Below are positions 1-64,000 of a stretch of 64,000 nt of DNA, in pieces. Position numbers and translations under genes: made by a program. The stretch lies in NCBI GenBank assembly GCA_902589395.1, contig CACIST010000001.1, positions 1-64,000 of the forward strand. The letters are read 5' to 3'. Under the pieces are notes generated by a model. It did no database searches. It was not told where the DNA came from and saw only the letters and a program-made list of their open reading frames with translations. Source of the DNA: an uncultured Pelagibacteraceae bacterium (lineage in GTDB: Bacteria > Pseudomonadota > Alphaproteobacteria > Pelagibacterales > Pelagibacteraceae). Each line of letters starts with the position of its first letter. The first letter of the stretch is position 1.

Positions 1-291
1 CAGGAGAGAGCGGCGATAAATGCGCCAATTCAAGGGTCAGCATCAGAGATAATGAGATTAGCAATGATCAGGATAAATAAAGAAATCTCCACTAACAAAA
101 ATAATAGTTTAAAAATGTTGTTACAAATACACGATGAATTAATTTTTGAAGAAAGCTTAAAGGAAACAAAAAAAAGTAGTAAATTAATTAAGGATTTGAT
201 GTTGAGTGTTAAGAATAGTGAACTTCACTCATTTTCAATACCTCTTTTAGTCGATGTGAATATTGGAGAAAATTGGGGTGAACTTCATTGA
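1..291 (+). CDS. polA: DNA polymerase I, C-terminal fragment (5' end outside the window)
   Basis: The frame is open from base 1 and ends at 291. It encodes the last ~96 residues of a family A DNA polymerase: the INAPIQGSASEIMR stretch of the fingers/palm and the palm motif QIHDELIFE, whose HDE holds a catalytic carboxylate. PolA fills gaps in repair and Okazaki fragment processing. The N-terminal half of a polA gene lies on the opposite strand at 665-1843, with part of another gene between. The two halves are therefore not colinear. Identity is secure; whether the gene is intact to the left cannot be seen. Confidence 0.93.
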   Translation, partial: QERAAINAPIQGSASEIMRLAMIRINKEISTNKNNSLKMLLQIHDELIFEESLKETKKSSKLIKDLMLSVKNSELHSFSIPLLVDVNIGENWGELH

Positions 292-341
292 AAACAAACA
301 ATTGCCCTAATCTGAACAATTTAGTATTTTTAAACTAATTT

Positions 342-668
342 ATGTCTCAAACAATTGCGTTAGTAGATGATGATAGAAATTTATTAACATCTGTCCAAAT
401 GGCTTTAGAAAAGGAAGGTTTTAAAGTTCAAACTTATATCGATGGTGAAAATGCTCTTGTTGGATTATCAAGAACACCACCTGATCTTGCTGTGATTGAT
501 ATTAAAATGCCAAGAATGGATGGCGAAGAACTTCTAAGAAAACTTAGAAAAAAAACTTCTATGCCAGTTATTTTTTTAACTTCTAAAGATGAAGTAACCG
601 ACGAGGTTAGTGGTTTAAAACTTGGTGCAGACGACTTTGTTGGCAAAACAGGAGGATTTTCAACTAAG
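342..668 (+). CDS. chvI: ChvI/OmpR-type response regulator, truncated after the receiver domain
   Basis: Starts [13 protein letters not shown] and is a receiver domain: acidic pocket D9-D11, phosphoacceptor D53 in [12 protein letters not shown]80 and K102. The sequence is family-like to about GGFSTK (near base 668). It then reads into antisense polA sequence and stops at 704. The winged-helix DNA-binding half is therefore missing. Full-length relatives are about 230 residues. It begins 50 bases after polA in the same direction, so the pair is a normal downstream neighbour up to the break. The symbol is by resemblance to ChvI; another OmpR-family name is possible. Confidence 0.75.
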
Positions 669-680
669 ACTTTTTTTTCG
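661..680. other. Inversion junction joining chvI to antisense polA
   Basis: To the left, plus-strand sequence codes for the receiver domain. To the right, minus-strand sequence codes for polA residues 1 to about 392. Both proteins lose family likeness within the same 20 bases. The bases around the join (actaagac then a T8 run) fit either reading, so short shared sequence at the join is plausible. Neither gene survives the join. Confidence 0.8.
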
Positions 681-1843
681 TTAAGATTATTGCCACTGAC
701 ATGATTTAATGGGATATAACATGCATTCCCAATTCTATTAGAAATTGAAATACCCACTAACTTTGCTGTGTGAGGGTCTAATGAGGTTGTTTCAGTATCT
801 ATTGCAAATTCACCTATTTCCTCAGATTGTTTCATCCAATCTTCAATTTCCTTTTCATTTTTAATTAATTGGTAATTTTTTTTCTTAATTTCTGATGTTT
901 TTTCTGAATTTTTTTCAAAATCTTTATTTCCAGAATTATTTGTGCCCCCATACTTTGAGATGGCAGAACTCAATAGCCTATTAAATTCCATTTCTCTTAA
1001 AAAAGTATAAAGTTTATTTTGATCAACACTTTTCAATATAAATTCTTCAATTTTATTTTTTACAGGCACGTCTTTTTTTAATGTAACTAGTTTTTTACTA
1101 ATAATTGCATCGTCCTTGTTTTCTATTAAAGTTTCTCTTCTTTTATTTTGTTTTATTTTTGATGCATTTTTTAATAAATTTTCTAAAGTTCCATATTGAT
1201 TTATCAATTCAGCAGCAGTTTTAACTCCTATACCAGGCACACCAGGTACGTTATCTGTGCTATCACCAGCTAAAGATTGGACATCTATTACTTTTTCTGG
1301 TGTAACTCCAAATTTATTATGTACATCTTCTTGATTTATAAATTTATTCTTCATTGGATCATAAATTCTCACTCCTTTTTTATAAAGCTGCATTAAATCT
1401 TTGTCAGAAGAAACAATTGTTACCTTTGCGCCTAAATCTAAAATTTTCTCTACATAAGTTGCAATTAAATCATCTGCCTCATAATTAATTAATTCAATGG
1501 CAGGTAAATTAAAGGCTTTTACAGATTGCCTGATGTATTCAAATTGAGGAATTAGATCATCAGGTGCATCAGATCTATTTCCTTTATACTCTGAATATAT
1601 TTCATTTCTAAAATTTTTTCTTGCTGAATCAAATATTACAGCAAAGTGTGTAGGTTTTTCTAAATTATCATCAGATTTAGAATCTTCTAATAATTTAAAA
1701 AGCATATTACAAAAACCACTGACAGCACCAACTGGCAATCCATCACTTTTTCTAGTTAAAGGAGGAAGGGCATAATATGCTCTAAAAATGTATCCCGAAC
1801 CATCTATTAAGTAAAAATGGTCACTTTTTTTAATTTTCTCCAT
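665..1843 (-). CDS. polA: DNA polymerase I, N-terminal fragment (5' nuclease domain and start of the 3'-5' exonuclease domain)
   Basis: Begins [20 protein letters not shown]. Residues 1 to ~300 form the FEN-like 5'-3' nuclease: YSEYKGNR, the metal-binding EADDLIATY and SSDKDLMQL, and the helix-hairpin-helix [14 protein letters not shown] proofreading-type domain starts near residue 345 and keeps the DTET motif. After NEKKVL (~residue 392) the frame leaves polA and continues for 76 meaningless codons antisense to chvI, ending at 434. It diverges from the ABC ATPase gene with a 50-base gap. The fragment is real polA; the break is probably an assembly or amplification artefact. Confidence 0.88.
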
Positions 1844-1893
1844 AATGTAATGATATCTTAATTTTTATAAATGTAATAAATGTATGCCCTCAT

Positions 1894-2823
1894 ATGAATA
1901 AAAAAAACGTCTTAACTGTTAAAAACTTGAATAAAGTTTATTCAAAAAACGGTTCAAAACAAACGCATGCGCTTAATAATTTAAACTTAGAAGTGAAAGA
2001 AGGTGAAATTTTTGGTCTATTAGGACCAAATGGCGCTGGAAAGAGTACATTTATAAACATATTAGGTGGATCAGTTGTAAAAACTGGTGGTGAAGTAAAT
2101 GTTTGGGGGTTTAACTTAGATAAAAATCCTAGACAAGTTAGAGCCTCAATTGGAATTGTTCCACAAGAGGTAAACTTTGATCCATTTTTTAGTCCCAGAA
2201 AACTATTAGAACTTCAGGCAGGACTATATGGAATTAGAGAAAAAGATAGAATTACAGATACTATATTGAAGTTGGTATCATTAGAGGAACAGGCTGACAG
2301 TTATGCTAGAGCCTTATCTGGTGGTATGAAGAGAAGATTACTTGTAGCAAAAGCGATGGTGCATCAACCTCCAATTATAATTTTAGACGAGCCTACTGCA
2401 GGAGTAGATGTGGAGCTTAGAAATACATTATGGGAAAATGTTAAATCTTTGAACAAACAAGGGGTAACAACAATACTAACAACTCATTATCTTGAAGAGG
2501 CAGAAAAAATGTGTGATAGAATAGGTATCCTAAGTGGAGGAAAGTTAGTAGCTTTAGATACGACTAAAAATCTCTTAGAAAGAATTCAAACAAAAATTGT
2601 GTATGTCACCACAAATAAAAAAACTAATATTAACGAAAACACTTTTGAGTCATTAAAAGTTATATCAAATAACGAAAACAAGTTAGTTTTATCATATGAG
2701 AAGAGTAAACTCAGCATAGACTCAATAATCTCAGAAATTAAAAAACAAGATATTAAAATACAAGATATTTCAACTGATGATGGAGATCTTGAAGATGTAT
2801 TTTTAAGACTTACAAAAAATTAG
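1894..2823 (+). CDS. ABC transporter ATP-binding protein, YadG-like
   Basis: 309 residues. Walker A GPNGAGKS at 44-51, signature LSGGMKRR at 141-148, Walker B IIILDE at 161-166 and switch His at 198 (TTHYLEEAEKMCDRIG). Overall wording is close to E. coli YadG, the ATPase of an ABC-2 exporter. The C-terminal ~90 residues form the extension typical of that group. An ABC-2 permease (YadH-like) would be expected beside it, but the next gene is an opposing regulator one base away. The partner must be encoded elsewhere. Substrate unknown. Confidence 0.85.
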   Translation: MNKKNVLTVKNLNKVYSKNGSKQTHALNNLNLEVKEGEIFGLLGPNGAGKSTFINILGGSVVKTGGEVNVWGFNLDKNPRQVRASIGIVPQEVNFDPFFSPRKLLELQAGLYGIREKDRITDTILKLVSLEEQADSYARALSGGMKRRLLVAKAMVHQPPIIILDEPTAGVDVELRNTLWENVKSLNKQGVTTILTTHYLEEAEKMCDRIGILSGGKLVALDTTKNLLERIQTKIVYVTTNKKTNINENTFESLKVISNNENKLVLSYEKSKLSIDSIISEIKKQDIKIQDISTDDGDLEDVFLRLTKN

Positions 2824-2824
2824 T

Positions 2825-3388
2825 CTATCTAGGAGATCTTTTAGATAATATTCTCTGAAGTGTTCTTCTATGCATTTTTAGTCTTCTTGCAGTCTCAGAG
2901 ACATTTCTGTTACATAACTCAAAAACTCTGTGTATGTGCTCCCATTTTACTCTATCTGCAGACATTGGGTTTTCAGGAGGAGCGGGTTTTTGATTTGGAT
3001 CAGCTAAAAGAGCTTTTTCGACATCATCTGCATCTGCTGGTTTAGCAATATAATCAATTGCTCCCTCTTTAATTGCAGCAACTGCTGTTGGAATATTACC
3101 ATATCCAGTTAACATTATGATTCTGCTTTTAAGATTTCCCTTTTGAATTTCTTTTACTACTTCTAGTCCATTTCCATCATTTAATCTTAAATCAACAACA
3201 GCAAATGCTGGACTTTGTGATTTTACTGTCTCAATACCAATTTTTACACTCTCAGCTTGTGTAACTGTAAAACCTTTTTTTTCCATAGCTCTAGCCAATC
3301 TTTGTCTAAATGGATTGTCATCGTCTACGATCAAAAGCGATTTATCATCAAAATCGCTTAATTTTTGAAGTGTTGGTTGGTTAATCAT
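2825..3388 (-). CDS. regA: RegA/ActR/PrrA-type redox response regulator
   Basis: 187 residues. The receiver domain spans ~16-130, with acidic residues D22-D24, phosphoacceptor D66 in VVDLRLNDG and the conserved lysine in YIAKPAD. A proline-rich linker (PAPPENP) leads to a Fis-type helix-turn-helix at ~150-185 (NVSETARRLKMHRRTLQRIL). This matches the RegA/ActR/PrrA family, which controls respiratory and photosynthetic genes in response to redox state through the sensor RegB. No regB lies in this window. It converges on the ABC ATPase gene with one base between stop codons. Confidence 0.88.
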   Translation of the reverse strand: MINQPTLQKLSDFDDKSLLIVDDDNPFRQRLARAMEKKGFTVTQAESVKIGIETVKSQSPAFAVVDLRLNDGNGLEVVKEIQKGNLKSRIIMLTGYGNIPTAVAAIKEGAIDYIAKPADADDVEKALLADPNQKPAPPENPMSADRVKWEHIHRVFELCNRNVSETARRLKMHRRTLQRILSKRSPR

Positions 3389-3456
3389 AGCCCTTATATG
3401 GAAGTAAATTTTAATATTTCAATAGCATTATTTACTTTACATTATTAATTATTTCC

Positions 3457-3475
3457 CATAAATGCTGCATTTATG
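3457..3475. repeat. 19-bp perfect palindrome in the leader of the polyamine operon
   Basis: CATAAATGCTGCATTTATG reads the same on both strands around a central T (9-base arms). As DNA it could be an operator dyad; as RNA it would form an 8-bp stem with a CTG loop. It lies 57 bases before the decarboxylase start, in a 144-base gap between divergent genes regA and the decarboxylase. It could serve either gene. Confidence 0.55.
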
Positions 3476-3480
3476 AAATT

Positions 3481-3507
3481 TGCATACGTGATATGCAGGT
3501 TTTTTTT
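3481..3507 (+). promoter_or_regulatory. Attenuator-like hairpin with T8 tract before the decarboxylase gene
   Basis: TGCATA (3481-3486) and TATGCA (3492-3497) form a 6-bp stem with a 5-base loop, followed by GG and eight T. This is the layout of a short intrinsic terminator inside a 5' leader. TTTGCATA (3479-3486) is also an exact 8-base complement of TATGCAAA (3532-3539), which covers the start codon. The same bases could thus pair either in the terminator hairpin or over the start. Alphaproteobacterial ornithine decarboxylase genes are known to carry a leader RNA (speF motif); whether this belongs to it was not tested. Confidence 0.45.
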
Positions 3508-3532
3508 GTAAATTTTTTTTAGAGGTGCAGAT

Positions 3533-4711
3533 ATGCAAAAATTTAAGTCAGTTGAAGAATTAGTTAATCAACTGAGACCGACAGGACCTGTTTATTGTAT
3601 TAGAAAAGAGTCAATCAAATTGGCTTCTAAATACTTTAAAAAAAATTTCCCTGGAAAAATACTTTATGCGTTAAAAACCAACCCTCATCCAGTAGTTCTT
3701 CAAACTATTGTTGAAAACGGGATTAATCATTTTGATGTAGCATCTATAAAAGAAATAGAGGCTATAAGGAAAATAAGTCCGAATGCAAATTGTTCTTATA
3801 TGCATACAGTTAAAAGTAGAGAAAGCATTAAAGAGGCATATTTTAAATATAATGTTAAGGCCTTTTCTTTGGATACTAAAGATGAATTAATAAAAATTTT
3901 AGAAAGTACAAATTATGCTAATGACTTAGAGTTATTTGTTAGAGTTTCTGTATCTAATGAACATGCAGAAATTGATTTATCAAAAAAATTTGGAGCAATT
4001 AATAATGAAGCAGCTGGACTTCTCAGATTAACAAAACAATATTGTAAAAAAATTGGACTTAGTTTTCATGTTGGATCACAATGTATGCACCCAATATCTT
4101 ATTCAAAAGGAATATTTGAAATCAATAATATAATTAAAAAAACTAAAATTATACCTGATGTGATTAATGTTGGAGGAGGATTTCCTACTATTTACCCTGA
4201 TCTTATTCCTCAATCTTTAGATGCTTATTTTAACGAAATTAAAAAAGCTTTAAATAATTTAAAATTGGATAAGCTTCCAGAAATTATTTGTGAACCTGGA
4301 AGAGCGATTGTTGCAGAAAGTGGCTCAACGATTGTAAGAGTGGATTTAAGAAAAAAACAGAAACTTTATATAAATGATGGAACGTATGGAACTTTGTTTG
4401 ACGCAGGTGTTCCTAACATTGTTTATCCATCAAAAATGATAACTAATGGAAGAGTAATTTCCAAGAAATTAACATCTTTCGATTTCTACGGCCCAACTTG
4501 TGATAGTATGGATTATATGAAAGGTCCTTTTATTTTGCCAAATAATATAAAAGAAAATGATTATATAGAATTAGGACAGCTTGGAGCATATGGATTAACT
4601 TTTAGAACTAATTTTAATGGATTTTACTCTAATGAAATTTATGAAGTTGAAGATAGTCCAATCATGACGATGTATGACAAAGAAGCAAATAAAGAGTTTC
4701 TTGTTGCTTAA
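3533..4711 (+). CDS. Ornithine decarboxylase (fold III PLP decarboxylase)
   Basis: 392 residues, the short eukaryote-like group of amino acid decarboxylases with a TIM barrel and a C-terminal beta domain. PLP lysine K48 is in YALKTNP. VGGGFPTIYP and EPGRAIVAESG form the phosphate-binding part of the barrel. The active-site cysteine C323 is in YGPTCDSMDYM, which comes from the second subunit of the dimer. It would make putrescine from ornithine. Lysine or arginine specificity cannot be excluded by eye, and matters because agmatine-using genes follow. The stop overlaps the next start (TAATG). First gene of a four-gene polyamine operon. Confidence 0.87.
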   Translation: MQKFKSVEELVNQLRPTGPVYCIRKESIKLASKYFKKNFPGKILYALKTNPHPVVLQTIVENGINHFDVASIKEIEAIRKISPNANCSYMHTVKSRESIKEAYFKYNVKAFSLDTKDELIKILESTNYANDLELFVRVSVSNEHAEIDLSKKFGAINNEAAGLLRLTKQYCKKIGLSFHVGSQCMHPISYSKGIFEINNIIKKTKIIPDVINVGGGFPTIYPDLIPQSLDAYFNEIKKALNNLKLDKLPEIICEPGRAIVAESGSTIVRVDLRKKQKLYINDGTYGTLFDAGVPNIVYPSKMITNGRVISKKLTSFDFYGPTCDSMDYMKGPFILPNNIKENDYIELGQLGAYGLTFRTNFNGFYSNEIYEVEDSPIMTMYDKEANKEFLVA

Positions 4712-5751
4712 TGTCAGATAATAAAAACCAATCAAATAATAGAAAAAGTGATTTACTCAGTAAAGAAGTAGAACATATTGATATAACTTCTTTTGATGCT
4801 AGAAAAATCGTCACTTCAATGGAAAAAATGTCTTTCGTTTCAAGAGAGACTGCAAATGCAGCAAATATTTATAATGAAATGATAAAAGATAAAGATTGTA
4901 CAATCTTTTTAACACTTGCAGGATCAACGTCTGCTGCAGGATGTATGCATATTTATAGAGATTTAGTTAAGTATAACATGGTAGATGCAATAGTAGCTAC
5001 TGGAGCTTCAATTATTGATATGGATTTCTTTGAAGCACTTGGTTTCAAACATTATCAGGGATCACAATATCAAGACGATACAGAGCTAAGAAATAACTAC
5101 GTTGATAGAATATATGACACTTATATTGATGAAGAAGAGCTTCAGATATGTGATAAAACTATCGGGGAAATTGCAGATCAATTAGAGCCTAAAAGTTATA
5201 CATCAAGAGAATTTATAAAAGAGATTGGCAAATATCTTAAAACTAACGCAAAGAAGAAAGATTCATTAATAGAGGTTGCCTATGACAACAATGTTCCAAT
5301 TTTCTGTCCAGCATTTACTGACTCAAGCGCAGGTTTTGGGCTTGTAATGCATCAAGAAAGAAATCCAAAAAATCATATCACAATCGATTCAATACGAGAG
5401 TTTAGAGAACTAACTGAAATTAAAATTAAATCTAAAATATCAGGTCTTTTTATGATTGGAGGGGGAGTACCTAAAAATTTTATTCAAGACACTGTCATAT
5501 GTGCTGAACTTTTAGGTAAAGATGTAGAGATGCATAAATATGCTATTCAAATAACTGTTGCTGATTCTAGAGATGGAGCATGCAGCAGCTCAACATTAAA
5601 AGAAGCAAGCTCGTGGGGCAAAGTAGATATTACCAAAGAGCAAATGGTTTTTGCAGAAGCAACAAGTGTATTACCCTTAATAGCAAGTGACGCCTATCAT
5701 AAAGGTGAATGGAAAAATAGAGAGAGAAAAAATTTTTCCAAGATATTTTGA
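4711..5751 (+). CDS. Deoxyhypusine synthase-like protein (putative homospermidine-type aminobutyltransferase)
   Basis: 346 residues, deoxyhypusine synthase family: AGSTSAAGCMHIYRDLVK, VATGASIIDMDF, GGGVPKNFIQDT and SSWGKV with the catalytic-type lysine K304. In eukaryotes and archaea the enzyme moves an aminobutyl group from spermidine to a lysine of eIF5A using NAD. Bacteria lack eIF5A, so the acceptor here is probably a free amine such as putrescine, giving homospermidine; that is inference. It overlaps the decarboxylase stop by one base and precedes aguB and aguA, which supports a polyamine role. Confidence 0.82.
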   Translation: MSDNKNQSNNRKSDLLSKEVEHIDITSFDARKIVTSMEKMSFVSRETANAANIYNEMIKDKDCTIFLTLAGSTSAAGCMHIYRDLVKYNMVDAIVATGASIIDMDFFEALGFKHYQGSQYQDDTELRNNYVDRIYDTYIDEEELQICDKTIGEIADQLEPKSYTSREFIKEIGKYLKTNAKKKDSLIEVAYDNNVPIFCPAFTDSSAGFGLVMHQERNPKNHITIDSIREFRELTEIKIKSKISGLFMIGGGVPKNFIQDTVICAELLGKDVEMHKYAIQITVADSRDGACSSSTLKEASSWGKVDITKEQMVFAEATSVLPLIASDAYHKGEWKNRERKNFSKIF

Positions 5752-5754
5752 TTG

Positions 5755-6636
5755 ATGATCAAAAAAATCAAAATCGGTTTAATACAAAGTAAATCTTTAG
5801 GTACTGTTCAATCTAATATTAATTTAGCTATAAAAAATATTAAAAAAGCTGCAAAAAAAAAAGCAAAGATAATTTGTCTTCCTGAGCTGTTTTTGACTAA
5901 TTATTTTTGCCAAACAGAAAGCCATTCAAACTTTAAATTAGCAGAAAAAATTCCAGGAACAACCTCTAGAATATTTTGCGATCTAGCAAAAGAGCTTGGT
6001 GTTGTATTAAATATTACAATGTTTGAAAAAAAGACATCTGGGTTTTATCATAATACTAGTATCATTATTAATGAAAATGGAAATATTTTGTCTAAATATC
6101 GTAAGATGCACATACCTGATGACCCAGGATATTATGAAAAATTTTATTTCAGTCCTGGAGACCTTGGATTTAAAAGTGTTAAGACAAAATTTGGAAAGAT
6201 AGGTCCTCTTATATGTTGGGATCAATGGTTCCCCGAAGCCGCTAGACTAACAGCTTTAAAAGGAGCTCAAATTATTTTTTATCCTACTGCTATTGGATGG
6301 CATCCAAAAGAAAAAAGAAAGTTTGGAAAATCTCAATTAGAATCTTGGATTACAATGCAAAAATCTCATGCTATTGCTAATGGAACTTATGTGGCTGCTA
6401 TAAATAGAGTTGGTGTAGAAAAAAAAGGTAAAAAAAAAATTGAATTTTGGGGTAATTCAATGGTTATAGACCCTAGTGGTAAAATAATTGCAAAATCAGG
6501 AAATAAGAAAGAAGATATTTTAGTTTGTGAAGTTGATTATAAAAAAATAGATACTGCTAGACAACACTGGCCTTTTTTAAGAGATAGAAGAACTGATTTT
6601 TATAAAGATATTCTCAAAAATCCTGAAGATGAGTAA
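5755..6636 (+). CDS. aguB: N-carbamoylputrescine amidase
   Basis: Nitrilase/carbamoylase-fold hydrolase, 293 residues from the ATG at 5755; a TTG at 5752 is also in frame. The Glu-Lys-Cys triad is visible: E44 in CLPELFLTNYF, K117 in KYRKMHIPDD and C154 in LICWDQWFPEAARL. The wording DPGYYEKFYFSPGD is typical of AguB, which hydrolyses N-carbamoylputrescine to putrescine, CO2 and ammonia. The start lies 3 bases after the previous stop, and the end overlaps aguA by 8 bases, so translation is likely coupled. Confidence 0.92.
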   Translation: MIKKIKIGLIQSKSLGTVQSNINLAIKNIKKAAKKKAKIICLPELFLTNYFCQTESHSNFKLAEKIPGTTSRIFCDLAKELGVVLNITMFEKKTSGFYHNTSIIINENGNILSKYRKMHIPDDPGYYEKFYFSPGDLGFKSVKTKFGKIGPLICWDQWFPEAARLTALKGAQIIFYPTAIGWHPKEKRKFGKSQLESWITMQKSHAIANGTYVAAINRVGVEKKGKKKIEFWGNSMVIDPSGKIIAKSGNKKEDILVCEVDYKKIDTARQHWPFLRDRRTDFYKDILKNPEDE

Positions 6637-7693
6637 AAAAATAGATGAATTCAGAATGCCAGCAGAATGGGAGCCTCAAAAATCAGTTTGGATTGCGTGG
6701 CCACATAATAAAAATGATTGGCCTGGATTATTTGAAAAAATTCCAAATATAGTTGGAAAAATAATAAAATATTTAACAAAAGATCAAAGAATAGATTTAT
6801 TGGTCAATAATAACAAAAGTATTTATACCACAAGAATATATTTAAAAAAAATAGGTTGTAATCTTTCTAAAATTAAATTTCATAAACTTAAGACAGACAG
6901 ACTTTGGCTAAGAGATTCTGGACCAATATTTTTAGTCAACAAGAAAAATCGAAAAAAGACCATGCTTGATTTTAAATTTAATGCCTGGTCAAAATATAAA
7001 AATTTCGGAAATGATAACAAAATCAATAAATATATTAGTAAGTACTTAAAAATTGAAAGTATTCTGCCTAAAAAAATAAATTCAAAAAAATTTGTAAGAA
7101 TAGTGATGGAAGGAGGTGCATTTGACAACAATGGATCAGGCTCCATCTTGCTTACAAAGGAGTGCTTATTAAGTAGTAAACAAGAGAGAAACAAAGGATT
7201 CAAAAAAAAAGACTATGAAAACCTGTTTTCAGAATATTTAAATGCAAAAAATTTTATTTGGCTTAATAAAGGAATTGTTGGAGATGACACGCACGGTCAT
7301 ATCGATGATATTGCAAGGTTTGTTTCAAAAAGTACAATTATGATAGCAGTAGAAAATAATAGATCAGATAAAAATTACAAATCTCTTAAAGAAAATTTAA
7401 AAATATTAAGTAAAAGTTCTGATGAAAATGGAAAAAAATTTAAAATTATAAAGGTTCCTATGCCAAGCCCAGTTATCATTGATAAAACTCGTGTCCCAGC
7501 AAGTTATTTAAATTTTTTCATAAGCAATAAAACAGTCTTGGTTCCAATATTTAATGTAAAAGAAGACAAAAAAATTATAAAAATTTTTAGAAAATTTTTC
7601 ACAAACAGAAAAGTTATTGGTATTGATTGTAGTGATTTAATTTGGGGCTTTGGAGCCATACATTGCATGACGCAACAAGAGCCAAAAATTTGA
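6629..7693 (+). CDS. aguA: Agmatine deiminase
   Basis: 354 residues, peptidyl-arginine-deiminase/agmatine-deiminase family. MPAEWEPQKSVWIAWPHN opens the beta/alpha propeller. LWLRDSGPIF, VMEGGAFD and DDTHGHIDDIARF carry substrate-binding acids and the catalytic His. The nucleophile C346 is in GAIHCMTQQEP near the end. It turns agmatine into N-carbamoylputrescine, the substrate of aguB just upstream. No arginine decarboxylase of the SpeA type is in the window, so agmatine must be imported, made elsewhere, or made by the first gene of this operon. It converges on yhhQ with one base between the stops. Confidence 0.93.
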   Translation: MSKKIDEFRMPAEWEPQKSVWIAWPHNKNDWPGLFEKIPNIVGKIIKYLTKDQRIDLLVNNNKSIYTTRIYLKKIGCNLSKIKFHKLKTDRLWLRDSGPIFLVNKKNRKKTMLDFKFNAWSKYKNFGNDNKINKYISKYLKIESILPKKINSKKFVRIVMEGGAFDNNGSGSILLTKECLLSSKQERNKGFKKKDYENLFSEYLNAKNFIWLNKGIVGDDTHGHIDDIARFVSKSTIMIAVENNRSDKNYKSLKENLKILSKSSDENGKKFKIIKVPMPSPVIIDKTRVPASYLNFFISNKTVLVPIFNVKEDKKIIKIFRKFFTNRKVIGIDCSDLIWGFGAIHCMTQQEPKI

Positions 7694-7694
7694 A

Positions 7695-8243
7695 TTAGGC
7701 AGCTTTTAAGGTACCTAATAATAATCTAAAAGGTATCAACATTACTAAAGCTACAAAAATCTTTACTGCTAAATCTCCTAAAGAAAGTGTCACCCAAGGT
7801 ATTCCTGTTCCATAAAATGAAATCGAAAAGAATAAAAATGTATCTACGGTAGAACCAATTAATGAAGAGGCAAGTGGCGCAATAAACCATTTTTTTTGTC
7901 TTAATTGATCAAATATTTGTACATCTAGTAATTGAGCAATAATAAATGCTGTTCCTGAACCGATTGCTATTCTTATTGAGATTAAATCTGCAAAATTTGT
8001 TGAGAAAATTAGTGTGAACAAAATACCTATTGTAAATCCTATATATACAATTTTTCTTGCAACTAATTTACCAAAAGATCTATTTGCTAGATCGGTTATT
8101 AGAAAAGCTATCGGATAGCTGAATGCTCCATATGTAAGAATTTCTTGAAGACCATAATATTGAATTGGAAATTGGACTAAATAATTAGATGCTAAGACAA
8201 CCAATCCCATTAAAAATGAGAGTGTTAAAAATACTTTATTCAT
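7695..8243 (-). CDS. yhhQ: VUT/YhhQ family queuosine precursor transporter
   Basis: 182 residues, very hydrophobic, about six membrane segments. PIAFLITDLANRSFGKLVARKIVYIGF is recognisable in pieces as the family core (FLITDLANRSFG followed by K and AR), and IAIGSGTAFIIAQLLDV is the second signature. YhhQ proteins import queuosine precursors such as preQ0 across the inner membrane for tRNA modification. The start overlaps the rpmB stop by one base (both at 8243), so it is translated with L28. No preQ1 riboswitch is visible, which fits its position inside a ribosomal protein transcript. Confidence 0.88.
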   Translation of the reverse strand: MNKVFLTLSFLMGLVVLASNYLVQFPIQYYGLQEILTYGAFSYPIAFLITDLANRSFGKLVARKIVYIGFTIGILFTLIFSTNFADLISIRIAIGSGTAFIIAQLLDVQIFDQLRQKKWFIAPLASSLIGSTVDTFLFFSISFYGTGIPWVTLSLGDLAVKIFVALVMLIPFRLLLGTLKAA

Positions 8244-8524
8244 TATGCAGATTTACTGACTAAAGATTTTTTTAATTTTTTTAGCCTCAATGATAAATCT
8301 CTAGACTTGGCTGAAATAAGAAATTGGTCAAAACTACCTTTTTTATCAACTGATCTAACACCAGCATTTGAGACTGTTAATCGTAAACTTCTCTTTAGTA
8401 GTTCACTTTTAAACTTAACTTTTTTAAGATTTGGCAAAAATCTTCTTTTGGTCTTATTGTTAGCATGACTAACGTTGTGACCCTTGAGTGGGATTTTTCC
8501 AGTAAGTTCACATTTTTTAGACAT
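8243..8524 (-). CDS. rpmB: 50S ribosomal protein L28
   Basis: 93 residues. [29 protein letters not shown] is, in pieces, the standard L28 opening ([19 protein letters not shown]), and the rest is basic as expected ([21 protein letters not shown]). Normal length for alphaproteobacteria, which carry a slightly longer C-terminus than E. coli. It follows pyrD by 43 bases on the same strand and is followed at once by yhhQ. A 7-bp inverted repeat sits 16 bases before the start. Confidence 0.97.
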
Positions 8525-8539
8525 AAGTTATGCGCTTGT

Positions 8540-8557
8540 ATAAGATCTGAATCTTAT
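8540..8557 (-). repeat. Inverted repeat between pyrD and rpmB
   Basis: ATAAGAT and ATCTTAT (7-base arms, 4-base centre) form a perfect hairpin in the 43-base gap, 16 bases before the rpmB start. There is no T tract after it on the minus strand, so a classic terminator is unlikely. It may be an rpmB leader hairpin or an operator. Function not determined. Confidence 0.4.
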
Positions 8558-8567
8558 CGCGTCAAGA

Positions 8568-9608
8568 TTAATTTTTAGTCCCAATGGCCTCTGAAACATT
8601 TTTAAATCCCTTATTTTTTAATAAATCAATTAATTCTGTGCTTATTTTTGAAGCTATACGAGGACCTCTGTAAACCATCCCAGTATATAATTGAACGAGT
8701 GTTGCACCAGAAATGATTTTTTCAAAAGCATCTTGTCCATTACTAACACCACCCACTCCTATTATTTTTGTTTTATCTTTTAGAATTTTATAAAATTTAG
8801 AAATTGCCTCGTTTGAAATCTTTTCAATTGGTTTACCTGAGAGTCCACCCTTTTCTAATTTATTTATATTTTTTAAATTTTCTCTATTCTTATCTGTGGT
8901 ATTAGAAACAATAATAATTCCTATTTCTTGTTCCATAATAATCTTGGATACTTTGTTAATTTGTTCGTCATTTAGATCAGGTGAAACTTTTATTGCTAAT
9001 GGAATATTTGAGTTCAATTCTTTTTTTTCATTTTTTAGCTTATCAATTAATGAATTCAATTCATCTTGGTTATGAAAATCTCTTAAATTTTCTGTATTTG
9101 GTGAGGAGATGTTTATAGTTATATAATCAGCTAAATTATAAAATTTACGAAAACAAATTAAATAATCCTCAACTCTGTCTTTGGAGTCTTTATTTGGTCC
9201 AATATTTATTCCTAAAAAACCCTTTTTATTATTTTTCTTTATTGTCTGACTAATTCGTTCTGAACCAGAATTGTTAAAACCTAATCTATTTATAAGAGCT
9301 TCATCTTCTTCAAGTCTAAAAACTCTTGGTCTAGGGTTACCAAATTGAGGCTTTGGAGTAATTGTCCCTACTTCAACAAACCCAAATCCAAGATTAAACA
9401 GTGGATTGTATACTTCAGCATTTTTATCAAACCCAGCAGCAACACCAATTGGTGAAGATAATTTTTTTTCACAAAAAGTTGTTTCTAAAATATGATTTTC
9501 TTTAGGTTTTGAGTAAGAAATATTATTTAACTTTAGTGCTTTTATTGCTAAAGAATGAGCTACTTCGGGGCTAAATTTAAAAATTAATGGTCTTAAGATA
9601 TTAAACAT
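8568..9608 (-). CDS. pyrD: Dihydroorotate dehydrogenase (quinone), class 2
   Basis: 346 residues, the length of the membrane-associated class 2 enzyme. The N-terminal helical part (~1-45) is the quinone and membrane contact. GVAAGFDKNAEV, EVGTITPKPQ, INRLGFNN and ISSPNTENLR line the FMN and orotate site. KVSPDL, SNTTD, GGLSGKP and GVGGV follow in the family order. It oxidises dihydroorotate to orotate in pyrimidine synthesis and passes electrons to ubiquinone. The start overlaps lysK's end by 8 bases. Confidence 0.96.
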   Translation of the reverse strand: MFNILRPLIFKFSPEVAHSLAIKALKLNNISYSKPKENHILETTFCEKKLSSPIGVAAGFDKNAEVYNPLFNLGFGFVEVGTITPKPQFGNPRPRVFRLEEDEALINRLGFNNSGSERISQTIKKNNKKGFLGINIGPNKDSKDRVEDYLICFRKFYNLADYITINISSPNTENLRDFHNQDELNSLIDKLKNEKKELNSNIPLAIKVSPDLNDEQINKVSKIIMEQEIGIIIVSNTTDKNRENLKNINKLEKGGLSGKPIEKISNEAISKFYKILKDKTKIIGVGGVSNGQDAFEKIISGATLVQLYTGMVYRGPRIASKISTELIDLLKNKGFKNVSEAIGTKN

Positions 9609-11169
9609 TTTCTAATTTACTTTTTATCAATTCTTTAGTTTCTTGAACCCCAAAAAAGCTTATAAAAAAACCAAATCGTGGTCCATTTTCTACACCAAAA
9701 ACTACCTCATATATTAACTTGAACCAATCACGCAAATTTTCTCTATATCCATTCTCTTTGCCAACAGTATAAATTGTAGTCTGAATGTCCTCTGGTTTCA
9801 TTGTGTCATCGCAATTATTTAAAGAGTTAACTAAAGCGTCTAAAGCAATTTTTTCGCTTTCATTTGGTTTTTTATAAATCTTTTTAGATTTTATAGCGTC
9901 ATTAAAATATTTAATTGCATAAGATATTAACTTGTCAAAAATTGGATGCATATCTTGATTAATATCCTTCTTATATTTTTTAACAAACTTCCAAAGTAAT
10001 TCTTTATTATTTGCATTACTTGTCTCAACTAAATTTAATAGCATTGAGAAGGACATAATTGAATTTTCCTCTGGTATCTCTGAATTATGAACATGCCAAA
10101 CGGGATTCATTAGTTTTTGAAGTTCGTTTTGAGTTTTACCTTTTTCGATGAAATCAAGATATTCATCCACAGCCTTTGGTACTACTTCTCTATAAAGTTT
10201 TTTTGCTCTTTTTGGATTCTGGTACATATACAAGGAAAGACTTTCAGGTGATGCATATTCTAACCATTGGTCGATTGTAATACCATTTCCTTTTGACTTA
10301 GAAATTTTTTCACCTTTTTCATCTAAAAATAACTCATATGCAAAGCCAGACGGATTTAACTTACCCAATAATTTTATGATTTTTGTAGATAAAATTGCGC
10401 TCTCAATCAAATCTTTACCATACATTTCAAAATCTACATCAAGGGCATACCATCTCATAGCCCAATCTACTTTCCATTGTAATTTACAATTTCCATCTAA
10501 AATACTTTGTTCTAATCTTTTGCCGTTATTATCAAAAATTATTTTTGAATTTTTAATATCTAATTCTGAGACTGGTATCTCTAATACAACACCTGTATCT
10601 GGACATATTGGTAAAAATGGAGAATATGTTTTTTGTCTTTCTTTACCAAGGGTGGGAATAATTATGTTCATTATTCCCTCATAATTTTCTAAAATTAATT
10701 TTAATGTATCATTAAAAAAACCAGACTTATATAAAACTGATGAACTTTTAAAACTGTATTCAAACTTAAATTTATCTAAAAAATTTTTTAACATTTCATT
10801 ATTGTGCTCGCCAAAACTATTAAATTTACCAAAAGGGTCTGGAACTTGAGTTAAAGGTTTATGAAGATTTTCCTCAAGTTTTTCAGGATTTGGAATATTT
10901 TCAGGAACCTTTCTTAATCCATCCATATCGTCAGAAAAAGTAATTATTTCTTTAGGCAGATCAGATAAATGATTTAATGCATTAACAATCATTGAGGTCC
11001 TTGCCACTTCACCAAAGGTACCAATGTGGGGTAAGCCACTAGGACCATATCCTGTTTGAAGAATAATCTTTCCCTTGTTTTCAATATTTTTTTTTCTCTC
11101 TTTGAGAAGCTTTTTAGCTTCAACAAAGGGCCAAGCGTTTGTTTTGTCTATGTTGGTTTTATCTATCAC
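9601..11169 (-). CDS. lysK: Lysyl-tRNA synthetase, class I
   Basis: 522 residues. This is the archaeal-type class I enzyme, not the usual bacterial class II LysS. The HIGH motif is HIGT at 48-51 within GYGPSGLPHIGTFGEVART, and the KMSKS motif is KISKS at 288-292. The helical anticodon-binding domain fills the C-terminal third. Class I LysRS is the normal lysine enzyme in many alphaproteobacteria, so this is expected here. It overlaps pyrD by 8 bases and diverges from trkH across an 86-base gap. Confidence 0.95.
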   Translation of the reverse strand: MIDKTNIDKTNAWPFVEAKKLLKERKKNIENKGKIILQTGYGPSGLPHIGTFGEVARTSMIVNALNHLSDLPKEIITFSDDMDGLRKVPENIPNPEKLEENLHKPLTQVPDPFGKFNSFGEHNNEMLKNFLDKFKFEYSFKSSSVLYKSGFFNDTLKLILENYEGIMNIIIPTLGKERQKTYSPFLPICPDTGVVLEIPVSELDIKNSKIIFDNNGKRLEQSILDGNCKLQWKVDWAMRWYALDVDFEMYGKDLIESAILSTKIIKLLGKLNPSGFAYELFLDEKGEKISKSKGNGITIDQWLEYASPESLSLYMYQNPKRAKKLYREVVPKAVDEYLDFIEKGKTQNELQKLMNPVWHVHNSEIPEENSIMSFSMLLNLVETSNANNKELLWKFVKKYKKDINQDMHPIFDKLISYAIKYFNDAIKSKKIYKKPNESEKIALDALVNSLNNCDDTMKPEDIQTTIYTVGKENGYRENLRDWFKLIYEVVFGVENGPRFGFFISFFGVQETKELIKSKLENV

Positions 11170-11255
11170 TTTTAATTAAACAGCCTATAAAATAACGTTT
11201 TTAATAATTCTTATAGAGTTGAAATTTATTTACCATAAAATAATGTCCAATCAAA

Positions 11256-12704
11256 ATGTCCAATTATAAAACAGTTTTTTTTACCCTAGGAATTTTACAA
11301 ATTATTTTAGGTTTATCGATGATTGCGCCAATTTTAACGCAGTTTTTTTATGATGAACTTGATTCTGGTTTTATAAGTTCAGGAATCGTAACTGCTATAT
11401 TTGGAATTCTATTTTTACTATCAAATTTAGATCATGATAAAAAAATTAGCTTACCTCAAGCTTTTCTTTTAACTGCGTTATCTTGGTTGAGTATTGCTAT
11501 TTTTGGTTCACTTCCATTTATATTTTCTGAGATAAATTTAAGTGCTACAGACGCTTTTTTTGAGAGCATGTCAGGTATCACTACAACTGGATCAACTATA
11601 ATAACCAATTTAAATGAAACTCCCAAAAGCATCTTACTTTGGAGAGGAATGCTTCAATGGTTAGGTGGAATTGGCATCATTGTAATGGCAATTACTTTGA
11701 TGCCACTTATGAATATTGGTGGGATGCAGTTGTTTATCATATCCACGAGTGATACCCCAGAAAAAATTTTACCTAGATCAAAAGAGATAGCGTTGAGATT
11801 AATTTTAGTATACTCCGGATTAACTTTTATTTGTGCATTATTTTATAAAATATTTGGTATGAACTTTTTTGACAGTGTTGTTCACTCAATGACAACAATT
11901 GCAACAGGAGGATTCTCAAATTATAACGAGTCTATTGGCTATTTTAATAGTTCACTTATTGAATTCACATCAATTATATTTATAATTTTAGGAAGCATAC
12001 CATTTATTGCCTATATCAAATACTTAAATGGAGATAAAAAGATATTCTTTAAAGATACACAGATTAAAACTTTTATAAAAATTGTCGTTTTTTCAATTCT
12101 TTTAATGTATTTATATCTGTTAGTAAAAAATCAAAGTTTTTTAGACACAAATATTAGGTCTGTTGCATTTAATGTAATATCGATTTTAACTGGTACAGGT
12201 TATGTAACTCAAAACTTTAGTGACTGGGGTCAATTCCCGTTAATTTATTTTCTTATTCTAATGTTTATTGGAGGTTGTGCAGGCTCTACAGCTTGTGGAA
12301 TTAAGATATTTAGAGTCCAAATTTTATTCCAATTTATTAGTATACAACTAAAAAAAATAATTTATCCAAGAGGTATATTCAAAATAAAATATGAAAATAA
12401 TAATATCGATGAGAAATTTTTAGCATCAATTATTTCGTTTATATTTCTATATATTGTAATTTTTTTTATTATAACGGCTCTCCTATCTACTAGTGGTCTG
12501 GATTTGACAACATCAATATCAGCTGCTGCAACATCAATATCAAATGTGGGACCTGGTTTGGGTGATATTATTGGTCCAAATGGTAATTTTTCTAATTTAT
12601 CCAATTTTTCAAAATGGATTTTAAGTTTAGCAATGATATTGGGTAGATTAGAGCTATTTGCTGTTCTAGTATTATTTATTCCGTCATTTTGGAGAAAATA
12701 TTAA
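11256..12704 (+). CDS. trkH: Trk-type potassium uptake protein, membrane subunit
   Basis: 482 residues, inner-membrane protein with ten or more hydrophobic segments and four pore-loop repeats of the SKT family. Selectivity-filter glycines are visible in GITTTGSTI, TIATGGFSNY, LTGTGYVT and SISNVGPGLG. The loop MQWLGGIGIIVMAI is characteristic of TrkH. It takes up K+ together with a cytosolic TrkA-type NAD-binding subunit, which is not in the window. The stop overlaps the next start (TAATG). Confidence 0.93.
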   Translation: MSNYKTVFFTLGILQIILGLSMIAPILTQFFYDELDSGFISSGIVTAIFGILFLLSNLDHDKKISLPQAFLLTALSWLSIAIFGSLPFIFSEINLSATDAFFESMSGITTTGSTIITNLNETPKSILLWRGMLQWLGGIGIIVMAITLMPLMNIGGMQLFIISTSDTPEKILPRSKEIALRLILVYSGLTFICALFYKIFGMNFFDSVVHSMTTIATGGFSNYNESIGYFNSSLIEFTSIIFIILGSIPFIAYIKYLNGDKKIFFKDTQIKTFIKIVVFSILLMYLYLLVKNQSFLDTNIRSVAFNVISILTGTGYVTQNFSDWGQFPLIYFLILMFIGGCAGSTACGIKIFRVQILFQFISIQLKKIIYPRGIFKIKYENNNIDEKFLASIISFIFLYIVIFFIITALLSTSGLDLTTSISAAATSISNVGPGLGDIIGPNGNFSNLSNFSKWILSLAMILGRLELFAVLVLFIPSFWRKY

Positions 12705-14077
12705 TGTCTACGAGACAACAAAGTTGGAAAGACTCTTTGCTAGTTTACAAAGATGTGAGGATGTTGAGAATTTTGCTACTTGGAGCAATAAGTGGTTTCC
12801 CCTGGGTATTAATTGCTAGTAGCTTAAGTCTTTGGTTAAAAGAAGAAGGATTAAGTAGATCAACAATTGGATGGGCTGGATTAATATTTGGGGTATATGC
12901 ATTTAATTATTTGTGGGCTCCAATAATTGATAGAATACAAATACCAGTTTTGTCTAAAAAATTAGGACATAGACGAGGATGGATTGTCTTAATGCAATTT
13001 ATTATTCTATTGAGTTTGGTAGTTTGGAGTTTTATAAATCCTACGCAAAACCTTGCTCTTTTGATTTCTGTTGGGTTAATAATTGCAGTAGCCTCTGCTA
13101 CTCAAGATATTACTGTTGATGCATTACGAATAGAACAAATTAATTCAGATGAAGGTAAAGCTATGGCTGCAGGTGCAGCTATGGCAGTTGTCGGTTGGTG
13201 GACCGGTTATAAATTAGGTGGTGTAGTCGCATTATTTACAGCTGAATTTTTTGAAAATCTTGGAGTAACCGACTATTGGCAAGCTACTTTTTTAATTCTA
13301 GGTGTTTTAGTTATATTAATGAATATAGGTTTAATGTTTGTTCATGAACCAGTTGAAAATGATAGGCAAAAAAAACAAAGGGCAAATGATCAAATAATTA
13401 GAGATAAGCTTGGATCAAATAATATTTTAACAAACTTTATTGCCTATATTACAGGTACTATTGGAGGACCAATAATAAGTTTTTTCAAAAAAAATGGTCT
13501 TGCTATTGCATTAGGGATTTTAGGTTTTGTATTTTTATTTAAAATTGGAGAGGCATTTTTAGGACGAATGTCGATAGTCTTTTATAAAGAAATTGGTTTT
13601 TCTAAAGGACAAATAGCTATTTATTCTAAAGGATTAGGTTGGATTACAACTGTAGTTTTTACTTTACTTGGAGGTGTAATGGCAATGCGGGCTGGTACTA
13701 TAAAAACAATGTTCTTTGCCGGCGGGCTAATGGCTTTGACAAATCTTATTTTTGCACTGCTGGCGTGGGTAGGTAAGTCTGAACTTTTATTTGCTATAGC
13801 TGTAATTGCCGATGACATAACCGCAGCATTTGCGACTGTTGCATTTGTAGCATTCATATCATTATTAGTAGATAGAACTTATACAGCAACTCAATATGCA
13901 TTATTGGCATCAATAGGAACTGCCGGTAGAACTACGCTTGCCTCTTCCTCTGGGGCGTTGGTAGATTGGTTAAATGGGGACTGGGGAACATTTTTTGTTA
14001 TGACTACAATAATGGTTATTCCATCATTAATATGTCTTTGGTTTATAAGAAATAAGGTAAAAATTGGTGAAAAATAG
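12704..14077 (+). CDS. ampG: AmpG-like major facilitator permease (putative muropeptide importer)
   Basis: 457 residues from the ATG at 12704, which overlaps the trkH stop. A longer reading from 12689 would start inside trkH and is less likely. It has about 12-14 membrane segments. LLGAISGFPWVLIASSLSLW, FNYLWAPIIDR and LGHRRGWIVLMQF match the AmpG family, which imports anhydro-muropeptides for cell-wall recycling. VASATQDITVDALRIE is the matching second signature. The next gene is an NlpC/P60 peptidase with an overlapping start, which fits muropeptide breakdown. Substrate is inferred. Confidence 0.78.
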   Translation: MSTRQQSWKDSLLVYKDVRMLRILLLGAISGFPWVLIASSLSLWLKEEGLSRSTIGWAGLIFGVYAFNYLWAPIIDRIQIPVLSKKLGHRRGWIVLMQFIILLSLVVWSFINPTQNLALLISVGLIIAVASATQDITVDALRIEQINSDEGKAMAAGAAMAVVGWWTGYKLGGVVALFTAEFFENLGVTDYWQATFLILGVLVILMNIGLMFVHEPVENDRQKKQRANDQIIRDKLGSNNILTNFIAYITGTIGGPIISFFKKNGLAIALGILGFVFLFKIGEAFLGRMSIVFYKEIGFSKGQIAIYSKGLGWITTVVFTLLGGVMAMRAGTIKTMFFAGGLMALTNLIFALLAWVGKSELLFAIAVIADDITAAFATVAFVAFISLLVDRTYTATQYALLASIGTAGRTTLASSSGALVDWLNGDWGTFFVMTTIMVIPSLICLWFIRNKVKIGEK

Positions 14078-14813
14078 GTACTTTTGTCGTAGCCCATATT
14101 TAAACGTTTATGAGACAGCTACAACAAAATCTAACCTTAGCTCACAAATTTTATATGGTGAAAAATTTCAAGTAATACAAAAAAAAAAGAATTTTTTAAA
14201 AGTTAGAACAATTTATGACAAGTATTTTGGTTTTATAAAAGTTGGAAAGTTTAACAAAAAAATGAACCAGACACATAAAGTTAGTGTTTTAAAATCTAGA
14301 ATTTATTTGAAACCTTCAAGTAGATTTGGTACCAAAAAATTCCTTCCCTTTTCATCAGAAATTGAATTTTTAGAAAAAAAAAATAATTTTGTTAAGTTTG
14401 AAAAAAATAAATGGGTTAACTTTAATGAATTAAAAATTATAAAAAAAAAAAATATTGATTTTACAAGAATATTAAAACTTTTTTTAGATTGTAAATATAA
14501 ATGGGGTGGTAAAAGCTTTGATGGTATTGACTGTTCAGCTTTATTACAAATATTTTATAAATTTAATAATAAATTTTTTCCAAGAGATACAATTGATCAA
14601 GTAAAAGTTAAAAAAGGATTTATTAACAAAAAGGTTTTCAAAAAAGGGGATATTATTTTTTGGAAAGGGCATGTTGCAATTTGTTTGAATTCAAATAGTT
14701 TAATTCATGCATATGGACCAAGAAAAAAAGTATTAATAATGCCAATTAGGAAAACTATTAAATTAATTGAGAAAACTGCAAATTTAAAAATTTTAAAAGT
14801 TATATCAATTTAA
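14064..14813 (+). CDS. NlpC/P60 peptidase with SH3b-like domains (YkfC-type gamma-D-glutamyl-diamino acid endopeptidase)
   Basis: About 249 residues. Two SH3b-like beta domains occupy ~8-60 and ~70-125; the NlpC/P60 catalytic domain occupies ~135-245. Nucleophile C157 is in GIDCSALL, H203 in KGHVAICL and the third polar residue H215 in LIHAYGP. There is no signal peptide, so it should act in the cytosol. Start codon is TTG 14064 or GTG 14067; both lie inside the ampG end, and no ATG is suitably placed. The architecture matches YkfC-like enzymes that trim imported wall peptides. It converges on tyrA with a 4-base overlap. Confidence 0.8.
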   Translation: MVKNRYFCRSPYLNVYETATTKSNLSSQILYGEKFQVIQKKKNFLKVRTIYDKYFGFIKVGKFNKKMNQTHKVSVLKSRIYLKPSSRFGTKKFLPFSSEIEFLEKKNNFVKFEKNKWVNFNELKIIKKKNIDFTRILKLFLDCKYKWGGKSFDGIDCSALLQIFYKFNNKFFPRDTIDQVKVKKGFINKKVFKKGDIIFWKGHVAICLNSNSLIHAYGPRKKVLIMPIRKTIKLIEKTANLKILKVISI

Positions 14814-15709
14814 TCTTGTTCTCTTCCAAAATCTGGTTTTGCTACATCTTGCTTTAAACTTAAAATATGCTGTCTTACCTTTTTAGAATTAGTTAATTTT
14901 TTTCTCAGAGTCCTATCATCTAAATTTTCTATATTTTTCTTAAATGAATTTAAATTATTAATAAATGAGTTTATCGCACTAACTATATTTCTTTTATTAT
15001 TAAAAAAAATATCTCTCCACATTATTTCATTAGATGCAGCTATTCTTGAAAAATCTCTTAATCCTCCTGCGCTAAACTTTATAACATCTTTTTTTTGTTT
15101 TTTTTGAAAATCTTGTGCAGTTTTTATCAAGTTATACGCGATTAAATGAGGCAAATGGCTAGTGATAGAAAAAATTTTATCATGAGTTTTTGCATCCATA
15201 ATAATTACTTTCGAACCTAATTTTTTCCAAAATTTTAATAATTTATTTTGTTTTATTTTATTTTTGTCATTTACTATGACACACCATTTATTTACAAAAA
15301 GATTTTTACTTCCATACTCAGGTCCGCTCACCTCTGAACCTGAAATTGGGTGACTAGTAATCCAATCAAGAGACTTTGAAAGTTTTTTATTTTTCAATTT
15401 TAATATATTTTCTTTAGTAGAACCTACATCAGTAATTAAGCAATTTTTATTCAAATACCTATTTAAATTAGGAATTATTTTCTCATATTCACTCATTGGC
15501 GTTGAAAGTACTACTAGATCGACATCAGATAGTTTATCATCCAGCATTTTAAGAATTCTTATTTTATTACTGATTTTTTTTATCTTTTGAATATTTTTAT
15601 GTGATTTTTCATAAACAAAATAATGTTTAGAGATTTTTTTAGTTATCATACCTCTTAAAATTGAAGACCCTATAAGTCCACAACCAATTATTAAAATTTT
15701 TTTAAACAT
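14810..15709 (-). CDS. tyrA: Prephenate/arogenate dehydrogenase
   Basis: 299 residues. The N-terminal Rossmann fold has ILIIGCGLIGSSILRG (NAD(P) site). VVLSTPMSEYE, DVGSTKENIL and the catalytic-type His in SHPISGSEVSGPEYG follow, and a helical dimer domain fills the C-terminal half (THLPHLIAYNLI). It oxidises prephenate or arogenate toward tyrosine. It overlaps the hisC stop by 8 bases. In alphaproteobacteria this pairing with an aromatic-capable aminotransferase is common. Which substrate it uses cannot be told from the sequence alone. Confidence 0.9.
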   Translation of the reverse strand: MFKKILIIGCGLIGSSILRGMITKKISKHYFVYEKSHKNIQKIKKISNKIRILKMLDDKLSDVDLVVLSTPMSEYEKIIPNLNRYLNKNCLITDVGSTKENILKLKNKKLSKSLDWITSHPISGSEVSGPEYGSKNLFVNKWCVIVNDKNKIKQNKLLKFWKKLGSKVIIMDAKTHDKIFSITSHLPHLIAYNLIKTAQDFQKKQKKDVIKFSAGGLRDFSRIAASNEIMWRDIFFNNKRNIVSAINSFINNLNSFKKNIENLDDRTLRKKLTNSKKVRQHILSLKQDVAKPDFGREQD

Positions 15710-16787
15710 TTATAAAAATATTTTTTAATTTATTAAGCAACAAGTTATTCTCGTAATTATTTCCTATAGTAAGTCTCAAACAATTTTTAATTCCATACGA
15801 ATTCATTTCCCTAAGAATTATTCCTGAAGCTTCAAGTTTTTTTTCTACAAAATTCGCTGAATATTTACAATTTTTAAAATCTAAAAGGAAAAAATTTGGT
15901 CCAATTTCATTTGTTTTAATATTATATAAATTCATTGTATTTTGTATTTTTTTTGCCCAATCCAAATTATGTTTTACGGACTTTTTGATAAAGCTTTTAT
16001 CTTTCAAAGACTCTATAGCGCATACCTGAGCTATCTTGTTTACGTTAAATGGTGGTTTAATTTTATATAAAGCATCTACTATTTTTTTACTCCCATATCC
16101 CCATCCAACTCTTAAAGATGCAAGTCCATAAATTTTAGAGAAAGTTCTTAGTATAAATACATTATTTTTATTTTTGAAAAGCTCTAAACCTGATTTGTAA
16201 TCTTTATTTAGCATGTATTCAAAATAAGCGTCATCTACAACTAGTAATATTTTTTTATTTAAAAGCTTTCTTAATTCTAATAACTGTTTTTTAGAAATAT
16301 ATGTGCCTGTAGGATTGTTAGGATTTGCCAGAAATACGATTTTAGTCTTCTTTGATACTTTTTTTAAAATTTCATTATTAGATACTTTAAAATTTTTTTC
16401 TTTGGAAAATACAACCTTGGCTCCAACTATTTGCGCATAGATTCTGTACATCAAAAAACTAAATTCTGGTACAACTACCTCATCTCCTTTATTCAAAAAT
16501 AGTTGACATAACATCTGAATAATTTCATCAGATCCAGATCCACAAATCACTTGATTTTGATTACAATTATATTTTTTTGAAATTATAGAAGTTAAATCTC
16601 TGAATTTTCCATCTGGGTATTTAGAAATGTTGCCACTGGCTTTTTTTATTACTCTTTGAGCATTTTTACTCATACCTAAGGCAGATTCATTTGCTGATAA
16701 TTTAATTATTTTTTTTCTTTTATTTAAAAATGATCTTCCTGGTTTGTAAGCTTGGAGAGTTATTTTTCTAAATATTGGGGTATTCAT
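15702..16787 (-). CDS. hisC: Histidinol-phosphate aminotransferase (possibly also aromatic amino acid aminotransferase)
   Basis: 361 residues, fold type I PLP aminotransferase. KLSANESALGMS, SGSDEIIQMLC, ANPNNPTGTYIS, DDAYFEY and the PLP-lysine motif RTFSKIYGLASLRVGWG appear in order. It moves an amino group to imidazole-acetol phosphate in histidine synthesis. Placed directly upstream of tyrA and overlapping it, it may also serve tyrosine and phenylalanine synthesis, as HisC2-type enzymes do. It diverges from metX across the 183-base region that holds the SAM-II riboswitch. Confidence 0.92.
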   Translation of the reverse strand: MNTPIFRKITLQAYKPGRSFLNKRKKIIKLSANESALGMSKNAQRVIKKASGNISKYPDGKFRDLTSIISKKYNCNQNQVICGSGSDEIIQMLCQLFLNKGDEVVVPEFSFLMYRIYAQIVGAKVVFSKEKNFKVSNNEILKKVSKKTKIVFLANPNNPTGTYISKKQLLELRKLLNKKILLVVDDAYFEYMLNKDYKSGLELFKNKNNVFILRTFSKIYGLASLRVGWGYGSKKIVDALYKIKPPFNVNKIAQVCAIESLKDKSFIKKSVKHNLDWAKKIQNTMNLYNIKTNEIGPNFFLLDFKNCKYSANFVEKKLEASGIILREMNSYGIKNCLRLTIGNNYENNLLLNKLKNIFINV

Positions 16788-16851
16788 GATGTTAATTTTT
16801 ATTAATAAATAGTCAGATAATTAGATAATACAATCAATAATTCTAAAAAAA

Positions 16852-16878
16852 TTGACATCCAAAAAGCTATCTTATAAA
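16852..16878 (+). promoter_or_regulatory. Promoter of metX (TTGACA - 15 bases - TATAAA)
   Basis: A perfect -35 box TTGACA (16852-16857) and a TATAAA -10 box (16873-16878), 15 bases apart. The expected start of transcription falls near 16885, right at the first bases of the SAM-II riboswitch. That agreement supports both calls. The spacer is two bases shorter than ideal. Confidence 0.6.
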
Positions 16879-16884
16879 ACGTTT

Positions 16885-16933
16885 TTGCGCTGATTTAACT
16901 GAATTGCGAGCGCTATAAAAAACCTGCTAAATA
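16885..16933 (+). promoter_or_regulatory. SAM-II riboswitch
   Basis: The sequence follows the SAM-II consensus closely. The P1 arm GCGCT (16887-16891) is followed by the conserved GATTTAA. The loop TTG and returning arm AGCGC (16909-16913) come next, then an A-rich linker and the GCTAAA block (16926-16931) that closes the pseudoknot. SAM-II RNAs bind S-adenosylmethionine and lower expression of methionine synthesis genes in alphaproteobacteria, often metX or metA. A T8 run follows at about 16936. The metX start is 37 bases downstream. Confidence 0.93.
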
Positions 16934-16970
16934 AGTTTTTTTTCTCACAATTCATCTCAGCAAAAATATT

Positions 16971-18104
16971 ATGAGTAATTTTGATAAAATAAAAAGTATA
17001 ACGATTAAGCAACCTCTAAAACTTGATTGTGGAAAGGAAATATCAAATTTTCCACTAGCTTATGAGACTTACGGAAATCTTAATGAAAAAAAAGATAATG
17101 CCATACTTGTTTTTCATGCATTAACAGGAGATCAATTTGCCTCTGGTCAAAACCCAGTAACAAATAAAGAAGGTTGGTGGAATTATGCAGTTGGTCCAGG
17201 TAAAGCTTTTGATACTGAAAAATTTTTCGTAATTTGTGCAAATGTTATTGGGGGTTGTATGGGTTCATATGGACCAGGAACTATTGATCCTAAAACTAAC
17301 AATCCAATAGGAACAAATTTTCCTGTTATTACAATAAACGATATGGTTAATGCTCAATACAATCTTTTAGATCATTTTAAAATAGAAAGATTATTTGCAG
17401 TTGCTGGTGGTTCTATGGGTGGGATGCAAGTATTACAATTTGTATCAAATTTTCCAAACAAGGCTAAGGTTGCTTTGCCAATTGCTTGTACAGCTAGTCA
17501 CTCAGCTCAAAATATTGCTTTCAATGAGCTTGGAAGACAAGCAATCATGTCAGATATAAATTGGAAGGATGGTTTATATGACGGAAAGACAAGTAATCCA
17601 GACAAAGGTTTGGCTGTTGCTAGAATGGCTGCACATATTACATATTTATCAAAAAAAGGATTACAAGAAAAATTTGGACGAAATCTGCAAGAAAGATCAG
17701 ATTTAAAATTTGGATTTGATGCTGACTTTCAAATTGAGAGTTATTTAAGATATCAAGGCTCTGTTTTTGTGGATAGATTTGATGCAAATAGTTACTTGTA
17801 CATTACTAGAGCAATGGACTACTTTGATTTAACAAAACAACATGGTGGTAATCTTTCTAAAGCTTTTAAAGAAAGTAAGACAAAATTTTTTATTATTTCA
17901 TTTACTTCAGATTGGTTATATCCAACTTCTGAAAATAAAGACATTGTAATTGCACTTAATGCTATAGGAGCCGATGTTGGCTTTGTAGAAATTAAAACTG
18001 ATAAAGGTCATGACTCTTTTTTGTTAGATGTGCCTGATTTTTTAAGCACTATAAAAAACTACTTAAGCACTACTTATTTAAATGTAAATGAAAGAAGAAT
18101 TTAA
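16971..18104 (+). CDS. metX: Homoserine O-acetyltransferase
   Basis: 377 residues, alpha/beta-hydrolase fold. The nucleophile is S148 in AVAGGSMGGMQ; the Asp lies near 314 in FTSDWLYP; the His is H347 in KGHDSFLLD. AYETYGNLN and FHALTGDQF are N-terminal signatures. It acetylates homoserine for direct sulfhydrylation to homocysteine in methionine synthesis; some members use succinyl-CoA instead. The 3' end overlaps metW by 17 bases. It is controlled by the upstream SAM-II riboswitch. Confidence 0.95.
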   Translation: MSNFDKIKSITIKQPLKLDCGKEISNFPLAYETYGNLNEKKDNAILVFHALTGDQFASGQNPVTNKEGWWNYAVGPGKAFDTEKFFVICANVIGGCMGSYGPGTIDPKTNNPIGTNFPVITINDMVNAQYNLLDHFKIERLFAVAGGSMGGMQVLQFVSNFPNKAKVALPIACTASHSAQNIAFNELGRQAIMSDINWKDGLYDGKTSNPDKGLAVARMAAHITYLSKKGLQEKFGRNLQERSDLKFGFDADFQIESYLRYQGSVFVDRFDANSYLYITRAMDYFDLTKQHGGNLSKAFKESKTKFFIISFTSDWLYPTSENKDIVIALNAIGADVGFVEIKTDKGHDSFLLDVPDFLSTIKNYLSTTYLNVNERRI

Positions 18105-18684
18105 AGTTATATCAAAATTAATTGATGAAAAATCAAGAGTCCTTGACGTTGGATGTGGTGATGGGATTTTGATGGAGTATTTATCAAAAAATAAGGTAGT
18201 GGATATTAGAGGACTTGAAATTTCTAAAGAAAAAGTCAAAAAATGTTTGTCTAACGGATTAGCTGTGGTTGAAGGTAATGCAGAGTCTGACTTAAAACAA
18301 TTTCCAGATCTGTCTTTTGATTACGTGATTCTAAGTCAAACACTACAAGCTTTCATGAGTCCGGAGAATGTAATTAAAGATTTATTAAGAGTAGGAAAAA
18401 AAGTTATTGTAACCATTCCAAATTTTGGACATTGGAAAATTAGAGTAGATTTACTTTTTAAAGGAGAAATGCCAATTACTAAGAATTTGCCTTATGAATG
18501 GTACAATACTCCAAATTTACATATGTGCACAATTCAAGACTTTTATAATTTTTGTAATAATAAAGGAATAAATATTTTTAAAACAATTTCTTTAAATGGA
18601 CAAAAAACTTCAAAAATTACGCCTTCAAATTTAAAATATAAAAACCTAATATCAGAATTAGGAATTTTTTTACTGGAGAAATAA
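18088..18684 (+). CDS. metW: Methionine biosynthesis protein MetW
   Basis: 198 residues, SAM-dependent methyltransferase fold. Motif I is VLDVGCGDGILMEYL; DYVILSQTLQAFMSPENV and VTIPNFGHWKIRVDLLFKGEMP are in pieces the MetW hallmarks (IPNFGHW, GEMPITKNLPYEWY). MetW works with MetX in homoserine acetylation; a methyltransfer reaction is not established. The coding overlap with metX argues for coupled translation and joint control by SAM. gloB starts two bases later. Confidence 0.93.
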   Translation: MKEEFKVISKLIDEKSRVLDVGCGDGILMEYLSKNKVVDIRGLEISKEKVKKCLSNGLAVVEGNAESDLKQFPDLSFDYVILSQTLQAFMSPENVIKDLLRVGKKVIVTIPNFGHWKIRVDLLFKGEMPITKNLPYEWYNTPNLHMCTIQDFYNFCNNKGINIFKTISLNGQKTSKITPSNLKYKNLISELGIFLLEK

Positions 18685-18685
18685 A

Positions 18686-19405
18686 ATGAAAATAGAAATT
18701 ATAAAATGTTTAGAAGATAATTTTTCGTATTTATTAATTGATGAAATAAATAGATATGCGGTTGTGATAGATCCGAGTGAAGCAAAGCCAGTTATCAATA
18801 AACTTGAAACTCTCAACTTAAAATTAAAATTTATAATGAATACTCACCATCATTATGATCACGTAGGGGGCAATAAAGAGCTTAAAAAATTATATAATGC
18901 CAAAGTTATTGGTTTTGATCAGGATAAACACAGAATACCTGAAATAGATATATTAGTAAAAAATGATGAAATTTGGAAAGATGGTATTTTCGAAGCCAAA
19001 GTTTTTCACATTCCAGGACATACTTTAGGTCATGTATGTTTTTATTTTTTCAAAGAAAATGCATTATTTTCAGGAGATACATTGTTTTCATTGGGTTGTG
19101 GAAGAGTATTTGAGGGCACTCATGAAGAAATGTTTAATTCCTTACAACTAATAAAGAGTTTACCATTAAACACAGAAATTTATTGTGGACATGAGTATAC
19201 ATTAAAAAATTCAGATTTTTGTTTAAAGTATGACTCAGGTAACAAAAGACTAATTTCAAAAATTGAGTTAGTAAAAAAACAGATAGCCAAAGGAAAACCA
19301 ACTATACCCTCCACTCTTGAAGAAGAACTACAAACCAATATTTTTTTAAGATCAAAAAACCTTGAAAACTTTTCAAAATTGAGAGATTTAAAGGATAATT
19401 TCTAA
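18686..19405 (+). CDS. gloB: Hydroxyacylglutathione hydrolase (glyoxalase II)
   Basis: 239 residues, metallo-beta-lactamase fold. The zinc motif is NTHHHYDHVGGN. Further metal ligands appear in FHIPGHTLGHVCFYF, FSGDTLFSLGCGR and YCGHEYT, and a short C-terminal helical domain carries the glutathione site. It splits S-lactoylglutathione to lactate and glutathione, the second step of methylglyoxal removal. It is transcribed after metW. Its relation to methionine synthesis is probably only positional. Confidence 0.93.
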   Translation: MKIEIIKCLEDNFSYLLIDEINRYAVVIDPSEAKPVINKLETLNLKLKFIMNTHHHYDHVGGNKELKKLYNAKVIGFDQDKHRIPEIDILVKNDEIWKDGIFEAKVFHIPGHTLGHVCFYFFKENALFSGDTLFSLGCGRVFEGTHEEMFNSLQLIKSLPLNTEIYCGHEYTLKNSDFCLKYDSGNKRLISKIELVKKQIAKGKPTIPSTLEEELQTNIFLRSKNLENFSKLRDLKDNF

Positions 19406-19415
19406 CTTATTCAGC

Positions 19416-19443
19416 TTGACTAAAATAAGTCCCTGACTATATT
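19416..19443 (+). promoter_or_regulatory. Promoter of the rplU-rpmA-obgE operon
   Basis: TTGACT (19416-19421) and TATATT (19438-19443) are 16 bases apart in the 65-base gap after gloB. This is a near-consensus sigma-70 pair. Transcription would begin about 20 bases before the rplU start codon. Confidence 0.55.
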
Positions 19444-19470
19444 GCTGATAATTAAAAACTAGGATTATTA

Positions 19471-19881
19471 ATGTCATACGCAGTTATACAAACAGGCGGA
19501 AAACAGTACAAAGTCTCAGCTGGTGAAATACTTAAAGTAGAAAAATTAGCTGATTCAAGTCCAGAAACCAAAGTGCAATTTAAAGAAATATTAGCTTACG
19601 GTGATGATAAGAGTATTGAGATAGGTGAACCAACTGTAACTGGTGCTAGAGTGGAAGCTGAATTATTAAAAAATGGTAAAGAAAGAACAGTTCTAATTTT
19701 TAAAAAAAGAAGAAGAAAAAATTCGAGACGTAAAAATGGACACAGACAACAGTTTTCGCTAATAAGAATCAACAAAATTTTTTCAAAAGATGGTAAAGTT
19801 TTATCAGAGGCTGAAAAGATGAAAAAAAGTGAAGTTGTGGTTAAAGAAACTAAAGAAGAAAAAACTGAGGTTTCAAAATAA
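19471..19881 (+). CDS. rplU: 50S ribosomal protein L21 with charged C-terminal tail
   Basis: 136 residues. The first ~103 are ordinary L21: MSYAVIQTGGKQYKVSAGE at the start, and the basic KKRRRKNSRRKNGHRQQFS loop that contacts 23S rRNA. The last ~30 residues (KMKKSEVVVKETKEEKTEVSK, given here in part) are an extra Lys/Glu/Val tail not present in E. coli L21. Similar but longer tails occur on S16 and L19 in this window. rpmA follows 11 bases later. Confidence 0.96.
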   Translation: MSYAVIQTGGKQYKVSAGEILKVEKLADSSPETKVQFKEILAYGDDKSIEIGEPTVTGARVEAELLKNGKERTVLIFKKRRRKNSRRKNGHRQQFSLIRINKIFSKDGKVLSEAEKMKKSEVVVKETKEEKTEVSK

Positions 19882-19892
19882 ATAGGTAATTT

Positions 19893-20147
19893 ATGGCAAC
19901 AAAAAAAGCAGGTGGATCATCAAGAAACGGAAGAGATAGTGCGGGCCGTAGACTGGGTGTGAAAAAATATGGTGGTGAATTAGTAATACCTGGAAATATA
20001 ATTGTCAGACAAAGAGGCACTAAAATTTTTCCTGGAGAAAATGTTGGAATGGGTAAAGACCATTCAATTTTTTCTGTTGTTAAAGGAAAAGTTGTTTTTA
20101 AAAAAAGCAAATCAGACAGAACTTACGTATCAGTAAAACCTAATTAG
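19893..20147 (+). CDS. rpmA: 50S ribosomal protein L27
   Basis: 84 residues, standard length. [20 protein letters not shown] is the flexible N-terminus that reaches the peptidyl transferase centre. RLGVKKYGG and [16 protein letters not shown] are conserved. It sits between rplU and obgE as in most bacteria. Confidence 0.98.
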
Positions 20148-20173
20148 TAAACAGCTAATTATTTCTGTAAATC

Positions 20174-21157
20174 ATGAAATTTCTCGATCAAGTTAAGATA
20201 TATGTAAAAGCTGGAGATGGTGGATCTGGTTCTCCTAGTTTTAGAAGAGAAAAATTTATTGAATTTGGAGGACCTGATGGAGGTGATGGAGGAAAAGGAG
20301 GCTCTGTTATGCTCATTTCAGAGAGAAATTTAAACACACTGATTGATTTTAGATATCAACAGCATTTTAAAGCTGAGCGAGGTAGAGATGGAAGTGGAAA
20401 AAATAAAACAGGAAGAGGAGGAGAAGATTTATATTTAAAAGTACCAGTTGGAACGCAAGTATTTGAAGAAGATAATAAAACCCTGATATTTGATTTTAAG
20501 GAAGAAAATGAAAAATTTGTTGTAGCTATTGGTGGTAAAGGTGGTTTTGGTAATACTAGGTTTAAATCTTCAACTAACAGGGCTCCAAAAAAATTTACTA
20601 AAGGTGCAGCTGGTGAAGAGTTCTGGATATATCTACAACTTAAGACAATTGCGGATATCGGGATTATCGGTTTACCTAACGCAGGGAAATCAAGTTTATT
20701 AGCATCATTAACAAGTGCAACTCCTAAAATAGCAAATTATAAATTTACCACTTTAAATCCAAATCTTGGTGTCGCAATGTACGATGATAAAGAGATAACT
20801 TTAGCAGATATTCCAGGATTAATTGAGGGAGCACATCAAGGAACGGGATTAGGAATTAAATTTTTAAAACATATCGAAAGATGCAAAGCACTTTTGCATC
20901 TAATTGATATATCAGAAAATGATTTAACCAATTCATATCTTCAAGTAAGAGATGAGATGGGTAAATATAGCTCTGAGCTATTAAAGAAGCAGGAAATAAT
21001 AGTTTTTAACAAAATAGACCTAATTGATGAGGATGAAATAAAAGAAAAGATTAAAGATTTTGAAAAGATCATCAAGAAATCTACTTTTACAACATCAACA
21101 CTCGATAAAATATCTGTATCTGATATTAAATCAAAGTTGCTTAATTATGTATCTTAA
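20174..21157 (+). CDS. obgE: Obg-type GTPase (50S assembly factor)
   Basis: 327 residues. The glycine-rich Obg fold covers 1-~158 (GGDGGKGGS, GGKGGFGN). The GTPase domain follows, with G1 GLPNAGKSS, a G2 Thr in FTTLNPNLG, G3 DIPGLIEGA and G4 NKIDL. The variable C-terminal domain is essentially missing. It takes part in late 50S assembly and stress control. The 3' end overlaps proB by 11 bases. Third gene of a ribosomal protein transcript, as usual. Confidence 0.96.
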   Translation: MKFLDQVKIYVKAGDGGSGSPSFRREKFIEFGGPDGGDGGKGGSVMLISERNLNTLIDFRYQQHFKAERGRDGSGKNKTGRGGEDLYLKVPVGTQVFEEDNKTLIFDFKEENEKFVVAIGGKGGFGNTRFKSSTNRAPKKFTKGAAGEEFWIYLQLKTIADIGIIGLPNAGKSSLLASLTSATPKIANYKFTTLNPNLGVAMYDDKEITLADIPGLIEGAHQGTGLGIKFLKHIERCKALLHLIDISENDLTNSYLQVRDEMGKYSSELLKKQEIIVFNKIDLIDEDEIKEKIKDFEKIIKKSTFTTSTLDKISVSDIKSKLLNYVS

Positions 21158-22256
21158 AGACTCAAAGACAGTTGTTATTAAAATTGGATCATCTTTGTTA
21201 ATTAACGACAAAAAAATTATTAGAGAAAAATGGTTAAATGAATTTGCAAAAGATATTCAACATCTGCAAAAATTAAAAAAAAATATAATTTTAGTTAGTT
21301 CAGGTGCAATTGCCTTAGGATGTAAAAAATTAAAATTAAGTAAAAAAAAATTAAAACTTGATAAAAGTCAAGCAGTAGCCTCAATTGGTCAAATTGAATT
21401 AATGAATCTTTTTAAAAAAACTTTTAAAAAATCTAAAATTAACCTGTCACAAATTTTGTTAACACTTGAAGATACTGAAAAAAGAAGAAGAGCTATTAAT
21501 GCAAAAAGAACTTTTGAAAATTTGTTTAGCCTTGGCTTTATTCCAATAGTAAATGAAAATGATAGTATTGCTACTTCTGAAATTAAGTATGGTGATAATG
21601 ACAGACTAGCATCTAGGGTTGCACAAATATCAAGTGCGGATTGTTTAATTTTACTATCTGATGTAGATGGTCTTTACTCTAAAGATCCAAAATTAGATAA
21701 AAAAGCTAAGTTAATACGTGAAATTAAAAATATTGACCATAATGTAGAAAGGTTAGCAACAAATAAAACTGGAGAATTTGGATCTGGTGGAATGAAAACT
21801 AAAATTGATGCTGCTAAAATTTGTCAATTCTCAGGGTGTCATATGGCAATTGCTAATGGCTTAATAAACAGACCAATTCAGAAAATTTTAATTAAAAATA
21901 TATGTACTTGGTTTTTGCCTAAAATATCAAAATTAGATGCTAGAAAAAAATGGATAATAAGCTCAGTTTCTCCAAAAGGAAAAATAATTATTGATGAAGG
22001 TGCATTAACAGCTTTGAATAATGGAAAAAGTTTACTAGCCGCAGGAATTAAAGATGTGCATGGTAGTTTTAACAAAGGTGATCACATCAAAATCCTAAAT
22101 AATAATATGACAGAATTTGCTAGAGGATTAAGTAGTTTCTCTTCCAAAGAAATTTTGAAAATTAAAGGTAAGCACTCTAATAAAATAAATGATATTTTAG
22201 GCTATGTTTCAAAATCAGAAGTTATTCATAAAGATGATATGGTGTTAGTTAAATGA
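21147..22256 (+). CDS. proB: Glutamate 5-kinase
   Basis: 369 residues from the ATG at 21147. A longer in-frame reading from 21060 is only obgE in another frame. The amino acid kinase domain has KTVVIKIGSSLL, LVSSGAIALG, NENDSIAT and FGDNDRLAS-like GDNDRLASRVA. The C-terminal PUA domain starts near 275 (KGKIIIDEGALTAL). It phosphorylates glutamate in the first step of proline synthesis and is normally inhibited by proline. ATGA overlap with proA. Confidence 0.95.
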   Translation: MYLKDSKTVVIKIGSSLLINDKKIIREKWLNEFAKDIQHLQKLKKNIILVSSGAIALGCKKLKLSKKKLKLDKSQAVASIGQIELMNLFKKTFKKSKINLSQILLTLEDTEKRRRAINAKRTFENLFSLGFIPIVNENDSIATSEIKYGDNDRLASRVAQISSADCLILLSDVDGLYSKDPKLDKKAKLIREIKNIDHNVERLATNKTGEFGSGGMKTKIDAAKICQFSGCHMAIANGLINRPIQKILIKNICTWFLPKISKLDARKKWIISSVSPKGKIIIDEGALTALNNGKSLLAAGIKDVHGSFNKGDHIKILNNNMTEFARGLSSFSSKEILKIKGKHSNKINDILGYVSKSEVIHKDDMVLVK

Positions 22257-23500
22257 ATATTATTTTAGAAAAAATTGGTGCAAATGCAAAAATTGCTTTT
22301 CAAAGTAAAATAAGTAATAAAAAAAAAAATCAAGTACTTAATTATTACATCAAACTTATTTTAAAAAACCAAAATAAAATATTAATCGAGAATGAAAAAG
22401 ATATAAAAATTGCTAAATCAAAAAGACTTAGAGAAAACTTAATTAAAAGACTAGCTCTTAATGATGACAAGATTAGTTCAATTGTAAAATCAATCAAAAC
22501 TATTGTAAAATTTAAAGACCCAATAGATATTGATCTAGAAACATGGAAAAGACCAAATGGCTTAAAAATGAAGAAAGTGTCAATTCCTATTGGTATAATT
22601 GGCGTAATTTATGAGAGTAGGCCAAATGTTACTTCGGACGTATCCACACTTTGTTTTAAATCTGGAAACTGTGTTATTTTAAGAGGAGGTTCTGAAGCTT
22701 ATTTTAGCAATAAAATCTTGGTTAATCTTTTTAGAAAATCTTTAGAAAAAAATAAAATAAATAAAAATTTCGTACAATTTGTTGAAAATAAAAATAGAAA
22801 ACTAGTCGACTATATGCTTTCAAAAATGTCAAAATATATAGATGTTATTATTCCTCGAGGTGGAAAAAATCTTGTAAAAAAAGTACAAAATTTATCTTCT
22901 GTCCCTGTAATAGGTCACCTTGAAGGAATGTGTCATACATATATTGATAAAGATGCAAATCTAAAGATGGCAAAAAAAATTTTAATTAATGCTAAGATGC
23001 GTAATACTAGTATTTGTGGAGCTACCGAGACACTATTAATACATAAAAGTAAATCGAAAAATGTAAACGAAATACTAAACGAACTAACTAAAAAAGGTTG
23101 TTCTATTTATGCAGACAAAAAAATTCATAAATTGTTTAATGGGAATTCGAAATTAGCTAATAATAAAACCTGGTCTAAGGAACATCTATCTGCAAAAATT
23201 TCTGTAAAATTAGTTGATAGTATTACTGATGCAGTTAATCATATCAATAAGTATGGAACAATGCATACAGATGCGATAATTACAAATAATAAAATTTCTG
23301 CAAAATTTTTTATAAAGAACATTAAAAGTTCAATTGCTATCCACAATTCTTCGACTCAATATGCTGATGGAGGTGAATTTGGTTTTGGTGGAGAAGTTGG
23401 AATTTCAACAAATAAACTTCCACCAAGAGGTCCTGTAGGACTAAACCAGCTTGTTAGTTACAAATATGAGATATATGGCTCTGGACAAACAAGAAAATAA
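22253..23500 (+). CDS. proA: Gamma-glutamyl phosphate reductase
   Basis: 415 residues, aldehyde-dehydrogenase fold. WKRPNGLKMKKVSIPIGIIG and YESRPNVTSDV are family signatures. The catalytic cysteine is in NTSICGATETLL; the C-terminal stretch DGGEFGFGGEVGISTNKLPPRG is diagnostic in its parts (GGEFGFG, EVGISTNKL). It reduces glutamyl-5-phosphate to the semialdehyde, next to proB in the pathway and on the chromosome. The start overlaps proB by 4 bases and the end overlaps nadD by about 26. Confidence 0.95.
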   Translation: MNIILEKIGANAKIAFQSKISNKKKNQVLNYYIKLILKNQNKILIENEKDIKIAKSKRLRENLIKRLALNDDKISSIVKSIKTIVKFKDPIDIDLETWKRPNGLKMKKVSIPIGIIGVIYESRPNVTSDVSTLCFKSGNCVILRGGSEAYFSNKILVNLFRKSLEKNKINKNFVQFVENKNRKLVDYMLSKMSKYIDVIIPRGGKNLVKKVQNLSSVPVIGHLEGMCHTYIDKDANLKMAKKILINAKMRNTSICGATETLLIHKSKSKNVNEILNELTKKGCSIYADKKIHKLFNGNSKLANNKTWSKEHLSAKISVKLVDSITDAVNHINKYGTMHTDAIITNNKISAKFFIKNIKSSIAIHNSSTQYADGGEFGFGGEVGISTNKLPPRGPVGLNQLVSYKYEIYGSGQTRK

Positions 23501-24011
23501 AAAAAAAATTGGTATTCTTGGTGGCACTTTTGATCCAGCACATAGAGGTCATTTAAGCATCTCTAAAGAGGCAAAAAGAAGATTTGGTATTGATAAGATT
23601 ATTTGGGCTGTAACCAAAAAAAATCCATTTAAAAGTAAAAGTAGTTCAAGTTTAGATAAAAGAATTAAGTATGCAAAAAAAATTGCTCAAAATAATATAT
23701 TTATAAAAGTAAAATATTTTGAAAATAAAATTAAATCAAATAGAACAATTGACTTGATTAAAAATATTAAAAGAAATAATAAAAATACTGATATTTACTT
23801 TATAATGGGAGCAGACAGTTTAATCAATTTTCATAAATGGAAGAATTCTGATTTAATATCATCTATGTGTAACATACTTGTATTTGATAGAGACAGATAT
23901 AAGGCTAAATCATTAAGTTCTATAAGCTTTAAAAAATACAATAAAAAAAGCATAAGATTTGTTAAATTTAATAAGGTCAATATTTCATCTTCTAAATTAA
24001 GAAAAATTTGA
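23475..24011 (+). CDS. nadD: Nicotinate-nucleotide adenylyltransferase
   Basis: About 178 residues from the ATG at 23475; ATG 23466 and a start at 23451 are also in frame. The nucleotidyltransferase signature KIGILGGTFDPAHRGHL comes 11 residues after this start. NPFKSK, FIMGADSLINFHKW and the C-terminal ISSSKLRK (ISSTxIR motif) complete the family. It adenylates nicotinate mononucleotide in NAD synthesis. All possible starts lie inside proA. Confidence 0.92.
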   Translation: MALDKQENKKKIGILGGTFDPAHRGHLSISKEAKRRFGIDKIIWAVTKKNPFKSKSSSSLDKRIKYAKKIAQNNIFIKVKYFENKIKSNRTIDLIKNIKRNNKNTDIYFIMGADSLINFHKWKNSDLISSMCNILVFDRDRYKAKSLSSISFKKYNKKSIRFVKFNKVNISSSKLRKI

Positions 24012-24028
24012 TATTCTTTTTTTAATTA

Positions 24029-24379
24029 ATGGACAAAATCTCTTCCCTTCATAAAGATGTGATCAATCTTTTAGATTCGAATAAAGCGTTGGATATTGTT
24101 TCAATAGATTTAGATGGAAAATCATCAATGGCAGACCAAATGATTATTGCTAGTGGAACATCATCAAGGCACATCCAAGCCTTATCCGAACAAGTATACG
24201 AATACTTGAAAAAAAACGGTGTAAATAATTGTAAAATTGAGGGTAAGGAAAGTAATGACTGGAAACTTGTAGATGGAATAGATCTTATCATTCATATTTT
24301 TAATCCTGAGAAGAGAAAATTTTATGAATTAGAAAAAATATGGTCTGAATTAATTCCTAAAGAAAAAGTAATTATATGA
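24029..24379 (+). CDS. rsfS: Ribosomal silencing factor RsfS
   Basis: 116 residues, DUF143/Iojap family. ALDIVSIDLDGKSSMADQMIIASGTSSRHIQAL is, in short pieces (SSMADQMIIASGTSSRHI), the standard core, followed by GKESNDWKLVDGIDLIIHIF. It binds L14 and keeps 50S from joining 30S in starvation. The usual follower rlmH is absent; ctpA starts inside the stop region (24376). The nadD-rsfS order is conserved across bacteria. Confidence 0.94.
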   Translation: MDKISSLHKDVINLLDSNKALDIVSIDLDGKSSMADQMIIASGTSSRHIQALSEQVYEYLKKNGVNNCKIEGKESNDWKLVDGIDLIIHIFNPEKRKFYELEKIWSELIPKEKVII

Positions 24380-25521
24380 TGAATAAATTTAAAGCTTGTT
24401 TTTTTTCATTATTTATTTTTTTTTTTCTAACAGACTTTGTTAGTTCATCAGAAGAAAACGACATATATAAAAAAATAGATGTTTTTTCAGAAGTTCTAGA
24501 TAAAATTAATAAAGAATTTGTTGATGAGGTAAATCAAAGTGAAGCTATGGATGCTGCTATAAATGGTGTTTTACAATCCTTAGATCCTTATTCTGCATAT
24601 ATGACGCCAGAGTCGTATCAGAGCATGCAAACAGAAACGAGTGGAGAGTTTGGTGGACTGGGAATAGAAGTAAGTATGGAAGCAGGTGTCATTAAGGTAA
24701 TAACACCTATGGACGATTCACCTGCAGCTGAAGCAGGGGTAAAGGCTGGAGATTACATAGTAAAAATTAATGACATGCAAGTTCAGGGTAAATCTTTAAG
24801 TGAAGCAGTAGATATAATGAGAGGTCCTGTTGGATCTAATATTGAAATAACAGTTAGAAGAAGAGGGGAACGAAAAGCATTAGTTTTTAATATTAAAAGG
24901 GAAAAAATTAAAGTTTCATCTGTAAAATCTGAAATATTAGATAATCAAACTGGTTATTTAAGACTTACTGCATTTAATGAAAATAGTAGTAGTCAAATTA
25001 GTGATAAAATTAAAGAGTTTAGAAAAAATGAAAATATTAAAAATTATATTTTAGACTTAAGAAATAATCCTGGAGGGCTGCTATCTCAAGCAATTAAAGT
25101 TACAGATTTTTTTATAGATAGTGGAGAAATTGTTTCAACTAAAAGTAAGAGAAAATATGAAAGTCGAAAATTTTTTGCAAAAAAAGGTGATATATTAGAT
25201 GGAGATACAATTGTTGTTTTAATAAATTATGGTTCAGCTTCAGCATCTGAAATAGTAGCTGGTGCTCTTAAAGACCATAAAAGAGCAATAATAATTGGTG
25301 AAAACAGTTATGGTAAAGGCTCCGTACAATCAATTATTCCACTAAAAAATAAAGGTGCAATTAGATTAACTGTATCTAAATATTATCTTCCATCTGGAAA
25401 ATCTATTTCGGAAATTGGTGTTTCACCTGATATTGAGATATCTGAAGGATCTGATGATTTTAGGTTTAATACTGATACAGATAATCAACTTCAATTCGCC
25501 CTAAAGCTTTTAAACAGTTAA
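24376..25521 (+). CDS. ctpA: Carboxy-terminal processing protease, S41 family
   Basis: 381 residues. The signal peptide or anchor is MMNKFKACFFSLFIFFFLTD. A PDZ domain lies near 93-165 (GLGIEVS, DSPAAEAGVKAGDYI). The S41 protease core follows, with the nucleophile in GSASASE (286-292) and general base K314 in SYGKGSVQ. It cleaves periplasmic proteins from their C-termini; in gram-negatives substrates include wall hydrolases and lipoproteins. The start (ATGATG) overlaps rsfS by 4 bases. rppH follows after one base. Confidence 0.94.
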   Translation: MMNKFKACFFSLFIFFFLTDFVSSSEENDIYKKIDVFSEVLDKINKEFVDEVNQSEAMDAAINGVLQSLDPYSAYMTPESYQSMQTETSGEFGGLGIEVSMEAGVIKVITPMDDSPAAEAGVKAGDYIVKINDMQVQGKSLSEAVDIMRGPVGSNIEITVRRRGERKALVFNIKREKIKVSSVKSEILDNQTGYLRLTAFNENSSSQISDKIKEFRKNENIKNYILDLRNNPGGLLSQAIKVTDFFIDSGEIVSTKSKRKYESRKFFAKKGDILDGDTIVVLINYGSASASEIVAGALKDHKRAIIIGENSYGKGSVQSIIPLKNKGAIRLTVSKYYLPSGKSISEIGVSPDIEISEGSDDFRFNTDTDNQLQFALKLLNS

Positions 25522-25522
25522 A

Positions 25523-26002
25523 ATGAAAGAAAAGTACAAAAATTTACCACTTAGAAGTGGTGTTGGGATAGTCGTTTTAAATAAAGAAAACAAAATTTTT
25601 GTTGCAAAAAGAATAGACAATAAAAAAAATTTTTGGCAAATGCCACAAGGTGGAGTTGATAAGGGTGAAGACTTATATGAAGCTGCAATTAGAGAGCTAG
25701 AAGAGGAAACTAGCATTAAATCAGTCAGTTTAGTTAAAAAAATTGATGGCTTACTTACTTACTATTTACCAAATGAATTATTAGGAATTATTTGGAAAGG
25801 TAAATTTAAAGGTCAAAAACAACAATGGTATATAATGAGATTTGATGGTGATGAAAAAGAAATTAATATTAATACAAAACATCCAGAGTTTCTAGAATGG
25901 AAGTGGGTGAACCCAGATAAAATAACTAAACTTGTAGTAAAATTTAAACTTCATGTATATGAGAAAATTCAAGAAGAGGTTAAAAAAATTTTAATTAATT
26001 GA
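25523..26002 (+). CDS. rppH: RNA pyrophosphohydrolase (Nudix)
   Basis: 159 residues. The Nudix box spans 43-65 (GGVDKGED, RELEEETSI), with the usual Gly before the last residue replaced by Ser. LPLRSGVGIVVLN, WQMPQGG and QQWYIMRFDGDEKEIN are typical of RppH/IalA proteins. It removes pyrophosphate from mRNA 5' ends to start decay, or hydrolyses dinucleoside polyphosphates. The end overlaps atpC on the other strand by 12 bases. Confidence 0.93.
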   Translation: MKEKYKNLPLRSGVGIVVLNKENKIFVAKRIDNKKNFWQMPQGGVDKGEDLYEAAIRELEEETSIKSVSLVKKIDGLLTYYLPNELLGIIWKGKFKGQKQQWYIMRFDGDEKEININTKHPEFLEWKWVNPDKITKLVVKFKLHVYEKIQEEVKKILIN

Positions 26003-26382
26003 TTTTAGTACTTCAAGTTTTTGATCTAGCAAATATTTTTCTTGGTCGTTAATTTCAGATTTATTTAGTTCTTCTTCAGCAGATTTTTGAATTTCTAAAA
26101 TTTTTTCTTTATCAATGTCTTTTAAATTTAAAATAAGACTTGTAAGTATAGAAAGATTATTATTTTTAAATTCAATTATTCCGTCGCTTACGTAAAAGCT
26201 TTCTTCACCAGACTTTGAAAATATTTTAATTATTCCTGGTTTTAAAAAAGAAATAATAGAGATATGGTCTTTTAAAATTCCTATCTCACCTTCGAATGCA
26301 GGAACAACTACTTCAGTCACATCGTCTTTTGACAGAAATGATTTTTCAGGATTTACTATTTCTACAGAATATTCATCGCTCA

Positions 26383-26383
<1 letters not shown>
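25991..26383 (-). CDS. atpC: F1-ATPase epsilon subunit
   Basis: 130 residues. The N-terminal beta sandwich is clear (VEIVNPEKSF, EVVVPAFEGEIGILKDH, SFLKPG), and a C-terminal helical hairpin (IQKSAEEELNKSE) completes the subunit. It belongs to the central stalk and restrains ATP hydrolysis. Last gene of atpHAGDC; the start abuts the atpD stop (shared base 26383). Confidence 0.93.
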
Positions 26384-28679
<2,296 letters not shown>

Positions 28680-28685
28680 TATTTT

Positions 28686-30221
28686 TTATGAGTTAAAATC
28701 TTTCTTAAGTTGTAGAATAATTTCATTCAATTCTTTTTCTTTATCATCTTCAAGTTTTCCTGAAGCTGTGATCGAATCAATAATCTCTGGCTTTTCAGCT
28801 TTACATTTTTCTAAAATTTTATTTTCAAAACTTGAAATATCTTTTTGCTCAACATCATCAAGATGTCCTCTAACTCCACAAAATACAGAAATGACTTGTT
28901 CTGCAACTGTCATTGGAGAATATTGGTTTTGCTTTAGAAGTTCAGTTAATTTTGATCCCCTGTTAAGTAATTTCTGAGTAGATGCATCGAGGTCTGAACC
29001 AAATTGTGCAAACGCAGCCATTTCTCGATATTGTGCAAGTTCTAATTTCATGGAACCTGAAACTTTCTTCATCGCTTTAGTTTGAGCAGATGATCCAACT
29101 CTTGATACAGATAATCCAACATTTATGGCAGGTCTTATACCTTGGTTAAAAAGTTCTGTTTCAAGAAATATTTGACCATCAGTAATTGAAATAACATTTG
29201 TTGGTATGAATGCAGAAACATCTCCACCTTGAGTTTCAATGATTGGGAGAGCTGTTAGTGACCCTCCACCATGCTCATCACTTAATTTTGCAGCTCTTTC
29301 TAGTAATCTACTATGTAAATAAAATACATCTCCAGGATATGCTTCTCTTCCAGGAGGTCTTCTTAATAGAAGTGACATTTGTCTATATGCAACAGCTTGT
29401 TTTGACAAATCATCATAAATAATCAATGCATGCATCCCATTATCTCTAAAATACTCACCCATAGTGCATCCAGTGTAAGGAGCTAAAAATTGCAGAGGCG
29501 CTGCATCTGATGCTGTTGCTGCTACTATTGTTGTATATTCCATTGCACCAGCTTCTTCTAATGTTTTTTCAATCTGTCTAACGGTAGATCTCTTTTGGCC
29601 AACGGCTACATAAATACAATATAATTTTTTCTTTTCATCACCAGATTCATTAATTTTTTTTTGGTTAATGATAGCATCAATAGCAACTGCTGTTTTACCA
29701 GTTTGTCTATCACCAATTATTAATTCTCTTTGTCCTCTTCCAATTGGGACTAGACTATCAATTGATTTAAGACCAGTCTGCATTGGTTCACTAACAGATT
29801 TACGTGGAATAATGCCAGGAGCTTTGACCTCAACCCTACTTCTTTTTAAACTTTTATCAAGCGCACCTTTTCCATCAATTGGGTTCCCTAAACCATCAAC
29901 TACTCTTCCAAGTAATTCTTTTCCAACTGGTGTATCAACTATCGCACCAGTTCTTTTTACAGTATCACCTTCTTTAACCGCTCTATCATCACCGAAAATT
30001 ACAACACCTACATTTTCACTCTCTAGGTTTAATGCCATTCCTTTTGAGCCATCAGAGAATTCTACCATTTCTCCAGCTTGAACATTATCTAAACCATAAA
30101 TTCTTGCGATACCATCTCCTACTGATAAAACTTGGCCAACCTCAGTAACCTCAGCTTTATCTCCAAACTTTTTAATTTGTTCTTTTAATATTTTTGTAAC
30201 TTCTGAAGGATTTATTTCCAT
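28686..30221 (-). CDS. atpA: F1-ATPase alpha subunit
   Basis: 511 residues. The Walker A motif is [11 protein letters not shown]. The N-terminal crown begins [17 protein letters not shown], and [20 protein letters not shown] and the [15 protein letters not shown] motif are present. This is the non-catalytic nucleotide-binding subunit. It starts directly after atpH (stop at 30222). Confidence 0.99.
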
Positions 30222-30779
30222 TTAAGCCTCTATCATTGTATTTTCAATTTGTTGTAATTTATTTTTAATAGAGGTGTCCACCATAATACTTCCAACTTGT
30301 ATTACTAAACCTCCAATTAAACTTTTATCATACTTATAGTCTAATTTTATTTTCGCGTTAAAATTTTCAGATAATTCATCTTTTATTTTAATTACTTGTT
30401 CTTCTGATAATTCTTTAGAAGAAATTAGTTCAGCTTTCACTTCTCCTCTTTTTTTTGAACAAGTATCTAAAAAATCTTTCAGAATTGTTTTTACATAAAA
30501 AAATCTTCTTTTGGAAATTAGAAAACCAAGAAATTTTGACAGTAAAGAGTTTAATTTATAATCATCGGCAATTTTACTAATGACACCCTGAAGTTCATTT
30601 ACAGAATTAGTTGGATCTTTAATTAATAAACTAAAATCTTTGCTCTCATCTATTAATTTTAATAAGGATTTTGACTGTTCTTCGACTTCATCTAATAAAT
30701 TATTTTCATTTGCTAGTTCGTATAATGCTAGAGAATATCTAGCCGCTGTGGTTACTGAAAAACTGTTATTATTGCTCAA
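30222..30779 (-). CDS. atpH: F1-ATPase delta subunit
   Basis: 185 residues. TTAARYSLALYELANENN opens the N-terminal helical bundle. The C-terminal part has the signature YDKSLIGGLVIQVGSIMVDTS (IGGLVIQVGS). It joins F1 to the peripheral stalk. First gene of atpHAGDC. The Fo genes are elsewhere, the usual alphaproteobacterial split. A 97-base gap to priA should hold the promoter; no strong consensus pair was seen. Confidence 0.95.
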   Translation of the reverse strand: MSNNNSFSVTTAARYSLALYELANENNLLDEVEEQSKSLLKLIDESKDFSLLIKDPTNSVNELQGVISKIADDYKLNSLLSKFLGFLISKRRFFYVKTILKDFLDTCSKKRGEVKAELISSKELSEEQVIKIKDELSENFNAKIKLDYKYDKSLIGGLVIQVGSIMVDTSIKNKLQQIENTMIEA

Positions 30780-30876
30780 TTTTGTCTCTTTAATTTAGAA
30801 GATTTTTTGGATTAAGTAGCATATGAGTTTAGTGTCTTCAAGTAACAGATTGACTAATTATTGTAAAATTTTTCAA

Positions 30877-32832
30877 TTAATTGAAGGTTATTGGGTCAAC
30901 ATCAACTGTTAGTTTTATTTCTTTGGGTAATTTGTATGTAATTAAGATTTTACTAAGTCTTTTTTGAATACTAGAGCCCTTTTTAGATCTTATCAAAAGT
31001 CTTTGTCTATATTTTCTTCTTACTCGATATATGGGCGCATTAACTGGTCCTAAAATTTTATCATTTAAGGATTGTGATAATATTTTTTTAAAATTAATGG
31101 ATTCTTTTTCTAAATTTTTTTCATTTGAGGAAGTGAGTATTAATGAAACGAATCTTTCATAAGGCGGTAAGTTGTTTTTTTCTCTTAATTTCAATTCATT
31201 TTCTAAAAAAATAAAAGGATCAGGATTTGTTATTTGATCAATAATAGTTTGGTTTGAGTTGTATGTTTGAAAATATACTGTAGCTGGTTTACCAGCTCTA
31301 CCAGCCCTTCCAGATAATTGGTGATAAAGTTGTAAATTTTTTTCTGCAGTTCTTAAATCGTGTCCATTTGAATTAAGATCAATATCTAAAATAATAATAC
31401 AATTTAATTTTGGAAAATGAAAACCCTTAGAAATCAATTGCGTTCCAATAAGTATATCAATTTTTCCTTTGATGATATCTTCTAATTTATTTTTAGAAGA
31501 TTTTTTATTCATGGTATCACTTGAAAAAATTGATATTTTTTTATTTGGAAATTTTAGCTTGACCTCTTCTGAAATTCTCTCAACACCAGGACCACTAAAA
31601 ATAAAATCACACTTCTCACCTTTCTTACAATTTCTACTTAACCGAGATTGAAAACCACAATAATGACAAAGTAATTTATTTTTGTGTTTATGATATACTA
31701 AATTTATAGAACAATTTGGACAGGAATAAACATTTAAACATTTTTTACAAAGTGCATAAGGAGCGAAACCTCGTCTATTAATAAAAAATAATACTTGATC
31801 ATTTTTTTTTAGGTGGTTATTTACTTTTTCCAAAGTTTCACTAGCAATCCACGATTGTTTATCTAGCTTATTTTTGTTTAAGTCTATTATTTCATATGAA
31901 GGTAAGTTTGCATCTTTATATCTTTTAGTTAAACGTGATATAGAATATTTTTTTTTCTTAATATTTGCGTATGTTTCTATTGAGGGTACAGCTGTAACAA
32001 GATTAATAGGGATATTTTCAAAATTAGCTCTAGCTATTGCCATATCTCTTGCATTGTAAATTACACCTTCATCTTGTTTGAATGATTGATCGTGCTCCTC
32101 ATCAACAACTATAATCCCAAGGTTTTTAAATGGTAAAAATAATGATGAACGTGCTCCAATAATTACTTTAATTTTTCCTAATGATATTCCACTCCAAATT
32201 ATTTTCTTTTTTTTAGGAGTTACTCCAGAGTGCCACACTGCTGCACTGAAACCAAAAAATTCTTCAAATTTGTTTTCAAATTCTGCAGTTAAACCAATTT
32301 CAGGTAATAAAATCAGTGCCTGAAGGCCTTTTTCTAATAATTGTTTTATATGTTTAAAATATACAATCGTTTTTCCTGACCCTGTAGTTCCCTGTAGTAG
32401 ATGAACTCTAAATCTACTATTTTTTTTTGATATTTCATCAAGAGTTTCTTTTTGATCTGAAGAGAGAGTAAACTTATTTATAAACTTTTGTTTATTATAA
32501 GATAAATAATTTTCATCTTCATAATTAGTAATTGCTTCTCCACTAAGTAGATGTAATTTTAAACACATTCCCTTTGGAACTAAGTTATATTCTGAAAACC
32601 AATTCAAAAAGGATATTGTTTCTTTTTTAAGTGGATTAATTTCTATTTTTTTTAGAATTTTTTTTATCTGAAAATTTTTATTATTTTTTTTTTCAAATGT
32701 ATCCCAAACAACTCCTGTTACTTTTGATTTTCCAAATGGTACAAAAACATAATCTCCAACTTTAAGATCTATGTCACTCTCATACGTAAAAGGGAAATTA
32801 AATATATTAGGTATTAAAACTGGATATTTCAT
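30877..32832 (-). CDS. priA: Primosomal replication protein PriA (helicase)
   Basis: 651 residues, rather short for PriA (usually ~730). The 3' DNA-binding domain is at the N-terminus. Walker A is GTTGSGKTIVYF; the DEEH box is VVDEEHDQSF; IGTQLISKGFHFP and HQLSGRAGRAGKP are helicase motifs V and VI. The eight-cysteine zinc module is CKKCLNVYSCPNC with CHYCG and later Cys residues. It restarts stalled replication forks. Its place upstream of atpH is conserved in alphaproteobacteria. Confidence 0.96.
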   Translation of the reverse strand: MKYPVLIPNIFNFPFTYESDIDLKVGDYVFVPFGKSKVTGVVWDTFEKKNNKNFQIKKILKKIEINPLKKETISFLNWFSEYNLVPKGMCLKLHLLSGEAITNYEDENYLSYNKQKFINKFTLSSDQKETLDEISKKNSRFRVHLLQGTTGSGKTIVYFKHIKQLLEKGLQALILLPEIGLTAEFENKFEEFFGFSAAVWHSGVTPKKKKIIWSGISLGKIKVIIGARSSLFLPFKNLGIIVVDEEHDQSFKQDEGVIYNARDMAIARANFENIPINLVTAVPSIETYANIKKKKYSISRLTKRYKDANLPSYEIIDLNKNKLDKQSWIASETLEKVNNHLKKNDQVLFFINRRGFAPYALCKKCLNVYSCPNCSINLVYHKHKNKLLCHYCGFQSRLSRNCKKGEKCDFIFSGPGVERISEEVKLKFPNKKISIFSSDTMNKKSSKNKLEDIIKGKIDILIGTQLISKGFHFPKLNCIIILDIDLNSNGHDLRTAEKNLQLYHQLSGRAGRAGKPATVYFQTYNSNQTIIDQITNPDPFIFLENELKLREKNNLPPYERFVSLILTSSNEKNLEKESINFKKILSQSLNDKILGPVNAPIYRVRRKYRQRLLIRSKKGSSIQKRLSKILITYKLPKEIKLTVDVDPITFN

Positions 32833-32864
32833 AAATTAATTTAATTAATATTAATACTTTAAAT

Positions 32865-35084
32865 CTAATTAAAAATATCTTTTTTTCTTAATACACTTTC
32901 AATAAATCTAATTGGTTCATTATCATCGAATAATTTTTTATTATTCTTCTTTATTTTATCAATTATTGAATTTCTAAATTTAATGTTAGTTGCTAATTTA
33001 ACAGCGATTTGAACGTATTTTTTTTCTGAGGTTGCAATAGTTTCTTGAACACCTAAAGTTTTTAATATGCCATAAGTATGTCTTCCTCTCATAAAGCTTG
33101 AGGGAAAAGTGACAATTGGTTTATTTAAACTTAAAGCTGCTAAGGAAGTATTAAAACCTGACCAATTTAAACTATCTAAAATGATATCTGACTCAGTAAT
33201 AAGTCCTAGAAATTCTTCTTGCGAGCATCTTGGATGAAAATAGGAATATTTTTTAAAATCATAACCTTCCTTTTGAAACAATTCAGAAACTCTCTCTTTA
33301 AATACATTAGTTATTGAATGGCCCCTTCCCTGGATGAACCAGATACGACAATTTGGATATTTTTTTATTATATCCAAATAAATATGATCTTCTTGAGGAA
33401 GAAGTTTAAATAAATTTTGAAGATTTAAAAAAATAGTTACATTTGATTTATTAAATACATTAGGTTTTTTTATTTTTGATAAATCTGGAAAATCATAATT
33501 AATTCCAATATTAGGCAAGTTTATTAACTTTTCCGAGTAGTGTTTTTCAGAATTTTGTGGTTCCATAACTTTACTAGAAAAATAATAGTCAATACTGTTA
33601 AAACCTGAGGTGACTGGATGTCCGAAAGTATTACATTGTAAAGGAGCTAATCTTAATGAGCTTAAGATTTGAATTTTTGGATGCATTCCAATATCTAAAT
33701 ATATGAGAATATCTAAATTATCATTGGATATTTCATTAATTAGATCATCAACATCGCTACTAAAAAAAAAACTATCAGCACTTTCTTTGATTTCTTTAGT
33801 AATAACGTCAAATTTATTATCAACATAATAAACAAAACTTTTAAAAAATTTTTTGTCTAATTTTGTAATCCAATTTTTATGTGTCTTAGATACAGAATGA
33901 TTTTTAAAATAAGAAGATACAAATCCTATTTTTATATATTTGGACGCAATATTTTTTTTTTTCTTTTTATGAAATTTTTTATAAACTTTGTGTGTAATTT
34001 GTTCAACCAAATTAGCATAACGTTTTTGTAGTTGTAAAACATCTGTTCCTTGGTAATGAAAAAAAAAGTTTGTTGAAGAATTTATTGCATTAATAAACTG
34101 TTCTTTTGTATATTGTGATTGAGAGTCTAATAATTTTTTTATTCTATTAATGTTTTTTTCAAATCTCCTTCTATAATAATTTATTTCATTTAAATTTTTA
34201 TAAACAATTGGAAAAATATTCATAGACAACCAATGTGAGTCTAAATTGGTAGGATCTAATTGAATAGCTTTTTCATAGATACTAATTGCTTTTTCATGTT
34301 CTCCTATGAATTTAAGTGTATTTCCAATATTATTGTATGCAGCAGTGTTATCAGGTTGGATTTGAATAACTTTTTCGTAGCACTTAATTGCTTTGTGATA
34401 CTCTCCTAAATCCTCAAATAAACTTCCTAGATTGTTATGTGCGCCTATAAAATTTGGTCTAATTTGAATTGCCTTCTCATAACATTTCATAGCTCCTTGA
34501 TATTCTCGTGTTTTATTTAGTATGTTGCCAAGATTATAGTAGGCCTCAGAGAAACTTGGTAGAATTTGAATTGCCTTTTGATAATAGGTAATCGCTTTTT
34601 GATATTTTTCTAACTCTTTAAAAGTGTTTGCAAGATTATAATAAGCTGCCGCAAAACTAGGTTGAATTTCAATTGCCTTTTCAAAGCATTTCATTGCACT
34701 TTGATATTTACCCAATTTATTATGTAGAATTCCAAGATTATTATGAGCATCTACATTATTGTAATGAATTTGAATTGCCTTTTCATAACATTTAATTGCT
34801 TTTTGATTTTCTCCTAGCTCTTTAAATACAAATCCTAGGTTGCTATGAGCAGCACTATTTTTTGGCTGAATTTGAATTGTTTTTTTATAACATTTCATCG
34901 ACTCCTGATATTTACCTAATTTATACAGTAAAATTCCAAGATTATTATGCGCTTCTGCATAATTTGGATTTTTTTTTAAAATTTCATCATAAAGTTTTTT
35001 AGCAATATGGAGTTTATTATTTTTATGATGTTGATCTGCTAAGGCTAAAGTTCCTTCTAAAGATAAATTTTTTTTTTCATTCAT
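32865..35084 (-). CDS. TPR protein with SPINDLY/OGT-like glycosyltransferase domain (GT41)
   Basis: 739 residues. Eight 34-residue TPR units run from ~8 to ~280 (AHNNLGILLYKLGKYQESMK type). After a linker, a GT41-like catalytic region covers ~370-735: GFVSSYFKNHSVSKTH, QCNTFGHPVTSGFNSIDYYF, VTIFLNLQNLFKLLP, DIILDSLNWSGFNTS and TFPSSFMRGRHTYGIL. This family includes O-GlcNAc transferases that sugar-modify proteins from UDP- or GDP-sugars. The substrate in SAR11 is unknown. No signal peptide is seen. It is transcribed after lpd, with a 62-base gap. Confidence 0.85.
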   Translation of the reverse strand: MNEKKNLSLEGTLALADQHHKNNKLHIAKKLYDEILKKNPNYAEAHNNLGILLYKLGKYQESMKCYKKTIQIQPKNSAAHSNLGFVFKELGENQKAIKCYEKAIQIHYNNVDAHNNLGILHNKLGKYQSAMKCFEKAIEIQPSFAAAYYNLANTFKELEKYQKAITYYQKAIQILPSFSEAYYNLGNILNKTREYQGAMKCYEKAIQIRPNFIGAHNNLGSLFEDLGEYHKAIKCYEKVIQIQPDNTAAYNNIGNTLKFIGEHEKAISIYEKAIQLDPTNLDSHWLSMNIFPIVYKNLNEINYYRRRFEKNINRIKKLLDSQSQYTKEQFINAINSSTNFFFHYQGTDVLQLQKRYANLVEQITHKVYKKFHKKKKKNIASKYIKIGFVSSYFKNHSVSKTHKNWITKLDKKFFKSFVYYVDNKFDVITKEIKESADSFFFSSDVDDLINEISNDNLDILIYLDIGMHPKIQILSSLRLAPLQCNTFGHPVTSGFNSIDYYFSSKVMEPQNSEKHYSEKLINLPNIGINYDFPDLSKIKKPNVFNKSNVTIFLNLQNLFKLLPQEDHIYLDIIKKYPNCRIWFIQGRGHSITNVFKERVSELFQKEGYDFKKYSYFHPRCSQEEFLGLITESDIILDSLNWSGFNTSLAALSLNKPIVTFPSSFMRGRHTYGILKTLGVQETIATSEKKYVQIAVKLATNIKFRNSIIDKIKKNNKKLFDDNEPIRFIESVLRKKDIFN
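34247..35063 (-). repeat. Eight tandem 102-base units encoding TPR motifs
   Basis: These are in-gene repeats of 34 codons each, recurring as KxxGxYQxAMKCYEKAIQIxPxx. The second to seventh are most alike at DNA level (for example the words for CYEKAIQI). They could allow slippage or recombination that changes repeat number between strains. Confidence 0.8.
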
Positions 35085-35146
35085 TATAATTTATAGAATT
35101 ATAAACTATCATACTATGAACCACGATCCCTAAATGAAAAATTAGT

Positions 35147-36541
35147 TTAAGAGTGAATTTGTCGTTTGTCTACTGATAAAGCAGCTTCTTTTATTGCTTC
35201 AGAAAAAGTAGGGTGAGCGTGACATGTTCTTGCAATATCTTCGGAACTAGCACCAAATTCCATTGCAACAGACATTTCTGCAATCATTTCTCCAGCATGA
35301 GGTCCGATTATATGCACTCCTAACACTCTGTCTGTTGAACTTTCAGCTAATATTTTAACGAACCCCTCTGGCTCATTTATTGCTTTGGCTCTTGAGTTTG
35401 CGATAAAAGGAAATTTACCGACTTTGAAGTTTATTTTTTTCTCTTTTAATTCTTCCTCATTTTTACCAACATAGGCTACCTCTGGTGAGGTATAAATTAC
35501 GCCAGGTATGACATCATAATTTACATGACCTGACTGTCCAGCAATTAACTCAGCTACAGCTATTCCCTCCTCCTCAGCTTTATGAGCCAACATTGGACCA
35601 TCTATAACATCTCCTATTGCATAAATATTTTTTACATTGGTTTCAAAATTGTTATTAACTCTAATTTTTCCTTTTTTATCAAGATTTACTCCAATTTTTT
35701 CTAAATTTAATTTATCTGTATACGGTTTTCTTCCAACAGAAATTAAAACAACATCAGCTTCAATTTTGTTTTTTGAGTCCTTATTAGATATTTCTATTAT
35801 TACTCCTTGGTCATTTTTAGTAATTTTTTCGACTTTAGTATTTAATTCAAATTTTATATTCTGTTTTTTTAATATTTTCATAAATTCATTTGAAATTTCT
35901 TTATCAAGTCCTGGGGTGATATGATCTAAATTTTCTATGACTTGAACCTCAGTTCCTAATCTTGACCAAACAGAACCCATTTCCAATCCGATATATCCAC
36001 CACCAACAACAACCATTTTTTTCGGAAGTTTAGAAATACTAAGAGCTCCTGTTGATGAAAGAATTTTTTTTTCATCAAAATCTATTCCTGGTAAAGACAT
36101 TGGCTCTGATCCTGTACTTATTATGGTTTTATCAGTTTTAATTTTTATTTCCGATTTATCATTTTTGACTAATATTTCATTTTTTTCATTAAAAGATCCG
36201 ACTCCTTTAATATAAGTAACTTTATTTTTTTTAAATAAGAACTCCACTCCTTTTGTAAGTGTTGCAACAGAGCTTTCTTTATTGCTCATCATTTTTTCCA
36301 GATTTAGCTTAATTTCACCAGTTTCAATACCTATATTAGAAAAATTTTTAGCTTTATGAAAACTTTCAGACATATTTAATAGGCTTTTAGAAGGAATACA
36401 TCCTATGTTAAGACAAGTGCCTCCTAGAGATCCTCTCGACTCTACACATGCAGTTTTTAATCCTAATTGTGATAATCTAATTGCGCATACATACCCCGCA
36501 GGTCCTCCCCCAATTACAGTAACATCAAATTTTTCAGCCAT
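35147..36541 (-). CDS. lpdA: Dihydrolipoamide dehydrogenase (E3)
   Basis: 464 residues. The FAD site is DVTVIGGGPAGYVCAIRLSQ, the redox disulfide is in GGTCLNIGCIPSK, and the NAD site is VVGGGYIGLEMG. AIGDVIDGPMLAHKAEEEG follows, and the C-terminal HAHPTFSE carries the catalytic His. It reoxidises lipoamide in 2-oxoglutarate dehydrogenase. The start abuts the sucB stop at 36541, giving a complete sucA-sucB-lpd set. Confidence 0.97.
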   Translation of the reverse strand: MAEKFDVTVIGGGPAGYVCAIRLSQLGLKTACVESRGSLGGTCLNIGCIPSKSLLNMSESFHKAKNFSNIGIETGEIKLNLEKMMSNKESSVATLTKGVEFLFKKNKVTYIKGVGSFNEKNEILVKNDKSEIKIKTDKTIISTGSEPMSLPGIDFDEKKILSSTGALSISKLPKKMVVVGGGYIGLEMGSVWSRLGTEVQVIENLDHITPGLDKEISNEFMKILKKQNIKFELNTKVEKITKNDQGVIIEISNKDSKNKIEADVVLISVGRKPYTDKLNLEKIGVNLDKKGKIRVNNNFETNVKNIYAIGDVIDGPMLAHKAEEEGIAVAELIAGQSGHVNYDVIPGVIYTSPEVAYVGKNEEELKEKKINFKVGKFPFIANSRAKAINEPEGFVKILAESSTDRVLGVHIIGPHAGEMIAEMSVAMEFGASSEDIARTCHAHPTFSEAIKEAALSVDKRQIHS

Positions 36542-37863
36542 TAGATATTTAAAAATAATCTTCTAGGGTCCTCTAAATTTTCTTTAATAGTTTTTAAGAA
36601 CGACACGGATTCCTTTCCATCAATAATTCTATGATCATATGATAAAGCCAAATACATTATAGGCTTAATTTTTATCTCACCATTATCATTTACTGGTCTT
36701 TCAACAATATTATGCATGCCTAATACTCCTGATTGAGGTGGATTTAATATTGGTGTTGAGAGCATAGAACCATACACACCTCCATTGCTTATAGTAAAGG
36801 TGCCTCCCTGTAAGTCCTCAATTGTTAGGTTACCTTCATTTGCTTTTTCAGATAATTTTTTAATTTCTTTTTCTATATCAGCAAATGACATCTCATCTGC
36901 ATTTCTTAGCACTGGAACTACTAAACCTTTTTCAGTTCCAACAGCAAAGCTTATATTATAATAATTTTTGTAAATTATATCTTGATCTTCAATTTCAGCG
37001 TTTATTGCTGGAAATAATTTAAGTCCAACAACACAAGCTTTAACAAAAAATGACATTAAGCCTAATTTAATTCCATATCTACTTTTGAAATCTTCTTGAT
37101 TATCTTTTCTCATTGCCATAATCCCAGACATATCTACCTCATTGAAAGTAGTTAACATGGCTGCATTTTCTTGTGCTTGTTTTAATCTTTTAGCAATCGT
37201 TTGTCTTAAACGTGTCATTTTAATTCTCTCTTCTTCACCATATTTAATTCTTCTCTGATTAGGTTGTGGGTTAGTGCCCATCATACTAATTAGATCGCCT
37301 TTTAAAATTCTTCCTGCTTTTCCTGTACCCTTTACATTATCTAAGTTGATATTTTTTTCTGCAACTATTTTTCTTACTGCAGGGGAGAGAATAATTGGCT
37401 GTTGTGAAGTTTCCTCTAATTCTACTTCATCAGTTAAAAGCAATGGTTCTTCTTCTAATAGTTTCATTGAATTATCTTCAGTTAACACTAGTGGTTCCTC
37501 TGACTTAGATTGAGGTTTTTTTTCTATATCTAAGCTAATTACATTGCTTTTCTGATCTATAATTTCTTTTTCTTTATTATCTTCAGGTTGTTTTTTAGTC
37601 TCAGGTACTTTTTTAATATCTATATTTCCTTCAGAAATTGAACCCAAGACAGCACCAACTTCAACTGTATCTCCATCTTTAAAACTAATTTCTGATAATG
37701 TTCCACTAATTGGGGAAGGAACTTCTAAATTTACTTTATCAGTTTCCAGTTCAACTATTGCTTCATCCGCCTCAACTGTTTCACCTTCTCTTTTCAACCA
37801 TTTTGAAACTGTTGCTTCTGTAATACTTTCACCTAAAGTAGGGACTAAAATTTTTTCATTCAT
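36541..37863 (-). CDS. sucB: Dihydrolipoyllysine succinyltransferase (E2 of 2-oxoglutarate dehydrogenase)
   Basis: 440 residues. The lipoyl domain (1-75) has the lipoyl-lysine motif [14 protein letters not shown]. An acidic linker (~85-160) precedes the E3-binding domain ([15 protein letters not shown]). The catalytic domain follows, with [11 protein letters not shown] and the active-site motif [12 protein letters not shown]. It moves the succinyl group to CoA. The start overlaps the sucA stop at 37863. Confidence 0.96.
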
Positions 37864-38237
37864 TAATTAAATACTTCATTTATAATTTCTTGTTGCTCAT
37901 GTTGATGCCTCTTAGCATATCCAGTGGCTGGTGATGCATCGGGACTTCTTCCAATATAAGAAACTTCATTATTTTTAGCTTTAATGGTATCTAAAGTCCA
38001 TTGTATATAATCTCTCACTGAAAACCATGCACCCATATTTTTTGGTTCTTCCTGACACCAATAAAAATTAGCATTTTTAGCATATGGTTTAAGTTCTTTT
38101 ATCAAACTTTTTGCTGGAAAAGGATAAAGTTGCTCTATTCTAAACATTACCACATCATCTCTTTTTAACTTTTCTCTAGCATTTAAAAGATCAAAGTATA
38201 CTTTTCCTGAACAAATTATAACTTTTTTTAATTTCAC
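37863..38237 (-). CDS. sucA: 2-oxoglutarate dehydrogenase E1, 3' part after a frameshift
   Basis: 124 residues from a GTG at 38237, but real family sequence begins at [46 protein letters not shown] and [21 protein letters not shown] are the normal C-terminus of E1o. It joins the upstream reading frame if one A is removed from the A7 run at 38223-38229. It is best read as the end of one sucA gene, not a separate protein. Confidence 0.88.
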
Positions 38238-40743
38238 TAGGTTTTTTTAATTTAATAAAATTTTTAGATTGATCGCTTAAAGCATGATCCCACATTATTC
38301 GGTGAAATGATGTTTGCTTACTAAAATCATCAATGGTTGATACACAAAACTTATTTCTTAACAAAGATTTAGGTGTCATGATTATAAGTGGTTTTCTAAA
38401 ATCACGATGTATTTGTCTTCGTAAAGCGTGAAAATAATTTGCTGGAGTTGTACAATTCATAACTTGGAGATTATCATTTGCACACAATTGTAAAAATCTT
38501 TCAAGTCTAGCTGATGAATGTTCTGGCCCTTGACCTTCATAACCATGAGGTAATAACATAACTAAACCTGAAGCTCTTTGCCATTTTCTTTCACCAGAAG
38601 AAATAAATTGATCAATTATAACTTGCGCACCGTTAGCAAAATCACCAAATTGAGCTTCCCAAAGAGTAAGAGTATTTGGTTCTACTAAACTATATCCATA
38701 TTCAAATCCTAAAACTGCAAGTTCTGACAAAAAACTATCAACAATTTCAAATTTTTTTTGATGTTTTGAAATATTATTTAATGGAATATATCTAGAGTTA
38801 TTCGTTTGGTCTCTTAAAACTGAATGTCTCTGACTGAATGTTCCTCTTCCAGAATCTTGTCCTACAAATCGAACTGGAAAACCCTCATCTAATAATGAAC
38901 CAAAAGCTAATGATTCTGCAGTAGACCAGTCAATATTTAAACCATCGTCGATAGATTTTTTTCTACTTTGCAATATTTTGCTAATAGTTTTGTGAATACT
39001 TATTTCAGATGGAACAACATTTATTTTATCTGAAATATTTTTAAGTATTTTTTCATCTGCTCCAGTAACTCCTCTTTTGTCTTTTCCTTTTTTAGGTTTA
39101 TAACTAGACCATGCTCCTTCAAACCATTCAATTTTAGGATTATAATCTTTAGCTGTCTTAAATTGTTCATCTAAAAGATCTTTAAATTTTTTTATGTGGT
39201 CGTTTAAACCTTCTTTAGATATTAAATTTTCATTAATAAGTTTAGATCCATATATATTTGCCGTTGATTGATGTGATCTAATTTTTTTATACATCAATGG
39301 TTGAGTGAATGATGGCTCATCTCCCTCATTATGTCCAAATCGTCTGTAACAAACTAAGTCGATGACTACATCTCTATTGAACTTTAATCTAAACTCGGTA
39401 GCGATTCTTGAGCCATAAACAACAGCTTCTGGGTCATCTCCATTAACATGGATGATAGGCGCATCAACCATTTTCGCAATATCTGATGGGTGAGGTGAAG
39501 ATCTTGCAAACCTTGGGCTTGTGGTAAATCCTATTTGATTATTCACTATTATATGAATAGTTCCACCTGTATTGTGTCCAGGTAACCCTGACATTGCAAA
39601 ACATTCGGCAACAATACCTTGTCCTGCAAAAGCAGCATCACCATGTATTAAAATCGGAATTACTTTATTTCTCTCAGTATCTTTATGAAAAAATTGTTTT
39701 GCTCTAGTCTGGCCTAAGACAACTGGATTAACAGCTTCTAAATGTGAAGGATTGTCTGTTAAACTCACATGAACAGAGTTTCCATCAAATTCTCTGTCAG
39801 ATGAAGCTCCCAAATGATATTTCACATCCCCAGCACTATCTTCATCAGTATTATTTATTTCACCGGTAAATTCATTGAATATTCTCTTATAAGATTTTTG
39901 TAAAACGTTAGCTAAAACATTCAGTCTTCCTCTGTGAGACATTCCAATTTTAACCTCTTTAATATTGGATTGTCCCCCTATTTTTATAATTTGTTCTAAA
40001 CCTGGAATTAAACTTTCACCTCCATCTAAACCAAATCTCTTAGAACCAACATATTTAGTATGTAGAAATTTTTCAAATCCCTCAGCTTGAATTAGTTTAT
40101 TTAATATTGCACCTTTACCATTTTCAGTAAATTTTAACGCATTTTCATCTTTTTCTACTCTATCTCTAAACCATTTTCTTTCTGTTGGATTTGAAATATG
40201 CATATATTCATATCCAATTGAACCACAATAAGTTTTTCTAAGAATAGATAAAATTTCTTTTATGTTTGAATACTCTTTATTTAAAACACCATCTAAGTAA
40301 ATTTGCTTATCGTAATCTTCTTTATTAAAGCCATAATTTTCAGGATGTAATTCATCTAAATATTCACTTTCTCTTATTCCTAACGGGTCTAGTTTAGAGA
40401 GTAGATGACCTCTTTGTCTGTAAGATCTAATAAGTGAAACTGCTCTGATTGAATTACTATTTCCAGCTACAGTATCGGCTTGATTTACATTAAGATTAGA
40501 GACTTCTTTATTTAAATCTGAGTTTTCTTTAATTTTTACTTTTTTTGGACTCCACGAAGGGCCTTTTATTTCTTTAACTACAGAGTCTAAATCTTCCCCA
40601 ATATCAAAAAAATATTCTTTCCAACCTCTTGGTAGGCTTGGATCTTTATTTATAAACTTCACATACATTTGCTCAATAAAAGCATTGTTTGATTTATTTA
40701 AAAATGAAGTTTTTTTATATTCAAGATTTTTGGAAGCTGACAT
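38191..40743 (-). CDS. sucA: 2-oxoglutarate dehydrogenase E1 (thiamine diphosphate), 5' part before a frameshift
   Basis: 850 residues, of which the last ~10 ([10 protein letters not shown]) are out of frame. The N-terminal FIEQMYVKFINKDPSLPRGW segment is typical of E1o. The active-site His regions and the thiamine site follow (GMSHRGRLNVLANV, HGDAAFAGQGIVAE, VNNQIGFTT); YGYSLVEPNTLTLWEAQFGDFANGAQ, in parts, is conserved. Corrected length is about 960, normal for the family. It decarboxylates 2-oxoglutarate in the TCA cycle. It follows sucD with a 35-base gap. Confidence 0.93.
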   Translation of the reverse strand: MSASKNLEYKKTSFLNKSNNAFIEQMYVKFINKDPSLPRGWKEYFFDIGEDLDSVVKEIKGPSWSPKKVKIKENSDLNKEVSNLNVNQADTVAGNSNSIRAVSLIRSYRQRGHLLSKLDPLGIRESEYLDELHPENYGFNKEDYDKQIYLDGVLNKEYSNIKEILSILRKTYCGSIGYEYMHISNPTERKWFRDRVEKDENALKFTENGKGAILNKLIQAEGFEKFLHTKYVGSKRFGLDGGESLIPGLEQIIKIGGQSNIKEVKIGMSHRGRLNVLANVLQKSYKRIFNEFTGEINNTDEDSAGDVKYHLGASSDREFDGNSVHVSLTDNPSHLEAVNPVVLGQTRAKQFFHKDTERNKVIPILIHGDAAFAGQGIVAECFAMSGLPGHNTGGTIHIIVNNQIGFTTSPRFARSSPHPSDIAKMVDAPIIHVNGDDPEAVVYGSRIATEFRLKFNRDVVIDLVCYRRFGHNEGDEPSFTQPLMYKKIRSHQSTANIYGSKLINENLISKEGLNDHIKKFKDLLDEQFKTAKDYNPKIEWFEGAWSSYKPKKGKDKRGVTGADEKILKNISDKINVVPSEISIHKTISKILQSRKKSIDDGLNIDWSTAESLAFGSLLDEGFPVRFVGQDSGRGTFSQRHSVLRDQTNNSRYIPLNNISKHQKKFEIVDSFLSELAVLGFEYGYSLVEPNTLTLWEAQFGDFANGAQVIIDQFISSGERKWQRASGLVMLLPHGYEGQGPEHSSARLERFLQLCANDNLQVMNCTTPANYFHALRRQIHRDFRKPLIIMTPKSLLRNKFCVSTIDDFSKQTSFHRIMWDHALSDQSKNFIKLKKPSEIKKSYNLFRKSIL
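38223..38229 (-). other. A7 homopolymer carrying the sucA frameshift
   Basis: On the coding strand the reading ATT-AAA-AAA-AGT passes out of frame. With six A it would read ATT-AAA-AAA-GTT and continue into CSGKVYFD, as in other E1 enzymes. The likely causes are a one-base homopolymer error, a strain mutation, or polymerase slippage that restores the frame in some transcripts. Confidence 0.85.
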
Positions 40744-40778
40744 ATTAATTCTTTAAATATTATACAAACAAAATGTTA

Positions 40779-41654
40779 TCAATTAGACAATTTATTTAGT
40801 AGAGTTTTTCCAATATCAGAGGGAGAATTAGCAATAGTAATACCGCAATCTTGCATTTTTTTTATCTTTTCTTCAGCATTTCCTTTGCCACCTGAAATAA
40901 TAGCACCAGCATGTCCCATTCTTCTTCCTGGAGGAGCAGTTATACCTGCTATAAATCCGACTATTGGTTTTTTAATTTTGTGATTTTTGACAAACTCCGC
41001 AGCTTCTTCCTCAGCAGTTCCACCTATTTCTCCAATCATTAAAATGGACTCCGTCTGGTCATCTTTTAAAAATAAATCAAGGCAATCAATGAAATTAGTT
41101 CCATTAATTGGGTCACCACCAATGCCTATGCAAGTTGATTGGCCAAGTTTATTTTCGGTTGTTTGAGCAACTGCCTCATAGGTAAGCGTTCCTGATCTTG
41201 ATACAATTCCTACTGAACCTTTTTTATGAATATTACCTGGCATTATTCCAATTTTACATTCATTAGGTGTAATTATTCCTGGACAGTTCGGACCAATTAA
41301 TCTTGAGTTTGAGCCTTGTAATTTTTTTTTTACTTTTAACATATCTAGAATTGGTATTCCTTCGCTTATACAAACAATTAATTCAATAGATGCATCGATA
41401 GCTTCAATGATGGCTGATGAAGCAAACTTTGCTGGTACATATATCATTGTTGCATCCGCACCAGTAGCAGTTTTTGCTTCTTTAACTGTGTTAAACACTG
41501 GTCTTTCTAAGTGAGTTTGTCCACCTTTTTTTGGTGTTACTCCTCCAACTAAGTTTGTTCCATATTTAATAGATTGTTCAGAGTGAAAAGTACCATGGGA
41601 TCCTGTAAAACCTTGGCAAATTACTTTTGTATTTTTATCAATTAATACTGACAT
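40779..41654 (-). CDS. sucD: Succinyl-CoA synthetase alpha subunit
   Basis: 291 residues. [17 protein letters not shown] is the CoA-binding N-terminus. [20 protein letters not shown] and the phospho-His motif [17 protein letters not shown] are diagnostic. It makes ATP or GTP from succinyl-CoA together with SucC. The start abuts the sucC stop at 41654. Confidence 0.98.
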
Positions 41655-42814
41655 TATTTTATTGCCTCTACAACCTTTTTTGCAGCATCTGATAAGTTGT
41701 TTGCAGATATAATTTTTAAACCAGAATTCTCTAATATCTTTTTTCCTTCTTCAAAGTTTGTTCCTGCTAATCTTACTACTAAAGGTACTTTAATTTTAAT
41801 TTCTTTTGCTGCATCTACAACACCTTGTGCAAGTACATCACATCTCATAATTCCACCAAAAATATTTATCAATATTCCTTTAACATTTTTATCTGATAAA
41901 ATAATTTTGAATGCAGCAGAAACTTTTTCTTTTGATGCTCCACCTCCTACATCTAAAAAATTTGCAGGTTCCTCTCCATAAAGTTTTATAATATCCATTG
42001 TAGCCATAGCTAATCCAGCACCATTTACCATGCATCCTATATTTCCATCCAGTTTAATGTACGCTAGATCATGTTTGCTTGCTTCAATTTCCGTTTCTTC
42101 TTCTTCATTAAAATCTCTAAGTTTTTGAATTTCTGGATGTTTATATAATGCATTTTCATCAAAAGTCATCTTTGCATCTAAACATACAATTTTGTTTTTT
42201 TTTGTTAAAATAAGAGGATTTATCTCTACCAAATTTGCATCTGTATCAATGAACATTTTGTAGATTGATTTTATTAAATTGATTGCTTGTTTGCTTGCAT
42301 CGTTATCTAAATCAAAAATTTTAATAATTTTGCCACAGTCTTCCTCTGAAATACTTTCATTAAAATCTACTTTCGTAGTGATTATTTTCTCTGGTGATTT
42401 TATAGCAACTTCCTCAATATTCATTCCACCCTGATCACTGGAAATAAATGCAATTTTTGCAGAAGCTCTATCGACAAGACAAGACAGATAGAATTCTTTT
42501 TCTATTTCTGATGCAGTTTCAACATACAATCTTTTCACCTCCCTTCCTGATGGTCCAGTTTGATGAGTAACCAAGGTTTTTCCAAACAATTTATTCGCTT
42601 CCTCTTCCAAAAGAGCAATATTATCAACAATTATTACTCCTCCAGCCTTTCCTCTACCTCCTGCGTGAATTTGGGCTTTTAATACATACTTCTTAGCTTT
42701 GAGATTTTTTACTTTTTCAATTAATTCATTTACGTTAAGAGCATAAAAACCCTCAGGCACAACCGCGCCATACTTTTTAAGTATCTCTTTTGCTTGGTGC
42801 TCGTGGATATTCAT
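41654..42814 (-). CDS. sucC: Succinyl-CoA synthetase beta subunit
   Basis: 386 residues. [16 protein letters not shown] opens the ATP-grasp domain. [41 protein letters not shown] and [15 protein letters not shown] are the family signatures. It is the nucleotide- and succinate-binding partner of SucD. The start codon directly follows mdh's stop. Confidence 0.98.
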
Positions 42815-43783
<969 letters not shown>

Positions 43784-45277
43784 TTATTTCATTGTTGGCA
43801 TGATAAACTCAGGATTAGATCTAATTCCTGATGGCCATCTAGAGGTAATTGTTTTTAATTTAGTATAAAATTTTACTCCTTCCATACCATGTGTTCCACT
43901 ATCTCCAAATAAAGACCTCTTCCATCCTCCAAAACTATGAAAAGCCATTGGAACTGGTATTGGAACATTTATTCCTACCATTCCAACTTGAATTTTGCTT
44001 GCGAATGTTCTTCCTGCATCCCCATCTCTGGTATAAATGCTAACTCCATTTCCGTATTCGTGATCATTAATCATTTTTGTAGCCTCTTCAAATGTTTGTA
44101 CCCTAACCACAGATAAAACTGGTCCAAATATTTCCTCTTTATAAATTCTCATATTAGTATTCACGTGATCAAAAAGACACCCACCAATATAAAAACCATT
44201 TTCATAGCCCTGCAATTTCAAATTTCTTCCATCAAGAACAAGTTTTGCTCCTTCTTTAACTCCTAGATCTACATAGCCTTTTACTTTTTCCAAGTGTTCT
44301 TTGGTTACTAAAGGACCCATCTCGGATGATTTATCCATACCAGGTCCAATTTTTAATGCTTCAGCTTTTTTTGATAGTCTTGAGACTAACTCATCACCTA
44401 CATCACCGACCGCTACTGCTACTGACTGCGCCATACATCTTTCTCCAGCTGAACCATATGCAGCACCCATTAAACCATTTACGGCACCATCTAAATCACA
44501 ATCTGGCATTACAACTAAATGATTTTTTGCTCCACCTAATGCTTGGACTCTTTTTTCATTTTTAGCTGCATTTTCATAAATATACTTAGCAATAGGAGTT
44601 GATCCAACAAAACTTACAGCTTTAATACTTTGGTTTGTTAATATCGCATCAACAACCTCTTTATCACCGTTTAAAACATTAAAAACTCCCTCAGGAAGAC
44701 CAGCTTCGTGAAACAGTTCTGCCAATTTCATTGGACATGAGGGATCTTTTTCTGATGGTTTTAAAATAAAACTATTACCACATGCTATAGCTAATGGAAA
44801 CATCCACATCGGTACCATCGCTGGAAAATTAAATGGGGTTATGCCAGCTGCAACTCCCAAAGGCTGTCGCATTGAATAACTATCAACGTTTGTTCCAACA
44901 TTTTCAGAAAACTCTCCTTTAAGTAGGTGTGGAATTCCGCATGCAAACTCAACAACTTCTAAACCTCTTATTAATGATCCCTTAGCATCCTCATAAACTT
45001 TTCCATGTTCTGAGACTATTAGTTTTGCCAGTTCATCAAAATTTTTCTCTATGAGCTCTTTGAATTTAAACATTATTCTTGCTCTTTGAAGTGGAGGGTT
45101 TAATGACCAAGTCTCAAAAGCTTTTTGTGCAATTTCTACTGCACCATCTAAATCTGCTTTTGAGGCTAAAATAACTTCTGATTCTTGCTCTCCAGTAGCA
45201 GGGTTAAAAACTTGTCCTTTTCTTTGTGAAGTACCATCTATTACTTTTCCACCAATGAAATGTTTGATTATATTCAT
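43784..45277 (-). CDS. mmsA: Methylmalonate-semialdehyde dehydrogenase (CoA-acylating)
   Basis: 497 residues, aldehyde dehydrogenase fold. GVAAGITPFNFPAMVPMWMF, SFVGSTPIAKYIYENAAK and the catalytic Cys in GSAGERCMAQSVAV match MmsA. PIPVPMAFHSFGGWKRSLFG is also typical of it. It turns methylmalonate or malonate semialdehyde into propionyl- or acetyl-CoA, in valine and inositol breakdown. In SAR11 it could also take C3 products of DMSP breakdown. It is set between sdhB and mdh, an arrangement that feeds TCA intermediates. Confidence 0.92.
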   Translation of the reverse strand: MNIIKHFIGGKVIDGTSQRKGQVFNPATGEQESEVILASKADLDGAVEIAQKAFETWSLNPPLQRARIMFKFKELIEKNFDELAKLIVSEHGKVYEDAKGSLIRGLEVVEFACGIPHLLKGEFSENVGTNVDSYSMRQPLGVAAGITPFNFPAMVPMWMFPLAIACGNSFILKPSEKDPSCPMKLAELFHEAGLPEGVFNVLNGDKEVVDAILTNQSIKAVSFVGSTPIAKYIYENAAKNEKRVQALGGAKNHLVVMPDCDLDGAVNGLMGAAYGSAGERCMAQSVAVAVGDVGDELVSRLSKKAEALKIGPGMDKSSEMGPLVTKEHLEKVKGYVDLGVKEGAKLVLDGRNLKLQGYENGFYIGGCLFDHVNTNMRIYKEEIFGPVLSVVRVQTFEEATKMINDHEYGNGVSIYTRDGDAGRTFASKIQVGMVGINVPIPVPMAFHSFGGWKRSLFGDSGTHGMEGVKFYTKLKTITSRWPSGIRSNPEFIMPTMK

Positions 45278-45301
45278 GAGTGAAATTATTTAATTAAGTA
45301 A

Positions 45302-46072
45302 TTAGGCCGTTGCAAGCATTTTCTTTATCTCTGCAATAGCTTTTGCAGGATTCAAGCCCTTTGGGCAAGCATTTGTACAATTCAAGATAGTATGGCATCT
45401 ATAAAGCTTGAGTTCATCAGCTACTTTTTTAAGTCTTTCTTTTCTATCTTCATCTCTACTATCAATTATCCACCTATAAGCCTGAAGTAATACAGCTGGA
45501 CCTAAATATTTTTCACCGTTCCACCAATAACTTGGGCAAGACGTTGAACAACATGCACACATAATACATTCATATAATCCATCTAATTTTGCTCTGTCAT
45601 TTTTAGATTGGATATTCTCTTTATCATTTACTTTTGAGGTTTTTAACCAAGGTTCAACAGACTCATATTGTTTATATAATGTGCTTAAATCACCGATTAA
45701 ATCTTTTAAGACTTTTAGATGTGGTAAAGGATAAATATCAATATCTCCATCCAGTTCAGAATGGGACTTTGTGCATGCTAAACCATTCTTTCCATTCATA
45801 TTCATTGCACATGACCCACATACTCCATGAGCGCAAGATCTTCTATAAGCAATAGACGGATCTATTTCATTTTTAATTTTGTTTAAAATATCAAGGACTT
45901 TAGATGAACAATTATCCATATCAACTTCATAGGTATCAAGTCTTGGATTTTCATTTGTAGATGGATCCCATCTATAAACATTTACTTTTCTAATATTTTT
46001 TGAACCTGTTTTATCTTTATAGTATTGACCTTTTTCTACCTTTGAGTTTGCAGGTAAATTTAATTGAACCAT
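45302..46072 (-). CDS. sdhB: Succinate dehydrogenase iron-sulfur subunit
   Basis: 256 residues. The 2Fe-2S cluster Cys residues are in [18 protein letters not shown] with a later C in GLACTK. The 4Fe-4S and 3Fe-4S ligands are in [16 protein letters not shown] and [17 protein letters not shown]. It passes electrons from the flavin of SdhA to quinone. The start abuts the sdhA stop at 46072. Confidence 0.98.
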
Positions 46073-47847
46073 TAATATACTCTTTCCTGTGGAGGAAAAT
46101 ATTGTACATCATTTGTAAGTGTTGATCTATGAACAGGTCTGTAATTAATTTTAGTTTTTGAACCATTACACCAAGACAGAGTATGTTGCATATAGTTCTC
46201 GTCGTCTCTCTTTGGAAAATCTTCTCTTGCATGAGCTCCTCTGCTTTCTTTTCTGTGATACGCAGAGTCCATTGTAGTTATTGCTTGTCTTATTAAGTTA
46301 TCAAATTCTAAAGTTTCAACTAAATCTGTGTTGAATATTAATGATTTATCTTTTACAGAAAGAGAGTCCATTCCATCATAAGGTCTTCTAATTTCATCAA
46401 CGCCTTCTTTTAATGTTTTCTCAGTTCTAAATACAGCACACTTTGATTGCATTGTCTTTTGCATTGAAAGTCTTAGTTCAGATGTTGGATTTGAACCTTC
46501 TGAGTTTCTTAATTTGTCAAATCTATCTAAACATCTATCCGTTTCATTTTTATCAATTTCGTCATGCTTCATTCCAGGTTTTACTAACTCTGCCGCTCTT
46601 TTCGCTGCAGCTCTTCCAAAAACTACTAAATCTATTAATGAATTTGAACCTAATCTATTTGCACCGTGGACAGAAACACATGCAGCTTCTCCAATAGCCA
46701 TTAACCCGGGTACAGTTTTTTCAGATCCATTTAATGTAAGAACCTCTGCTTTATAATTTGTTGGTATTCCACCCATATTATAATGCACTGTAGGTACTAC
46801 TGGTATAGGTTCCTTGGTTACATCAACGTTTGCAAATAATTTAGATGCTTCTGATATTCCTGGAAGCCTCTCATCTATAACTTTTGGGTCCAAATGATCA
46901 ATATGAAGATGAACGTGATCTTGTTCTTTTCCTATGCCTCTGCCTTCGTTAATTTCTACTGCAATTGATCTGCTTACGACATCTCTCGATGCTAAATCTT
47001 TTGCTTTAGGAGCATAACGCTCCATAAATCTTTCTCCTTTTGAATTTACAAGATAACCACCTTCTCCTCTTACACCCTCGGAAATTAATGTTCCATGACC
47101 ATATATTCCTGTTGGATGAAATTGTACAAATTCCATGTCTTGTAAAGGTAATCCAGCTCTCAGAGCCATAGCATTACCATCTCCAGTGCAAGTATGGGCT
47201 GAAGTAGCTGAGTAATACACTTTTCCATAACCCCCTGTTGCTATAATAGTTGTGTGGGATCTAAATCTGTGAATTGTTCCATCATTGAGGTTCCAAGCAA
47301 TTATACCTTTGCATGCTCCATCTTTCATTATTAAATCTAGCGCAAAGTATTCAATAAAAAATTCGGTATTATGTTTTAAAGCTTGTCCATACAATGTGTG
47401 AAGTATTGCATGTCCAGTTCTATCTGCTGCTGCACATGTTCTTTGAACTGTTTCATTTCCATAGTTTTTTGTCATACCTCCGAAAGGTCTTTGATAAATT
47501 TTTCCTTCTTCAGTTCGACTAAATGGAACACCATACTTTTCTAATTCAAGAACAGCGGCTGGTGCTTCTTTACATAAATATTCGATAGAATCCTGGTCAC
47601 CTAACCAATCAGCACCTTTGACTGTGTCATACATGTGCCATCTCCAGTCATCTTCTCCCATATTTCCAAGTGCTGCAGAAATACCACCTTGGGCTGCAGA
47701 TGTATGACTTCTTGTTGGGAATACTTTTGATACACATGCCGTTTTTAGACCAGCCTCACTTAGGCCAACAGCTGCTCTTAGTCCAGATCCACCTGCACCT
47801 AAAACAACCACATCATATTCATGATCAATAATTTTGTACGCACTCAT
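46072..47847 (-). CDS. sdhA: Succinate dehydrogenase flavoprotein subunit
   Basis: 591 residues. FAD binding is seen in [18 protein letters not shown]. The covalent-flavin His is in [39 protein letters not shown] and [17 protein letters not shown]-type [16 protein letters not shown] complete the enzyme. It oxidises succinate to fumarate. It sits between sdhD (2-base gap) and sdhB. Confidence 0.98.
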
Positions 47848-47849
47848 AA

Positions 47850-48173
47850 CTATATATTAAATACTAAGATAATTATTATTAATGGAAATACTATAGCAAA
47901 GATATTTAATGATTTATTTGCGGCATTTTTGATTTTTTGGTCCTCAATATAATCTTCAAAAACCTCACTAATGCTTAAAGCTGAGAAAAAATATGCAAAA
48001 ATCAAAAAAAGACTAAATAAGAACTTAGATGGTTGAGATGTTATGAATAAAAGTAATTCATCATAACCTTTGTCGTAAACAGAAGCCAAATTTATAGAAA
48101 ACCACAGCATTAATGGTAGTAAAATTGCAGAACTTACTTTTAGAAAAAGCCATTTCTTAGTTACAGATCCCAT
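47850..48173 (-). CDS. sdhD: Succinate dehydrogenase membrane anchor subunit D
   Basis: 107 residues, three hydrophobic segments (~15-33, 47-67, 86-106). The sequence is poorly conserved, as usual; the [13 protein letters not shown] stretch between segments two and three resembles SdhD loops. It forms the cytochrome b membrane part with SdhC. The call rests on size, membrane pattern and position between sdhC and sdhA; it abuts sdhC at 48173. Confidence 0.9.
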
Positions 48174-48556
48174 TAGATTAAGTGCCTTCCTATAAGGAAA
48201 ATTATAACAGTAAGAGGAAATGATCCAATCAGAACTATTAATCCAGTTACTTTTGTAGTTTTTTGCTCAAATCCGTAACCTAAATCCATGATCAAATGCC
48301 TTATTTCACTGAGCATTTGAAATGTAAAAGACCAAATAATTCCCAAACAAACAAATTTACCAACTAAAGATGACAAGAAAAAATTAGTAAATACGTAATT
48401 TTCCTCTCCTAATAATAAAGATGCTATCCAAATACCTATCAAAGTTACTGTAATAAAGTTTATTATACCAGTTACTCTGTGTGATATTGAAACTAACGAA
48501 GAGATGTGCCAGTTATAAATTTGTATATGTGGCGATATTGGATTTTTATTTTCCAT
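48173..48556 (-). CDS. sdhC: Succinate dehydrogenase cytochrome b556 subunit C
   Basis: 127 residues. SPHIQIYNWHISSLVSISHRVTG is, in parts (SPHIQIY, SISHRVTG), the SdhC signature that lines the quinone site. A haem-ligand His follows in SEIRHLIMDLG. There are three membrane segments. The start overlaps the asd 3' end by 11 bases. Confidence 0.96.
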   Translation of the reverse strand: MENKNPISPHIQIYNWHISSLVSISHRVTGIINFITVTLIGIWIASLLLGEENYVFTNFFLSSLVGKFVCLGIIWSFTFQMLSEIRHLIMDLGYGFEQKTTKVTGLIVLIGSFPLTVIIFLIGRHLI

Positions 48557-49556
48557 AAAAATCTTTTTCTACTAAAGCCTCAGCAATTTCAACTGCATTA
48601 AGTGCAGCACCTTTTAATAAGTTATCAGACACAACCCACAAATTAATTGAATTTGGTTGAGAAGAATCCTCACGAATTCTTGATATAAATGTTTCAAATT
48701 TGTCTTCAGCTTCAACAGGGGTAATGTATCCTCCATCTTTTTGCTCATCAACTACCTTACATCCTGGTGATGATGATAAGACATTTCTTATTTCTTCTAA
48801 GTCATGTTTTTTGTTGAATTCAACATTCACACTTATGGAGTGAGAAACAAGAACAGGGATTCTTACACAGGTAGATGTTATATTAATTTTACTATCTAAA
48901 ATTTTTTTTACCTCATCATGATTTTTTTGCTCTTCTTTTGTACTTCCATTTTCAAGAAAACTATCAATATGTGGTATAGCATTAAAAGCTATCTGCTTAG
49001 TAAAATTTTTTGACTCAACATCTTTATTTTCCAACACTTCTTTAGTTTGAGATAGAAGTTCATCCATACCAGCTTTTCCCGCACCAGAAACTGATTGATA
49101 AGTTGATGCAACTATTCTTTTTACATTATACAAATCATGTAATGGTTTGAGAGCTACAACTATTGGTATTACTGAACAATTGGCATTTGCTATGATATTC
49201 TTATTTTTAAATTTAGGTAATTCTTTGGAATTTACCTCTGGAACAATTAAAGGAATTTCTGGATCTTTTCTAAAGAATTTTGAATTATCAATTACAATTG
49301 TTTTTTCTGCTGCAATCGGTACCCATTTTTCAGCAATTGAAGAACCAGCTGCAAAAAAAGCTATTTTTACTTTTGAGAAATCAAATTGTTCTAAATTACT
49401 AACAGTATGCTCTTTTCCTAAAAAATTAATTTTTTTTCCTTCACTATTTGAAGAGGCAACTAAATATGCCTCTGTTATTGGAAAGTTTTTTTTTTCTAAA
49501 ACTTCTATTAATTTTCGACCTACGTTTCCTGTCGCTCCTACTATTGCTATATTCAT
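48546..49556 (-). CDS. asd: Aspartate-semialdehyde dehydrogenase
   Basis: 336 residues. The NADP site is IAIVGATGNVGRKLIEVLE. The nucleophile Cys is in IIANANCSVIPIV, and the substrate-binding TSTCVRIPV region follows. It reduces aspartyl phosphate to the semialdehyde for lysine/diaminopimelate, threonine and methionine. dapF in this window uses the same pathway. It sits between dmdA (19-base gap) and sdhC. Confidence 0.96.
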   Translation of the reverse strand: MNIAIVGATGNVGRKLIEVLEKKNFPITEAYLVASSNSEGKKINFLGKEHTVSNLEQFDFSKVKIAFFAAGSSIAEKWVPIAAEKTIVIDNSKFFRKDPEIPLIVPEVNSKELPKFKNKNIIANANCSVIPIVVALKPLHDLYNVKRIVASTYQSVSGAGKAGMDELLSQTKEVLENKDVESKNFTKQIAFNAIPHIDSFLENGSTKEEQKNHDEVKKILDSKINITSTCVRIPVLVSHSISVNVEFNKKHDLEEIRNVLSSSPGCKVVDEQKDGGYITPVEAEDKFETFISRIREDSSQPNSINLWVVSDNLLKGAALNAVEIAEALVEKDFYGK

Positions 49557-49575
49557 GATATTTTAAAGTTTTATA

Positions 49576-50685
49576 CTAAATGAAAGGTAAATCACAAACT
49601 TTTCCATCAAAATCAGAGCCATTTATATTGATTTTAAAGGATTTCGAAGTCTCAAAGTGTGGTTTGTTAATCATTGCAATCCCAATGACTTGTTTAAAAG
49701 TTGGATTGTAACAACCAGATCTTAATTCCCCGATTACATTTTTATCTTCATCAACTAGATCCATTGAGCCATTAACACTTATTTCCTTAGCATCAATTTT
49801 TACTCCCATAAGTTTTTTTTTAATTCCCTCAGCTTTAATTTTTTTCAATTTTTCTTTACCTAAAAAATCAACATCACTATCTATATTTACATACTTATCA
49901 AAACCACATTCATATGGATTGTCTCCATTGTCCATATCATTACCATGAGAGAGTAATCCACTCTCGATACGTTCGATAAGGTTTGGTCCACCTGGTCTAA
50001 TATTGAATTCCTTACCAATTTCAAAAAGATGATCGTATAGTTTTAAACCTGTCTCGTTGTGTTCCATATAAATTTCATAGCCACCTTGTTTAGACCATCC
50101 AGACTTTGCAATAAGATGTTTATCTCCACCAAATTCAAAATAATCAAAACCAAAAAATTTTAAATTTACAATTTTTTCTCCAAAAACTTTTTCCATTAAT
50201 TGAAATGATTTTGGTCCTTGCACTGCCATTATATCAACATCAGGTTCAGAAATTTTCACATCAAATTTGTTTCCAATCGCTAATCCTTTGGCAAATAGAA
50301 TTACATCTGAGTCAGCTAAAGAGACCCACCACCTATTTTCATTTAATCTTAGAACTACAGGATCATTAATTAAACCTGCATTGTCATCAATGATTGGGCA
50401 GTAATAACATCTTCCATCTTTGGATTTTGATAAATCTCTGCAAGTCATCAATTGAACTAATTTAGCTGAATCTTTACCAGAAATTTCAACTTGTCTTTCA
50501 GCGGCAACATCCCAAATCTGAACATGCTCTTTCAAGTGATGATAAGCATCTTCTACAGAACCAAATGCTGCTGGCAACAACATATGATTATATATAGTAT
50601 AAGCAGTTACACCTTGTTTTTCAATTCTAGAGGTGTACGGTGTACCTCTAAGCCTTCTTGATTTTGCTATTAAAAAAGTTTTCAT
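49576..50685 (-). CDS. dmdA: Dimethylsulfoniopropionate (DMSP) demethylase
   Basis: 369 residues, GcvT/aminomethyltransferase fold that uses tetrahydrofolate. [40 protein letters not shown]-type [48 protein letters not shown] and [11 protein letters not shown] closely follow the SAR11 DmdA sequence as I know it. It removes one methyl group from DMSP, giving methylmercaptopropionate. The neighbouring ligase and dehydrogenase genes support DmdA over a glycine-cleavage T protein. Confidence 0.93.
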
Positions 50686-50736
50686 TTTTTTTTGAGCATT
50701 ACTGCCATCTTATTTGATTTTTGTAAAGAAACTATA

Positions 50737-52365
50737 TTAGTTTAATTCCTTAGCTTGTTTTCTCAGTTCAAACTTTTGAATCTTTCCAGTGGATGTCTTT
50801 GGTAGCGGAGTAAACACAACCTTCTTAGGAAGTTTAAATCCAGCAAGAGTTTCTCGACAAAATTTAATAATTTCTTCCTCAGAGCTTGATTTTCCTTCGA
50901 TTAATTCAACAAAAGCACAAGGTGTTTCACCCCATTTTTCATCTGGTTTTGCTACAACAGCTGCTAGTGATACAGCAGGATGTTTTGAAATTGTATTTTC
51001 GATTTCGATAGATGAAATATTTTCCCCTCCTGAAATTATAATATCTTTTGATCGATCCTGTATTTTTATGTAACCACTTGGATGCGTTACAGCTAAGTCG
51101 CCAGAATGAAACCATCCTCCATCCATTGATTTTTCTGTCGCTTCTTTATCTTTAAAATAACCCTTCATCACCACATTTCCTCTAATCATAATTTCACCCA
51201 TTGTTTTTCCATCATGAGGAACAGGCTTCATGGTTTCAGGGTCCATTACAATGACGCCTTCTGTATTGGGATACCTTACACCTTGTCTTGCTCTTATTTC
51301 GTTTTGGTTATTTTGATCTAATTCATCCCATTCTTGATTCCATGCACACTGCAAAATATGACCATAGGTTTCTGTAAGACCATATACATGCATTACTTCA
51401 AAGCCTAACTTTTGCATTTTTTCAAAAATTATACTAGGAGGAGGAGCACCTGCTGTTAATACATATACCTTTCTTTTTAATTCCATTTGCTGATCCTCTG
51501 GTGCATTTGCTAACATGTTTAAAACTATTGGTGCTCCACCAAAATGAGTAACTTCATATTTATCAATCAATTCAAATATCTTTTTTATATCAATATTTCT
51601 CAGACAAATTACTCGACCATGAATCATTGACATTGTCCAAGGATAACACCAGCCATTACAATGAAACATTGGTACTGTGTATAAAAAATTTAACTGATTA
51701 GGCATATTCCACGCAACTGCACTTCCAGTTGCCATTAAATATGATCCTCTATGATGATAAACAACTCCTTTTGGGTTACCAGTTGTTCCAGAAGTATAAC
51801 CTAATGCTATGGCTTGCCACTCATCTTTTGGCATTTTCCATTTAAAATTTTCATCTCCAGAATTTAAAAACTCCTCATATTCCAAAGATCCTATATTTTT
51901 TGAATCAGTTAGCTTTGCATCTTTATCATCTATATCAATTATAGTAATTTTTGAATTAACTTCTTCTAATGCTTTTTTTACTACATCATGAAATTGTCTA
52001 TCTACAATTAGCACCTTCGCTTCACTGTGATTTAAAATATAACTAATTGTTTTTGAGTCTAGTCTTGTATTAATAGCATTTATAACTGCTCCAACCATAG
52101 GAATGGAATAATGCGCTTCAAATATTTCAGGTGTATTAAAAGCTAAGACAGATACCGTATCACCTGTTTTAATTCCCAAATTATCTAATGCACTAGCAAA
52201 CTTAATACATCTTTTGTAAACTTCACTCCAAGTGTATTTCCTACTTTCATAAACTACTGCTTCGTAGTTTGGATAAATATCTTTTGCTCTTTCTAGAAAT
52301 GATAAAGGGGTTAATGGAACATAATTGGCTTCGTTTTTATCCAAATTTGTTTCATAAGGGTTCAT
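50737..52365 (-). CDS. dmdB: Acyl-CoA ligase, probable methylmercaptopropionate-CoA ligase
   Basis: 542 residues, ANL superfamily. The AMP motif is GYTSGTTGNPKGVVYHH. HVYGLTETYGH, GGWFHSGDLAV and the C-terminal PKTSTGKIQKFELR with the adenylation lysine follow. In the DMSP demethylation route DmdB forms 3-methylmercaptopropionyl-CoA. That substrate is inferred from the place between dmdA and dmdC; sequence alone would say medium-chain acyl-CoA synthetase. Confidence 0.87.
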   Translation of the reverse strand: MNPYETNLDKNEANYVPLTPLSFLERAKDIYPNYEAVVYESRKYTWSEVYKRCIKFASALDNLGIKTGDTVSVLAFNTPEIFEAHYSIPMVGAVINAINTRLDSKTISYILNHSEAKVLIVDRQFHDVVKKALEEVNSKITIIDIDDKDAKLTDSKNIGSLEYEEFLNSGDENFKWKMPKDEWQAIALGYTSGTTGNPKGVVYHHRGSYLMATGSAVAWNMPNQLNFLYTVPMFHCNGWCYPWTMSMIHGRVICLRNIDIKKIFELIDKYEVTHFGGAPIVLNMLANAPEDQQMELKRKVYVLTAGAPPPSIIFEKMQKLGFEVMHVYGLTETYGHILQCAWNQEWDELDQNNQNEIRARQGVRYPNTEGVIVMDPETMKPVPHDGKTMGEIMIRGNVVMKGYFKDKEATEKSMDGGWFHSGDLAVTHPSGYIKIQDRSKDIIISGGENISSIEIENTISKHPAVSLAAVVAKPDEKWGETPCAFVELIEGKSSSEEEIIKFCRETLAGFKLPKKVVFTPLPKTSTGKIQKFELRKQAKELN

Positions 52366-52366
52366 T

Positions 52367-54130
52367 CTAATTAAATTTGTAATTCATAATATAATTACTT
52401 CCAGTAGTTGCAGTAATATAACTACTTTCTATCCTAGGAAGTACTCTATTAAAGAAAAAGTTGGCAGTTTGGATTTTGTCCTCATAAAAATCTTTATTAC
52501 TCTCATATTCTTTGAAGGAAACTTCTAGAACTTTTAACCAAGCATGTCCGGTTGCAACTAAACCAAGAACTTTTAGATAATCGTTACATGCTCCGCTTGC
52601 GTCTTCTGGAGAATTTTTTATTTTTTCCTTCATCCAATCAGTAAATTTTGACAAAATATCAAGATGATAGTTAAGTTGTTTTACAAAAGGTTCAGTTTTT
52701 TTGTCAGTGATTTTAATCTCTTCTTTAACTAAGTTTAGATAGTTTTCAATAATATCACCATTTTTGTTAATTAATTTTCTGAAGACTAAGTCAGCAGCCT
52801 GAACTGAATTTGTTCCCTCATAAATAGGTGTAATCCTATTGTCTCTGTAGAATTGTTCAATACCTTGATCTTTCGTAAATCCATATCCTCCATGAATTTG
52901 CATTGCTTCACTTGTTATCTCCATTGCATTATCTGTGAAAAGCGATTTAACAACTGGTGTCATTAATGAAACAAGATCTGAGGCTTCTTGTTTTATTTTT
53001 TCATCAGAATGATTTAAGCTAACTTCAATTTGTTGAGACAGCCAGAAACTCAAGGCTCTTTGTCCCTCTATCATAGATTTCATACTCAATAGTGACCTTC
53101 TAATATCAACGTGATCAATAATAAAATCTGCACCATTATTTGATTTTGAATTAAATGCCTTACCTTGTTTTCTTTCTTTAGCGTAAGTAAGGGAATTTTG
53201 GTATGCAATTTCAGAAATGCCTAGACCTTGAATTCCAACAATAATTCTCTCCAAATTCATCATTGTGAACATAGAGTTAAGGCCTTTGTTTTTAGGTCCT
53301 ATCATATAACCAACAGCATCATCAAAATTTAACACACAAGTTGCAGATCCTTTAATACCCATTTTGTTTTCTATTGAACCTGTTGAAACTCCGTTTCTTG
53401 GCCCAACTGATCCATCTTTATTTAAAACAAATTTTGGAACTAAAAATAAACTAATACCTTTTGTTCCTTCTGGTGAGTCTGTTGATCGAGCTAATACTAA
53501 ATGAATGATATTTTCTGTTAAATCTTGATCGCCAGAAGTAATAAAAATTTTTTGACCACTAATTTTGTAAGTTCCATCATTTTGATCTACTGCTTTAGTT
53601 TTTAAAAGACCTAAGTCTGTTCCACATACTGGTTCTGTTAAACACATTGTACCGCTCCATTTACCCTCAACCATTTTAGGCAAATAAGTATTTTTTATTT
53701 CATCATCAGCATGCCTTAACAAACAGTTATATGCTCCAATAGTCAGTTCACTGTAAAGTTTAAAAGATAAACTTGCTGATGATAACATTTCATCAAAGAA
53801 AGTGCTTACTGTTTTAGGCATTCCTTGACCACCATATTTCGGATCACAAGATAAGGAAATCCATCCATCTTCTATAAATTTTTGATAAGCTTCCTTATAT
53901 CCTGGCGGTGTTCTAACCACACCATTTTCTAAAACAGCTGGCGTTTCATCTCCACTTTTTGCAAGAGGTAAGATTAAGTTTTGAGTAATTTTTGCTGCTT
54001 CTTCTAAAATATCTTTAACTAATTCTGTATTAACTTCTTTATATTTTTCAATTTCATTATATTTTTTATTGTTCCTCAATTTATCAAAGAGAAACATCAT
54101 ATCATCTACTGGTGCGTTGTAAGTTGGCAT
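52367..54130 (-). CDS. dmdC: Acyl-CoA dehydrogenase, probable methylmercaptopropionyl-CoA dehydrogenase
   Basis: 587 residues, the long acyl-CoA dehydrogenase type to which DmdC belongs. MCLTEPVCGTDLG, KISGQKIFITSGDQDLTENI, MQIHGGYGFTKDQGIEQFYRD and the catalytic Glu in PIYEGTNSVQAADLV are all seen. The C-terminal ~110 residues are the extra helical domain of the group. It would form methylthioacryloyl-CoA. The DmdD hydratase is not in the cluster. It sits one base from dmdB and precedes it in transcription. Confidence 0.87.
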   Translation of the reverse strand: MPTYNAPVDDMMFLFDKLRNNKKYNEIEKYKEVNTELVKDILEEAAKITQNLILPLAKSGDETPAVLENGVVRTPPGYKEAYQKFIEDGWISLSCDPKYGGQGMPKTVSTFFDEMLSSASLSFKLYSELTIGAYNCLLRHADDEIKNTYLPKMVEGKWSGTMCLTEPVCGTDLGLLKTKAVDQNDGTYKISGQKIFITSGDQDLTENIIHLVLARSTDSPEGTKGISLFLVPKFVLNKDGSVGPRNGVSTGSIENKMGIKGSATCVLNFDDAVGYMIGPKNKGLNSMFTMMNLERIIVGIQGLGISEIAYQNSLTYAKERKQGKAFNSKSNNGADFIIDHVDIRRSLLSMKSMIEGQRALSFWLSQQIEVSLNHSDEKIKQEASDLVSLMTPVVKSLFTDNAMEITSEAMQIHGGYGFTKDQGIEQFYRDNRITPIYEGTNSVQAADLVFRKLINKNGDIIENYLNLVKEEIKITDKKTEPFVKQLNYHLDILSKFTDWMKEKIKNSPEDASGACNDYLKVLGLVATGHAWLKVLEVSFKEYESNKDFYEDKIQTANFFFNRVLPRIESSYITATTGSNYIMNYKFN

Positions 54131-54156
54131 AGGTATACTTTAGAATAAATGTTTAA

Positions 54157-55263
54157 TTATTGCAATTTTGAAATTATCGCATCTCCCATCACTGATGTTG
54201 ATACTTCTTTCATTCCCTTAGAAATAATGTCTTTAGTTCTAAGACCCTCATCAAGCACACCTTGAACAGCTTTTTCTAAACTATCTGCCTCTTTATCTAG
54301 GTCTAAGGAATATCTTAAAGCCATTGCAAAACTCAGTATTGTTGCTATTGGATTAGCAATACCTTGACCTGCTATATCGGGTGCTGATCCATGAACTGGC
54401 TCATATAAAGATCTCATATTACCGTTTTTATCTTTGGCTCCAAGGGACGCAGATGGCAAAAGCCCTAGAGAACCAGTCAACATTGCAGCTTCATCTGATA
54501 ACATGTCGCCAAAAAGATTATCTGTTACTATCACATCAAATTGTTTAGGATTTCTAACTAACTGCATTGCACAGTTATCTGCTAGCATATGTTTTAATTC
54601 TACATCACTATATTCTTTTTCATGAATTGCTTGCACTTCTTCTTTCCATAATTGACCTGCCTCCATGACATTCGACTTTTCACAGGAAGTAACTTTATTA
54701 TTCCTTTTTCTGGCTAGATCAAATGCAACACGGGCTACTCTCTCGATTTCACTAGTAGTATAGACATGAGTATTAATTCCTTTTCTTTCACCATTATCAA
54801 TTGGTTTTATCCCTCTAGGTTCGCCAAAGTAAATCCCACCCGTTAATTCCCTAACAAAAAGAATATCTAAATTAGAAACAAATTCAGGCTTTAAACTTGA
54901 GGCATCAACGAGTTGTTTAAAACAAATTGCAGGTCTCAAATTTGCAAATAATTTTAATTCTTTTCTTAATTTTAATAAAGCTCTCTCTGGTTTTTTTGAA
55001 AAATCAATATTATCCCATTTTGGTCCACCAACAGCACCCAATATTACTGCAGCGCTTTCTTGTGCCTTGTAAAAAGCTTCATCAGTTATTGGAGTTCCAT
55101 GTTTATCATAAGCAGCACCTCCAACCAAATCTTGGTCAATTTCAAAATCCAAGGATTTATTTGAGTTGAACCATTCAATTATTTTTTTTACTTCAGCAAT
55201 TACCTCAGGTCCGATACCATCCCCTGGTAATAATAAAATTTTTCTTTTTTTAATTTTAATCAT
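54157..55263 (-). CDS. leuB: 3-isopropylmalate dehydrogenase
   Basis: 368 residues. [24 protein letters not shown], the metal-binding [12 protein letters not shown] and [14 protein letters not shown] are the family motifs. It oxidises and decarboxylates 3-isopropylmalate in leucine synthesis. The start overlaps the leuD end by 8 bases, completing leuCDB. Confidence 0.98.
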
Positions 55264-55861
55264 TAAATATCCAAGGTTTTGCCTCTTTAATTTTATTTTC
55301 GTATGAAACTATTTTTTCAGATTTTTCTAGAGATAACGCAATGTCATCTAATCCCTCTATTAGACATTTTTTCTTAAATTGATCTATTTCAAATTTTATT
55401 TCTTTATTACCAAAACTTATTATTTGCTCAGGCAAATTTACAGAAATTTCCTCTTTTCTATTCGAGTACTCTGAAATTTCTTTGATTTGATCCTCTGAAA
55501 TTGTAATTGGGAGAATACCATTCTTAAAACAGTTATTATAAAATATATCTGCATAACTTGAACTAATTACACAAGTTATTCCAAAATCCATTAAAGCCCA
55601 AGGAGCATGTTCTCTAGAAGAGCCACATCCAAAATTCTTTCCTGCAATTAAAATTTTAGAATTATTATACGGACTATTATTTAAAATAAAGTCATCTATC
55701 TCTTTACCACTTTGGTCATATCTCATTTCAAAGAATAAATTTTTTCCTAGTCCAGTTCTTTTTATAGTTTTTAAAAACTGTTTAGGAATTATCATGTCTG
55801 TATCTATATTGACGATAGGCAGATAAGCTGGAACACTTTTTATTGAGATAAATTTATTCAT
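55256..55861 (-). CDS. leuD: 3-isopropylmalate dehydratase small subunit
   Basis: 201 residues, aconitase swivel domain. [16 protein letters not shown] and [17 protein letters not shown] are diagnostic. It works with LeuC to isomerise 2- to 3-isopropylmalate. It directly follows leuC with no gap. Confidence 0.97.
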
Positions 55862-57265
55862 TTAATTTTGGTATTTTCTAACATCATCTAAGTTTCCAGA
55901 AATTGCAGCTGCTGCAGCCATTGCTGGACTAACTAAATGTGTTCTACCGCCTCTTCCCTGTCTACCCTCAAAATTTCTATTAGAGGTAGATGCACATCTT
56001 TCTTCAGGTTTAAGCTTATCCGCATTCATTGCTAGACACATTGAACAGCCTGGCTCTCTCCATTCAAAGCCTGATTCTAAAAATATTTTATCCAGACCTT
56101 CTTGCTCTGCTTGTTCTTTAACTAAACCAGAACCTGGAACAATCATTGCATGTACATGTGATGCAACTTTTTTATCTTTTAATATTTTAGCTGCCTCTCT
56201 TATATCTTCTATTCTCCCGTTAGTGCAGCTTCCTATAAAAACTTTATCAATCTTAATATCTTGAATATTTGTATTTGGTTTTAATCCCATATAATTTAAT
56301 GATCTGTTAATTGAATTTTTTCTATCTGGGTCAGTTTCACTTTCAGGATTGGGAACTTTACCGTCTATTTCAACCACATCCTGGGGAGATGTTCCCCAAG
56401 TTACCATTGGTTTAATTTGAGATCCATCTAACGTTAATTCTTTATCAAAGTTTGCGTCCTTATCAGATTTCAATGTATGCCAATATTCCAAAGCTTTTTC
56501 CCAGTTTTCTCCTTTTGGTGACATTGGTTTACCTTTTAAATATTGAAATATCTTTTCATCTGGTTGAATTAGTCCTGCTCTTGCCCCACCTTCAATCGTC
56601 ATGTTGCAAATCGTCATTCTTTGTTCAACACTTAGATTAGATATAAGGTTACCAGCATACTCAATCACATAACCAGTACCACCAGCCGTTCCTATTTTTC
56701 CAATTATCTGCAGGATGACATCCTTTGATGTTACGCCAATAGGTAATGAACCATTTACGCTAATTCTAAAGTTTTTTGATTTTTTTTGAACTAAAGTTTG
56801 TGTTGCTAAAACGTGTTCTACTTCTGAAGTTCCAATACCAAAAGCTAAAGCTCCAAATGCTCCATGAGTTGCAGTATGACTATCACCACAAACAATAATA
56901 TTTCCAGGCTGTGTAAAACCTTGTTCAGGTCCTATGATATGGACAATGCCTTGTCTTTTATCATCCATTCCAAAAATCTCTACTCCAAATTCCTTACAGT
57001 TTTTGTTCAAAGTTTCAACTTGAATTCTCGAGTCTTCATCTGCGATACCTTTTGACCTGTCAGTTGTCGGAACATTATGATCTGCAACAGCAAGAGTTAG
57101 TTTAGGGTGTCTTACTTTTCTGTTTGAATTTCTTAAGCCTTCAAATGCTTGAGGGCTTGTAACTTCATGAATTAAATGTCTATCTACAAACAAAAGTGAT
57201 GTACCATCAGGTTGTTTATCAACTAGATGATCATTCCAAATTTTATCGTAAGTTGTAAAAGGCAT
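55862..57265 (-). CDS. leuC: 3-isopropylmalate dehydratase large subunit
   Basis: 467 residues, aconitase fold. The 4Fe-4S ligands are in [10 protein letters not shown] and [28 protein letters not shown] and [14 protein letters not shown] are typical. First enzyme gene of leuCDB. It comes 11 bases after rplS, so the leucine genes may be read together with ribosomal genes. Confidence 0.98.
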
Positions 57266-57276
57266 TTAGAAAAAAA

Positions 57277-57819
57277 TTATTTTTTCTGTTCTTGATTTTC
57301 TTTCGGTTCTTCTGTTTTTACAGGCTCTGCTTTAACTTCTTCTTTAGGAGCTTCTGCTTTAACTTCTTCTTTAGGAGCTTCTGTTTGAGGATCAGTTGAT
57401 GGCATTACGTTTTCCTCAGTAACTTCATTAATTTTAGTTTCTAAATCAATACCAATAGTCTTCTTAATTTTTTCAGCTATTCTTGCGGATTTACCAGTTC
57501 TATCTCTTAGATAGTATAATTTTGCTCTTCTTACTTTTCCTGATCTTACAACTTTTATTGTATCTACAATTGGGCTGTATAATGCAAAAGTTCTTTCTAC
57601 TCCCTCACCAAAAGAAATTTTTCTAACAGTAAATGATGAATTGATGTCTCTACTCTTTTTTGCGATACATACACCTTCAAAATATTGAATTCTGTCTCTT
57701 TTACCCTCTGTTATCCTAACTCCAACTTTAACGATATCTCCAGGGAAAAAATCAGGATGTTTTCTCTCAGAAATAATCTTGTTTAAATTTGATCTGTTTA
57801 TTTCTTCAATATTTTTCAT
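57277..57819 (-). CDS. rplS: 50S ribosomal protein L19 with repeated acidic-basic tail
   Basis: 180 residues. Residues 1-~120 are normal L19 ([52 protein letters not shown]). The last ~45 residues are extra, with EAPKEEVKA twice (147-155, 156-164) and a Lys/Glu/Gln end. The same type of tail is on S16 two genes upstream. L19 sits at the 30S-50S bridge. It follows trmD by one base. Confidence 0.96.
57328..57381 (-). repeat. Two tandem 27-base units in the rplS tail
   Basis: They encode EAPKEEVKA twice. The DNA words match those in the rpsP tail (shared plus-strand word TTCTTTAGGAGCTTCTG with small changes), in the same orientation about 1.2 kb away across trmD. Confidence 0.75.
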
Positions 57820-57820
57820 T

Positions 57821-58504
57821 TCAATTTTTCTTATATTTTTGCCATAAGTCTGGTCTTCGGTCGCGTGTTATAGCCTCAGATTGGGATAAACGCCAGTCTT
57901 TAATTTTGGCGTGATCACCTGAAATCAGCACATTTGGGACCTTTTTTTCCTCCCAAACTTGAGGTTTTGTGAATTGCGGATATTCAAGAAGGCCATTCTC
58001 AAAACTCTCATCTCTTGAGGAATTAATATTACCTAGAATTCCTGGAATAAATCTTAGAATAGAATCTGTTACAACAAATGCAGCAACTTCACCCCCTGAT
58101 AATACAAAGTCACCAATGCTAATCTCTTCAATATCCCTACTTTCTAGTATTCTTTCATCTACTCCTTCGAAATGACCACAAATTAAATTGATTGTTTTTT
58201 CATTTGAAAACTCTCTTGCAAGTTTAGAATTAAAAACTTTTCCTCTTGGACTTAAATAAAGGGTTTTTTCTTTAGTCTTGATATTTGCGTCTAATGAATT
58301 TGCCAAAACATCTGCTTTCATAATCATTCCATTTCCGCCACCATAAGGAGTGTCGTCAACAGTTTTATGTTTATCTAATGCATAATCTCTTATGTTTACT
58401 GTTTCTAAATCCCATTCTTTTCCTTTTGACTTTCCAAAAAGACCTTTACTCAAATAGCCTGGAAAATATTCAGGATACAACGTAAATACTCTAGACAAAA
58501 ACAT
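57821..58504 (-). CDS. trmD: tRNA (guanine-N1)-methyltransferase
   Basis: 227 residues from the ATG at 58504, which begins the family sequence [18 protein letters not shown]. An open frame continues 103 codons upstream, but that part is only the rpsP repeat read in another frame. Motifs present are [29 protein letters not shown] and the trefoil-knot SAM site [20 protein letters not shown]. It methylates G37 of tRNAs and so guards the reading frame. It starts 5 bases after rpsP; rimM is missing between them. Confidence 0.95.
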
Positions 58505-58508
58505 TATT

Positions 58509-59048
58509 CTATTTAGCTTCTTCCTTCGGAGCTTCTGTTTTAGCTTCTTCCTTCGGAGCTTCTGTTTTAGCTTCTTCCTTAGGAGCTTCTGTTTTAGCTT
58601 CCTCTTTTGGAGCTTCTGCTTTTGGCTCTTCTGTTTTAGCTTCTTCCTTTGGAGCTTCTGCTTTTGGCTCTTCTGTTTTAGCTTCATCCTTTGGTGCTTC
58701 TGTTTTAGGAGCATCTGTTTTAGCTTCGCCACCCTCATCAGTTTTCTTTCTATCTTTTTTTGGAATTGCTTTTTGAGGATTATTACCTTTTGCTGGCATA
58801 GGCATAATCTCATTTTCTCCTAATAATCTTGCAACTCTAGTTGTTGGTTGTGCCCCTTGACCCAGCCAATACTTAACTCTCTCAACATCTAATCCCATTC
58901 TTTCTTTTTTTTCTTTTGGAATTAGAGGATTAAAAAAACCTAGTTTTTCTATAAACCTTCCATCTCTTGGAAATCTACTATCAGCAACCACTATCTTATA
59001 TACTGGTCTCTTCTTAGTTCCTCCCATTGATAAACGCATCTTTAACAT
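58509..59048 (-). CDS. rpsP: 30S ribosomal protein S16 with a ~95-residue repeated tail
   Basis: 179 residues, about twice the usual ~80-90. Residues 1-84 are S16 ([47 protein letters not shown]). From ~85 on the chain is Lys/Glu/Ala/Pro-rich: two 14-residue units (123-150) and three 9-residue AKTEAPKEE units (151-177). The tail has no hydrophobic residues and should be disordered. It follows ffh by 12 bases. Confidence 0.96.
58518..58682 (-). repeat. Tandem repeats in the rpsP tail (3 x 27 bases and 2 x 42 bases)
   Basis: 58518-58598 holds three near-identical 27-base units (AKTEAPKEE). 58599-58682 holds two 42-base units ([14 protein letters not shown]). The unit length is a multiple of three throughout, so copy-number change keeps the frame. 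Confidence 0.85.
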
Positions 59049-59060
59049 TTGTTCTCCTAT

Positions 59061-60419
59061 TTATTTTAATTGATTAAAAAGTTCTGGTGGTATGCCTTTA
59101 TCCATCATCCCTTTTGTATTTCCTTTAGACATTTTTTTCATCATTTCTGACATCATCTTAAATTGCTTAAGCAATTTATTGATAGTGGCTACGTCTGTTC
59201 CTGAGCCATTAGCAATTCTTTTTTTTCTAGAACCATCTATAATCTTAGGGTTTTCACGCTCTTTTTTAGTCATAGATAATATTACCGCCTCGTTTTGAGT
59301 AATTATTTTTTCATCCACACCAGCTTGATCCATTTGAGATTTAACTTTTGAAACACCAGGCAAAAAAGACATTATGCCTTCAATACCACCCATTTTTTTC
59401 ATTTGTCTTAGCTGAGTAAGGTAATCCTCTAACGAGAACTGACCTTTTTTTAATTTTTCCTCTGTTTTTTTTAATTTTTCTTCATCTAGATCTTCTGCAG
59501 CCTTTTCAACGAGGGAAACAATATCTCCCATACCTAAAATTCTATTAGCAATTCTGTCTGGGTGAAAAACTTCAAAATTTTCTATCTTTTCACCAACTCC
59601 TAAAAATTTAATTGGAACATCTGCAACATATTTCATACTTAATGCTGCTCCACCTCTTCCATCACCATCTGATCTTGTAAGAATAATACCTGTCAGATTA
59701 ACAGTACTTTTAAATTCTTTAGCTATATTAGCTGCTACTTGGCCAGTCAAAGAATCTGCGACAAGAATTGTTTCTGACGGATTTATAATACTTTCAATTT
59801 GTTTAATCTCACTCATCATTTGTAAATCAATCTGAGTTCTTCCGGCTGTATCAAATAGAATTACATCTGCTCCATTAAGATTAGCAGCACTAATCGCTCT
59901 TCTACAAATATCTGCAGGAAGTTGATCTTTGATGACTGGAAGTGTTATTATATTATTTTGCTCACCCAAAAGTCTTAGTTGCTCTTGTGCAGCAGGTCTG
60001 TAAACGTCTAGACTAGCCATCATAACTTTTTTCTTTTTGTTAGTCTCTAAAAATCTTGCTAACTTAGCTGTAGTTGTAGTTTTTCCAGAACCCTGTAACC
60101 CAACTAACATAACTGGAACAGGAGGTACTGCATTTAATTCAATATCAGAATTTTTATCCCCTAAGAAAGAAATTAACTCATCGTTAACAACTTTAACTAC
60201 CATCTGTCCTGGTGAAGTAGACCTAATGATCTCTTGACCAAGAGCTTTGGGTTTCACTCTATTTATAAATTCTTTTACAACTTCTAAAGATACATCCGCT
60301 TCTAAAAGAGCAAGCCTAATCTCTCTTAAACCCTCATCTACTTGCTTTTCATCAAGCGAAGGCGCCTTTTTTAAAGAAGAAAATATTTCTTCAAATTTAT
60401 TTGTTAAATTTTCAAACAT
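59061..60419 (-). CDS. ffh: Signal recognition particle protein Ffh
   Basis: 452 residues from the ATG at 60419 (MFENLTNKFEEIFSSLKK); an in-frame ATG 24 bases upstream lies at the edge of a hairpin and is unlikely. The NG domain has Walker A GLQGSGKTT (107-115), DVYRPAAQEQL, DTAGRTQIDLQMM and TRSDGDGRGGAALSM. The methionine-rich M domain follows after ~300 (MKKMGGIEGIMSFLPG, GSGTDVATINKLLKQF). It targets membrane proteins with 4.5S RNA and FtsY; ftsY lies 1 kb away on the other strand. Confidence 0.97.
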   Translation of the reverse strand: MFENLTNKFEEIFSSLKKAPSLDEKQVDEGLREIRLALLEADVSLEVVKEFINRVKPKALGQEIIRSTSPGQMVVKVVNDELISFLGDKNSDIELNAVPPVPVMLVGLQGSGKTTTTAKLARFLETNKKKKVMMASLDVYRPAAQEQLRLLGEQNNIITLPVIKDQLPADICRRAISAANLNGADVILFDTAGRTQIDLQMMSEIKQIESIINPSETILVADSLTGQVAANIAKEFKSTVNLTGIILTRSDGDGRGGAALSMKYVADVPIKFLGVGEKIENFEVFHPDRIANRILGMGDIVSLVEKAAEDLDEEKLKKTEEKLKKGQFSLEDYLTQLRQMKKMGGIEGIMSFLPGVSKVKSQMDQAGVDEKIITQNEAVILSMTKKERENPKIIDGSRKKRIANGSGTDVATINKLLKQFKMMSEMMKKMSKGNTKGMMDKGIPPELFNQLK

Positions 60420-60436
60420 AATCACATCCAGCAAGT

Positions 60437-60517
60437 ATCGCACCAGTGGGCGAACTCTCGCTGACTGGTGTCGATCTCTTTGTTACCAAAGACACCGCAA
60501 ATTGCTATATTTTGCGG
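60437..60517 (-). ncRNA. Three-hairpin structured leader upstream of ffh (possible cis-regulatory RNA)
   Basis: Three hairpins lie in 81 bases of unusually GC-rich sequence. A (60437-60475) has an 11-bp stem with one bulged T, a mismatch, a further short stem and an ACTC loop. B (60477-60492) has a 6-bp stem with a 4-base loop. C (60495-60517) has a 7-bp stem CCGCAAA/TTTGCGG with a 9-base loop. A minus-strand promoter at 60530-60555 would start transcription near 60522, just before C. All three would thus lie in the ffh 5' leader, ending 18 bases before its start codon. It lacks the GGAA-loop and AGCAGCC features of SRP RNA. Function unknown. Confidence 0.55.
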
Positions 60518-60527
60518 AAACGGCGAT

Positions 60528-60555
60528 AAACTATAATAGAGGTTCAAAATGTCAA
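60528..60555. promoter_or_regulatory. Overlapping divergent promoters of ffh (-) and dapF (+)
   Basis: On the minus strand there is a perfect TTGACA (60555 to 60550), with TATAGT (14-base spacer) or TAGTTT (16-base spacer) as -10. On the plus strand there is a perfect TATAAT -10 (60532-60537) with a weak -35 (TTTTGC, 60510-60515). The two -10 boxes share the bases ACTATAAT, so the two promoters should compete for polymerase. Confidence 0.5.
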
Positions 60556-60579
60556 TAAATAAGTTAAATACTGAAGTAT

Positions 60580-61404
60580 ATGGAATTTAAAGCTTTTAAA
60601 ATGGATGGTCTTGGAAATGATTTTGTAATTATTGATAATAGGTCAAATAATATGGAATTAAACAAGGATCAAATTATTAAAATTTGTGATCGAAACTTTA
60701 TTGGTTGTGACCAACTAGTCTATATTAACAACAGTGATAATGCTGATGCTGATCTAGAATTTTATAATTCTGATGGTTCGACAGCTGACGCATGTGGAAA
60801 TGGTACAAGATGTGTGGCCTTCTTATTATCAAAAGAAAAAAATACAAAAAATATAAGCGTTCAAGTAGCATCAAAACAGTTGAATTCAAAATTACTTGAT
60901 GATGGTCAAGTTGAAACAATAATTGGTGTGCCAAAAACTAATTGGAAAGAAATTCCTTTATCTCAAAAACTAGACACTAAAAATTTAGGACTAATCATAG
61001 AAGATAACAATAGCCAAGAAGTGAGTGGCGGTATAGCTATTAACGTAGGTAATCCTCATACTATTTTTTTTGTTAATGATGTAGAAAATTTCAATTTAGA
61101 AAAAATTGGACCTGAGATCGAAAATCATGAATTTTTTCCAGAAAAATGTAATTTCACTCTTGCGCAAAAATTAAATAAAAATCATTATAAAATTAAAGTT
61201 TGGGAAAGAGGCGCAGGTTTAACAAAAGCATGTGGAACTGCTGCGTGTGCAACAGCAGTGGCTGCAAATTTAGAAAAGTTAGAAAATTCTAGAACTGAAA
61301 TTGAATTCGCTTTAGGAAAATTAGTAATTTCTATTGATGAAAGTCAACAAATTCATATGAAAGGACCTGTATCTAGTATCAAAGAAATAGATATAAATAT
61401 ATAA
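60580..61404 (+). CDS. dapF: Diaminopimelate epimerase
   Basis: 274 residues, two-fold beta barrel. The two catalytic cysteines are C72 in STADACGNGTRCVA and C218 in TKACGTAACATAVA. MDGLGNDFVIIDNR is the N-terminal signature. It converts LL- to meso-diaminopimelate for lysine and the cell wall. The stop overlaps the ftsY start (TAATG). The dapF-ftsY pairing is common in alphaproteobacteria, often with a MiaB-like gene between, absent here. Confidence 0.97.
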   Translation: MEFKAFKMDGLGNDFVIIDNRSNNMELNKDQIIKICDRNFIGCDQLVYINNSDNADADLEFYNSDGSTADACGNGTRCVAFLLSKEKNTKNISVQVASKQLNSKLLDDGQVETIIGVPKTNWKEIPLSQKLDTKNLGLIIEDNNSQEVSGGIAINVGNPHTIFFVNDVENFNLEKIGPEIENHEFFPEKCNFTLAQKLNKNHYKIKVWERGAGLTKACGTAACATAVAANLEKLENSRTEIEFALGKLVISIDESQQIHMKGPVSSIKEIDINI

Positions 61405-62321
61405 TGGGTATTTTTGAAAAGTTTAAATTAGGCTTTAAAAAAAGTGCTGATAGCATTTCTTCAGGACTTAGAGAAATAATTGTCAAAAAGGAAATTGATG
61501 ATGAGACATTAAACAAAATAGAAGAATTTTTGATTAGTTCTGATGTTGGTATTGACGCTTCAGCTGAAATAAAAAGTATTATCTCTCAAAAAAAAATTGA
61601 TCCAAAGAAAAATGCGGTTGAGGAAATAAATTCTATTTTAAAAGAATATATTATGGAGTTAATGGTACCCTTAGAAAAAAAAGATTTTTTTGAAGAAAAA
61701 GAAAATTTAAACGTGACATTAGTTTCTGGTGTAAATGGAGTAGGTAAGACAACAACTATTGGTAAAATTGGTAAAATATTTAAAGATAACGGGTCAGAAG
61801 TAATATTTTCTGCCTGTGATACCTTTAGGGCAGCAGCAATAGAACAATTAGAGTCTTGGTCTGATAAGATTGGAGCAACAATTATCAAATCAAATCCAGG
61901 GTCTGATCCTGCTTCAGTTGCTTACAAGGCGGTAGAACATGCAAAAAACAACAATATTAGGCGGGTACTAATTGATACCGCTGGCAGATTGCAAAATAAG
62001 AAAAATTTAATGGATGAATTCAAAAAAATTGCAAATGTTATAAAAAAAATGGATGAAAGTGCTCCCCATGATGTTGTTTTAGTTCTAGATGCAACTTCCG
62101 GACAAAATATAATAAATCAACTTGAAGAATTTGATAAAATTATAAAAATAACTGGTTTAATTATGACAAAACTTGATGGGACAGCAAAAGGAGGAGTACT
62201 AATTGCAATTTCAAAAAAATATAAGGTTCCAATTTTAGGCCTTGGACTTGGAGAAAAAGAAGACGATTTACAAATTTTTAATGCAGAACAATTTGCAGAT
62301 GCATTTACTCAATTTAATTAA
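61404..62321 (+). CDS. ftsY: Signal recognition particle receptor FtsY
   Basis: 305 residues. The long acidic A domain is missing, so it is close to the bare NG domain. Walker A GVNGVGKTT spans 109-117. ACDTFRAAAIEQLESW, DTAGRLQNKKNLMDE and TKLDGTAKGG follow. It docks the ribosome-SRP complex at the membrane. It converges on the next gene with an 8-base overlap. Confidence 0.97.
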   Translation: MGIFEKFKLGFKKSADSISSGLREIIVKKEIDDETLNKIEEFLISSDVGIDASAEIKSIISQKKIDPKKNAVEEINSILKEYIMELMVPLEKKDFFEEKENLNVTLVSGVNGVGKTTTIGKIGKIFKDNGSEVIFSACDTFRAAAIEQLESWSDKIGATIIKSNPGSDPASVAYKAVEHAKNNNIRRVLIDTAGRLQNKKNLMDEFKKIANVIKKMDESAPHDVVLVLDATSGQNIINQLEEFDKIIKITGLIMTKLDGTAKGGVLIAISKKYKVPILGLGLGEKEDDLQIFNAEQFADAFTQFN

Positions 62322-62874
62322 TTAGATTTTTAGAAATTAAAGGTTTTTCAATAGAGCATTCAAAATTATTCTTATTTGTTTCATATCCACAAACTTTTGC
62401 ATAACTTGAAATAATGAAATTTAGTTTACCGTCATTCTCAAAATTTTTTAATTTTTTAGATTGAATATTATATTCTAGATTTTGATAAAAATTTTTTTTA
62501 CCACTTACTAAAATTAAAGTATTATTATCTTTCATTAAATAGTACGCAAAGTCCTCAGGAAAAACTGGATAGGTATAATTTTTTACAAGTTTTTTAACTT
62601 TTTTAGGAAACCATTCATATGTTAGTAAAGGGAGATCCTCTTTTGAATTATGATTATAAATATATAGATCTTGTGGATAATCATTAATATAGTTTGCATC
62701 TTCTCCTCTAGCCAAAATGGCTTTGTCTCTTGTTTTGAAATATAGAGTAAATTGACTATTATATGATTTCATTTTACCAACATAAAAATATTTATTTCTA
62801 GTTTCGTTGCTAATTTCAGCGTAAGAAAAATTTGAAAAAAGAGTTACAATAAATATAGATAAGACTCTTGTCAT
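62314..62874 (-). CDS. Secreted protein of unknown function
   Basis: 186 residues, not recognised. The first ~19 residues (MTRVLSIFIVTLFSNFSYA) look like a signal peptide with an AYA-like cleavage site. The mature part is rich in Tyr, Asn and Lys with alternating beta-type segments, and has two cysteines near the end (VCGYE, NFECS) that could pair in the periplasm. No catalytic motif is visible. It follows the alpha/beta hydrolase gene by 49 bases on the same strand. Base composition is like its neighbours. Confidence 0.75.
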   Translation of the reverse strand: MTRVLSIFIVTLFSNFSYAEISNETRNKYFYVGKMKSYNSQFTLYFKTRDKAILARGEDANYINDYPQDLYIYNHNSKEDLPLLTYEWFPKKVKKLVKNYTYPVFPEDFAYYLMKDNNTLILVSGKKNFYQNLEYNIQSKKLKNFENDGKLNFIISSYAKVCGYETNKNNFECSIEKPLISKNLIN

Positions 62875-62923
62875 ATATAACTTTAAATATATAAAGTTGC
62901 TAAATATTTGTTTGAATTGTGTC

Positions 62924-63733
62924 TTAATTTAATTCTGTAATAAATAACTCAATTGAGTTTATGAGATTTTCGTTAAAATCCATCATATGATCATCATTTT
63001 CAACAAAAAAACTTGATTTTTTTCCATTAAATTTATCATAAATTTCTTTTCCCATTTTAAATGGCACAATTTTATCTCTCATGCCATGCATTACAAGAAT
63101 TGGAGCTGTATTTTTATTCAATTTGCTAATCGAATTGTATTTATCTTTTAACAAATATTTAACCGGCAAATATGGATAATAACTTTTTGCTAATGTTTCC
63201 ATAGATGTGAACGGTGACTCTAATATTACACCACTAAAAGAATAATCTTGGGCTAGGTTTAATGCAATAGCTGTACCCAAAGACTCCCCATATAAGATAA
63301 TATTTTTATCTTCAATTTTCCTGGAATTTAGCCATTTCTTTGCTGCTAAGGCATCTTCATAAAGGCCTATTTCTGAGGGTTTTCCATCATTTCCACTAAA
63401 CCCTCTGTATGCAAATATCAAATAATTAACGTTCATTTTTGAAAATTCATTTAACTTATAAATACGATTATCAAGCTTGCCAGCATTGCCATGAAAAAGT
63501 AATAAAGTCTTATAATTTTGGTTCTTTTGAAAGTGCCATCCTACCAAACTACCTTGAGAGCTAATATACACCTTTTCAATTTTGTGATTTAAAGGTCCTT
63601 CATCTAAATAATTATTTTCTCCTGGATGGTAAAGAAGATTTCTTTGATAAAAAAAAATAAAAACACAAATAAACATATAAATTATTAATATTAATAATAA
63701 TATATTTGTTAGTGTCATTTTTTTATTAATCAT
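62924..63733 (-). CDS. Membrane-anchored alpha/beta hydrolase (ABHD13/BEM46-like)
   Basis: 269 residues. One N-terminal membrane segment (~8-30, ILLLILIIYMFICVFIFF) is followed by RNLLYHPG, typical of this family. The hydrolase core has LLLFHGNAGKLDNR (oxyanion), the nucleophile S151 in LYGESLGTAIALNLA, the Asp in VMHGMRDKIVPF and the His in NDDHMMDF. The catalytic triad is complete. Substrate unknown; relatives are serine hydrolases or acyl esterases. It overlaps the next gene by 8 bases. Confidence 0.85.
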   Translation of the reverse strand: MINKKMTLTNILLLILIIYMFICVFIFFYQRNLLYHPGENNYLDEGPLNHKIEKVYISSQGSLVGWHFQKNQNYKTLLLFHGNAGKLDNRIYKLNEFSKMNVNYLIFAYRGFSGNDGKPSEIGLYEDALAAKKWLNSRKIEDKNIILYGESLGTAIALNLAQDYSFSGVILESPFTSMETLAKSYYPYLPVKYLLKDKYNSISKLNKNTAPILVMHGMRDKIVPFKMGKEIYDKFNGKKSSFFVENDDHMMDFNENLINSIELFITELN

Positions 63734-64000
63734 TATTTCTGTTCAGATAAATGAAAAAAATATAACTTAGTATACAAAGAATTAAAAAAATTGAAAAAGA
63801 AATCCTGTAAGAACTTACAATATCAAATCCTTTAGAATTAAATAAGTCTATAAATAACCCAATGCCCCATTGCATAAAGAATGTTCCTGAATGAATGAAT
63901 ACATTATAAGAAGTGAGTGACTTACCTGCTAGATTTTGTGAAAAATTTAAAGCTACCGCTGGTTGTGTTAAAGAAATGACAATTGAAGTCATTATGTATA
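63726..64000 (-). CDS. C-terminal part of a membrane protein, probably an MFS transporter (runs off the window)
   Basis: The reading frame is open to base 64000, so the gene starts outside the window. The visible ~91 residues hold two membrane segments (FIHSGTFFMQWGIGLFIDLF and ISFSIFLILCILSYIFFIYL) and a short basic end. ALNFSQNLAGKSLTSYN followed by a segment with GxFxxQWGxGxxID is typical of helices 11-12 of major facilitator proteins. Substrate unknown. Confidence 0.65.
   Translation of the reverse strand, partial: YIMTSIVISLTQPAVALNFSQNLAGKSLTSYNVFIHSGTFFMQWGIGLFIDLFNSKGFDIVSSYRISFSIFLILCILSYIFFIYLNRNND

Follow-up and report, generated by a model that had tools for sequence, protein, structure and literature searches.

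The window, the whole stretch of 64,000 nucleotides that was analyzed, contains a compact structured element between two divergent sets of genes. On the minus strand the open reading frame of ffh (signal recognition particle (SRP) protein; 59061-60419, with the SRP54 domain PF00448 at 59532-60113) would be the first gene of the transcript. It is followed by rpsP (ribosomal protein S16; 58509-59048), named from its homologues, and then by trmD and rplS (57277-57819), named from homologues or by reading of their translations. On the plus strand dapF (60580-61404) diverges, followed by an ftsY-like gene with an SRP54 domain. The RpsP and RplS proteins of the window both have repetitive C-terminal tails rich in Lys, Glu and Pro, with EAPKEE-type repeats.

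The element is already catalogued. The Rfam covariance model RF01793, named "ffh", matches the minus strand at 60433-60485 with a score of 58.7 bits (cut-off 35, E = 1.3e-8), and is the sole Rfam match above its curated cut-off within the window. Its location upstream of ffh, the ATG of which is at 60419, fits the definition of RF01793; that is not so in one family of genomes discussed below. RF01793 is the "ffh motif" of Meyer et al. 2009 (PMC2704228), and the statement in the first-pass annotation that no ffh leader of this shape was known to it is superseded by that description. In that paper the motif is described as one bulged hairpin on the basis of Candidatus Pelagibacter ubique and metagenomic sequences, is found in Rhodobacterales, Sphingomonadales and Rhizobiales, and is suggested to regulate ffh with no mechanism given; metatranscriptomes reporting it as a small RNA are cited. 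Assignment of the window to SAR11 is based on the first-pass annotation and on a genome of the same genus (G026), in which the match at 260205-260256 falls in the interval given there for Pelagibacter ubique HTCC1062. The element described here shares with the published one a bulged hairpin with two conserved cytosines, located before ffh both in SAR11 and elsewhere in the alphaproteobacteria. The main text of Meyer et al. 2009 contains none of the words rpsP, S16 and L19, and a search of the literature with most subscription journals outside its scope found no functional study of RF01793.

Folding of the minus strand at 60437-60522 gives −33.8 kcal/mol. Dinucleotide shuffles give −18.5 ± 2.8 kcal/mol, and none of the 200 folds as well (z = −5.5). 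The three hairpins proposed in the first-pass annotation are present where it had placed them. The local rise in GC content that it noted is also real (0.44 in 60400-60499, compared with 0.33 in 60300-60399 and 0.26 in 60500-60599), and the bracketed structure ends at 60437, close to the ffh start as it had said. Taken singly, the core within 60437-60471 and the middle hairpin within 60473-60495 fold with z = −3.94 and −3.31 respectively (1/200 shuffles as good in each case), and the outer AT-rich hairpin within 60493-60522 is the weakest of the three, with z only −1.88 (9/200). A longer piece of the minus strand, 60410-60525, folds more weakly (z = −2.51, 5/200). The small SRP RNA (RF00169) was considered as an identity for the element, but is absent from the four model matches up to E = 5 at 60380-60600. 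That RNA is the functional partner of Ffh, and the match in this genome lies elsewhere, at 597-692 of contig C9.

The plus strand folds more stably than the minus strand, with z = −7.35, so fold stability alone would have picked the wrong strand. Wobble pairs assign the functional RNA to the minus strand. Among 72 distinct cores there are 27 G.U cells in the ffh sense compared with two A.C cells, the latter being G.U on the other strand, although the loci had been found with a minus-strand model that possibly favors this outcome. The same ratio bears on the idea that the element acts for the divergent dapF-ftsY transcript, as its leader or as a promoter element. Such a role would accord with the stable plus-strand fold, with a weak plus-strand promoter-like match at 60483-60511, and with the divergent position of dapF in the window and in family f51 (below). 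Yet dapF was recognized in only 103 of the 158 RF01793 loci that we fetched, and together with the 27:2 ratio this leads us to give a dapF-ftsY element hardly any weight.

Compensatory changes were examined in an alignment (A1) of 32 sequences chosen by hand from the 158 loci. The conserved core, hairpin C (60441-60470), comprises 7 bp, a C.C mismatch with an A.C position, a further 4 bp and a four-nucleotide loop. It is the bulged hairpin of RF01793; nine of its 11 pairs are changed on both sides, and 100% of cells are paired. Hairpin B in its extended form (60472-60497) has a CGGU:AUCG base, one mismatch and a UCUUUG:CAAAGA stem, with a stable inner part at 60492-60477. Six of eight pairs are changed on both sides and 92.2% of cells are paired, and this hairpin is not a helix in the Rfam model. 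When B and C are taken together 15/19 pairs are changed on both sides and 96.7% of cells are paired. None of 500 shuffles reaches either value, and slid controls pair at 35-42%. Hairpin A (60495-60517; 7 bp, CCGCAAA:UUUGCGG) has four of seven pairs changed on both sides, with 86.2% of cells paired. Among the 65 distinct elements from SAR11, changes on both sides are present in two pairs of the core and four of B; 41 of the 65, including that of the window, have a G.G mismatch at pair B5. The RNA that is conserved thus reaches beyond the Rfam model, with B covarying strongly directly 5' of the core, which extends the 2009 description as far as its accessible text goes. Hairpin A covaries in SAR11 and some other lineages. 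The stems thus carry compensatory changes across relatives and in the ffh sense, which upholds the suggestion of a cis-acting leader at the front of the ffh mRNA.

In the internal loop of the core the C.C mismatch is present in 69 of 72 distinct cores, and the neighboring position is A.C in 46, A.A in seven, a standard pair (C-G, G.U or U-A) in 14 and something else in five. The loop is better described as a conserved C.C mismatch adjoining an A.C position. The 11-bp bulged stem initially drawn for this hairpin is correct in its 7-bp stem and inner 4 bp, which are conserved, but not in the outer 4 bp, AUCG:CGAU. The four outer pairs are unpaired in 1, 11, 19 and 20 of the 65 distinct SAR11 elements, and in 5 to 13 of 32 sequences of the wider alignment with one compensatory cell. 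We therefore reject this extension as a conserved helix; its AUCG strand covaries with the upstream CGGU instead. A closing helix (P0), in which a 5' UUCC would pair with a GGAA-like tail and hide the ribosome site, is not general either, many near relatives of the window being without it. The mean pairing score of 10.14 for P0, compared with 9.53 for permuted tails (0/1000 as high), comes from 57 distinct SAR11 pairs and is inflated by their relatedness.

The hairpins differ in how widely they occur. With 100 mononucleotide shuffles each, hairpin B folds at p ≤ 0.05 in nearly all distinct upstream stretches from SAR11 (63 of 64) but in only 23 of 66 from elsewhere, where short tetraloop stems score low in this test. 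At one locus (L102) the promoter abuts the core and neither hairpin A nor B is recognizable, suggesting that the core is the indispensable part.

Hairpins A and B compete for the same nucleotides. The CGG at 60497-60495 ends the 3' arm of hairpin A and also forms the 5' side of the base of extended hairpin B, and the two pairings are mutually exclusive. We examined the three alignment positions involved (15, 36 and 63), leaving out rows that failed simple anchors. Among the 69 distinct SAR11 rows that remain these positions read G-C-G in 59, A-U-A in eight and G-U-G in one; the last row (L027) is mis-registered and reads A-U-A by eye. These counts are of sequence rows and not of independent events on a tree. 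Since both partners of the C change together, neither pairing alone accounts for the SAR11 pattern. Such double covariation suggests a conformational switch. The pattern is less clean in the 15 rows from outside SAR11, with eight G-C-G, two A-U-A that have a poor hairpin A, and five others.

A conserved promoter precedes the element, as had been proposed from the sequence of the window alone. Its −35 box is TTGACA (60555-60550 on the minus strand), and the probable −10 box, placed from its TA position with upstream regions side by side, is TAGTTT (60533-60528) with a 16-nt spacer. TTGAC is found in 141/141 distinct upstream stretches compared with 401/2820 random stretches of the same length, and a TA lies 15-19 nt after the −35 hexamer in 137 of the 141, by a loose criterion. 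Among named loci found through rpsP, TTGAC is present in 49 of the 74 whose model hit has an E of at most 0.05, compared with 256/3700 random stretches. TAGTTT matches only three of six consensus bases, and the TTGACA/TAGTTT promoter is absent from the output of a generic sigma-70 scan. On this basis transcription is predicted to start near 60522-60520, just before hairpin A. In several loci without TTGAC (L207, L209, L254, L263 and similar) the leader has a tRNA-like sequence, ending GGCTCCACCA, a short way upstream. Beyond the core there is a conserved 3' tail, CGATACTTGCTGG (60428-60440), with position-specific conservation in SAR11 and other sets. From its spacing to the ATG, the last bases of this tail may overlap the ribosome-binding site in SAR11.

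A promoter of its own raises the possibility that the element is an independent, trans-acting small RNA that merely lies beside ffh, and short RNAs have been reported. In addition to the metatranscriptomes cited in 2009, a study of Mesorhizobium huakuii lists a copy of RF01793 as MH_s5 in the intergenic region IGR_Pb-19, which may be on a plasmid, and gives for it a further set of coordinates spanning 441 nt, which we take to be the RNA-seq transcript (PMC5596092); an "ffH leader RNA" is likewise reported for Bartonella bacilliformis. Outside SAR11 a T-rich stretch also follows the core. Against these points, ffh or rpsP is the next gene in all 155 readable loci, each matching genome has one match among those listed, and a simple scan for intrinsic terminators or attenuators found no terminator-like site in 60300-60700, a weak result given that 0.4 would be expected by chance. 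A free-standing small RNA, which had been offered initially as the second option, is therefore quite improbable. The same reports, and the conservation of TTGAC in 141/141, would also be explained by a promoter-proximal 5' UTR that confers stability on the transcript, or is cleaved to a stable 5' fragment, with no specific ligand. However, the C.C mismatch, the conserved tail and the double covariation exceed what a plain stabilizing hairpin should need. The leader may serve only as such a 5' stability element, which we consider unlikely.

With strict filters RF01793 matches 131 of 147 genomes of the same order as the window and 75 of 289 of the class, leaving 16 and 214 respectively without a match; among order genomes of at least 90% completeness 7/105 have none. 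In the 158 loci the next gene downstream is ffh in 152 and rpsP in three, and a contig edge intervenes in three. A count of rpsP made in the class sample, rather than in each SAR11 locus, finds it in 68 of the 72 motif genomes. In 66 of the 68 it lies downstream on the contig and strand of the motif, at 53 nt to 5.1 kb (median 1.6 kb), and in the other two it is on another contig, the motif lying no more than 150 nt from where a contig ends. In G308, G177 and G405 rpsP is 3.4-5.1 kb downstream, and it is doubtful that these three genomes make a shared transcript.

We also searched from the rpsP side, using a covariance model (R1) with B and C paired. Of 80 named rpsP loci, where rpsP is constant by construction because they were found through it, 72 have a hit at E ≤ 0.01, in every case on the strand of rpsP. 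Restricting these to the 76 with at least 2.5 kb upstream gives 71 matches, with no hit at E ≤ 0.01 in L204, L205, L242, L259 and L265. Extrapolation of the ffh start places it −5 to 427 nt beyond the hit in 68 of the 72 matching loci, and the other four are loci of the f51 type without ffh. Within the 58 named motif loci that have 6 kb downstream, rimM is present in 54, trmD in 51 and rplS in 44, so these are less constant partners of the motif. In the window there is no room for rimM between rpsP and trmD (57821-59048), although rimM follows rpsP in those 54 of the 58.

Family f51 comprises 18 small-genome alphaproteobacteria and is the only family of its order in the sample. Examples are G204, G328, G423, G442, G448 and G456, and its loci include L267, L062 and L167-L179. 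Close matches to rpsP of its members are named "PS1 clade", "OCS116 cluster" and "Hyphomicrobiales bacterium AH-657-K06", which we take to be marine organisms. The motif is present in 14 of the 18 genomes, and in 14/14 it is directly followed by rpsP, at a distance of 26-33 nt from the Rfam match. dapF is divergent in 13 of these 14 loci; the contig of the remaining one (L173) begins too close. In G204 the order, with names by reading, is motif-rpsP-rimM-trmD-rplS-leuC. RpsP of the f51 genome in L083 has a low-complexity tail, as in the window.

No SRP component was found in f51. An ffh profile and the SRP54 domain shared by Ffh and FtsY each gave 0/18 genomes over the cut-off, with single fragments of 17 and 20.5 bits respectively in G444. 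A search with the Ffh sequence of the window matched none of the six f51 genomes of at least 90% completeness, compared with both of two controls. In that search a second Ffh-like match (G437, C25:19050-19889; 33% identity, probably FtsY) contains one in-frame TAA. The SRP RNA model also gave 0/18, but this absence is weaker than those of the proteins because the model missed four of 21 genomes of the window's own order, one of them 92% complete. SecY is present in 14/18, including all six of the most complete genomes. The family has apparently lost the whole SRP pathway, which if true in an SecY-bearing family would be notable in its own right. In an alignment (A2) of 11 distinct sequences out of 14 from this family, two being duplicates and one (L179) having failed the pattern, the outer stems go on varying compensatorily and the mismatch has C on both sides in 11/11, although inner B pairs 6 and 7 form in only 7/11.

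These observations bear on the proposal that the element is a feedback leader for Ffh, in which free Ffh, or a lack of SRP RNA, would be sensed and translation of ffh adjusted. This would accord with ffh being the next gene in 152 of 158 loci, and control of SRP protein synthesis was the role originally proposed for the element in the window. The 5' GUCAG of the core also resembles the 5' strand of SRP RNA helix 8. But the second loop position is variable among the 72 cores, being A.C in just 46, which makes a fixed mimic of the SRP RNA loop unlikely, and we find the idea of such a mimic in the core unsupported. Meyer et al. 2009 (PMC2704228) considered feedback by Ffh possible and likewise saw no resemblance to SRP RNA. 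Moreover the element with its covarying stems persists before rpsP in 14 f51 genomes in which the searches recovered no Ffh, FtsY or SRP RNA, so that an SRP-specific role is hard to maintain. The element seems to require Ffh neither as target nor as ligand, and control of ffh is probably not its whole function. Because ffh and rpsP occur together at nearly every other locus, the case against Ffh rests on one lineage, in which the leader could be kept for its promoter or for mRNA stability alone. We regard feedback by Ffh as distinctly unlikely.

Our preferred reading, to which we give about an even chance, is that the element is the 5' leader of an ffh-rpsP-trmD-rplS transcript and regulates its ribosomal protein genes in cis, with S16 (RpsP) as the most likely ligand in a feedback loop. 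The single transcript, the feedback, the ligand and the switching are all inferred. S16 is favored because rpsP is the one downstream gene in every resolved context checked, and because of the principle, set out by Eckert and Weinberg 2020 (PMC7247131), that a regulated gene encodes the ligand. That paper describes a Flavobacteria leader that is also located before rpsP, for which its authors inferred feedback by S16. It belongs to another lineage, the likeness to our element considered here is one of context, and in our loci ffh mostly lies between leader and rpsP; the word ffh is absent from its text.

On this S16 reading the conserved promoter would start a leader RNA just before hairpin A. 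The RNA would have up to three hairpins, with C constant, B widespread, and A able to pair with the base of B in a mutually exclusive manner. A protein product of the operon, most likely S16, would bind the leader and lower expression, either through rearrangement of A and B or by blocking the ribosome site 21 nt beyond the core. Given that the core lies 21-42 nt before the ffh start in SAR11, a bound protein could hinder ribosome loading there. Outside SAR11 the separation is 17-292 nt, and up to 427 nt in named loci, which does not fit one simple mechanism of ribosome blocking; with distances that reach 292 nt or beyond, A/B rearrangement may count for more, as may an effect at the level of transcription. 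A bolder proposal, which we hold tentatively and at somewhat less than even probability, is that the "ffh motif" is misnamed and is a two-state RNA switch for the alphaproteobacterial rpsP (S16) operon, sensing S16 or ribosome assembly; bacteria that had lost Ffh, FtsY and 4.5S RNA would then have retained it immediately ahead of rpsP.

Compared with the one-hairpin model of 2009, as given in its accessible text, what is added here is the fuller structure with hairpins A and B, the alternative pairing, and the occurrence before rpsP in genomes where no ffh was found, the last being unlike the description of RF01793. A lineage that keeps the RNA, apparently without its presumed partner, turns a vague idea of SRP control into a decidable choice, and the f51 context points to joint control of ribosomal protein and SRP genes in alphaproteobacteria. 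At one locus (L040, 1469-1819) an open frame of 116 codons from its first ATG, which bears cysteines in its 3' part, overlaps both the element and the 336 nt that separate it from ffh.
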